Shown here piece by piece: positions 1 to 39,594 of a stretch of DNA of 39,594 nucleotides. Both the position numbers and the translations under genes were made by a program. Location: NCBI GenBank assembly GCA_020631335.1, contig JAHDHK010000014.1:1-39594 (forward strand), given 5' to 3'. How positions within the stretch are numbered: the stretch's first letter is position 1; every line of letters begins with the position of its first letter. The notes beneath the pieces are model-generated. The model worked only from the letters and a program-made list of their open reading frames with translations, did not search any database and was not told the origin of the DNA. Source of the DNA: Chromatiales bacterium (GTDB lineage Bacteria; Pseudomonadota; Gammaproteobacteria; Granulosicoccales; Granulosicoccaceae).

Positions 1-263
1 GGCCCATGTTGTTTGATCTGCAAAGCGACCCGGATGAACTCACCGACCTCGGCAACCACCCCGACTATGCAACAGAAATAGACCGCTTAAAGGAAATACA
101 CTTTGCCTGGGCGCGTCAGCATCACAATCGCATCACGACAAGCGCGCAGGCTATCGAAAAGAAAACAGATGAACGCGAGCCACCGGGAATCTATATCGCC
201 TACGCAAACCGCGAAGAACTGGAAGAAGACGGCCTGCAGCTGCCACCCCATGCCGACAAATAG
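1..263 (+). CDS. Sulfatase / phosphonate monoester hydrolase-type enzyme, C-terminal fragment
   Basis: This is the 3' end of a gene that begins before the window; the frame is open from base 3, with a proline codon before the first visible Met. The visible start, PMLFDLQSDPDELTDLG, is the classic C-terminal signature of the sulfatase (alkaline phosphatase superfamily) fold, where a Leu-Phe-Asp-Leu strand is followed by a DPxE loop. The rest (WARQHHNRITTSAQAIE, then a GIYIAY segment) resembles the tail of phosphonate monoester hydrolases and phosphodiesterases more than that of arylsulfatases. The catalytic formylglycine site lies outside the window, so the substrate cannot be decided between sulfate ester and phosphonate or phosphate ester. 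The family assignment is strong; the subfamily is an inference. Confidence 0.8.
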   Translation, partial: PMLFDLQSDPDELTDLGNHPDYATEIDRLKEIHFAWARQHHNRITTSAQAIEKKTDEREPPGIYIAYANREELEEDGLQLPPHADK

Positions 264-333
264 CAACTGCCGCTAGTCCTGTAGAGATAACCCTGTGTCA
301 AAAAAGGCTACGGGAGCCGTTGACGACAACCGC

Positions 334-356
334 TGCGTTCACTGCATGTGAACGCA
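334..356. terminator. Hairpin downstream of the sulfatase-like gene
   Basis: A perfect 9-bp inverted repeat, TGCGTTCAC/GTGAACGCA, has a 5-nt loop and begins about 70 bp after the sulfatase stop codon. No U-tract follows, so it is at best a weak intrinsic terminator or an mRNA 3'-end stabilising hairpin. Confidence 0.35.
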
Positions 357-477
357 ATACCGCCCTGCTAACCCGGATAACTATTAAGGCAGCAAGTAAA
401 TATTAGCGAAACGCTATGGATACAGCTCCAAACCACTATTCGGGCAACGTTATCAAAATAGCAGTGTGCCTATTCGA

Positions 478-498
478 CGCCGGGAGAAAATCCCGGCG
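478..498. terminator. Hairpin between converging genes
   Basis: A perfect 8-bp inverted repeat, CGCCGGGA/TCCCGGCG, has a GAAAA loop and sits 25 bp beyond the stop of the minus-strand lipoprotein gene. A U-tract is missing on both sides. It is a plausible 3' end for the lipoprotein transcript, and nothing else is seen in this intergenic stretch. Confidence 0.4.
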
Positions 499-522
499 CC
501 GAACCGTTGTGAATAATCCACA

Positions 523-2238
523 CTAGATACCGACACGCGACGGCAGTTTTGCTTCGCAGGCAGCATTCGATACCGGCACTTCACCCTGCGCAGTAAAGCC
601 ATACAGAGTGTGCCAGGTCTCAAGCTTACCGTCGTTATCAAAGCGAATAGACTGATACTCGACGCCATTAATTGTCTCTTTACCTGCCACCTTGATTATT
701 CCCTGGTAGGTTGCCCCCAGAAAATTCAGTGTCATCAACAAATTATAAGTCGAACCGTCTGCACCTGAGGCACCAAGCTTACTCCAGAAGCCATCTGCCA
801 ACTCACCGCGTGTGCTGCCCTCTCCCAGCGTGCCGTCTTCATTGGCATCACTGATGATTTTCACACAGGCAGTAAAAGAGCCATCGGCATCTTCCGGTGC
901 ACCGTTGAAATAAAACTCAATTTCGTTGTCGTCGAGTCTGTTCGGTGCCACCCCGAGATCAAGATCAGCCAAACGCAACTGCAGACCGCCTACCCGGGTA
1001 ATAGGCACTGCTGTGACAGGTACAGAAGACGACTGAGCTACTTCAACCACCGAGTCGAAGTCCGGCCCGCTGAAATCGTTTTCCGATAACAGATCAACGT
1101 CGGCATCGTCACCACCAAGGCTGTCAACCAACGCACCGATCAGCGGCTCGTTGGAATTATTGGTAAAAAACTCAACGGCATTGGCGATTGAACTATCGAC
1201 GGTGGTTTCATTAACTGCCTTGATAACCAGTGCCTCGAGTGCACGCGCTTTACCGGTTACATCAGCTTCGGTTTGTGTCGTATCGTTTTCATCGATGAGT
1301 GCATCAACCACGGGAGGAATATCACTGACCACCTCTGCCACTCTGGCAAAACCACCCGGCTGAGACGGGTTACCCATATCTGCCGGCAGCGTGAGATCCT
1401 TACGTTCATAGACACTGCGCAGCTCTGCTTCGGCCTGATCCAGCACCTGGTAAAGCTGTTGCGGTTGCAGTGCTGCATCGAGATCGAGCGTATCAACCAC
1501 CCGTTCTGCCAGTGCCTGATACACCGCCGCACTCGCATCGTTAGGTGTACCGAAAGTTTCACCGATTTCATCGTAGGTGTCGGTCAGCTTGTCCGAAAGC
1601 ACGGTAACTGCCTTATGAATTGTCAGCGCTTTGTTCAACAGCTCCGCATCCACCGCACCACTGCCGTCACTGTTGAAATAGTCACGATCAAGGTCTGATT
1701 CTTCAAGCCCGAGCGCATCGAGCATCGCAGTTTTCTCTTCATCAGTTCGCGCAGCGGTCATTAAAGAAGTAATCGGGGATACAATCTGATCGGTCACCAG
1801 GCCATCACCATCCACTTCAACACGACGGGTCATCTGCCCCAGAAACGGCTCACCGGTCAATACGTCATAGCCCCCGTCAACTCTCACCACAACATTTTCA
1901 TAGGTGACAGCCGAGGCCAGGCAATACTGCTGCTGTTGTTCGGTCGCACCATCGGCGCAGTAGTCGATATCGGTGCGCGGGTTATAGGAATAAAAGCCGT
2001 CATTATCGGTAAACGCAGACGCCTCCCAGGCATCTCTGGTACCGTTATTATTGGTATCCAGAAACACCGTGGCGCGAGCAAGGTAGCCGTCTATTACCGA
2101 GCCTCCGAACTCCTGTACCGTATTCGACGGTGAGCCATCATCCTGTCCTGTACCGCCACAGCCGGTAACAACAACACCGGCAATTGCTATCGTAAGCAGG
2201 CTTTTTCGCATTACGCAAACAGTTGTATTTTCCTTCAT
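523..2238 (-). CDS. Large lipoprotein with an EF-hand-like loop, function unknown
   Basis: The product is about 571 residues, starting at the ATG at 2238, which has a GGGGAA element 8 bp upstream; an ATG at 2211 (MRKSLL) is also possible. The N-terminus has a basic region, a hydrophobic core (LLTIAIAGVVV) and a lipobox ending TGC, so it should be a lipid-anchored envelope protein. Soon after comes DTNNNGTRDAWE, a calcium-binding-type loop inside a segment (DGYLARATVFLD...DGFYSY) that resembles carboxypeptidase-regulatory or SdrD B-like modules. The rest is acidic and has no recognised enzyme motif. The gene lies 64 bp downstream of a co-directional beta-barrel gene and is probably co-transcribed with it. 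An outer-membrane or surface role is an inference. Confidence 0.75.
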   Translation of the reverse strand: MKENTTVCVMRKSLLTIAIAGVVVTGCGGTGQDDGSPSNTVQEFGGSVIDGYLARATVFLDTNNNGTRDAWEASAFTDNDGFYSYNPRTDIDYCADGATEQQQQYCLASAVTYENVVVRVDGGYDVLTGEPFLGQMTRRVEVDGDGLVTDQIVSPITSLMTAARTDEEKTAMLDALGLEESDLDRDYFNSDGSGAVDAELLNKALTIHKAVTVLSDKLTDTYDEIGETFGTPNDASAAVYQALAERVVDTLDLDAALQPQQLYQVLDQAEAELRSVYERKDLTLPADMGNPSQPGGFARVAEVVSDIPPVVDALIDENDTTQTEADVTGKARALEALVIKAVNETTVDSSIANAVEFFTNNSNEPLIGALVDSLGGDDADVDLLSENDFSGPDFDSVVEVAQSSSVPVTAVPITRVGGLQLRLADLDLGVAPNRLDDNEIEFYFNGAPEDADGSFTACVKIISDANEDGTLGEGSTRGELADGFWSKLGASGADGSTYNLLMTLNFLGATYQGIIKVAGKETINGVEYQSIRFDNDGKLETWHTLYGFTAQGEVPVSNAACEAKLPSRVGI

Positions 2239-2302
2239 AGTCGTCGTTCCCCGGGTGTTCAAATGCAAATTGAGTAAGTGGTGCGGCACGGTTACGAATT
2301 AA

Positions 2303-3622
2303 TCAAAATGATTCTTCAATGCCCAGAGCAATACCGACACGACGCGGGGCAGAGCCACCATCAATGGTAGTTTTGTCCAGCCCGTATTCGACATCAACAG
2401 AAAGAAAACGGAACAGACTGGTGCCGAAGGTAAGGCTGGACAACTTCTCCCCGGCAAGGTTTTTTTGCAGCCCTACTCTTACCGATGGCACAAGGCGATT
2501 ATCAAATTCATAAATGGTGGCCAGGTGCATCCACTGGTTTTCATAACCGACGATGTCGTTGTAGGCGGCCAGGTCAAGTGCTGCAGTAGCCATCCAGTTT
2601 TTGTTGATGTACACCAGTCCATCGACACGACTGCGTGCATGCATCGTATGTGTTTCACGGGCCTTGATGCGACCGTCCGCCTGTATAAACTGAGCTGCCG
2701 CTTCACAGCTGCTTCGCGCAGTGGTGTTTTCGGGCTTACTGGCACAGTCAACGCCTATCGCACCATAATCGAACTTTGGCGAATTAATATTTTCAAGCGT
2801 AAAGCCCAGACGGTAACGCCCGGTTTCCCATACCAGTCCGGCGGACAATGCAACATTGGTGGTGTCATTCAGATTGGCATCGTATTCATCACGCAATACA
2901 GATGAAACATTGTCACCATCAAGCTGCTGCAGAGGAGAAACCTGTTTGCTCAGGGCAAGTGAAATCAACTTTGCAGACACACCACCATAGAGCTTTCCCT
3001 TTTTGGCAAAACGCAGCTTTGGCGTGTTTCTCAATTGCTGGCTGTAACTGACCGTCAAAGACTTTTGAATACCGCTTTTCAAATACAGCGACGTGGCAGT
3101 GGCAAACGTGCCGTTTTGATCATCGTAGGTCAGCTCGTCGTCCAGAACCTGTACACTGGCCTGTCCGAGTACACTCGCACTTACACCGATTGATGAATTC
3201 AACACCGGCGAGCGATGAACCAGCGCAGGAATAGGCGCGCCAATACCGAGCGTCCCTTTCAGATACCCGGTGTCGCCCAGTGTGATCAGCGCATTGTTAA
3301 AGCGCGTCAACACTTCACTCACCGGCTCCTGAATGAGAGAGGGATCATCAATAATATCGATTAACTCTTCGATGTCGTCGGAAAAGTTGTCGACATCTCC
3401 GTACTCGGCACTGAACCCGAGACTTGGAAAGTAGGAGAAACGCCAGCGCTGATCATCATCTACCAGCAGTGAAGTCATGGCAGGATTATTAGATGCCGCT
3501 GCAATCGAATACACATTGGACGAAGGACCGGTGGTCATACTTGAACCGGGATTCACCCCCGCTGTCGATGCTATGCCCTGAGCTGACACCATGAGCAGTG
3601 TTAGTAGCAGTTTTTTCTTCAC
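2303..3622 (-). CDS. Outer-membrane beta-barrel protein of the chromosomal TraF-like (TraF_2) family
   Basis: The protein has 439 residues with an N-terminal signal peptide (MKKKLLLTLLMVSAQGIAS). The mature region opens with an N-rich segment (SIAAASNNPAM), typical of FadL/TraF-like barrels. Alternating amphipathic strands run to a final phenylalanine (IEESF), the usual outer-membrane barrel C-terminus. Near the end, VPSVRVGLQKN and LSVDVEYGLD look like adjacent barrel strands. The pattern fits proteins annotated as 'conjugal transfer protein TraF' that are found on chromosomes without transfer genes, and none are present here. The lipoprotein gene follows on the same strand. The substrate is unknown; a porin-like or assembly role is inferred. 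Confidence 0.65.
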   Translation of the reverse strand: MKKKLLLTLLMVSAQGIASTAGVNPGSSMTTGPSSNVYSIAAASNNPAMTSLLVDDDQRWRFSYFPSLGFSAEYGDVDNFSDDIEELIDIIDDPSLIQEPVSEVLTRFNNALITLGDTGYLKGTLGIGAPIPALVHRSPVLNSSIGVSASVLGQASVQVLDDELTYDDQNGTFATATSLYLKSGIQKSLTVSYSQQLRNTPKLRFAKKGKLYGGVSAKLISLALSKQVSPLQQLDGDNVSSVLRDEYDANLNDTTNVALSAGLVWETGRYRLGFTLENINSPKFDYGAIGVDCASKPENTTARSSCEAAAQFIQADGRIKARETHTMHARSRVDGLVYINKNWMATAALDLAAYNDIVGYENQWMHLATIYEFDNRLVPSVRVGLQKNLAGEKLSSLTFGTSLFRFLSVDVEYGLDKTTIDGGSAPRRVGIALGIEESF

Positions 3623-3883
3623 GCCGTCTCCATATGGCTACCCTCATCAGCCTGACTCATCGTGAGCAGGCCGAAAGATAGTCTTTTGCTTAAGTGCATA
3701 GCGGCGGAATTTGCCGGAAGGCCTTATTTTGCGGCTATCACACGAATTCACAGTTTTTTACCGTTGCACTGTTAATCGGCGCGGATGTACATATCTGTAC
3801 AGTCAACAAAGAAGATGGCGGAAAACCGGCAGTAAGGTTCAGCGATACGTCACAATTGAATTGCGAGCAGCGTCAAAATTTTT

Positions 3884-5707
3884 TCAGGCGGCCTTTCTGG
3901 CGCTGGCCGATGATGACAGCAATTGTTCATCGCGTTCGACTTCCGCAATGCCATGAGGCAGCGTAAAGGTGAAGACAGCTCCTTTACCTTCAAGCGAATC
4001 GGCCGAGATCTCACCACCGTGTGCGGAGATTATTTCACGGCATATCGGCAACCCGAGCCCGGTGCCACCCGATCCGTCTTTCGTTACTGACGACTGCGAG
4101 AATTTATCAAAAACGATCTCAAGCTCACCGGACGGTATACCCGGGCCATTGTCTGCAACACAAACCTTTATTGCGTTACCCGTGTCTTCAGTGGTCACTG
4201 TTATTTCACTGTTTTCAGGTGAAAATTTAATAGCGTTACTCAAAAGGTTGCGCATCACCTGATCTATTTTCGATGCATCGTACACCGTAGTGAGTGGCGT
4301 ATCTGAATCTTCATGCTTAATCGTCAGCCCGCGCTCTTTGCACTGCCCCCGTAATTCGGACACGACCGATCCGATCGATTGATTCAGATCGCCGTTGTAG
4401 AACTGGTAGTTCATTTTCCCGGACTGAAGCTTGGTCAGATCCAGCAGATTATTCACCAGACTCAACAACGTGTTGGCACTGTCCTGTATGGTGGTGAAAT
4501 ATTTCTTTACCTTCTCGGGGCTGGCTTTTTCAGAACGTTTTACACCTAGTGAGGAAAACCCGATGATTCCCTGCAACGGGGTTCTCAGCTCATGCGTCAT
4601 ATTGGCAAGAAACTCTGACTTGGCATCATTGGCTTCCTGTGCCGCCAGCGTCGATGCAATCAGCGATAACTCGGCTTCTTTTCTTTCATTAATATTTTCG
4701 GCAAACACCACAAAGATTTTTTCATCATCCAATCTTACTTCACTGATTACCCACTGCAGGTGAACAATGGCACCCACACCGTTACGCATAGAGGATTCAT
4801 GCACCTTCGAAAATATTTCAATACCATTGTCCGGCTGCCCCAGCGCAGTGACATATGCCGCATGATCCGACTGCTCAAGCGACATCACTTCCGATAAATG
4901 CTGCCCGATCATGTCATCTCTTGAATTGACGAACAGCACTTCTGCTGCACCGTTTAATTCGGTAATAACTCCGGCATCATTCAGGGTGATAATGCCATGC
5001 AGTGCAGAATGCATGTAGGCATCTTTGCGCATCTCACTCTCTTTAAGCTTACGCGACATCCGGTTAAACGACACCACCGTTTGCGCCAATTCATCTGAAC
5101 CTTTCACCGGCAACTGGTACCCCAGCTTACCGCCTGCCAGTTTTTCAGCCCCTTTCTTCAGATACCACAGCTGATGCGTAAGATAAGTACCCAGCAGATA
5201 TGAAAACAGCGCGACTAACAAAATTTCTACAACGGCTATACCGGTCAGCGTGCGCTGGGAACTCTCCAGCAACTGGGCAATTTTGTCATTGGAAAATCCG
5301 ATTTCCACCCGACCGTAGGTATAACCGGATTCATTGATGGGGGAACTGATATCAAACACTGCATCATCGAGGCTCGCCATATCGGTGTCCGGCGTAAACT
5401 GCCGCGCCAATGCTTCCTCAACACCGGCCTGTGATAACACCAGGTCATCCTGCCCGATGACACGTACGTAGACCACTTCGGCGTTAGTACTGATCTCTTC
5501 GACAAAACTGTCCAGCAGTGCCAGATCAGTCGCGATGACTGCATTTTTGGTGGCATCGGAAAAGAGACTGACGGTGGAGTTTGCCCGCTGAACAAACTGT
5601 TCCTGATTCGATTCACGCAGAAACTTCTGAGCGCTTAAAACCATCAACACCAGCAACACCCCCTCGATGAGCGCGATGCCGAGAATCGTTTTTAGTCGGA
5701 AAGACAT
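3884..5707 (-). CDS. Membrane sensor histidine kinase (periplasmic sensor-HAMP-PAS-HisKA-HATPase)
   Basis: The start is either the ATG at 5722 or the in-frame ATG at 5707; the latter has AGGTGAG just upstream and is used here. Residue numbers below are from the 5722 start. One membrane helix is at 11-31, a periplasmic domain at about 32-158, a second helix at about 159-180, HAMP to about 230 and a PAS domain at about 235-350. The HisKA H-box THELRTP has phosphoacceptor His377. The ATPase domain keeps the N-box Asn (LLSNAIKF, 496), DNGPGI (524-529) and GTGLGL (553-558), so the kinase should be active. There is no receiver domain. It is the last gene of an operon with a PhnD-like binding protein and a receiver/pseudokinase, so the binding protein probably docks on its periplasmic domain. 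Confidence 0.93.
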   Translation of the reverse strand: MSFRLKTILGIALIEGVLLVLMVLSAQKFLRESNQEQFVQRANSTVSLFSDATKNAVIATDLALLDSFVEEISTNAEVVYVRVIGQDDLVLSQAGVEEALARQFTPDTDMASLDDAVFDISSPINESGYTYGRVEIGFSNDKIAQLLESSQRTLTGIAVVEILLVALFSYLLGTYLTHQLWYLKKGAEKLAGGKLGYQLPVKGSDELAQTVVSFNRMSRKLKESEMRKDAYMHSALHGIITLNDAGVITELNGAAEVLFVNSRDDMIGQHLSEVMSLEQSDHAAYVTALGQPDNGIEIFSKVHESSMRNGVGAIVHLQWVISEVRLDDEKIFVVFAENINERKEAELSLIASTLAAQEANDAKSEFLANMTHELRTPLQGIIGFSSLGVKRSEKASPEKVKKYFTTIQDSANTLLSLVNNLLDLTKLQSGKMNYQFYNGDLNQSIGSVVSELRGQCKERGLTIKHEDSDTPLTTVYDASKIDQVMRNLLSNAIKFSPENSEITVTTEDTGNAIKVCVADNGPGIPSGELEIVFDKFSQSSVTKDGSGGTGLGLPICREIISAHGGEISADSLEGKGAVFTFTLPHGIAEVERDEQLLSSSASARKAA

Positions 5708-5783
5708 ATTCTCACCTGGCATAAGGCTCCAGCCAAATCGTGGAGCCCGGTATAGCGATGTTGTTTAGCCCGGTAAGGGCCGA

Positions 5784-6629
5784 TCAGGTGCCGTTGATCA
5801 GCAAGTCGAGCAGGTCAAGACCGAGTTCACGCACATCATCCCATCGCGCATCATCGGCGGCCTCAACACCTTTCCAAGATAGCGCTTTCAGGTAGTTCTG
5901 CCCCTCTTCAGTGGTTTCGAGGCTGATCAGTGCCTGCTGAATCTTCTGCACAGATTCTGATTGCACACGAGGGTGTGCTGCAAGCGCATGTGATGTATAT
6001 GGCTCGGTGGTCCACAGAATGCGCAGTTGATCGCGGATGCCTTCGTCGATTGAATTCAGGGTCCGCATCACACCACCACCGGCAGGATACAACCCCCGGG
6101 CAACCGATAGATAAACCGAATCGTGAGAAGAGACATACTTGGGTTCTACGTCAATATTCTCGTTACTCAAATGTGCTCGCGGCAATACACTTGCAGCAAA
6201 TGCAGCGGGTGCGGGAAACGCCATTACTGAACCCTGCAGTTCGCTCAAGTCAGCAATCGGACTGTCTTTTTGAACCACCACAATTCCCTTGATCTGCTTA
6301 CCCTTTGCCTTGGCGAAAGCCTCGTAACCCGGCGCTTCGTGGAAAACCGTATAGTGATACGGATTCATGTAGCTGATATCGTACTCACCCTGCGCCATAC
6401 GTTTTTCGAATTCGGGAATCGAGGGTGCGGTTGCGAAGCGTAATGCTATACCGGTTTTTCCTTCCACATACTTGAGTATCGGCCCCCAGTTGCGAGCCAG
6501 TTTACCGGCTGACTGTTGCGGAACCACACCAAACGTCAGCGTTTTTGCAGGTTCAGAGCCGGCCGACAAACCACTGGCAAAAGTGACCAGTGTAAAAAAA
6601 ACACTAATGGCTTTGAGTTTTTTAATCAT
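5784..6629 (-). CDS. Orphan PhnD-family periplasmic binding protein, probable sensor subunit
   Basis: The protein has 281 residues with a signal peptide (MIKKLKAISVFFTLVTFASGLSAG) and a good GGGGA ribosome site 4 bp before the ATG. The fold is that of phosphate/phosphite/phosphonate binding proteins: TLTFGVVPQQ at the first strand, YDISYMNPYHY in the first lobe, VVVQKDSPI, then SHDSVYLSVARG in the second lobe. The loop that binds the phosphonate oxygens in PhnD (usually DPxSTSG) reads FPAPAAFAAS here, without the Ser-Thr pair, so phosphonate is unlikely to be the ligand. There are no cysteines, which argues against thiol-type arsenite binding as in AioX. No permease or ATPase is nearby; the gene sits between two signalling genes, which points to a sensing role. 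Confidence 0.88.
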   Translation of the reverse strand: MIKKLKAISVFFTLVTFASGLSAGSEPAKTLTFGVVPQQSAGKLARNWGPILKYVEGKTGIALRFATAPSIPEFEKRMAQGEYDISYMNPYHYTVFHEAPGYEAFAKAKGKQIKGIVVVQKDSPIADLSELQGSVMAFPAPAAFAASVLPRAHLSNENIDVEPKYVSSHDSVYLSVARGLYPAGGGVMRTLNSIDEGIRDQLRILWTTEPYTSHALAAHPRVQSESVQKIQQALISLETTEEGQNYLKALSWKGVEAADDARWDDVRELGLDLLDLLINGT

Positions 6630-6651
6630 GATATCCCCTGTTTTTCCAGAT

Positions 6652-7719
6652 TCAGGCGGTTAATGGCAAGTGCAGGCTCAGCACCGTGCCATCTTCGTCG
6701 TTGGCTGCAGTTATCTTTCCCTGATGCAGCCTTGCTACTTCCTTGGCAATGGACAGACTTAGTGAGGCACCGTGCATTGCCGCGTGTTCAGCGGGAGAAG
6801 TTTCCTCTTCCATGAGCGCCTCGAGCACTTCGGGGTCGGCCCGACGGTCACATCCGCTGAACACAATTTCCAGTTGATCATCCACCCGTCGGGTATTTAA
6901 CACCAGGCTGGCCCCGGGCTTACTCAAGTTCAAAGACTGTTGCAGGATCGTGCTCAGGCAACTTGCAATCAGTTCACGGTCGACGCTAAGTTGAGCCTTT
7001 ACGTCTTCGCCCACAGTCAGGCTGATATCCCTTGCCTCAGACAATGGCTTTCCTGAGTACACCACCTGACTCATCAAATATTCCGAGCTGACTTCATCTT
7101 TTTGCAGGCTGTGCTGATCTGCACGCAGGCGTGATAACAACATAACCCTGTCCACCAGCGATTGCAGTTCTCTGGCGGAATCGTGCACCAGATTGAGCCA
7201 CTTCATTCTTTCCTCGGGCTCGCTGGCGTCATTGGCCGAGCGTAACAACTGCAAGGGCCCGATAATGCCGTTTAACGGTGCCCGGGTTTCACTGCTGAAT
7301 AACGACATCACTGACGATTTGAGCTGGTCAATCTCTTCCATTGATTTCAATTTCAAAAAGACACTGAGCTTTGCTTCGAGCTCATCTTCATCAAACGGTT
7401 TGATCAGGTAGTCGTCAGCGCCGGACTCATAGCCGATAATTCTGTCCGCCGTGGTGTTTTTAGCAGACACCAGTATGACTTTTATGCTGTTGGCCGGTGG
7501 CGGCAGTTTGCGGATCTCTGTACACACTTCGTACCCGGTCAGTCCAGGCATCATTATATCCAGCAATACAATATCCGGTTTGAAACTGGACACCAGCTCG
7601 AGCGCATCCGTGCCGTTTTCAGCAGTTTCCAGCTCGTACTGCTCATCAAGCAATTCTTCATACAACATCAAGTTGGTCTGGTTGTCATCAACCGCCAACA
7701 CTCTGCTCTTGGTAGACAT
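6652..7719 (-). CDS. Response-regulator receiver fused to a degenerate histidine kinase (pseudokinase)
   Basis: The protein has 355 residues; GGAG lies 5 bp before the ATG. Residues 5-125 form an intact receiver with the acidic pair D11-D12, phosphoacceptor D54 (LLDIMMPG), S85 and K107 (LIKPF). Residues about 130-355 align with a HisKA-HATPase core in which every catalytic element is lost. The H-box reads SSETRAPLNG, with Ser143 where the histidine should be. The N-box reads TILQQSLNLS, with no Asn. DNGPGI is replaced by SGCDRRADP, and the G2 loop by HGASLSLS. It probably takes phosphate from the partner kinase encoded downstream and uses the pseudokinase as a binding or dimerisation output. 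It is the first gene of the operon; the PhnD-like gene starts 22 bp after its stop. Confidence 0.9.
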   Translation of the reverse strand: MSTKSRVLAVDDNQTNLMLYEELLDEQYELETAENGTDALELVSSFKPDIVLLDIMMPGLTGYEVCTEIRKLPPPANSIKVILVSAKNTTADRIIGYESGADDYLIKPFDEDELEAKLSVFLKLKSMEEIDQLKSSVMSLFSSETRAPLNGIIGPLQLLRSANDASEPEERMKWLNLVHDSARELQSLVDRVMLLSRLRADQHSLQKDEVSSEYLMSQVVYSGKPLSEARDISLTVGEDVKAQLSVDRELIASCLSTILQQSLNLSKPGASLVLNTRRVDDQLEIVFSGCDRRADPEVLEALMEEETSPAEHAAMHGASLSLSIAKEVARLHQGKITAANDEDGTVLSLHLPLTA

Positions 7720-7809
7720 CAGCGCTCCAAAATCGTGAACTGACGCGGGCAGGTTTCAACGTTCAACGCAGAAACATGGCCCAGATGGCAGTTTAACGGC
7801 CTACCAGAT

Positions 7810-7825
7810 CACATTCTTGAATGTG
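7810..7825. promoter_or_regulatory. Palindrome upstream of the PhnD/kinase operon
   Basis: CACATTC-TT-GAATGTG is a perfect 7-2-7 inverted repeat about 90 bp upstream of the first gene of the minus-strand signalling operon. Its position suits an operator, but no known regulator consensus is recognised. The surrounding 7720-7990 region holds no convincing gene. Confidence 0.3.
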
Positions 7826-7990
7826 CTGAGATGATCAGTGCAGTTTCTTTAGGTAAATCAGTAGAATGGATTCATATTTTTACGTCTTTAACAACCACCG
7901 GGCAGCGTAGTTTCGGCGGCTTGAAACTCCTGACAACGGCTTCGGTGAACAACGATCTTCTGTGGTATCAGCGACAATGCCTGCTGTTTT

Positions 7991-8302
7991 TTACAGCACG
8001 GCAGATTGCACGGTTTTATTAACCTTGTTTCTTCGATTGCGCTGAAAATAGCGAAAGAATCCATAGAGACTGACACTGATCCACACAATTTGTATGATCG
8101 CCGATGCCAGATTGAAGTCATGGAACAAGCTGATCAACACGAGTGTGGCAGCACTTCCGTTATATACGCAATATTGTATGGAGTTTCCATCCAGCCTGCC
8201 AAACTGCAAAGCCGAATAGCTACCCACGTATACCAGTACGCCAAGCAGGCCGATCACATCAAACAACACACCTTTGTCAGCAAATTGCGATGACAATTCC
8301 AT
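7991..8302 (-). CDS. Small integral membrane protein, CBU_0592-like family
   Basis: The product has 103 residues if it starts at the ATG at 8302, which is preceded by AAGGAAGG at a spacing of 8; a longer in-frame start at 8347 has weaker support. Three or four hydrophobic segments are visible: VLFDVIGLLGVLVYVGSYSA, then SAATLVLISLF, then ASAIIQIVWISVSLYGFF. A basic cytoplasmic tail (RYFQRNRRNK) ends the protein. The pattern GLLGVxxYxxxYxxLQ followed by a short loop and YxxxN matches small uncharacterised membrane proteins of the CBU_0592 type. No biochemical function is known to me. It lies downstream of, and co-directional with, the LysR gene but 300 bp away, so it is probably transcribed separately. 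Confidence 0.65.
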   Translation of the reverse strand: MELSSQFADKGVLFDVIGLLGVLVYVGSYSALQFGRLDGNSIQYCVYNGSAATLVLISLFHDFNLASAIIQIVWISVSLYGFFRYFQRNRRNKVNKTVQSAVL

Positions 8303-8605
8303 TGTGTATACCTTCCTTGTAGCCAGTTGAGACTGACCGCAGTGCAATCGTTTCCGTTCGTCGCGCGCAGACTAATCTGCTTTCGCGGGGAATCGGCCGG
8401 GTGCATCCGACCGGACAGCGAGGCAGTCGCTCATTGCAAACTCCAACAACCCTCCAACTACCACCCAACACTCATGATAGAAAGCGGTATATGCCGCTGG
8501 TAGCCGTATGCCTGATGTCCCGACAGATACTACAGTGGGTTGACTCTCCTTTACCGCGGATTAATCACCGGCTGCTGCGGTAAAATTACCAGTACCCGCC
8601 GCAGG
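8303..8605. other. Intergenic stretch with no convincing gene
   Basis: About 300 bp between the LysR gene and the small membrane protein gene. The one notable structure is an 8-bp inverted repeat, TTTACCGC (8550-8557) with GCGGTAAA (8577-8584), just after the LysR stop. It may end that transcript but has no U-tract. The promoter of the downstream membrane protein should also be here; no clear -35/-10 pair was identified. Confidence 0.4.
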
Positions 8606-9466
8606 TCAGCTCGCCGCAAATGCCTCGGTCAAATAGTCAGCCAGCACTTCCGCCGGGCCACTTGAACGATCAGTCGTCCGGTACATGATGATCGAGTGAT
8701 CCGGAAGTTGCGGTAAGGTATCTTCATGATTAATTTCTTCGCGCCCTCCGTGCTCTGAAAACTCCAGTTCAGCACCGACACACATGTCGGCTGACAACGT
8801 CGCCACACCGGCAATTTCGTCCTCTGCCACAACCACATCGCGCCATTCAATGCCCTGGTTATCCAGCGCGCTGATAACCGTCTGCCGAAAAGCGCAGGCA
8901 CGGGAAAAACCAATAGGCAACGGACGCTTCTTCCATGCACCGCCACCAATCGCACCGGTCCAGATTAATCGTTGGGTACTGAGAATTTCGCCCCCTTTGC
9001 CCGGTGAATGTTCTGTGGTCAGTACAATATCGTGTTTACCCGCTTCAAACTGCTTCAACAGCTTTTTGGTCATTGAGGAAGCCAGCTGCACCTGAACTCT
9101 CGGAAATTCCAGTGTAAACCGCCTGAGAACCAGTGGTATCACCGGGTTGATTATGTCAGACGGTACACCCAGTGATACACGTCCTTCGTACTCTTCTGCT
9201 GTCAGGCGTCCCCAGGCTTCATCATTCAGCAGCAGCATCTGTCGGGCATAGTGCAGCAGCTGATCACCTACCGCAGTCGGTGTAATGCCCTGCCGCGAGC
9301 GATCAAACAAGGCAGCATCAACACTGCTCTCAAGTCTTTTCATTTGCATACTGATGGCTGACTGCGTCAAGTGCAGACGGCTCGCCGCGCGCGTCATACT
9401 GCCAGTATCAGCGATCGTGACGAAACTTCGCAACGTGTTCAAATCAAGCGTTTTTCGGGCATTCAT
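8606..9466 (-). CDS. LysR-family transcriptional regulator
   Basis: The protein has 286 residues from the ATG at 9466, where family alignment begins (LDLNTLRSFVTIADTGS); the frame extends to a TTG at 9499, which is less likely. The N-terminal winged helix-turn-helix is typical: MTRAASRLHLTQSAISMQMK with LFDRSRQGITPT in the wing. The substrate-binding domain begins near GRVSLGVPSDI and includes VQVQLASSMTKKLLKQFEAGKHDIVL. It diverges from the DUF1127 gene across a 126-bp shared promoter region, a common arrangement in proteobacteria in which the LysR protein controls both genes. The co-inducer cannot be inferred from the sequence. Confidence 0.93.
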   Translation of the reverse strand: MNARKTLDLNTLRSFVTIADTGSMTRAASRLHLTQSAISMQMKRLESSVDAALFDRSRQGITPTAVGDQLLHYARQMLLLNDEAWGRLTAEEYEGRVSLGVPSDIINPVIPLVLRRFTLEFPRVQVQLASSMTKKLLKQFEAGKHDIVLTTEHSPGKGGEILSTQRLIWTGAIGGGAWKKRPLPIGFSRACAFRQTVISALDNQGIEWRDVVVAEDEIAGVATLSADMCVGAELEFSEHGGREEINHEDTLPQLPDHSIIMYRTTDRSSGPAEVLADYLTEAFAAS

Positions 9467-9503
9467 GGTCGCATCAGCTTTTGTGAAGTATGGCTTCAAA
9501 ATA

Positions 9504-9559
9504 ATTCGTTTTTCTTATATGCCGCCTCTCCGCTAAAGTCAATATTCGTTAGGAAAAAC
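9504..9559. promoter_or_regulatory. Candidate LysR operator in the divergent promoter
   Basis: ATTCGTT occurs twice (9504-9510 and 9544-9550), 40 bp apart. An inverted pair, GTTTTTC (9508-9514) and GAAAAAC (9553-9559), overlaps the same positions. This symmetric arrangement between the LysR and DUF1127 starts is what a pair of LysR-type recognition and activation sites could look like; binding is inferred. Confidence 0.4.
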
Positions 9560-9592
9560 CAAGATACTTCACAATAATTGATGGAGACAATC

Positions 9593-9838
9593 ATGAGTAT
9601 TGATGCTACCCGGCCATTGCATGTTGCACCTCACCAAAGCGTGTTATTCGCTTCACTACAACAGAGTGTGACGCGATGGTTCGTACGGCAACAGATAAAA
9701 ATCCAGATAAGCCGTGAGCGCCGCGAGCTGAAAGCACTGCCACCATACCTGTTGAAAGACATCGGTATAAATTCGCATGAAGCGTATCGTGAAAGCATGA
9801 GAGCGTCATCCGATATTCCGTGCAATCGCAAGCCATAG
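9593..9838 (+). CDS. DUF1127 (YjiS-like) small protein
   Basis: The product has 81 residues from the ATG at 9593, chosen because GGAG lies 6 bp upstream; an ATG at 9581 and a TTG at 9578 are in frame but lack this spacing. The C-terminal half contains the DUF1127 signature RRELKALPPYLLKDIGI, followed by an S-H-E-A-Y-R-E-S tail. Short DUF1127 proteins are Arg-rich, and some have been linked to RNA binding or to phosphate, carbon and stress adaptation in alphaproteobacteria; the role here is unknown. The N-terminal 40 residues are variable and basic. It diverges from a LysR gene that probably controls it. Confidence 0.88.
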   Translation: MSIDATRPLHVAPHQSVLFASLQQSVTRWFVRQQIKIQISRERRELKALPPYLLKDIGINSHEAYRESMRASSDIPCNRKP

Positions 9839-9995
9839 CTGCGTCACCAACACCCACGCGGTGAGTAGCCGGTCGCCTCGGGCTGACGTCGCCCGGGGCT
9901 GACCCGACGGTTTAACACACGCAGTGTGATCTTACTGATTAGCCACAGAACCCGGGCAACACAGGAGTATACTCAACCGCGGCCCGCTATTTTCT

Positions 9996-11714
9996 GTGAC
10001 AACACTTGCACTCGTGAACAGACAAACCTGTATTCGTCATATTTTCACCACGTTGTGCACTTTTTTAAAGTGCACAATAACGGCTTTGCTGTTTCTGCCT
10101 GCAGGTCCGGCAACAGCGCAGCTAGACAGTCAGGACAACCCGGCCAGTACCGTGCAGATCAACGCACTGGCAGAACTCGCAAGCCTGATTGAAGCAAAAA
10201 CACAGCTACGCGAACAATTGAAACTGCAAATAAGCGGCAGCGAAAATGTGTCCATTGAAGACAACTTAGCACTCAATGAGGTGCGACGGGAACTCGACGT
10301 ACTCAACGAATCCTTTTTACTGAACGCACTGGGAAAGTCGAGTTCAATAATAGTCAAACCCCCTGAAGCCACAGACACCACCTGGCAGCAGGAAGTGGTC
10401 GATATTCTCAAACCACTTATCGACTCTCTTAAAAGCGTTACCCGCAAACCAAGACAAATCGCACAGCTTCGCGACAGGATTGATCAACTCGATTTAAGTT
10501 CAAGTGAATATGAAGACGCCGTGCTCACCATCAATGGCCTGCTGAGCCAGAATATCTCTGTTGCTGCCAGAAACAAACTGTCCCGGTACCTTGATGACTG
10601 GATAGATCAGACTCAACAACTGAAACAGGAAAAATTGCTTGCCCAGTCGCAACTGAGCGAACTTACCGCAGAAGATGAATCATTGTGGCAGTCCGCCCAC
10701 AGGACTGCACGCACCTTCTTTCTGGGTAGAGGGTTAACCCTGTTTATCGCGCTTATTGCTGCAATCGGTACCTGGCTGACACTGCGTGCCTTGTGGTGGT
10801 TATATGCAACACAACTCACGTCAAAAGAAACCAGACGCAAAAGCACCTGGTTTCGAGTTGTCTCCTACAGCTACTACGTAGTAGCAACACTGGCGATCAT
10901 GTGTGCCGTATTGATGGTGCTGTATTTACGCGAAGATGTTTTGATGCTGGCCATTGCATTTTTATTAATCACAGCAGCCTTATTCAGTCTTCGTCAGTTT
11001 TTGCCTCGTTATGTATCCGAAGCCCGACTGCTGTTGAACCTGGGATCCGTCAGAGAAGGTGAGCGGGTGGTATATAACGGGCTGCCGTGGCAGGTAAATT
11101 CATTGAATCTGCATTCGGTCCTGTGGAATCCTGCACTGGACGGCGTTGTGCGACTGCCTTTACACACAATGAGTGAGCTGGTCTCACGGCCGGTAAAAAA
11201 CAAGCTCTGGTTTCCAACCTCTCCGGGTGATGTCATTCTGCTGCCGGACGAAACCATGGGAACGGTCAAACATCAGACTCCCGATCTGGTTGAAATTAAC
11301 GTTCGCGGTGGCATGACCATGACCTACCCGACGGCAGATTTTTACGCCTTGCAAGTCATGAATCTTTCGCGTGACCCGACTTTCGGTGTGTGGATAGTGT
11401 TCGGGCTCGACTACAACCTGCAGGACAAAAGTCTCAAAGAAATCCCGCAAACACTTAAAGCATTTGTAGTTGCCGAGCTTGAAGCCGCCGGATATCAGCA
11501 ACAGATGGAGTCTGCGATGGCTGAACTGTCGGAAGCAGGCGCATCGTCTATCGACTTTATTGTTTATGTGTCTTTGAAAAGCGAAGTCGCCGCAGACTAT
11601 TTTAAAATCCGACGTCTGTTAACACAGGCCTGTGTCGCAGCGGCAAACGAACATCAATGGCAGATTCCATTCCCGCAACTTACCATTCATCAGGCCTCAA
11701 CACAGCAATCCTGA
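9996..11714 (+). CDS. MscS-like mechanosensitive channel-type membrane protein
   Basis: The product is 572 residues from a GTG; no clear ribosome site is visible, so the start is uncertain. A signal sequence ends near PATAQ (about residue 41). Residues 45-235 form a helical periplasmic region rich in Leu, Glu and Gln, probably coiled coil. Three membrane helices follow at about 245-270, 290-311 and 315-333. The region after the last helix (LLLNLGSVREGERVVYNGLPWQV) resembles the beta domain of MscS proteins. The C-terminal mixed alpha/beta part ends in FPQLTIH, close to the usual MscS tail. The pore helix lacks the usual Gly/Ala pattern, so mechanosensitive gating is uncertain. It converges with the GGDEF/EAL gene. 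Confidence 0.7.
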   Translation: MTTLALVNRQTCIRHIFTTLCTFLKCTITALLFLPAGPATAQLDSQDNPASTVQINALAELASLIEAKTQLREQLKLQISGSENVSIEDNLALNEVRRELDVLNESFLLNALGKSSSIIVKPPEATDTTWQQEVVDILKPLIDSLKSVTRKPRQIAQLRDRIDQLDLSSSEYEDAVLTINGLLSQNISVAARNKLSRYLDDWIDQTQQLKQEKLLAQSQLSELTAEDESLWQSAHRTARTFFLGRGLTLFIALIAAIGTWLTLRALWWLYATQLTSKETRRKSTWFRVVSYSYYVVATLAIMCAVLMVLYLREDVLMLAIAFLLITAALFSLRQFLPRYVSEARLLLNLGSVREGERVVYNGLPWQVNSLNLHSVLWNPALDGVVRLPLHTMSELVSRPVKNKLWFPTSPGDVILLPDETMGTVKHQTPDLVEINVRGGMTMTYPTADFYALQVMNLSRDPTFGVWIVFGLDYNLQDKSLKEIPQTLKAFVVAELEAAGYQQQMESAMAELSEAGASSIDFIVYVSLKSEVAADYFKIRRLLTQACVAAANEHQWQIPFPQLTIHQASTQQS

Positions 11715-11753
11715 CAACAGTAAATTTTTGCTAACGGTGCTCTAACAGCAGCG

Positions 11754-14186
11754 TTATGCAGCCTTGTTGAAACCGTTCGGATCACTGTTCAGATTATCAA
11801 TGGCCCCGGGCACCTGATCACTGGAAACCGGCCTTGAGTAGAGAAACCCCTGCACCATGTTTATACCCAGGCCGGAAATCTGATCGAGCTGCCAGTCCGA
11901 TTCAACCCCCTCGGCAACTGTCTCCAGTCCAAGCACACCGGCGATCGACGCTATAGATGCGGTGACGGATTGCGAAATATCGGATGGTCCGTCCAGCTTG
12001 GCAATAAACGATCGATCAATCTTTAGTGTATTGATTGGCAGATCCTGCAACCGGCTTAACGATGAATACCCCGTGCCAAAGTCATCCAGCGCGATCTTAA
12101 TTCCGGCTTCGCTTAGTTGCTGCAGTGATTTGCTTACCCACTCCGAATCCGACACAAATACACTTTCTGTCAGTTCAATTTCTATCGCGTCTGCACTGAG
12201 ATGATGACGCTCCAGCGTCAGCAGTACATCCTGCACAAATGCCGGCTGCATAATCTGATGAACAGAAACATTAATCGCAACGCGCAAACCAAGATTGGTT
12301 TGTGTCTTCCATTGCGCCGCCTGTCGACAGGCCTCGTTCAATACCCAGCTTCCCAGCGCTGGCATCAAACCGCATTCTTCAGCCACCGAAATAAATTCTA
12401 CCGGCGACACCATGCCGCGTTGGGGGTGGTTCCAGCGTAGCAATGCCTCCACCGCATCGACACGATTCTGTGCCAGATTGTATTGCGGCTGGTAGTAAAG
12501 TTCGAGCTGATCAGTCTCGATGGCCAGTGCAAGATCATGCTCGGTGCGCAGTCGATTCTCGAATTCTTCGGCCATTTCCCGATTGTACGCCTGCACGATG
12601 CTTTTACCTTCGAGCTTGCCCTGTCTCTTGGCAAAAAACATCGCGTAGTCTGAAGTTACCTGAAGTTCTCCTGCACTGTCGGCATCCTGCGGATACAAAC
12701 TGATGCCGATACTGGCGCCAATTTTCAGCACGCCCTGCTCTATTGTGAATGGATTTTCCAGAGTCTCCAGAATGTTACCGGCAAGCCGCTGCACCTCAGC
12801 CGGTGAGTGCGGTATAAAAAACAATGAAAACTCATCTCCCCCCAGTCGTGCTATACACATACGCTCATCAGTACACTCATGCAGCCGTGCCGAAACCATT
12901 TTCAGCAGCGCGTCACCAATCGCATGCCCCATGGAATCATTGATCGATTTGAAACGATTCAAATCGATTGTCAGCAATGCCACACTTGCAGACGACAAGT
13001 TTGCTTTTTCTATTGATTGCCCCAGTTGCTGACCGAAGTATCGCCGGTTCGGCAAACCGGTCAGTTCATCGTGTGTTGCCTGATACTGCACCCGCCTGGC
13101 CAGTGTTGTTGAGGATACCGCCATGGCCAGACATACCAGCACCAGCATCGAATCAATCGCCAGACTCTTTAACGCTGCCGCCTCCACCTTACGCGCATTG
13201 TCGATGGTTCTGTCGATAGTATCGTTGGTTAAACGCTCGACCTGGTTGCTTACCTGAAGCGACAGCCTCTGCCATTCAGCCAGTGAAATACTATCGTTGT
13301 CCGCCACAGGGATTGCCTGGGTCAGCCGCTGCTTAACAATCACATACTGCGATTTATACTGGCTGATCACAGCATGAAGATCTGCATCCAGAATGGACGC
13401 ATCATTGGTGGATTCAGCAAACTCTTCAATGGCAAAAATTGCCTGATCAGCGTACCTCGCCTGTTGAAACACACGAAATAATAACCCGTCCGCCCGGACT
13501 TGCTCCAAAGACCCGTTTTGCCGTTTTATCAGGTAACTTTCGAGCAACGCGCTGATCTGCGAAGTGGACTCGCTCAGATTCCAGATAGAATTTTTAAGAC
13601 TATGAGAGGCCAGAACCTCCTGATAGTTTTTCTCCGGCAGAAAGTGAGTTCTCAGTCGAAGACTGTTTACCTGTTGTATCAGCGTGCCGTATGCATCAAA
13701 CAACTGCATCCGCATATCGTTGTCGCGCTGTGACAATGGAATGAGCTTCTGCAGGAATATGGACGATGAAGACTGCGAGATTTTTCGCATACCGTCCAGC
13801 AACTCGAATATCAGTTGCTCCACCGACTCTTCAGTGTATCGATGCTCGACGAAACGGAACGGCGTATTCCTCGACGCACGGATTTGATCAATGGCTTTGT
13901 CGAAGAGTTGATCGGATTGATTTTTGAGCTGTTCGTAACTATCGACTACCTGAGGGTCGGAACTCTCTATGGCGAGCATGGTATGCAGATACGCACGCTC
14001 CTGCCCCAGGCTGTTCGCCAGCGCAAAAAGCGCGCTTTCGGGTTTGGTCGACATGCGCAGTTGTGCTGCGCCGCTTCGCTGGTGAAACGCCTCAAGCCAG
14101 AACACAGTGCCAAGCCAGAAGATCAACAGCGTTGAAATCACACTGATGGCGATCAGATTCTTGTGAACACCGGTATGTATTCTCAC
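11754..14186 (-). CDS. Membrane-anchored GGDEF/EAL cyclic-di-GMP enzyme
   Basis: The protein has 810 residues and starts at a GTG (14186). Membrane helices at about 11-32 and 343-363 enclose a 300-residue, mostly helical periplasmic sensor. The GGDEF domain follows (DELTGLPNRRYF near 373), with an intact catalytic motif GGDEF at 449-453 and no recognisable RxxD inhibitory site before it. The EAL domain keeps EALLRW (580), ELTES, DDFGTGYS (701-708), KIDRSF and AEGVES, so phosphodiesterase activity is expected. Either or both activities are possible. It acts at the inner membrane and should control c-di-GMP in response to an unknown periplasmic signal. It is not in an obvious operon. Confidence 0.95.
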   Translation of the reverse strand: MRIHTGVHKNLIAISVISTLLIFWLGTVFWLEAFHQRSGAAQLRMSTKPESALFALANSLGQERAYLHTMLAIESSDPQVVDSYEQLKNQSDQLFDKAIDQIRASRNTPFRFVEHRYTEESVEQLIFELLDGMRKISQSSSSIFLQKLIPLSQRDNDMRMQLFDAYGTLIQQVNSLRLRTHFLPEKNYQEVLASHSLKNSIWNLSESTSQISALLESYLIKRQNGSLEQVRADGLLFRVFQQARYADQAIFAIEEFAESTNDASILDADLHAVISQYKSQYVIVKQRLTQAIPVADNDSISLAEWQRLSLQVSNQVERLTNDTIDRTIDNARKVEAAALKSLAIDSMLVLVCLAMAVSSTTLARRVQYQATHDELTGLPNRRYFGQQLGQSIEKANLSSASVALLTIDLNRFKSINDSMGHAIGDALLKMVSARLHECTDERMCIARLGGDEFSLFFIPHSPAEVQRLAGNILETLENPFTIEQGVLKIGASIGISLYPQDADSAGELQVTSDYAMFFAKRQGKLEGKSIVQAYNREMAEEFENRLRTEHDLALAIETDQLELYYQPQYNLAQNRVDAVEALLRWNHPQRGMVSPVEFISVAEECGLMPALGSWVLNEACRQAAQWKTQTNLGLRVAINVSVHQIMQPAFVQDVLLTLERHHLSADAIEIELTESVFVSDSEWVSKSLQQLSEAGIKIALDDFGTGYSSLSRLQDLPINTLKIDRSFIAKLDGPSDISQSVTASIASIAGVLGLETVAEGVESDWQLDQISGLGINMVQGFLYSRPVSSDQVPGAIDNLNSDPNGFNKAA

Positions 14187-14742
14187 GTTGCCTGTCTTAT
14201 CGGTTATCGTTCTTCATTGGCCGGCGCAACCCGCTTGGCGCATGACAGGCAGTATCTGCTGCAATGCACTGCGAATATTCCGGAACTGCGTTCAGGCGGT
14301 CAGAAAATCATTCACGGGCTGTTGCAACTGAACTACTGTTCACCAATGCCCGATCTTTTGACTTGCCAGCCAGCCTGAGGACACAACCTATTCGTGATCA
14401 TCAACTGTGACGGGCACAATCCCGTTATTCGCAATTGCAGAACGATCACAGAGGGCAGCGGCGGGTTATCGCGGTTTTGAACCCATCGCTCCCGCGGGAT
14501 TCCAGGAACGAGACACGCGTACACAGACAGCCGGCCCGGTAGCGTGTTTTTTACAAAGTGTGAACCAGTTCAGTGTTTGCAGTCCCTCACTTTTTAATAT
14601 GATTTATGTAATGTTCATATTTACGTTAATCTAAATTTATTTGTCTGACATTACCTGTTTACTCCTTCCAACGCATCATCCTCCTTGGCTATTGCAGCCA
14701 AGATCCCCTCTCAACAATGCCACCACAACAATGGAAGGTCAG
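14187..14742. other. Gene-poor stretch upstream of the carbonic anhydrase
   Basis: About 550 bp without a supported gene; open frames here are short and have no family resemblance. The right-hand end turns AT-rich (about 14580-14645), as expected of a promoter region for the carbonic anhydrase gene. A small dyad, TGAAC-CA-GTTCA, lies at 14561-14572. Confidence 0.5.
14576..14603 (+). promoter_or_regulatory. Possible sigma-70 promoter for the carbonic anhydrase
   Basis: TTTGCA (14576-14581) and TATGAT (14598-14603) are separated by 16 bp, giving a 4/6 match to the -35 and a 5/6 match to the -10 consensus. They lie about 140 bp before the start codon, next to the TGAAC dyad. This is a visual match only. 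Confidence 0.3.
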
Positions 14743-15594
14743 ATGAACAGATTCCACACGAAATCACTGGCTGTTGCAATCGGTGCAACTGCACTGAGCT
14801 GCGCTGTGACTGCCGCCACAGACCCTGTCTCCGATGACGTCGTCAGCGCCCAGAGAGCAGCGCTGGCCGCGGCCACAGACGGCGCCGGCTTTGGCCCGCA
14901 ATCACCCAGAGACATCGACGCAGTCGCCGGCAGCAACGCAAGAGTGTTCGAGACTGCACCGGCTCACACTCAAATGAATTTATGTAACATCCACTTTCAC
15001 GCCGGTGCCGAACACAAAGGTGGAGCGTTCACCCGCTATGCCGGAAACGGCGACGGCAAGGGCTACGGCTCCGGTTATCTTTATGACGGCGACCTCAGTG
15101 ACGCAGAACTGGCACCCTATGATAAACCGGTCGGCAAGGGCGGCCTGAAGCCCGGCGACACGATCGAAGTACATTTCGTCCACTCGACAGCGCAGGTCAC
15201 TCCCGGACCTACACTCGGTTCGTGCCTGAGCGACTCAATCGCCAACCCTCAACTCCGTGTGGAAACCCAGGTTTACGTTGTAGTCAATGACGACAGCGCA
15301 CTCGATTTTGTCTCACAAACCGAAGTGCAGGAGATTAACGGTTTCTTCCAGGCGCCAAACATTCCGTCGGATACCGGCACACCCGTGCAGTACGCAGGTT
15401 CTACCACCGGCCCCGGCTATAACGAGAAAGGATCGCCGCTGCAGGTGAGCTGGAGCGTCAGACCAGACGTGGCGAAGGTGAGTATTGCATCAGTCGCCAA
15501 CTGGTTTGACAACAACATATTTGATGAAGACAAAGCGCACGGCGTGCGCAACCTTGTCATGAACCCATCATTGTTATCACCGATCGCAAACTAG
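14743..15594 (+). CDS. Exported carbonic anhydrase, delta-class type
   Basis: The product has 283 residues from the ATG at 14743, preceded by GGAAGG; the frame is open upstream to 14641 but that part does not look like protein. A signal peptide (MNRFHTKSLAVAIGATALSCAVTA) sends it to the periplasm. CNIHFHAGAEHKGG (residues 81-94) and IEVHFVHST (141-149) reproduce the zinc-site layout of alpha-type anhydrases: HxH, a following Glu-His, and a third strand His. That makes H84, H86 and H144 the likely ligands. The overall sequence fits the delta-class carbonic anhydrases known from marine algae and aquatic bacteria. The role would be CO2/bicarbonate interconversion in the periplasm. A strong hairpin follows the stop, separating it from the kinase gene. 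Confidence 0.82.
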   Translation: MNRFHTKSLAVAIGATALSCAVTAATDPVSDDVVSAQRAALAAATDGAGFGPQSPRDIDAVAGSNARVFETAPAHTQMNLCNIHFHAGAEHKGGAFTRYAGNGDGKGYGSGYLYDGDLSDAELAPYDKPVGKGGLKPGDTIEVHFVHSTAQVTPGPTLGSCLSDSIANPQLRVETQVYVVVNDDSALDFVSQTEVQEINGFFQAPNIPSDTGTPVQYAGSTTGPGYNEKGSPLQVSWSVRPDVAKVSIASVANWFDNNIFDEDKAHGVRNLVMNPSLLSPIAN

Positions 15595-15627
15595 CGGCAG
15601 ACGCAGGTTTGTGACTGAACCGGCTAC

Positions 15628-15654
15628 GATCCGCCCGCGCTTTTCGGGCGGATC
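15628..15654 (+). terminator. Hairpin after the carbonic anhydrase gene
   Basis: A perfect 10-bp stem, GATCCGCCCG/CGGGCGGATC, has a 7-nt loop (cgctttt) and starts 34 bp after the stop codon. There is no U-run after the stem, so it would be a strong hairpin but an atypical intrinsic terminator. Confidence 0.55.
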
Positions 15655-15760
15655 AGCAATCCGCCAAACACGTTACAAATCTTCACCAATACCCGTACCC
15701 GACAGCTTGTTGACTGGTAAACTAACGCCGTTTCCAGCTTCCCGATAGTTAGATAACCCT

Positions 15761-17365
15761 ATGCCCGGCTCGTTTAAAAACAGTTTAAAAAAGCGGTTGG
15801 TTGCCACTGCTATTACGCTGTTTTTACTCGTCCTCATCGCCTCTACCGCCCTCTTCTACACCGCCAGACAGTACAATTTTTATCTCGAGCGCAGCGGGCG
15901 TGCCCAGCACGTCTATTCAAGCTACCGCGCAGTGTCCGACCATACCTATCGGAAGCTCAGCGCCATCGGCGAGATTGTCGAACAGGGTACGCTGACCAAC
16001 CTGCAGGAGCGTTACCGCAATAAAGAAGCGTTGCGCACCGCCCTGAAAGACGTGCGCGAGAGTATCGCTGCCGAACTCACCCACGTGGGTGACGTGAAAG
16101 AAGCAGAAGAGCTGGAACACTTCAATGAGATAGAACTACTCGCGGAAGAGATCATTCGTGGCAGCGAGCTGGTGCGCATTGCCGTCCAGAATAACGATGA
16201 GCCCGCAGCACGCTCAGCGCTGCTGAAACTGCGCAGTCATGAGGTTGAAGGCAGTTTCATCCGACTGATCGATGAAGCGCTGGCGGAGGAGTTGCGTGAG
16301 GTGCGAGAAACACAGGTGGTGGCGCAGGAACTCAACACCATTCTGACGCGATTGCTGTCGCTGATATTTTTGTGCTTTGTGTTTTTCGGTTCTCTTTTAC
16401 TGTTCACAACCTGGCGCGCGTTAAACCGCTCGCTGCGAACCTTCGAACAGGCGGCGATCTCCTACCGCAGCGGCGATTTCTCGTATCGCGTACCACACAA
16501 TGTTGAAGATGAATTCTCCGGGCTGGCCACAGCGCTGAACAAAATGGCGGCAGAAATCGAATCTCAGCGCGAACGCGAGCGCGCCACACAGGAGAATCTC
16601 GAAGCGCTGGTCGACAACCGAACCCGTGAGCTCAAAAGCATCAATGAGAAGCTTGAGCACATCAGTGAGACACGCAAGCAGTTTCTGGCCGACATCAGCC
16701 ACGAGCTCAGAACCCCGCTAACGATCATGCAGGGCGAGGCAGATATCGCCCTTCGCGGCGATGAAAAACCACCCGAGCAATACATTGACGCGCTCAACCG
16801 TATAAAAGAGCAAACAATCCATACCACCCGTTTTGTACAGGACCTGCTGTTTGTTGCCCGTGTAGAAGACGGCAAGGCACCGGTACATAAACGGCCTGTG
16901 GCCATCGTTCCGTTGATTGCAGACATATGCGACGACTTTGAAGTGCTGGCGCAGGAAAGAGATATCACCATTACTACCGATTACCCGAGCAAAGAGCTGG
17001 TGGCAAACGTCGATGCCGGCCGAATGAAACAAGTGGTGACTATTCTGCTGGACAACGCGCTGCGATATTCGTACAGCAGCTCCACCATTAACGTCATGGT
17101 GTACGACGCGGGGCAGCAACTCACACTGGAAATAAAAGATACGGGAATCGGACTTAAGTACAACGAAGCAAGCCAGGTGTTTTCCAGGTTTTATAGAGGT
17201 TCTGATGGAAGTGGCAAAGCAAGCGGCACGGGGCTGGGTCTCCCCGTCGCAAAAGCAATTATTGATGCGCACGGCGGCAGCATTAGTCTGCATGGAGAAG
17301 CAGGAGAAGGCACTACCGCCACCGTGACTCTTCCACTTGAAGTAACACTTAGGGCAGTAAAATGA
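15761..17365 (+). CDS. Two-component sensor histidine kinase
   Basis: The product has 534 residues. Membrane helices at about 12-34 and 197-217 bracket a 160-residue helical periplasmic sensor, followed by HAMP (about 218-270), a coiled coil and the catalytic core. The H-box is ISHELRTP, with His314. The N-box Asn (LLDNALRYS, 432), DTGIGL (460-465) and GTGLGL (489-494) are all present, so it should be active. No good ribosome site precedes the ATG. The stop overlaps the start of the response regulator (ATGA), so the two are translationally coupled. The signal is unknown; the carbonic anhydrase upstream is a neighbour but is separated by a hairpin. Confidence 0.94.
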   Translation: MPGSFKNSLKKRLVATAITLFLLVLIASTALFYTARQYNFYLERSGRAQHVYSSYRAVSDHTYRKLSAIGEIVEQGTLTNLQERYRNKEALRTALKDVRESIAAELTHVGDVKEAEELEHFNEIELLAEEIIRGSELVRIAVQNNDEPAARSALLKLRSHEVEGSFIRLIDEALAEELREVRETQVVAQELNTILTRLLSLIFLCFVFFGSLLLFTTWRALNRSLRTFEQAAISYRSGDFSYRVPHNVEDEFSGLATALNKMAAEIESQRERERATQENLEALVDNRTRELKSINEKLEHISETRKQFLADISHELRTPLTIMQGEADIALRGDEKPPEQYIDALNRIKEQTIHTTRFVQDLLFVARVEDGKAPVHKRPVAIVPLIADICDDFEVLAQERDITITTDYPSKELVANVDAGRMKQVVTILLDNALRYSYSSSTINVMVYDAGQQLTLEIKDTGIGLKYNEASQVFSRFYRGSDGSGKASGTGLGLPVAKAIIDAHGGSISLHGEAGEGTTATVTLPLEVTLRAVK

Positions 17366-18051
17366 GAATCCTGGTTGTAGAAGACGACGATAGAATCGCA
17401 GACTTTGTTGGCAGGGCCTTAAACGCTGAAGGTCACCATTGCACACGAATAGCCACCGGTGACGAAGCCGTAGAGGTTGTGCAGAAAGGGGACTTCGAGT
17501 TTATTCTGCTGGACCTGATGCTGCCAGGTGCCTCCGGACTAGAAGTGTGTCAGGAGCTGCGCATACGTAAAATCGATACACCCATTATTATTTTAACTGC
17601 CATGGACAGCGTCGAAGATATAGTTCACGGCCTGAAGATGGGCGCTGACGATTACATGACCAAGCCGTTCGATATCGATGAACTGCTGGTTCGAATTGAA
17701 ACAGTGTGCCGACGCCTCAGAGACGAAAAAAAGCACAATACACTGCTGCAGGTAGGCGATGTCACCATGAACACCGAATCTAAAATAGTATCGGTGGCCG
17801 GAGAGGATATCTCTCTCACCGCCAAAGAAATATCGATACTTGAGTTGTTGATGAGCAACCCGGACAAACTGTTCTCACGCGAAAGAATTCTCAGCAACAT
17901 CTGGGGTGCTAATGTCGACCCGCTTACCAATGTGGTGGACGTTTATATTGGTCGACTAAGAAAGAAGCTCGGTAAAGACAGAAACCCTTTTATAGAAACT
18001 GTGCGTGGACTTGGCTATCGCATCGAACCACGAATAAGCCGCACCCAGTAA
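17362..18051 (+). CDS. OmpR/PhoB-family response regulator
   Basis: The protein has 229 residues. The receiver has the acidic pocket E7-D8-D9, phosphoacceptor D51 (LLDLMLPG), T79 and K101 (MTKPFD). The C-terminal winged helix carries the family landmarks ISLTAKEISILELLM, LFSRERIL, and VVDVYIGRLRKKLG ahead of RGLGYRIE. It starts inside the kinase stop codon, so it is the partner of the kinase at 15761-17365. It should act as a DNA-binding transcription factor; its targets are not evident from nearby repeats. It converges with the sulfotransferase gene, with only 6 bp between the stops. Confidence 0.95.
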   Translation: MRILVVEDDDRIADFVGRALNAEGHHCTRIATGDEAVEVVQKGDFEFILLDLMLPGASGLEVCQELRIRKIDTPIIILTAMDSVEDIVHGLKMGADDYMTKPFDIDELLVRIETVCRRLRDEKKHNTLLQVGDVTMNTESKIVSVAGEDISLTAKEISILELLMSNPDKLFSRERILSNIWGANVDPLTNVVDVYIGRLRKKLGKDRNPFIETVRGLGYRIEPRISRTQ

Positions 18052-18057
18052 AAACAA

Positions 18058-19119
18058 TCACGCGGTCAGTCGACGTATTTCTTTTTTCAGCGACAATATA
18101 TCAGCTTCTGCCTGGTGTAGCGCATTGACCGCTTCATAGAGCAGTGTGTCCATCTCGGTGGCACTTAGCGGCTGCACATCAGGTGATTCAATCACGCGCG
18201 TGTCATAGTGCTGCTCCGACCACCAGGCCGGGTCATCCTCGAGCCGCTGGTATTGTGCCGGCGCCAGCCATTGCCTGAGGCACTGGTTCGGCTCACGGGT
18301 TTTGTTGAGTATGTCGTTAAGATATGGCGTATCAATTACCCACGCTGAACGTCCACCCGGTAAATGCCGGGATAAACTGAATTCGATTCGCGACACATGT
18401 GGCGATGGCCGGAGGTCTCTGTGGTTTTGTAAAAACCGCTGTAGTGCTGCAGATAAACTGACGTTGGTTCTGGCGTTGTCAACCGGACTATATTCAATAA
18501 CGTGCTGATCACAAAAATCTGCAACTACATCGGACGGTAACAAACGCACAGTGGTTTTCGACACCACATTTATTGCCGACCACTGTTGAATAAACTCATG
18601 CCAGTGCGTTTTGCCAATAGTTTCATCGAGCCATTCAGAGAACGATGTATCCGACCAGGCACCCCACTGCCACCAGGCGCTGTTGATCCATTCCACTGGT
18701 GGCCGTATGTACATCAGCACCTCAGCATCTATACCGTTGATGTGATGCAGACACACACCCGCCTCCACTGCTTCGTATATCCATCCCTCAAAAGACAACA
18801 CCAGTACATCACACTGAATATGCTTCAGCGCATTATAAAAATTACCGGCAAACGGCACGGGATCAGCAGCGGTAAAGCTGGCTGAAGGCATATAGCCGAA
18901 CACAGAAGACAGCGCTCGCTCCCGCACGTCGGCTCCGGTCAGGACTGAGCCGTCGCTCTGCAGCACTCCGTATACATATGACCTGCCCTCCTCAGTGACA
19001 AACGAGCCGTTTTCGGACAGAAACTGCTGTAGTGCGCTACTGCCGCACTTCCCTGCCCCGATATGTAAGATAACTTTTTGCACGCTGTTTTTCGCTGTGG
19101 TCAGACACGGTACCCTCAT
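18058..19119 (-). CDS. Sulfotransferase-like protein
   Basis: The start is placed at the ATG at 19119 (353 residues); a GTG at 19131 is in frame just upstream. The N-terminal strand-loop-helix VILHIGAGKCGSSALQQFL matches the PAPS 5'-phosphosulfate loop of sulfotransferase-superfamily proteins (HxGxxKxGSTxLQ). A later strand, VLMYIRPPVEWINSAWWQW, resembles the 3'-phosphate region (RxPxxxxxS). The C-terminus ends in a heptad-rich helix (ALHQAEADILSLKKEIRRL), possibly a short coiled coil. The acceptor is unknown; similar genes often modify surface glycans. It stands alone, convergent with a response regulator and divergent from phoX. Confidence 0.65.
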   Translation of the reverse strand: MRVPCLTTAKNSVQKVILHIGAGKCGSSALQQFLSENGSFVTEEGRSYVYGVLQSDGSVLTGADVRERALSSVFGYMPSASFTAADPVPFAGNFYNALKHIQCDVLVLSFEGWIYEAVEAGVCLHHINGIDAEVLMYIRPPVEWINSAWWQWGAWSDTSFSEWLDETIGKTHWHEFIQQWSAINVVSKTTVRLLPSDVVADFCDQHVIEYSPVDNARTNVSLSAALQRFLQNHRDLRPSPHVSRIEFSLSRHLPGGRSAWVIDTPYLNDILNKTREPNQCLRQWLAPAQYQRLEDDPAWWSEQHYDTRVIESPDVQPLSATEMDTLLYEAVNALHQAEADILSLKKEIRRLTA

Positions 19120-19328
19120 AGCACTCAACACAGAGGGTTTTAATACTATTGTAGCAATTCGTGGTTATGGTTTAGAGTTGCAGGGTAAGGAAGGTCAGCA
19201 CCCATGGCCATCCGAACAACGGGGGAATCCATCATTGCTTCATTTGACACTTGTAACAGACGAAGTCGGCTACGCCCTGCATTCCCGTTAGCAATACTTA
19301 AATATTAACGATAACCAAGGAATTCAAA

Positions 19329-21218
19329 ATGAGCGAAAAAGACGAAATTTCTTTCGATGAGTACGACGAACTGGTTAACCCCAGACCCGAAGAAAATGAC
19401 TTTGACCGGGTGCTGGAAGTAGCACTCAGTCGCCGTGATGTGTTCAAAGGCGTTATCGCGCTGGGCAGTATCGCCACCCTCGGCAGTCAGTTCTTCAGCG
19501 AACCTGCAACGGCAGCCACCAACCGCTTTGCGTTTGAAAAGATCGATGCAAACTCACTCGATGACATTTCACTGCCGCCGGGTTATTCAGCGCAAATCGT
19601 TGCCCGCTGGGGAGACCCGTTGTGGTCGGACGGTGCCGAATTTGACCACGGCACACGCGGCGACGAAAGCAGCCAGCTGACCGCCTTCGGTGACAACATC
19701 GACGGTATGGAAGTTTACGCCTATCAGGGAAAAACACTGCTGGTAGTGAACAATGAGTACACCAATCGCAAAATCATCTGGGGCAACAGAGAAGAAGGAA
19801 AATTTGCAAACGACGATGATGTCAAAAAGGGGATGGCTGCTCACGGCGTCACCGTCGTCGAGATCGCCCGCGACAACGGCGAGTGGAAGATGGTCAAAGA
19901 TAGCCCGTTCAACCGGCGTGTCACACCACAAACAGAAATGGAAATTCAGGGGCCGGCAGCCGGTCACGACTTATTGAAAACAGCCGCAGACCCTTCCGGC
20001 ACTACTGCACTGGGTACCTGGAACAACTGTGGCAACGGCTCCACACCATGGGGCACCTACCTCGCCTGTGAAGAGAATTTCAACGGCTACTTTTCTGCGC
20101 CGGATGATCCGGAGCACAAAGTGTCATACGAATTATCACGCTACGGTGTCTCTGCAAAAGACTGGGGCTACGGCTGGGCAACGGTTGATGACCGGTTTGA
20201 TGTGTCCAAAAACCCCAACGAGCCGAATCGCGCCGGCTATATCGTGGAAATCGACCCGAGAAATCCAGACTCAACGCCAAAGAAGCACACCGGACTCGGG
20301 CGATTCAAGCACGAAAATGCCGAAGTCGTAGTCAACCACGACGGCAGAATTGTGGTTTACATGGGTGATGACGAGCGTGGCGAGTTTATGTACCGCTTCG
20401 TCTCCAACGGCGTGTATGCACCCGGCGCATCAACCGATGGCCTGCTGGACGATGGAAAACTGTATGCCGCGAAGTTCTATGAAACCGGTGCCGGTGAGTG
20501 GCTGGAACTGAACCCCGAAACCACCGGACTCGCCGATCAGGCGGAAATCTGCATTCATACCCGGATCGCGGCGTCCGCCGTTGGTGCCACTACCATGGAC
20601 CGTCCTGAGTGGGTAACGGCTAATCCCAAGGCACCGGAAGTGTATTGTGCGCTCACCAACAACAAAAACCGAGGCATCAAGCCAAACGCCGGTGGCGACC
20701 TGACCCCTGTTGGCGGCCCCAACCCGCGTGAAGGCAACAAGTTCGGTCAGATTGTTCGCTGGCGTCCTAACGGTGGCGATCACACCAGCAACGGTTTCGC
20801 GTGGGATCTGTATGTACTGGCTGGCAACCCGACGGTACACGAGGGACTGAATGCCGGCTCGGATAACGTGACTGCTGACAACATGTTCAACTCGCCGGAC
20901 GGTATTAAGTTTGATGACAACGGTCTGCTGTGGATTCAAACCGACGGCAACTACAGCAATGAAGAAGACTTTGCCAATCAGGGTAACAATCAAATGCTCT
21001 GCGGCGATCCGGCTACCGGTGAAATCCAGCGATTCCTGGTGGGGCCGAACGAGTGTGAAGTCACCGGCCTTACGTGGAGTCCGGACCGTCGCACCATGTT
21101 TGTCGGCATCCAGCACCCGGGTGAAAGAGGCAACAGCCACTGGCCGGAAGGCGGTGATTCCGTACCTCGCTCTGCGGTGATTGCCATTACCCGCGACGAT
21201 GGCGGGCTGGTGGGATAA
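19329..21218 (+). CDS. phoX: PhoX-family alkaline phosphatase (DUF839), Tat-exported
   Basis: The protein has 629 residues; AAGGAA lies 6 bp before the ATG. A twin-arginine signal, SRRDVFKGVIALGSIATL, begins at residue 34 after an acidic leader, as is usual in PhoX, so the enzyme is folded before export to the periplasm. Family landmarks include LPPGYSAQIVARWGDPL, LVVNNEYTN, WNNCGNGSTPWGTYLACEEN, GRFKHENAEV, VVYMGDDERGEFMYRF, NSPDGIKFDDNGLLWIQTDG and GPNECEVTGLTWSPD. These include the conserved Glu, Asp and Cys residues that in PhoX hold the iron-calcium cofactor. The role is release of phosphate from organic phosphates. No confident Pho box was seen upstream. A terminator follows. Confidence 0.9.
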   Translation: MSEKDEISFDEYDELVNPRPEENDFDRVLEVALSRRDVFKGVIALGSIATLGSQFFSEPATAATNRFAFEKIDANSLDDISLPPGYSAQIVARWGDPLWSDGAEFDHGTRGDESSQLTAFGDNIDGMEVYAYQGKTLLVVNNEYTNRKIIWGNREEGKFANDDDVKKGMAAHGVTVVEIARDNGEWKMVKDSPFNRRVTPQTEMEIQGPAAGHDLLKTAADPSGTTALGTWNNCGNGSTPWGTYLACEENFNGYFSAPDDPEHKVSYELSRYGVSAKDWGYGWATVDDRFDVSKNPNEPNRAGYIVEIDPRNPDSTPKKHTGLGRFKHENAEVVVNHDGRIVVYMGDDERGEFMYRFVSNGVYAPGASTDGLLDDGKLYAAKFYETGAGEWLELNPETTGLADQAEICIHTRIAASAVGATTMDRPEWVTANPKAPEVYCALTNNKNRGIKPNAGGDLTPVGGPNPREGNKFGQIVRWRPNGGDHTSNGFAWDLYVLAGNPTVHEGLNAGSDNVTADNMFNSPDGIKFDDNGLLWIQTDGNYSNEEDFANQGNNQMLCGDPATGEIQRFLVGPNECEVTGLTWSPDRRTMFVGIQHPGERGNSHWPEGGDSVPRSAVIAITRDDGGLVG

Positions 21219-21228
21219 CACAGCCACG

Positions 21229-21264
21229 GCCTGCGCTGCTCATGATGTAACGGCGCAGGCTTTT
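21229..21264 (+). terminator. Intrinsic terminator after phoX
   Basis: GCCTGCGC (21229-21236) pairs perfectly with GCGCAGGC (21253-21260) across a 16-nt loop and is followed directly by TTTTGT, 11 bp past the stop codon. Confidence 0.65.
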
Positions 21265-21301
21265 GTCTGTTACCTTCACAGATAAAGCCGGCGCACAGAT
21301 C

Positions 21302-21443
21302 GCACCTTCCGCAGGGAGGGTGCCTTAAAAAAACATCTTATAAAGCACCAGGTGCAAACGGCACATGCATAACCTTCCCGCTTATGGGAGGGTCAGCGCC
21401 CGGGCCTCAGCGAAGGCCGCATACTATGGATAGCATGCTATTC
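21302..21443 (+). other. Structured leader region with repeated hairpins before the acyl-CoA synthetase
   Basis: Several hairpins follow each other. GCACCTTCC/GGAGGGTGC is at 21302-21323. A GCACC-A-GGTGC palindrome is at 21345-21355. CCTTCCC/GGGAGGG is at 21373-21392. GGCC/GGCC is near 21403-21418, and GCATACTAT/ATAGCATGC is near 21419-21438. The first and third share the same stem sequence. The gap between phoX and the synthetase (21265-21576) has no open frame, so this may be a structured 5' untranslated region or small RNA. No known riboswitch class is recognised. Confidence 0.35.
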
Positions 21444-21576
21444 GTTTGGGTGGCTGTTCACCTTCGAGGCTGGCAATCAGGCTCGCTGCGTATAGGCTTC
21501 TGCACCTGTAACCTTGCAGCCATTAAACGGTTGTAGCACCATCACCGTTTAACCGTCATCTGCAGGAATCTCCGCT

Positions 21577-23199
21577 ATGATCACGTTCGACCACGTTGAT
21601 CGAAACTATCTATCCGCCAGCAAAAACTATTCGCCTGACATACCCGATCATTTCAATTTCGCTTTCGACGTTGTAGACGTCAGAGCAAAAGAAGTAGACA
21701 AAACTGCGCTGATCGCAATAGATGCCGCAAGCGGCACTACGCAACACGTCAAATACTCCGATCTTGCAAATCGCTCTGCCCAGGTCGCCAACGCGCTGGA
21801 GTCTCTCGGGCTAAGCCGCGGAGATGCAGCGTGCGTCGTGATCGGCCGCACCCGTGAATGGCATGAAGTGCTGCTTGGCTGTATGAAGGCGGGTGTTATC
21901 TCCATGCCGGGCACCAATTTGCTGACCGCTAAAGATATCGCCTATCGCGTGAACCAGGCCGGTGCAAAAGCCGTGATTGTCTCGGCAGAGCATTGCACTA
22001 AAGTCGATGAAATCATTTCGCAATGCCCGACACTTGAACACCGGATAGTGACAAACGGTACCGCAGACGGCTGGCATTCACTGAACACCCTGTGCGACAC
22101 GCAAAGTACACAGTTTGCCAACCGCAAGCCCTTTGCCAGCACCGACACCATGCTTATCTACTTTACGTCCGGCACAACAGCACTACCCAAAATGGTGCCG
22201 CGTGACTTTGGCTACGGCCTTGCACATGCAGCCACCGGCCTGTTCTGGATGGATCTGAAAGACACCGACATTCACTGGACACTCACTGACACCGGCTGGG
22301 CCAAAGCCGCCTGGGGTATGTTGTTTCCACAGATGTTACTGGGTTGCACTACTGTTCTGTACGATGCACCCGGTATGGATGTCGATGCACATTTAAAGCT
22401 CATTGAAGCGCTCGGCGTCACCACCTTTTGCGCACCACCTACCGTTTACCGACTGTTTGTACAACAAGACCTTTCCGCCTACAACCTCAGTTCACTAAGG
22501 CGTTGTCTCGGTGCCGGTGAGCCTCTAAACCCCGAAGTTATCCGCTACTGGAAAGAACACACAGGTACGACCATTGCCGATGGCTACGGACAAACGGAAA
22601 CCGTCAACATTGTGGGGAATTTTCCCGATGTTGAAACACGATTCGGCTCTATGGGTAGAGCAGTACCGGGCTTCAATGTCGATGTGGTCGACGACAACGG
22701 AAACATTCTGCCTGACGATGAGGTTGGCCATATTGCAGTAAAGGCAGCACCGGACAATTGGCCTGCCGGACTGTTCAGAGGCTACCTTAAAGATGATGCA
22801 TTAATCACCGACGCATTCAAGCATGGCTGGTACTACACCGGAGACACCGCTACCCGTGACCAGGACGGCTACCTGTGGTTTGTCGGCCGCTCCGACGATC
22901 TGATTTCATCAGCCGGTTATCGAATCAGTCCGTTTGAGGTGGAGAGCGCATTGCTTGAACACAAATTGGTGGCAGAAAGCGCAGTTGTCGGCAAGCCGGA
23001 TGAAACCCGCGGGCAACTGGTGAAAGCCTTTATCGTATTAACCGAAGGTGCCAGTGGCAGTGATGCGCTAGCCGAAGAAATACAGGCATTCTGTAAGAAC
23101 CTGACTGCACCTTACAAGTACCCGCGCGAAATAGAATTTGTAGCGAGCCTGCCAAAAACTATTTCGGGAAAAATAAGGCGGGTGGAACTTCGCGAATAG
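21577..23199 (+). CDS. AMP-forming acyl-CoA synthetase (medium-chain/MACS-like)
   Basis: The protein has 540 residues; AGGAA lies 8 bp before the ATG. It activates a carboxylic acid with ATP and CoA. The ATP-binding motif is FTSGTTALPK (196-205); the second Gly of the usual SGTTGxPK is Ala, which is tolerated in this family. Also present are GYGQTE (336-341), TGD (421-423), GRSDDLISSAGYRISPFEVE and the catalytic lysine K532 in PKTISGKIRR. The sequence is closest in style to medium-chain acyl-CoA and related synthetases; the acid substrate is not determined. Its neighbours (FAH-family hydrolase, FadR-type regulator, ABC uptake system) suggest catabolism of a transported organic acid. It is followed by a strong terminator. 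Confidence 0.9.
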   Translation: MITFDHVDRNYLSASKNYSPDIPDHFNFAFDVVDVRAKEVDKTALIAIDAASGTTQHVKYSDLANRSAQVANALESLGLSRGDAACVVIGRTREWHEVLLGCMKAGVISMPGTNLLTAKDIAYRVNQAGAKAVIVSAEHCTKVDEIISQCPTLEHRIVTNGTADGWHSLNTLCDTQSTQFANRKPFASTDTMLIYFTSGTTALPKMVPRDFGYGLAHAATGLFWMDLKDTDIHWTLTDTGWAKAAWGMLFPQMLLGCTTVLYDAPGMDVDAHLKLIEALGVTTFCAPPTVYRLFVQQDLSAYNLSSLRRCLGAGEPLNPEVIRYWKEHTGTTIADGYGQTETVNIVGNFPDVETRFGSMGRAVPGFNVDVVDDNGNILPDDEVGHIAVKAAPDNWPAGLFRGYLKDDALITDAFKHGWYYTGDTATRDQDGYLWFVGRSDDLISSAGYRISPFEVESALLEHKLVAESAVVGKPDETRGQLVKAFIVLTEGASGSDALAEEIQAFCKNLTAPYKYPREIEFVASLPKTISGKIRRVELRE

Positions 23200-23208
23200 C
23201 ACAAACGA

Positions 23209-23236
23209 AAACGCCGGTGATTATTCACCGGCGTTT
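23209..23236 (+). terminator. Strong hairpin terminator after the acyl-CoA synthetase
   Basis: A perfect 12-bp stem, AAACGCCGGTGA/TCACCGGCGTTT, with a 4-nt loop (ttat) starts 9 bp after the stop codon. The stem ends in A and T runs on its two sides, so it could work in both directions. Confidence 0.8.
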
Positions 23237-23482
23237 GAATGTTAGTGCCACCGTTTCTAAGTCCCGGTGGCTGCGACTGCCGAGCGACATTCCAGAGGAG
23301 GAGAAAATGTTTCCGACGCCCTGAAGGTTACGGAACCTGTAGTCCTCCGGCCAGCGTTACTTTTGCCTCACCCCGATGCAAAGCTTGCAGCGCTAAACGG
23401 GCAAGTGTCGGCACGCGACAGGGGTTCAACAAATCAGGTAAACCGGCCCTGCTACAGTCTATACACACTATGCGACTACAGT

Positions 23483-24169
23483 CTAGGTGACCGGCACCTT
23501 CACTGAACCGAGGCCCTGCACAGACATTTCCATGATATCGCCTTTTTGCACCGGCCCGACTCCGGCAGGTGTGCCCGAGAGAATCACATCACCGGCTGCC
23601 AGTGTGAAGTAATCAGACAGGTAGGAAATCATTTCCGGCACCTTCCATATCATTTGATTCAAGTCCCCTTCCTGGCGGACTTCATTGTTCACTTTAAGTT
23701 CGATACGCCCTTCACTCAGGTGGCCGACATCCGCCACCGGATGCACCACACCGACGGGCGCGGAACGCTCAAAGGCTTTACCGATTTCCCAGGGACGCCC
23801 CATTTTCTTCTGCTCGCCCTGTAAATCACGTCGCGTCATATCCAGTGACAATGCGTAACCGAACACGTGCTCCAGTGCATCGGCAATGGCGATGTTGTTG
23901 CCACCTGACTTCAGCATCACCGCCATCTCTACTTCGTGGTGTACATCAGACGACTTCGGCGGGTAGGGAAACTCGCCGGAGGGATCCAGGTTGTCCGGGT
24001 TTTTCTGGAAAAAGAAAGGCGGCTCACGATCCGGATCATGCCCCATCTCTACCGCATGCGCAGCATAGTTTCGACCAATGCAGTAAACCCTTCTTACCGG
24101 GAAAGTCGCATCGGTATTCGCCACCGGCAGCGCCACCACTTCCGGTGCGTCGATAGAATAAGAAGGCAT
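23483..24169 (-). CDS. Fumarylacetoacetate hydrolase-family enzyme
   Basis: The protein has 228 residues; AAGGAA lies 6 bp before the ATG. It has the compact FAH fold of fumarylpyruvate hydrolases and acylpyruvases: VYCIGRNYAAHAVEMG, then PPFFFQKNPDNL, metal ligands E79 and E81 in HHEVEMAVML, and D110 in SLDMTRRDLQ. The end of the fold shows VILSGTPAGVGPV, the usual active-site loop. Enzymes of this type cleave C-C bonds in beta-diketo acids late in aromatic or related catabolism. The gene diverges from the FadR-type regulator, which very likely controls it through the repeated palindromes between them. The exact substrate is not set by the sequence. Confidence 0.92.
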   Translation of the reverse strand: MPSYSIDAPEVVALPVANTDATFPVRRVYCIGRNYAAHAVEMGHDPDREPPFFFQKNPDNLDPSGEFPYPPKSSDVHHEVEMAVMLKSGGNNIAIADALEHVFGYALSLDMTRRDLQGEQKKMGRPWEIGKAFERSAPVGVVHPVADVGHLSEGRIELKVNNEVRQEGDLNQMIWKVPEMISYLSDYFTLAAGDVILSGTPAGVGPVQKGDIMEMSVQGLGSVKVPVT

Positions 24170-24201
24170 AAACGGTTCCTTGATAGCTGAGACTGGTTTA
24201 G

Positions 24202-24296
24202 TTGATCAATACAGATCAATTATGCACCAGCTGCAAATTAGGTTGCAAATAACAATTGATTGTGAGTAAATCTCAATCAATCGGAGGATTGATCAA
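24202..24296. promoter_or_regulatory. Repeated TTGATCAA operators in the divergent promoter
   Basis: The perfect palindrome TTGATCAA occurs at 24202-24209 and 24289-24296, with related half-sites between (ATCAAT at 24215-24220, TTGATTG at 24256-24262, CAATCAATC at 24274-24282). A direct repeat, TGCAAAT, lies at 24232-24238 and 24244-24250. The cluster covers the regulator's start and the upstream region of the hydrolase gene, so autoregulation by the GntR protein is the likely reading. Confidence 0.5.
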
Positions 24297-25011
24297 CCAA
24301 TCTATCTTTAACTCACCAAACGGCTACCACGTTTTGGACACCAGCGACGCTTTGCAGCAGCTAAGACGCTTAATCGAATCAGGTGACTTTTCACCCGGCG
24401 ACCGACTGCCGCCCGAGCGATCCCTGATCGACTCTCTGGGTGTCACACGTAACGAGCTGCGCAAAGGACTGGACACACTGGAAAGAGAGGGCGTGATCTG
24501 GCGCCATGTGGGCAAAGGTACTTTTGTCACTACCCCGCAAAGTCTGGCAACAGTACCGGGCATCGCTGAAATCAGCCACCAGGTGACACCGATCCAAATG
24601 ATGCGTGCACGACTGTCTCTCGAACCGGCTATCGCGCGCGAAGCTGCCGCCAACGCCTCGGGTGATGCAGTGCAGCGGATTATCGTTGCCCGTGATCGTG
24701 CCCGCAACGCCTCCAGCTGGGACACTTACGAGGCAAACGATGATGCTTTCCATCGAACCGTCGCCGACGCAACCGGTAACATTCTGCTGTTGTCACTATT
24801 CGATCACCTCAACCAGGTCAGACGCGCAGTTGCCTGGCAGAAAGTGATTCGTAAATCAGACAAACCACCGACTGATCACAGCAGTTATCTCGAGCATGAC
24901 GACATTGTCGAGGCTATCGAGCAACGAGATCCATCCGCTGCCCACACGGCCATGCGCAATCACCTGAGCTCGGTGTCAAATCGACTGTACGGTGAGGATC
25001 AGGCATTTTGA
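24256..25011 (+). CDS. FadR-subfamily GntR transcriptional regulator
   Basis: The product is up to 251 residues. The start is unclear: TTG at 24256, GTG at 24262 and TTG at 24289 are possible, and no ATG precedes the DNA-binding domain. The winged helix is typical of GntR: GDFSPGDRLPPERSLIDSLGVTRNELRKGL followed by REGVIWRHVGKGTFV. The C-terminal FCD ligand domain shows RARLSLEPAIAREAA, the metal-site motif DDAFHRTVADATGN, HDDIVEAIEQRD and HTAMRNHL. FCD regulators usually bind a small organic acid and repress nearby catabolic genes. It lies between the divergent FAH hydrolase and the ABC transporter operon and probably controls both. Confidence 0.92.
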   Translation: MIVSKSQSIGGLINQSIFNSPNGYHVLDTSDALQQLRRLIESGDFSPGDRLPPERSLIDSLGVTRNELRKGLDTLEREGVIWRHVGKGTFVTTPQSLATVPGIAEISHQVTPIQMMRARLSLEPAIAREAAANASGDAVQRIIVARDRARNASSWDTYEANDDAFHRTVADATGNILLLSLFDHLNQVRRAVAWQKVIRKSDKPPTDHSSYLEHDDIVEAIEQRDPSAAHTAMRNHLSSVSNRLYGEDQAF

Positions 25012-25136
25012 TGACTTATACACGGTACAGATTTTTAATTTTTCTGCCTGCCGGCAGATCTTGTTCAGCCCTGACTGACAGGGCATGACTAACCCGGTGA
25101 TTCAAATCACTTGTTATATAAACCAGAGAGGATGAC

Positions 25137-26109
25137 ATGAAACGACTACTCGGGAAAATTGCTCTGTTGGCAGCAGCACTGCCACTGGTGATTGGACTTT
25201 CGACCACCAACGCGCACGCAGAGAAAATTCGAATTGCGCTGGCTGAAACACCTTCCGACGAACTGGCTGCATTTTTTGTTGCACTCGAGCGCGCAAAGGC
25301 CAACGGTCTCGACTATGAGTGGACTGCCTTCTCTGATGAAGAGCTTGCCATTCAAGCAGTACTCAGCGGACAGATGGATATCGGTTTCGGCACACCCTAC
25401 TCTGCCATGCAACGCTCAAAAGCACCGCTGCGAATCATCTTTCAACTGTCAAAACTCAAGTTTTTCCCGGTGACCAATAAAAAGTACAGCACACTGGAAG
25501 AACTGGATGGCGAACCGATTCTGCTGCACTCACGTGGTGGTGGTACTGACTCAATCGCCAATGTCATCGAAGACAAAATGAGCATCAAATTCGGCAAACG
25601 CTCTTACGTACCGGGTTCGGCAAACCGTGTAGTTGCACTGGTTGCCGGCCAGGCGGACGCAACCATTATTGATCTTTCGAACAAAAACGATGCGTCAGCA
25701 CGCAGACAAATTTAATGTGCTGCCGATGTTCGATGTTGAAGCCAGTGATGAAGCACTGTTTGCCAATCTCGACTGGATCAAAAGCAACGAGAAAGATGTT
25801 CAAATCTTTGTGGATGCACTGGCAAGCACCTGGGCAGACATGAACGCCGATCCAACCATGGTTGCTAAAGAAACCAACCCGGACGGCCCCATCGGACAAC
25901 TGCCCAAAGAAATACTGGGCGAGCTCGACAACTTCTACACCGATGCAGTCGCTGGCGGATTGTACGACCCGATGGGTGGTGGAGAGAAAGCGGCGATGGC
26001 AGATATGGAATGGTATAGCCAGGCCGGTCAGCTGGAAGGCGATGTATCGACACTGAACATCGAAGACTTCTGGTACCTCGCGCCACTAAACGCTGCCACT
26101 GCCAAGTAG
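25137..26109 (+). pseudogene. NitT/TauT-type ABC substrate-binding protein, frameshifted
   Basis: Two overlapping frames together make one protein. The first (25137-25715) has a signal peptide (MKRLLGKIALLAAALPLVIGLSTTNAHA) and the first lobe of an NMT1/SsuA-like binding protein (KIRIALAETPSDELAAF...VLSGQMDIGFGTPYSAM...ALVAGQADATIIDL), then stops early. The second resumes in the +1 frame as ADKFNVLPMFDVEASDEAL and runs to NIEDFWYLAPLNAATAK at 26109. Removing one base from the A5 run at 25683-25687 joins them into 323 residues, the normal family length. This is either a real frameshift mutation or a homopolymer sequencing error. It is the first gene of an ABC operon, so loss would disable uptake. 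The ligand is unknown. Confidence 0.85.
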
Positions 26110-26130
26110 CGGTTACAGACCTCACCAGTC

Positions 26131-26160
26131 GGCCCGGCATGTTTGCCGGGCCGCTCTTTT
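26131..26160 (+). terminator. Intercistronic terminator or attenuator in the ABC operon
   Basis: A perfect 9-bp GC-rich stem, GGCCCGGCA/TGCCGGGCC, with a 4-nt loop (tgtt) is followed by GCTCTTTT. It lies 21 bp after the binding-protein stop and 28 bp before the first permease. Partial termination here would keep the binding protein in excess over the membrane subunits, a common design in ABC operons. Confidence 0.75.
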
Positions 26161-26187
26161 AACGCGACACACCCGGGGTTATAAGGC

Positions 26188-26946
26188 GTGAATCGTCCTT
26201 TATTACTTAAACTGTTGTCTGCCGCCATTGTGTTTGGTGCATGGGAGATTGCCGGACGCATACCGGTGAGCTATGCACTGCCCACTTTTTTTGAAGCCAT
26301 GGCAGCACTGTTTCGGATGGCGTTCGACGGTTCTCTGTGGACTGCCTATGCCGAAACTTTAAAACCACTTGCCATCGGTGTGCTGATCTCCGCCGTGCTC
26401 GGAATAACCATTGGACTGTGGGTAGGCTTAAGCAAATGGTTCGACTGGTTGTTTTCCCCTATTTTCATCGTTATGCAAGCGGCACCACTGGCAGCGCTGA
26501 TCCCGCTGCTGGTCATGATGTACGGCATCGGCTTAACCTCGAAGGTATTTGTTGTGTGCATCATGGCAATGCCGGTAATCGTGCTTAACACCGCAGGCGC
26601 GGTGCGTAATACACCCACGTCGCTCACAGAGATGGGGCGATCATTTCAGGCAAGCTGGTGGGAAGTGATCCTGAAAATCGTTATACCTGCAGCATCACCG
26701 GTTATTTTCTCCGGTCTGCGGCTTGGAGTCTCTGCCGGCTTTATCGGCGCTATCTTGTCGGAGCTCAAAATCACGCCGACCGGTGTCGGCGACATCATCA
26801 CCTACAGTCGCTCGATAGCAGACTATGCCAGCATGTACGCAGCGATCTTCTCCATTATTGTTCTGGCAGTTATTTTTTTGAATCTGCTTGAAAAACTCGA
26901 ATTCTATTTATTTGAAGGAAATGCCCGTGGCTATGCCTCAGACTGA
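26188..26946 (+). CDS. ABC transporter permease (NitT/TauT type), first subunit
   Basis: The protein has 252 residues from a GTG. It has about six hydrophobic helices and the permease EAA-type loop near EMGRSFQASWWEVILKIVIP followed by GLRLGVSAGFIGAILSE, which docks on the ATPase. The N-terminal segment (LLSAAIVFGAWEIAGRIPVSYALPTFFEA) matches SsuC/TauC-like permeases. It sits after the attenuator and before the ATPase, whose start lies inside its 3' end. A second, different permease follows the ATPase, so the translocation pore is probably a heterodimer. Confidence 0.92.
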   Translation: MNRPLLLKLLSAAIVFGAWEIAGRIPVSYALPTFFEAMAALFRMAFDGSLWTAYAETLKPLAIGVLISAVLGITIGLWVGLSKWFDWLFSPIFIVMQAAPLAALIPLLVMMYGIGLTSKVFVVCIMAMPVIVLNTAGAVRNTPTSLTEMGRSFQASWWEVILKIVIPAASPVIFSGLRLGVSAGFIGAILSELKITPTGVGDIITYSRSIADYASMYAAIFSIIVLAVIFLNLLEKLEFYLFEGNARGYASD

Positions 26947-27733
26947 AACCGTGCACGAGACTGCAACCACAGCAGCACCGGACATCGCAGTATCTGCACG
27001 TAATGTGTCTAAAAATTACGGGCCGGTTGAAGCATTGAAAGACTTGTCGCTGGAGTTTCCACGCGGCCAGTTAACCTCTTTGCTGGGACCATCAGGCTGC
27101 GGCAAAACCACCCTGCTTAAGATCATCGCCGGATTGCTGGAACCTTCAGGCGGAGATATACAGGTCGATGGTAAGGCGGTTACCGGCCCCGGGCCTGATC
27201 GCGCCTTTGTATTCCAGGACTTTGCGCTACTGCCATGGGCGTCGGTGATTCGCAATGTTGCATTTGGACTCGAATTGCGTGGCATCAACAAGTCCGAACG
27301 TGAAGACATTGCCTCACGTTACATAAAAGACGTAGGGCTTGCCGGCTTTGAACACAGCTTTCCACATGAGCTTTCCGGTGGTATGCGACAACGTGTGGGA
27401 CTGGCAAGAGCGCTATCTGTAGATGCAGATGTTCTGCTGATGGACGAGCCTTTCTCTGCAGTAGATGAGCAAACACGACGCAAGTTTCAGGAAGACTTGT
27501 TAGCGCTGGTCGCGAATGAAAATAAAACGTTTATCTTTGTAACCCACTCTATAGAAGAAGCAGTTTACGTTTCAGATCAGATTGCCATATTACTGCCAAG
27601 GCCAAGCCGCGTATCAGATATCATCCGCCCGACCGGCCTTCGCGAAAAAGACTCTACCAGTATTCGCCGCGACCCTGAGTATCTCGATATTGTCGATGAG
27701 ATCTGGGCATCACTTAGATCTTACGTGGAGTAA
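26927..27733 (+). CDS. ABC transporter ATPase (NitT/TauT type)
   Basis: The start is placed at GTG 26927, with AAGGA 7 bp upstream; ATG 26921 is too close to that site, and ATG 26933 and TTG 26888 are also in frame. The product is 268 residues. All nucleotide-binding motifs are intact: Walker A GPSGCGKTT, Q-loop VFQDFALLPW, signature LSGGMRQRVGLARAL, Walker B VLLMDEPFSAVDE and switch His in FVTHSIEEA. It overlaps the first permease by 20 bp and is followed 5 bp later by the second permease, so the three are co-translated. It powers import of the ligand delivered by the frameshifted binding protein. Confidence 0.95.
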   Translation: MAMPQTETVHETATTAAPDIAVSARNVSKNYGPVEALKDLSLEFPRGQLTSLLGPSGCGKTTLLKIIAGLLEPSGGDIQVDGKAVTGPGPDRAFVFQDFALLPWASVIRNVAFGLELRGINKSEREDIASRYIKDVGLAGFEHSFPHELSGGMRQRVGLARALSVDADVLLMDEPFSAVDEQTRRKFQEDLLALVANENKTFIFVTHSIEEAVYVSDQIAILLPRPSRVSDIIRPTGLREKDSTSIRRDPEYLDIVDEIWASLRSYVE

Positions 27734-27738
27734 CTAAC

Positions 27739-28491
27739 GTGCAACTGTTCGGCATTCGATTACCGGCGATGTCCTCACTGATTATATGGGGCATTGTCTG
27801 GGAAGTATTCGGGCGACTGGAAATTTCGTTTTTCGTACCACCGCTTAGTGCTGTGGTAACCACCCTGTTTGAAGTCATCGGCTCTGCGGCGTTTCAAAAG
27901 GCGCTGTACGAAACCGCCTATGCTTTTGCATCCGGTGTGTTCTTTGCCGTGGTCATCGGTATACCCACCGGTATCATGATGGGCAAAAACCGCCTGCTCG
28001 ATGAATTGCTGCTGCCCTGGGTAAATATTTTTCTCAGCGCTCCACTGACAGCACTGGTACCTGTGTTGATGGTGTTGTTCGGCTTTGGCATGAAGTCGAT
28101 CATCATTACCACCACGCTGTTTGCTATATGGATCATTATTCTCAATGCGCGCGCAGGCGTTATGCAGATAAATCGCTCGCTGCTGGAGATGGCACGAAGC
28201 TTCGGCGCAAGCCCGTGGGCTGCATTCAGTAAAGTGTACTTCTGGGCGGCACTCCCAGAGATCCTGGGCGGCGTACGTATCGGTGTTATCCGTGCGGTCA
28301 AAGGTGTCATCATCGGACAACTACTGATCTCTATAGTCGGCTTCGGTGCACTGTTTGAACTCTACGCCAACAACTTTCTCATGGAACATTTCTGGGCAGT
28401 TCTGGTGGTGCTGTTTGCGATGGCTTTTACCATTTCAGAACTGCTGGGATACCTCGAACGTCGGGTCGCCTACTACGCCGCCAAGCGATAA
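27739..28491 (+). CDS. ABC transporter permease (NitT/TauT type), second subunit
   Basis: The protein has 250 residues from a GTG, starting 5 bp after the ATPase stop. It has six hydrophobic helices. The EAA-type loop is EMARSFGASPWAAFSKVYFW, followed by ALPEILGGVRIGVIRAVKGVIIGQ. It is clearly related to, but distinct from, the first permease, suggesting a heterodimeric pore. The C-terminus ends in a short basic tail (YLERRVAYYAAKR) on the cytoplasmic side. It is the last gene of the operon. Confidence 0.92.
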   Translation: MQLFGIRLPAMSSLIIWGIVWEVFGRLEISFFVPPLSAVVTTLFEVIGSAAFQKALYETAYAFASGVFFAVVIGIPTGIMMGKNRLLDELLLPWVNIFLSAPLTALVPVLMVLFGFGMKSIIITTTLFAIWIIILNARAGVMQINRSLLEMARSFGASPWAAFSKVYFWAALPEILGGVRIGVIRAVKGVIIGQLLISIVGFGALFELYANNFLMEHFWAVLVVLFAMAFTISELLGYLERRVAYYAAKR

Positions 28492-28759
28492 TCCCGACTG
28501 AAAGCGAATCTGTGCCGGGGCGAATACCGCTTAGTAGTTGTGGTTACCCCGGCGAGCCCGGTGTTCCGATGAAACCGGACCCCGAATACAAAGCTATTCG
28601 GGTGACATCATCTGAGATGACGGGGAGTGTATGCCTTAACAGGCGCTTGAAAAGCTATTGCGCCGGGTTTCAGGGCGTTAATTTCACCCTCAAAATGCTC
28701 ATTAATACCCCTCTCAATAATACCCCTGGGAGTGTATGAGTTAGACGTTCACCTGGATA
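28492..28759. repeat. Repeat-like, hairpin-rich intergenic DNA
   Basis: The region has no supported gene. CCCGAATA/TATTCGGG forms an 8-bp hairpin (28581-28602), followed at once by TCATC/GATGA (28608-28620), a style typical of dispersed intergenic repeats in proteobacteria. GGGAGTGTATG occurs twice (28623-28633 and 28728-28738), 105 bp apart, with TTA following two bases later in both copies. An open frame crosses the region (28512-28739) but resembles no family. A REP/MITE-type element or an insertion footprint is an inference. Confidence 0.4.
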
Positions 28760-28876
28760 CTAGCGGTGCACATGCTTGCGTCGGCTTTTCCTTGCCTCAT
28801 TACGAATTTCCCTGATTATGGTTACCAAGATAAACACAAGTGCTATTGCACCTAAAGCCCACAATACAGTATTCAT
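28760..28876 (-). CDS. Possible 38-residue single-pass membrane protein
   Basis: A short frame encodes 38 residues: one hydrophobic helix (VLWALGAIALVFILVTII, residues 4-21) followed by a strongly basic tail (REIRNEARKSRRKHVHR). This is the standard layout of bacterial small membrane proteins, with the N-terminus out and the positive tail in the cytoplasm. The ribosome site is weak (GAG about 8 bp before the ATG), and no family is recognised. It lies alone between the ABC operon and the DUF2325 gene. Chance is possible for a frame this short, but the clean helix-plus-tail pattern makes it worth recording. Confidence 0.4.
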   Translation of the reverse strand: MNTVLWALGAIALVFILVTIIREIRNEARKSRRKHVHR

Positions 28877-29141
28877 GAATTTGACTCGATCTTCTCTTCA
28901 AATGGCAATCCGACGAGCAATTGCCCAACCGCCCATGCTATCAATGTACCGTAACACTACCAAGTAATTCACCAGCGAAACAGTTTGTTCTGCATTACAT
29001 TTGGTAATCCGTTCACGAATGACCGCTAAAACCGATTTCCGGACCAGAATCACGAATTTCACAGCGCAAATACTGAGCAGCCGGCATGACCGTGCTGCCG
29101 GTTTTTTTGCACAGTAGAAGACATTCTGGCGCGCAGCCCTC
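28877..29141. other. Intergenic stretch with a terminator only
   Basis: About 265 bp between the possible small membrane protein gene and the DUF2325 gene. Apart from the hairpin at 29081-29108 nothing is recognised. Any promoter for the small gene should be in this stretch, but no clear -35/-10 pair was identified. Confidence 0.3.
29081..29108 (+). terminator. Plus-strand intrinsic terminator
   Basis: CCGGCA (29081-29086) pairs with TGCCGG (29096-29101) across a 9-nt loop and is followed by seven T residues. Orientation is plus, so it would stop transcripts entering from the ABC operon side and protect the opposing DUF2325 gene. No plus-strand gene lies directly before it. Confidence 0.6.
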
Positions 29142-30338
29142 CTAGTCGTCGGAAATTTCCCGAAGACCTGACACAAACGCAGTCATGCTGGATTGCGGCA
29201 TAAAAACCAATGGTTTATCGGTGGATTTGCATACCTTTTTTGCACGAAGCATTGCGCTGTGACTGACCTGCTCCACCGGACACAACACGGCATCGGCCTG
29301 GCTGATCAGGCTGTCTATCCGGGAAATGTTTGACTCAACACCACCGTCATGGTGAAGGAAGTCTCCGTTGTTGGCTTCTACGTAGGCCTTAAAATGCTTG
29401 CACTGTGAAGGTTTACCGCCAAGCAGCACCAAACACTTGCCGCTTAATGACTTGCCACATTCTGCATCTGACTCTTCGGTTTTGTTGGTCAGATACTCGA
29501 TCAGACTTTCGAGCTTTTCGTTGTCTTCCATCAGCCTGACAAAGTCGTTGCTTTTCCTGGTTACAAGGCCCTCGGCCTCATCGAGCCGGCTACGGGTTTC
29601 CCGCAACACAATATTGGTTTCACGCAAAGCAGACCTGACAATTTCGTGGTCACGTTTATTAATCTGACTTAATTCAGTCTCTACAGGCGAGGTTTCGCTG
29701 AGCTGCTGTCTCAACCCGGCATTGAGCTTTTCAAGGCGCGCAATTTTGTCAAGTCCGTCCTCGATTTTTTTAGTCATCGTCAATTGCTGAGTCTTCAGCT
29801 TTCTTTGCAGTGACTCAATGGTTCGCTGCGCATTCGGCAGCGCCTCTGCCTGTTTGTGCACGGAAGCGCCGGTCAGGTGCGACAACATGTGCACTTCACC
29901 ATAGATAACGGAAATAACTTCTGCCGAGCAATCGGGATGAGTCACCATCGCCCACAATGTACCCGCTACACGACCGGCGTCTTTCAGCACGTTCCAGTGT
30001 TCAATCAGTGTGGAGTCAGTCTGCCGCCCTCGCAGCCGGGCCACATCGACCTTAAACTTACTCTCAAGCATTTTGTGGGAGCGCCTCGCAATCATGCTGT
30101 CCGCATGAGCCGCCTGCCCGACCACAAAGCGATGCAAATCGTAGTCGGAGTGGCCTTTGGTCGAATAATCGCACTTTTTGCAAATACGCTTGACTTCAGG
30201 CAGAGACAAACAAGTGCCGATTATCATGCAGTGGCAGTGGTCCGGCAGCTGCCAGAGCTTTCTGCGCGTATGGCTCTTTTCCCCGACAGAGATCACGGGC
30301 TGTTCACCAGAGTTTTTACCAGCGTTATCGACGCACAT
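29142..30338 (-). CDS. DUF2325 protein with Cys/His-rich N-terminus
   Basis: The protein has 398 residues; GGGAG lies 9 bp before the ATG. The N-terminal part has clustered potential metal ligands: DHCHCMIIGTC (H34, C35, H36, C37, C43) and RICKKC (C53, C56). A long helical, coiled-coil-like region spans about 165-290 (ESLQRKLKTQQL..., LRETRSRLDEAEGLV). The C-terminal DUF2325 domain begins at KCLVLLGGKPSQCKHFKAYV and includes FLHHDGG and ISQADAVLCPVEQVSHSA. The biochemical function is unknown. The Fur-like palindrome 40 bp upstream suggests iron-dependent expression and fits the Cys/His-rich region, so a role in iron or haem handling is plausible but inferred. Confidence 0.82.
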   Translation of the reverse strand: MCVDNAGKNSGEQPVISVGEKSHTRRKLWQLPDHCHCMIIGTCLSLPEVKRICKKCDYSTKGHSDYDLHRFVVGQAAHADSMIARRSHKMLESKFKVDVARLRGRQTDSTLIEHWNVLKDAGRVAGTLWAMVTHPDCSAEVISVIYGEVHMLSHLTGASVHKQAEALPNAQRTIESLQRKLKTQQLTMTKKIEDGLDKIARLEKLNAGLRQQLSETSPVETELSQINKRDHEIVRSALRETNIVLRETRSRLDEAEGLVTRKSNDFVRLMEDNEKLESLIEYLTNKTEESDAECGKSLSGKCLVLLGGKPSQCKHFKAYVEANNGDFLHHDGGVESNISRIDSLISQADAVLCPVEQVSHSAMLRAKKVCKSTDKPLVFMPQSSMTAFVSGLREISDD

Positions 30339-30377
30339 GTTTATGCACTCCCGTAAAGTGTCGGTGACAGTCTCAAA

Positions 30378-30398
30378 AAATGAGAATAATTCTCATTT
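30378..30398. promoter_or_regulatory. Fur-like operator upstream of the DUF2325 gene
   Basis: A perfect 10-1-10 inverted repeat centred on A30388. The core TGAGAATAATTCTCA (30381-30395) matches the 7-1-7 Fur consensus TGATAATNATTATCA except for one symmetric change in each arm. It lies 40 bp upstream of the DUF2325 start, in the promoter zone, so iron-bound Fur would be expected to repress the gene. Confidence 0.75.
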
Positions 30399-30454
30399 GT
30401 GGTAATTGTAGAGTAATTTACTAGGTTATTTCAAGCAGGTGCTCCGCCGTGTTT

Positions 30455-31651
30455 TCAGGTGTCCAGATTGGTGGTGTATGACAACGCAAGAAAGAGCGCT
30501 GCGACGACGCACAGCGACGCCATCAGCAGATAAAGCGTCATGCCGAAAAGGTCAAACCACTGCCCCGACACATAGGTAGCCACCGCCAGTAATCCGGTGG
30601 TAACGGTCGCCGCTAATCCCTGCCCTCGTGCAGCATCGGCCTCTCCCACGCGCCTGGCAATGAAGTTGGCCGTTGCCAGAAAAGTAAGACCGAAAGTGAC
30701 ACCGTGGAGCAACTGCGCGGCATACACCACCGGCAGAGACGGGTTGGTCGCCAGCACCGCCCAACGCAACACCCCACACCCGGCGGCAATCATCAGGCAT
30801 CCTCTGGCCGAGAGGTTCCTGGTCAACGATTTAAAGCGCCACATCAGCGCAACTTCAGCCACAACGCCGATGGCGATAAGCAGACTGCCAGTAGTTTCAG
30901 AGTAGCCCTGTTGTGACCACAGCAATATACCGAAGGTATAAACCACCGCATGGGAAGCCTGTATCAGTGAGGCCCCCACAATTGTCAGCACCACCCCCGG
31001 CCGGTACAGGCTGGAGTTGCCGGTGTTCTTCACACCGGCGATCTGATGGCTATTTTGATTTTCAGCTTCAGAATTCGATGCTGCAGTGGTATCGACTGAA
31101 CGATTCTGTTCCCGCGGCAACGCAGCACTGAGCCAAAGCCGCAAAATATTCCCCAGGAACAACACAGATATAAATGCAGCGATACCGACGGAATCATAGA
31201 GGTACCCACTGGCAGCCACAGCGACAACAAAACCAACAGAGCCATATACCCGCACGCGCGCAAAGTCGGTATTGCGCCTGTTAGTTACACTGATTGCCGC
31301 TGCATCAGTCACCGGAACTTTAGCGAACATTAGAATGCCGCTGATCGACCACAGCACCATAATTAACCACGGGTTCGCCAGCCAGAACAACGGCACCTGC
31401 ACCAACAACATTATTGCGTTACATACAATGATCGCGGTGCGGCGCTCTTTTAAAGAATCTGCCCAGCGACCAATGGCCACGGTGGTAAACACCATTAATA
31501 CCGACGGTGCTGCAGCAATGATTCCTATCGTGCCTGCATCAATACCCAGACTATCAAGCCATACCGCAAAGAAAGGCCCGATAGAACCGATTGATGCAAA
31601 GAGCGCTGCATAGTAAACAGAAAAACGCCACTCGGGGCTAGGATTGCGCAC
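30455..31651 (-). CDS. MFS transporter, PPP (phenylpropionate permease-like) type
   Basis: The protein has 398 residues from a GTG with AAGGG 6 bp upstream. It has about 12 hydrophobic helices and the MFS_1-like/HcaT style: WRFSVYYAALFASIGSIGPFFAVWLDSLGI at the start, the loop-2 motif GRWADSLKERR, and RVRVYGSVGFVVAVAASGYLYD before helix 5. The central cytoplasmic loop (about 190-220) is hydrophilic. The C-half keeps QLLHGVTFGLTFLATANFIARR, characteristic of the PPP family. The substrate is not known; the family name comes from one member only. It lies downstream of iorB on the same strand but 275 bp away. Confidence 0.85.
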   Translation of the reverse strand: MRNPSPEWRFSVYYAALFASIGSIGPFFAVWLDSLGIDAGTIGIIAAAPSVLMVFTTVAIGRWADSLKERRTAIIVCNAIMLLVQVPLFWLANPWLIMVLWSISGILMFAKVPVTDAAAISVTNRRNTDFARVRVYGSVGFVVAVAASGYLYDSVGIAAFISVLFLGNILRLWLSAALPREQNRSVDTTAASNSEAENQNSHQIAGVKNTGNSSLYRPGVVLTIVGASLIQASHAVVYTFGILLWSQQGYSETTGSLLIAIGVVAEVALMWRFKSLTRNLSARGCLMIAAGCGVLRWAVLATNPSLPVVYAAQLLHGVTFGLTFLATANFIARRVGEADAARGQGLAATVTTGLLAVATYVSGQWFDLFGMTLYLLMASLCVVAALFLALSYTTNLDT

Positions 31652-31926
31652 AGACTACCCTTGAAAGATCAATGATATTAATTTGCAGAACATAATGCAT
31701 TACACGCGCAATATCGTACGACAAATCATCCATCACACACCGGATTACCTGCCGGCATAAGATAACTCCCCACCCAATGCTATGAGCAGGTTGAAAAGCA
31801 TAATAGGCAGTTCTCAGCCAACGCTGATCCATCGAAACAGTGCAGTCTATAGATTATAAATAATCATATAGCGTTAACACTAAAAGCCATTAATCCCCGC
31901 ACAGTAATGTTCCAATGCTCTGCCGT

Positions 31927-33399
31927 TCAGGTTTCCTGCAATGTTGAAGACATCTGAAGTGATGCTTTACTGCGGAACTGTACAATCGACTCCGTCAGCT
32001 TAACATGCTGATCATCAGCCAGTGCAGCCTTTATCGAGTCTTGCAACACTTGCGCGGCGGCATCGAACTCTTTGTTCTTCAGTGCTACTGTGACCATCGA
32101 TTGAAAAATACTGTCATACGCAGCAACACCACGTTGTAGTGTATCGGAATAACCTTTTCTAAGCCGTGGCAGCGATGCCAACGCCAGCGCAAACTTTTCC
32201 GAACCGGTAACACAAGTCTGTAACGCCGTTATCCAGCTTTCAATTTCGCTCTGTTCCTGTTGAAAGCGATACGAACGCCGGCGAAATTTTTTCATCGCCG
32301 CTGTCCCCCGCAGCATCCAGTAGCCCCAGGCGCTGTTTGACGGAATTCGACGCCCCTTACCCAGCAATGGCAGGCTCTTGCCCGACTCCACTCGCCGCAG
32401 AATTCGTTGTGCCATTTTTACCGGCAGCATATCGGCAATCTCTTCTGCTCGAGGTTTGAGATATTCAGTTATGCGCACTGTCTGACCGGGCTGCAAACCA
32501 CACTCCTGTTTTATCTGAGCATATCGCTCCCGGCGCGTTTTTAAATCGGCAACACGGGGTATGTCTTCATACATCATCCAATTAGCCAGTCTGCGAGCGA
32601 CTTCTTCTTTTATCTCGCCACTCACACTATCGAGTGTACATATCGAACTCAAACGGGTGTGATAGAGCTCGGCATAGGCGTCATCCTGATACTCGATAAG
32701 CTCAGCCGTCGCATAAGCGATCAATTGTTCAAGCGTCGTGGCAGCAGGTTGAGCATCTGCTTCAGCAGGCGCATCACCTTTGGTAAGCAGCGCGGCAGCA
32801 GCATCGAACCCATCGATACTCGCGCTTTGCGCCCCGCCGGCAAGCACGCTGCGCGATGCGCTTATGTCCCACGGCAATGCACCGCTGGCGGCCACTGCGC
32901 CAAACAGTGTTGCGCTGATGTAGGTACCATGATCGCCGGCTACTTTTTGCAGATCGAGCAGATGGCAGTGTCTGGACAAACGATGCGCAGCATGAGCTAT
33001 TGATTCAACATCAAAGCGACCGTCAGCCAGATCAATTTTTTCGGCAGTAGAATATACCCGGTGATCAGAGGCGATCAGTGTTGTCAGCTCGGGCGAAACC
33101 AGGCCGGCTTCAATGACTCTGGCGGCCTCCATCAACTCACTGCATACCACCACATCGACCCGTGCCGGCATCGGCACCAGATTAAACACCCCCTCATAGT
33201 TGCTGCCTGCCACTTCGAGGTAGTAACTGGTGGAGCCGGTTCTCTGAGCCACACCGGGAACAGACGTCGCCTGCACCCGATACCCGCTGGCTCTTGCGGC
33301 AGAAACCAGCCAGTTCATTAAAGTACCACCGCCCTGCCCACCCAGTGCAGTGATCAGAATCCTGACCGGAGTCTCTGACGCTTTTCCCTGCTCGCTCAT
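31927..33399 (-). CDS. iorB: Indolepyruvate:ferredoxin oxidoreductase, beta-type subunit with long C-terminal extension
   Basis: The protein has 490 residues from the ATG at 33399, which overlaps the iorA stop (ATGA), so the two are translationally coupled. The first 190 residues are the gamma-type domain of 2-oxoacid:ferredoxin oxidoreductases: ILITALGGQGGGTLMNWLV, SVPGVAQRTGSTSYYLE and DVVVCSELMEAARVI. The remaining 300 residues match the extra helical region found with this subunit in proteobacterial enzymes (DUF6537-like), well beyond the roughly 200 residues of archaeal IorB. Together with IorA it would convert indolepyruvate and other aryl pyruvates to aryl-acetyl-CoA, reducing ferredoxin, as part of aromatic amino acid breakdown. 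Confidence 0.9.
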   Translation of the reverse strand: MSEQGKASETPVRILITALGGQGGGTLMNWLVSAARASGYRVQATSVPGVAQRTGSTSYYLEVAGSNYEGVFNLVPMPARVDVVVCSELMEAARVIEAGLVSPELTTLIASDHRVYSTAEKIDLADGRFDVESIAHAAHRLSRHCHLLDLQKVAGDHGTYISATLFGAVAASGALPWDISASRSVLAGGAQSASIDGFDAAAALLTKGDAPAEADAQPAATTLEQLIAYATAELIEYQDDAYAELYHTRLSSICTLDSVSGEIKEEVARRLANWMMYEDIPRVADLKTRRERYAQIKQECGLQPGQTVRITEYLKPRAEEIADMLPVKMAQRILRRVESGKSLPLLGKGRRIPSNSAWGYWMLRGTAAMKKFRRRSYRFQQEQSEIESWITALQTCVTGSEKFALALASLPRLRKGYSDTLQRGVAAYDSIFQSMVTVALKNKEFDAAAQVLQDSIKAALADDQHVKLTESIVQFRSKASLQMSSTLQET

Positions 33400-35543
33400 G
33401 CCACCACCCCGCCGGTTAACCAGCGATTGCAACGTGCAATGAATCGATCCCACCAGTTTGGGTTACTGACGATCTCCGCTCGCCAGAAAGATGGACAAAG
33501 TGTTGCCGCATGGGCGACTTCTCCACATAAACCACAGCCGACACACTCGTTGGTCACATGTGCTACCGGGTCTGTCTTTAACGGGTTATCGGAAGTCTTT
33601 AGTGTCAGCGTGGGACAACCCGACAACCGCATACAAGAGTGATCACCAGTGCAGGTGCTTTCATCCACACCGAAGCGGGTTCGAACCACACGCTTGCCGT
33701 TTTTAAGCGCCTTAGCGCGAATCGGGCGTATCCTTCGCTGCCGCTCCAGCTGACACTCACCTTCGGCAACTATGACTTTCAAACCACTAAAGGGAGACTG
33801 AAACGCGTCAAGCAGAGTCTTGCGCATTTTATCGACTTTATAGGTGTGAACTGTCCGCAGCCATTTAACACCCACTCCTTTCAGTGCGTCTTCGATAGTC
33901 GACTCACCATGGGTGGCGCTTTTTTCTTCAGAGGCCTTTTTCAGCTGTACATCGGGAGATGAAATCAGCTCCTGCGTACCGGTGGCCGACGTATACCCGT
34001 TTTTCATGATGACCAGCACCCCGTCACCGCCATTCATTAAACGGGAGGTTACCCCCGATAACAAACCGTTGTGCCAGAACCCGCCGTCACCCATGACTGC
34101 CAGTGGTCTTTTTGCCTGAAAACTTTTTACCCCCGCATTGGAAGCGAGGCTCATTCCAAAACCGAGAATAGAATTGCCAAAATTAAACGGCGCAAAGGTC
34201 GCAAACGAATGACAACCGATATCTGCAGAGTAATGTACTTTGCCGATCTGTTTTTCGGTCATTTTCAATGCGGCAAAGAAAGGACGCTCCGGACAGCCGG
34301 TACAAAAACCGGGGGGTCGCGGTGGTACAGCCCGTTGTAACAAACGGCCAGCCTGCTGCTTTAATGCAGCCACTTCAGCCGGATAATCGTTACTGGCCAG
34401 CAGATTACCTGCAGTGGGTAAATATGCCGTGGTAAACGCCACTACACCGTCAAGCAATACCTCGGAGCGATACTCACCTGCCATTGGCAGTAAGTCTTTA
34501 CCTGCCAGCTTAATATCAACTGCTGCGCGCCGCAGAATAGAGCCGACTTCATGTTCGATGTACTCGGGCTGACCTTCCTCTACGATCAGAATGGCTTGCT
34601 TATCCTTTGCAAATCCGACTATTTCATCGGGTACCAGCGGATACACCACATTCAAGATCAACAACGGTATGTCGGGCGCACCGTCAGTATTGACCAGGTT
34701 CAGCTCTGCAAGCGCACGCATCAACGCATTGTGTACGCCACCCTGCACCACAATGCCGACGTTGTCATGCTGACCTGCTACCCACTCGTTTAAACCCGCA
34801 CGCTGAATAAACTCCCTCGCTGCCGGCATGCGTTGCTCGTATTTTTGCTTTTCCTGAGAAAACGTCACCGGTGGATGCGACAGCTGCATATAGTTATGCG
34901 GCGCCGGGTTCTCCATCAAATGCTGCATGGATATATCAGGGGCAATATTATCTTTTGCGGTAAAGCTGCCCTGCACATGGCAGGCTCTGATCCGCAGCTC
35001 CATCATCACCGGCGTGTTCGAGGCTTCGGATAATTCAAACGCCTGCTCAGTGCACTTCACAATGGTTTCAAGGTCCGGTCTCGGATCCATCAGCCAGATT
35101 GCCGACTTCATGGCATAAGCATGCGTGCGTTCCTGTATCACGCTGGCGCCCTCGCCGTAGTCTTCGCCGATCACAATCAATGCGCCGCCGATCACACCGG
35201 GAGACGATAAATTGGAAAGCGCATCAGCGGCTACATTGGTACCGACAATTGACTTCCAGGTAACCGCACCACGTACCGGATACATGATCGATGCACCCAG
35301 CATGGCCGCTGCAGAAGCCTCGTTGGTACAGGGCTCTACATGTATGCCCAGCTCCGACATCTGCGGTGCCGCCTGCACCATGACGTCGATCAGGTGAGAA
35401 ATAGGTGCTCCCTGATAACCGCCCACATAGGACACCCCGGACTGTAGCAGCGCTTTGGTGACAGCCAGTATTCCTTCACCAAAAAACTCCTCGCCTTCAC
35501 CGAGTCGCAGGCTCTCTATTTCTCTGGCAAAAGACCTTTCCAA
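33396..35543 (-). CDS. iorA: Indolepyruvate:ferredoxin oxidoreductase alpha subunit
   Basis: The product has 715 residues from a TTG with GGGAA upstream. The pyrimidine-type domain begins with YVGGYQGAPISHLIDVM and continues through EPCTNEASAAAMLGAS. The TPP-binding domain shows FCTGCPERPFFAAL, ADIGCHSFATFAPF, and GDGGFWHNGLLSGVTSRLM followed by MKNGYTSATG. At the C-terminus lie two ferredoxin-like clusters: CTGDHSCMRLSGCP, then CVGCGLCGEVAHAATLCP. The first has altered Cys spacing, as is common in this family. It is followed with overlap by iorB. It acts in the cytoplasm with ferredoxin as electron acceptor, probably in tryptophan, phenylalanine or tyrosine catabolism. Confidence 0.94.
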   Translation of the reverse strand: MERSFAREIESLRLGEGEEFFGEGILAVTKALLQSGVSYVGGYQGAPISHLIDVMVQAAPQMSELGIHVEPCTNEASAAAMLGASIMYPVRGAVTWKSIVGTNVAADALSNLSSPGVIGGALIVIGEDYGEGASVIQERTHAYAMKSAIWLMDPRPDLETIVKCTEQAFELSEASNTPVMMELRIRACHVQGSFTAKDNIAPDISMQHLMENPAPHNYMQLSHPPVTFSQEKQKYEQRMPAAREFIQRAGLNEWVAGQHDNVGIVVQGGVHNALMRALAELNLVNTDGAPDIPLLILNVVYPLVPDEIVGFAKDKQAILIVEEGQPEYIEHEVGSILRRAAVDIKLAGKDLLPMAGEYRSEVLLDGVVAFTTAYLPTAGNLLASNDYPAEVAALKQQAGRLLQRAVPPRPPGFCTGCPERPFFAALKMTEKQIGKVHYSADIGCHSFATFAPFNFGNSILGFGMSLASNAGVKSFQAKRPLAVMGDGGFWHNGLLSGVTSRLMNGGDGVLVIMKNGYTSATGTQELISSPDVQLKKASEEKSATHGESTIEDALKGVGVKWLRTVHTYKVDKMRKTLLDAFQSPFSGLKVIVAEGECQLERQRRIRPIRAKALKNGKRVVRTRFGVDESTCTGDHSCMRLSGCPTLTLKTSDNPLKTDPVAHVTNECVGCGLCGEVAHAATLCPSFWRAEIVSNPNWWDRFIARCNRWLTGGVVA

Positions 35544-36102
35544 TCGCTTTTCCCGTGGTTAGCACGAACGATTGATCATACAGGAATATTCCATGCGATC
35601 GCATGTCCAGCACCACCGGCACTGTCGTTAGCGCTGCAAATTGAAAGGCCGGGCCGTCAATGATCCAGGCTGTTAAAATACTGACAGCCAGGCCCGTCTC
35701 ACCAAGCGCCACGACTACACCCTGTGCGAACAGTTTCGAATTGATCACTGTAAGCAGCCACGATGTGGACGGCATTAATCAATTCGACCAGCTTGCATCA
35801 TTCGGTTACGGCAACGGTTTACTCAGCCGGGAATCGATACACAAAAAAGCAGTCAGCGCAATATTGCTGCACCCATAGGGCTGAAACCAACAGCGCCGCA
35901 ACCAACAGGAAATGAAAACATATCGATGCCAGTTGCCTGCTGGTTGGCACACCGGCAATCGTTGTCCTACTATGGGTCTGCGCAAGGGTAGCCATTGAAA
36001 GGTGCAAGCCATAGCCGCAAATATCCTACAAACAAACGTAACATGCTGCGTACCCCCGGGTTTACTCATACCGGCACAGACAATAACAACGCAAGGAACC
36101 AA
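35544..36102. other. Intergenic region between divergent iorA and the histidine phosphatase gene
   Basis: About 560 bp without a supported gene. A 92-codon minus-strand frame (35497-35775) is hydrophobic but overlaps the start of iorA by 47 bp and resembles no family; other frames are shorter. The promoters of both flanking genes should lie here. No clear operator or hairpin was identified. Confidence 0.45.
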
Positions 36103-36795
36103 ATGAGCGCTTCACTGACACTGTATCTGGTCCGCCATGCAGAATCACAAAACAACGCACTGCCGGAACACCAGAGGGTCAGCGACCCGCCACTGACTGA
36201 TCTTGGTTTGCAGCAGGCAGAAAAACTCGGCGCACGTTTGCACCGGGAATCACAAAACGGCAGTACACCAGAGGTGATTTTAACCAGCCCGTTTCTGCGA
36301 ACGATGAAAACTATTCACCCGGCATCAACACGCTTATCACAAAGCCCGGTGATCTGGAGCAATCTATACGAAGCAGGTGGCTGTTATGAAGGTCATATCC
36401 CCGGTCAGACATCCGGTAAACCCGGAATGACACGTTCCGATATTTCAGAACAGTTTCCGGGTTATGTGATTCCCGATGATATCGACGAAAACGGCTGGTA
36501 TCGACACGATGACTTTGAACCCTGGCAGGCCGCATCCAAACGGGCAAAAGATCTCAGTATTCAGTTGCTCGATACATTTGCCGGAAAAAGTAACCCCGTA
36601 TTGTGCATGATTCACGGTGATCTGATCCGCTTGCTGCTCAGTCATTTCTGCCCTGCAGACTCCATGTTATCCAACACTGATGTCGCCAATACCAGCGTTA
36701 CCTGCCTGCAGTTCAATGCCGATGCGCCGAGCGCCCCCGATGTACTCATGCACAACAATACCGATCATCTGAAACCACAGGAAATATCTTTTTGA
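36103..36795 (+). CDS. Histidine phosphatase-family protein
   Basis: The product has 230 residues from the ATG at 36103, with AAGGA 5 bp upstream; the frame extends to 35995 but the added residues do not fit the fold. The catalytic motif LVRHAESQNN appears at the N-terminus, TSPFLRTMKT supplies the second arginine region, and CMIHGDLIRLLL supplies the second histidine. An internal segment, LYEAGGCYEGHIPGQTSGKPG, is longer than in simple phosphoglycerate mutases. Members remove phosphate from small molecules or proteins; the substrate here is unknown. It converges with the GMC oxidoreductase. Confidence 0.9.
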   Translation: MSASLTLYLVRHAESQNNALPEHQRVSDPPLTDLGLQQAEKLGARLHRESQNGSTPEVILTSPFLRTMKTIHPASTRLSQSPVIWSNLYEAGGCYEGHIPGQTSGKPGMTRSDISEQFPGYVIPDDIDENGWYRHDDFEPWQAASKRAKDLSIQLLDTFAGKSNPVLCMIHGDLIRLLLSHFCPADSMLSNTDVANTSVTCLQFNADAPSAPDVLMHNNTDHLKPQEISF

Positions 36796-36877
36796 TGCAC
36801 CTTTTCCGGTAAAAGCATCGGCAACTTTTTCATTTGCACACAGCACATATGACACCATGGATGCCGATTCATCGCTG

Positions 36878-38503
36878 TTATCGGTTCAATACCAGATCAG
36901 CCCCCTTTTCACCAATCATGATGGCGGCTGCACAGGTGTTGGACGATGTGACGGCGGGCATCACTGAGGCATCGATCACACGAATACCCTCCATGCCATG
37001 TAATTTAAGATCCGGCGCAACCACCGCCATTGGATCGCTCGAGGGGCTCATTTTGCAAGTGCCGACAAGGTGGTAGCCGGTGTTTCCTGTTTCGCGCGCG
37101 AACTGCAGTATCTCAGCGTCCGACTGCACCGACTTACCCGGCGCTTCTTCATTGGTGTACACAGTTTTAAACTGATCGGACTGCAAAAAACGCCTGGCCA
37201 GTTTTACTCCGTTAACGGCTATTGTCTGGTCACGCTCATCCATCAAATAATTAGGTTGCACCTCAGGCCTTTCGTGCACATCAGCAGATAAAATCCTTAC
37301 ATGGCCACGACTATAGGGGCGTTGCTGCGTAAAGCCACAAGTCACTGCCGGAAACTGATCAAGCTCATACACACGTCCCGGGCGATAACTGCCATGGCTG
37401 AACACAAATTGTAGGTCCGGCTGCACCTGTGAAGCATCATCGCCACGCAGCACCGTTTCAGCATGCATAAACGCATAGGCAATCGATGGACTCCACGCCA
37501 GAATACTCGGTTTGCCCATCATCCAGCGGATAATCTCACGACCGAGCCGCCATCCCCTCGCCTGTGAATTGAGCGAATCCGTACCGGGCTGAAGACGCAC
37601 TGCCAGCCGCACAAAGTAATGATCCTGAAAATTTCGACCCACACCGGGCAGATGATTAACCACCTCAATGCCCAGTGACTGCAGATAATCTCCATCGCCA
37701 ACGCCTGAGCGTTGTAACAAGGCCGCAGAGTTGACGGTTCCCGCGCAAAGCAACACCTCACCGGTACAGTTAATCTGCCGGGTAGCGCCATCCTGCTCCA
37801 CCTCAACTCCGGTTGCACGCCCGTTATTAAAAAGTACCTTCGTCACCAGGCAGTGATTCATCACATTCACCCGTCCCGATTTCATTGCGGGCTTGAGATA
37901 ACGCAGCCCTGCATTCTCACGTTTTCCCTGATGAATAAACCGCTGATAGTAACCCGTGCCAAACTGCGACTTGGCGTTGTAGTCGTTGTGCTTCGGCGCA
38001 CCACTGACATCAGACACCGCATTGATAAACCGGTTACAAAGATCATGCGACTGATCCGGATCACTGATGCGTAACGGCCCGGTCGCACCGCGATATTGAG
38101 ACTCTACGCCCTCACGTGTTTCAGTTTTACGAAAATAAGGCAGAACGTCCTGATAGCCCCACCCGTTGTTGCCCAGTGACGCCCAGTAATCGTAGTCTTC
38201 GGCCTGCCCTCGATTATAGATAAGGCCGTTAATCGACGTTGAGCCACCCAGAATCTTCCCCTGCGGCAAATACACACTTCGCCCTGCGGTGTTTTCTCCG
38301 GCCACACTCTCAAACTGCCACATCATCTCCGGTTTACGCAGGTTACGAACAAAACCGGCAGGCACATTGACCATCAGCTTGTCGTTGTCTCCCCCGGCCT
38401 CTATCACACAGATCGAGCCCGCATTGGCTTCAGCCAGTCGCGCCGCTACTACCGAACCGGCGGCACCACTGCCGATAACTACATAATCAAATGATTCCGC
38501 CAT
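36878..38503 (-). CDS. GMC-family FAD-dependent oxidoreductase (choline dehydrogenase-like)
   Basis: The product has 541 residues from the ATG at 38503, preceded by a strong AGGAGG site at 7 bp; the frame extends to 38566 without support. The FAD-binding Rossmann motif VIGSGAAGSVVAARLAE begins near residue 8, followed by VIEAGGDND. GMC signatures are present: LPQGKILGGSTSINGLIYNRG, then EVLLCAGTVNSAALLQRSGVG. The catalytic His lies in GYHLVGTCKM, and the C-terminal Asn in DASVMPAVTSSNT. It would oxidise an alcohol using FAD. Choline is a common annotation but is not established here, as no betaine genes are nearby. It diverges from the aminotransferase gene. Confidence 0.93.
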   Translation of the reverse strand: MAESFDYVVIGSGAAGSVVAARLAEANAGSICVIEAGGDNDKLMVNVPAGFVRNLRKPEMMWQFESVAGENTAGRSVYLPQGKILGGSTSINGLIYNRGQAEDYDYWASLGNNGWGYQDVLPYFRKTETREGVESQYRGATGPLRISDPDQSHDLCNRFINAVSDVSGAPKHNDYNAKSQFGTGYYQRFIHQGKRENAGLRYLKPAMKSGRVNVMNHCLVTKVLFNNGRATGVEVEQDGATRQINCTGEVLLCAGTVNSAALLQRSGVGDGDYLQSLGIEVVNHLPGVGRNFQDHYFVRLAVRLQPGTDSLNSQARGWRLGREIIRWMMGKPSILAWSPSIAYAFMHAETVLRGDDASQVQPDLQFVFSHGSYRPGRVYELDQFPAVTCGFTQQRPYSRGHVRILSADVHERPEVQPNYLMDERDQTIAVNGVKLARRFLQSDQFKTVYTNEEAPGKSVQSDAEILQFARETGNTGYHLVGTCKMSPSSDPMAVVAPDLKLHGMEGIRVIDASVMPAVTSSNTCAAAIMIGEKGADLVLNR

Positions 38504-38676
38504 CAGGGCGCCTCCTGTCAAACCACCACCTGCAGTAGCATACCTAATATCACAGCCCGACGTCACAGACGTCGTGACACAATTTTTATGTGTCTCGTTC
38601 GAGGGCTCCCGGCGTGCTCATGAATCTGTCACAATCCACCGCCATACAATCTGAATAACCGGCACAGGTAATTGCA

Positions 38677-39594
38677 ATGCATATCGAACCCTTTGGCGTC
38701 GAAATGTGGATGAATGAATGGGAAACCAGGTGCGAACTGAACCTGGCAGAAACCTGTGTCGAAAGCATTACCATTAACGAATTGCTGCAACTTGCCGGCA
38801 AAAGCGAGCACAACCTTGCCGAACTGCTCAGCCTGAAAATGACCTATGGCGACATCAGGGGTTCAGAGCGTCTGCGAACCGCCATTGCTGCGCTGTATCA
38901 AAAGCAAAGCCCTGACAACATAGTGATCACACATGGCACTATCGGCGCTAACATGCTGGTGCATAAAAGCCTGGTCAGTGCCGGCGACCGCGTCGTCGCG
39001 GTGGTTCCCACCTACCAGCAGCACTACTCAATACCTGCCAGTATCGGTGCACAGGTTGAGTCACTCCAGCTACAGGAAAGCAATCAGTGGCTTCCCGATC
39101 TAAACCATCTGCGTGAGCTTGTCACTCCGAATACCACACTGATCGCCATCAACAATCCCAACAATCCTACCGGCGCGCTGATGGATGAATCCATGCTGGA
39201 AGCCATCGCCGATATCGCCCGTACTGCGGATGCATGGATACTGTGTGACGAGGTCTACCGGGGTACCGATCAAACCGGCAGCGGATTAAGCCCCTCTATT
39301 GCCGACATCTATGAAAAAGGTATCAGCACTGCCAGTACCTCGAAAGCCTTTTCCCTGGCCGGCCTGAGACTGGGATGGATAACCGCGCCGCAGGCACTGC
39401 ATGAAACCATCATGATCCATCGCGACTACGACACCATCTCTGTCGGTGTCATTGACGACCACTTCGCCACCATGGCTCTGGAACACGCAGACCAACTGCT
39501 TAAGCGCAGCCACACCATCACCCGTGGAAACCTGGCCACCCTTGCAGCCTGGGTAGAATCAGAACCAGGTATCAGCTGGGTCAAACCCCGCGCA
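38677..39594 (+). CDS. PLP-dependent aminotransferase class I/II, cut by the window end
   Basis: The gene starts at the ATG at 38677 (AGGT 8 bp upstream) and is open to the last base, giving 306 residues, roughly 80% of a normal-length enzyme. Fold-type I landmarks are clear: MTYGDIRGSERLRTAIAALY at the N-terminus, THGTIGANMLVHKSLV around the cofactor phosphate, INNPNNPTGALM with the Asn-Pro turn, ILCDEVYRG with the cofactor Asp, and the Schiff-base lysine in STSKAFSLAGLRLGW. The N-terminal FGVEMWMNEWE and NLAETCVES fit aminotransferases related to capreomycidine synthase or arginine transaminases, but the substrate is not known. It is transcribed away from the GMC oxidoreductase. Confidence 0.9.
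   Translation, partial: MHIEPFGVEMWMNEWETRCELNLAETCVESITINELLQLAGKSEHNLAELLSLKMTYGDIRGSERLRTAIAALYQKQSPDNIVITHGTIGANMLVHKSLVSAGDRVVAVVPTYQQHYSIPASIGAQVESLQLQESNQWLPDLNHLRELVTPNTTLIAINNPNNPTGALMDESMLEAIADIARTADAWILCDEVYRGTDQTGSGLSPSIADIYEKGISTASTSKAFSLAGLRLGWITAPQALHETIMIHRDYDTISVGVIDDHFATMALEHADQLLKRSHTITRGNLATLAAWVESEPGISWVKPRA

Follow-up and report, generated by a model that had tools for sequence, protein, structure and literature searches.

What does a PhnD-type periplasmic binding protein do in an operon that encodes a receiver protein and a histidine kinase, and no transporter? The question is raised by three tightly spaced minus-strand open reading frames (ORFs) at positions 3884-7719 of the window, i.e., the whole 39,594-nucleotide stretch of DNA analysed here, which occupy 7719-6652, 6629-5784 and 5722-3884 and encode proteins of 355, 281 and 612 amino acids, respectively. 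The ORF coordinates confirm the order given in an earlier note on this DNA, namely receiver-pseudokinase, PhnD-like protein and membrane kinase on one strand with small gaps (22 bp between the first two genes and 61 bp between the last two), and the ORFs of the window confirm that no ABC permease or ATPase gene adjoins the operon. The PhnD-like protein and the kinase are separate ORFs with their own stops, and not one polypeptide as in a TtrS-like kinase. A promoter scan returned no more sites than were counted in shuffled sequences.

The PhnD-like protein (5784-6629, minus strand) carries an N-terminal signal peptide and matches the Phosphonate-bd family PF12974 with E = 2e-63 (214 bits; cut-off 27), residues 33-263 aligning to profile positions 1-242, a match that spans the whole mature protein. 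Its AlphaFold2 model (mean pLDDT 92) matched PtxB, ArrX, XAC2383, PhnD and AioX in the PDB, with Z of 24-27 against PtxB and PhnD. The pocket differs from that of the transport proteins PtxB, HtxB and PhnD, whose oxyanion motif is STS-H (PMC5700983): in alignments the anion loop reads A143-F144-A145 (6195-6203, minus strand) in place of S-T-S, the motif histidine is kept as H169, and the position of the tyrosine cap is taken by a near-invariant His214. The earlier note was right that the phosphonate loop lacks its Ser-Thr pair and that the protein contains no cysteines. The AFA-H pocket is itself nearly invariant, each of the three loop residues being present in 84 of 86 relatives, and this constancy suggests one ligand common to the subfamily. 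It is unlikely to be phosphonate, phosphate or arsenite, which supports the earlier view that the signal is something else.

The membrane kinase (3884-5722, minus strand) is organised as transmembrane helix, sCache-like periplasmic domain (residues 33-157), second transmembrane helix, HAMP, PAS, HisKA and HATPase. Pfam assigned the HAMP, PAS, HisKA and HATPase_c domains and gave a sub-threshold sCache_3_2 match in the periplasmic part, while the structure model of the sensor matched sCache/PAS domains of the WalK, CitA and LapD type. Its transmitter (3953-4624, minus strand) is complete, with the motifs THELRTP (H377), NLLSNAIKF, DNGPG and GTGLGL. The transmitter is of the PAS-HisKA type and its family relatives have the NtrB type, which we regard as a natural exchange. 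In the tree the window sensor grouped with HisKA and GGDEF rows and a small number of NtrB-type ones, and it was contained in none of the starred sets.

Evidence for what the binding protein does comes from its relatives. Contigs scanned with a single PhnD sequence as query gave no matches; searched with a PhnD alignment, they yielded 338 relatives, 80 of which were kept. At 71 of 74 testable loci the gene after PhnD encodes a sensor of the TM-sCache-TM-HAMP form, with a median gap of 16 bp. Among 48 genomes of the window's family the two genes were both present in 15 and both absent from 33, a split whose chance of arising at random is 1/C(48,15), or about 1e-12, if the relatedness of the genomes is ignored. 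The distance matrices of PhnD and sensor also correlate (r = 0.77, against values of at most 0.18 in 2000 permutations). The window PhnD itself was placed outside the Granulosicoccaceae clade (support 99/95), with no supported nearest relative.

What follows the sensor is far less constant. The sensor half (residues 1-230; 5033-5722, minus strand) is a module that is conserved beside PhnD and is attached elsewhere to other outputs: the transmitter varies among NtrB-type, PAS-HisKA and hybrid kinases, GGDEF (as in L071 and L222, of the same sensor family) and GGDEF-EAL. By their coordinates, 12 further PhnD proteins, mostly distant, have a gene of the same sensor family next to them; the nine stretches that were read, with ten such pairs, carry GGDEF, GGDEF-EAL, kinase or PAS outputs. 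The gene upstream of PhnD also varies among relatives, and no further example of the receiver-pseudokinase turned up in the genomes searched, so the three-gene order is not conserved. On these comparisons the conserved unit is only the two-gene pair of PhnD and membrane sensor, which recurs across many marine and soil bacteria, Neptuniibacter and Marinomonas strains being marine examples with the intact pair. Of the three-part sensing system proposed earlier, the PhnD-kinase pair stands and the three-gene order does not; the proposal that an orphan PhnD serves the membrane kinase, and not a transporter, is supported by adjacency, co-inheritance and the matrix correlation.

Given what was computed here, i.e., gene content, the conservation and co-inheritance of PhnD and sensor, the changed pocket, and dead and intact motifs, we consider it probable that the PhnD-like protein acts as the "antenna" of the membrane kinase, the two together forming a bipartite periplasmic receptor. 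From this we infer a path of docking, phosphotransfer and output. A small ligand would be held between the two lobes of the PhnD-like protein, which, depending on its ligand state, would dock on the kinase's periplasmic domain, which is small and sCache-like. From there the change would be relayed by the second transmembrane helix, HAMP and PAS, and the phosphorylation state of the HisKA/HATPase core would be altered. The receiver encoded by the upstream gene would most likely be the first to accept the phosphate, although the target of the kinase might instead be an unlinked receiver.

The upstream gene is the real oddity of this locus. Its product (6652-7719, minus strand) combines a receiver (residues 7-118) with degenerate HisKA (residues 144-200) and HATPase (residues 248-354) domains, recognised by Pfam with E = 2e-28 (Response_reg), 6e-9 (HisKA) and 9e-6 (HATPase_c). 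The receiver (7366-7701, minus strand; PF00072) retains an intact phosphorylation site, D11, D12, D54, S85 and K107. Aligned with the window kinase and five relatives, the kinase module (6658-7290, minus strand) has Ser143 for the H-box histidine and GASLSL for GxGLGL, and has lost the N-box asparagine and DxGxG; judged by these motifs it is catalytically dead. In the window genome, the usual output of the PhnD-sensor pair is replaced by this fusion of a receiver to a dead kinase. The output arm lacks a DNA-binding domain, as noted earlier; that this is unusual does not hold for the family, since the commonest neighbours of the operon's relatives are c-di-GMP enzymes (REC-EAL, REC-HD-GYP and REC-GGDEF) and an output without DNA binding is thus normal for the pair. 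As it can neither bind DNA nor phosphorylate, the protein would most likely act by protein-protein contact. It may be a phosphorylation-switched partner of an active kinase, or else a phosphate sink or docking factor that feeds other receivers, plausibly including the c-di-GMP branch of the relatives.

The explanation that competes best with such a role is that the gene could be decaying, a kinase remnant, and that a c-di-GMP response regulator encoded elsewhere is the true output. We think this less likely than not, while giving it considerable weight. The full-length protein was compared with 57 related genomes, where apart from itself matches were restricted to the receiver region or extended little further, and its kinase part with 369 genomes of the class, where the best match, at 29% identity, was to ordinary kinases; the lack of any close relative in either set counts in favour of a remnant, as do the c-di-GMP neighbours of the operon's relatives. 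A candidate for the real output also exists: a second locus of the same genome (C139) encodes an NtrB-type kinase of the same sensor family, has no PhnD gene (tblastn matches for PhnD relics were at chance level only), and includes a REC-HD-GYP-like regulator, cut by the contig end, with 65% identity over 234 aligned positions to a congener's REC-HD-GYP protein. Against decay, the frame is open across 355 codons with a base composition by codon position that resembles the neighbouring genes, the receiver site is intact, and the gene reads in the same direction as PhnD with 22 bp between them, an arrangement that suggests co-expression.

The second locus also allows a more speculative arrangement, in which two kinases, the PAS-HisKA kinase of the window and the resident NtrB-type kinase that lacks a PhnD, both depend in trans on a single PhnD-like receptor whose pocket is of a non-oxyanion kind, with the receiver-pseudokinase as the phosphorylation-switched allosteric partner that joins both pathways. 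We hold this to be unlikely. If it is true, the near-invariant pocket would represent a single signal that many marine and soil bacteria read into c-di-GMP and other outputs.

It is highly improbable that the PhnD-like protein is instead a transport binding protein with an unlinked ABC permease and ATPase, its adjacency to the kinase being incidental or reflecting dual use. PF12974 is mostly a transport family and other, weaker matches to it exist in the same genome. However, PhnD strictly co-occurs with the sensor within the family and adjoins it at nearly all loci, only 2 of the 74 loci that contain a PhnD ORF have transport genes within three genes of it, and the S-T-S part of the STS-H motif has been lost; the transport assignment was rejected on the gene neighbourhoods.

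An arsenic-type AioX/ArrX three-component system is less credible still: although ArrX (E = 8e-21) and AioX (E = 1e-16) rank with the nearest solved relatives in the profile comparison and the three roles resemble those of the window, only the histidine of the AioX pocket (Y88, C106, Y131, S161, S163, H192 and D210; PMC5908839) has an identical counterpart (I71, N89, gap, A143, A145, H169 and gap), AioR binds upstream of a sigma-54 promoter whereas the window output has no DNA-binding domain, and no arsenic genes were noticed when the window ORFs were read by eye. AioX identity was rejected on these pocket residues. AioX-AioS-AioR and ArrX/ArxX likewise join a PhnD-family sensor to a membrane kinase and a response regulator (PMC5908839), but the gene order of AioXSR differs, the oxyanion loop is S-N-S in AioX and A-F-A here, and the window protein has no cysteine. 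The parallel drawn earlier is valid as an analogy of mechanism and fails as family membership, with six of seven pocket residues missing.

Other known systems share parts of this design. We take the closest published one to be the periplasmic receptor-diguanylate cyclase pair XAC2383-XAC2382 of Xanthomonas citri (Teixeira et al. 2018, J Biol Chem 293:10767, listed in the references of PMC10380989). As in the window, the gene of a PhnD-fold protein lies beside one for a membrane protein whose periplasmic part is a Cache domain, and in the structure comparison XAC2383 (5ub3) ranks with the best matches to the window PhnD (Z 25.9, rmsd 2.2 Å, 245 residues). Homologues in which the cytoplasmic outputs are exchanged have reportedly been described there too. 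This strong fold match contrasts with a profile match that is not significant (subfamily profile against the XAC2383 sequence, E = 0.087 over 48 residues), and none of three distant PhnD paralogues tested as XAC2383-like matched 5ub3. The outputs differ, i.e., a GGDEF cyclase in XAC2382 against a kinase and receiver-pseudokinase, and so does the pocket, which lacks the S-T-S loop whereas XAC2383 is said to prefer phosphate-containing ligands. PtxB, HtxB and PhnD share the fold and the conserved histidine of STS-H with the window protein and differ from it in belonging with a transporter (PMC5700983). In the tetrathionate and thiosulfate kinases TtrS and ThsS (PMC5408782) a PhnD-like domain is also the periplasmic input of a histidine kinase, but it lies within the kinase, whereas the window encodes it as a protein of its own, which would act on an sCache-like domain. 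In NspS-MbaA of Vibrio cholerae (PMC8967002, PMC5646818), too, a free-standing binding protein in the periplasm governs a membrane signalling protein and c-di-GMP; it differs in that NspS binds polyamines and has a c-di-GMP enzyme as its receptor where the window has a kinase. In the literature searched, no single paper combined the subjects of PhnD, diguanylate cyclase and periplasmic binding proteins.

About ten binding proteins that feed kinases have been characterised (PMC9602780), and the characterisation of those wired to signalling receptors rather than transporters is still rare. The window contributes a transmitter exchange that occurred in nature, the unusual receiver-pseudokinase, and a genome whose two kinases may depend on the same PhnD receptor, so that action in trans could be tested cleanly by genetics. 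Most recognisable outputs around the subfamily point to c-di-GMP. As one nearly invariant pocket is combined with many interchangeable outputs, identifying the ligand in a single species would probably allow the entire subfamily to be annotated.

The operon described in the earlier note, with its three genes on one strand, was borne out by open reading frame coordinates and Pfam domains. All three lie on the minus strand: a 355-aa REC-pseudokinase (7719-6652; receiver, HisKA and weak HATPase_c domains), a 281-aa PhnD-type binding protein (6629-5784; PF12974, Phosphonate-bd, scoring 214 bits where the cut-off is 27) and a 612-aa sensor histidine kinase (5722-3884; HAMP, PAS, HisKA and HATPase_c domains, with an sCache_3_2 match below threshold), separated by gaps of 22 bp and 61 bp, respectively. 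A GGDEF-EAL protein gene is found ~ 4 kb upstream (11754-14186, minus strand). Elsewhere in the window, a substrate-binding protein gene of an ABC operon (25137-28491) appears as two overlapping ORFs in different frames (25137-25715 and 25633-26109), a split that a frameshift or an error in sequencing would produce.

Relatives of the binding protein (46-60% identity) are present in the window's own family, Granulosicoccaceae, and a wider search of genome contigs matched 338 stretches, from which 80 loci were retained, originating from Vibrio, Neptuniibacter, Marinomonas, Photobacterium, Psychromonas, Desulfosediminicola, a SAR324 bin and others. The gene after PhnD carried a window-type sensor half in 71 of the 74 loci with a PhnD ORF (median gap 16 bp), while an ABC ATPase or permease lay within three genes of PhnD in only two of the 74. 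The conserved order proposed earlier thus holds for PhnD and sensor, but not for all three genes, and the binding protein is an orphan as suspected, with no always-co-occurring transporter partner found in the neighbourhoods searched. Of the family's 48 genomes, 15 had strong matches to both PhnD and the sensor and 33 had neither, a count that ignores kinship, and the PhnD and sensor distance matrices were correlated at r = 0.77 (2000 permutations, all ≤ 0.18), to which common ancestry contributes in part. Given this conservation, it is very likely that the PhnD receptor works with the membrane kinase. A 513-aa ORF, possibly a fusion, has a PhnD relative as its C-terminal half (L070, 6557-8098, minus strand; 49% identity) with no recognised sensor gene adjoining. 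In another stretch, a family sensor kinase is broken by two stop codons (L206, 4592-6883, minus strand), apparently a pseudogene or assembly error.

The predicted structure of the binding protein (mean pLDDT 92) matched PtxB, ArrX, XAC2383, PhnD and AioX at Z 23-27. In PtxB the oxyanion is held by an STS-H motif (PMC5700983), the counterpart of which is A143-F144-A145 and H169, confirming that the phosphonate loop lacks its Ser-Thr pair; the protein also has no cysteine, as first read. Of the seven listed AioX pocket residues (PMC5908839), the histidine alone is common to both in the alignment, and the PtxB Tyr cap and its Asp partner align with His214 and Gln38. These window-protein residues show little or no variation among 86 relatives, as do N89, Y91, H92, S168, G184-186, T190, W206 and T212, and alignment to solved relatives suggests that the near-invariant positions line the pocket. 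The natural inference is that the subfamily has one common ligand other than a simple phosphorus or arsenic oxyanion, which favours the earlier suggestion of a signal other than phosphonate or arsenite. The PhnD-type fold can switch ligand class, as in the sterol-binding BstB (PMC10942540). No description of this near-invariant AFA-H pocket subfamily was found in the limited literature collection searched.

The sensor half of the kinase was predicted (mean pLDDT 93) as a pair of long membrane-crossing helices, with a small PAS-like domain in the periplasm. Its best matches were an integrative model of WalK (Z 16) and, at Z about 10-11, sCache domains including that of CitA and one of LapD type. 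As modelled, the periplasmic domain suits a docking role, and it may also bind ligand directly.

Across relatives the sensor half (TM-periplasmic-TM-HAMP) is constant and the remainder of the protein varies. Most carry an NtrB-type kinase with an AHEINNP box; a PAS-HisKA transmitter is found in the window kinase and in stretch L122, and hybrid kinases, GGDEF (L071) and GGDEF-EAL (L204, L205) are also joined to the sensor half. Transmitter type tracks the sensor tree closely, with five changes for three classes compared with 22.6 in shuffles. Among ten neighbouring regulators, picked for variety and not at random, REC-HD-GYP proteins accounted for five, sigma-54 regulators for two, and REC-EAL, REC-HDOD and REC-SpoIIE for one each. 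Given these outputs and neighbours, an output free of DNA-binding domains is ordinary here: its absence in the window stands, but the earlier view of it as unusual does not. Distant PhnD paralogues (about 20-28% identity) likewise adjoin distant sensor-family members with GGDEF, GGDEF-EAL or kinase outputs. XAC2383-XAC2382 of Xanthomonas citri reportedly pairs a PhnD-like receptor with a Cache-domain membrane protein, with outputs exchanged; this is the same general kind, already known, of which the window system is a variation.

To read its kinase motifs, the 355-aa protein was aligned to the window's sensor kinase and to five relatives. In it, the phospho-acceptor His is replaced by Ser143, the N-box asparagine and DxGxG motif are missing and GTGLGL has become GASLSL, whereas the 612-aa kinase has the full set, including H377. 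Since its receiver retains D11, D12, D54, S85 and K107 and the kinase motifs are lost, the 355-aa protein should in principle accept phosphate without kinase activity of its own. The gene has an unbroken reading frame and a codon-position base composition similar to its neighbours. Judged from gene order, the REC-pseudokinase is probably the partner of the PhnD-kinase system, a role for which no description was found in the literature collection. In the overall scheme that we consider most likely, PhnD would dock on the kinase in a ligand-dependent manner, the signal would run onward through HAMP and PAS, phosphate would pass to the upstream receiver and the REC-pseudokinase would act via protein contact. 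Soluble proteins in which a histidine-kinase module comes after a receiver also occur near other PhnD-sensor pairs (L199, 357-2072; L065, 3289-4737); such partners may recur, with no kinship to the window protein implied.

A second contig of the same genome, C139 (L197), encodes a 537-aa sensor-family kinase (5255-6868, minus strand), 53% identical to that of a congener, and a divergent receiver gene (7350-8024, plus strand), cut by the contig end and 65% identical to a REC-HD-GYP protein. Relatives of this locus have PhnD between kinase and regulator genes, in an interval of 1.0-1.3 kb; in C139 the interval is 481 bp and no PhnD trace was found there. In the sensor tree, C139 groups inside the clade of the resident family; the window lies outside that clade both there and in the PhnD tree. 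One PhnD of the subfamily and two full sensors were found in the genome (estimated 94% complete), an arrangement for which the literature collection yielded no description. Because the C139 interval is without PhnD and both trees set the window outside the clade, the genome seems to combine a resident kinase whose receptor has been lost with a second system, different in origin, that retains its own, and we hypothesise that one PhnD receptor may be shared by both kinases.
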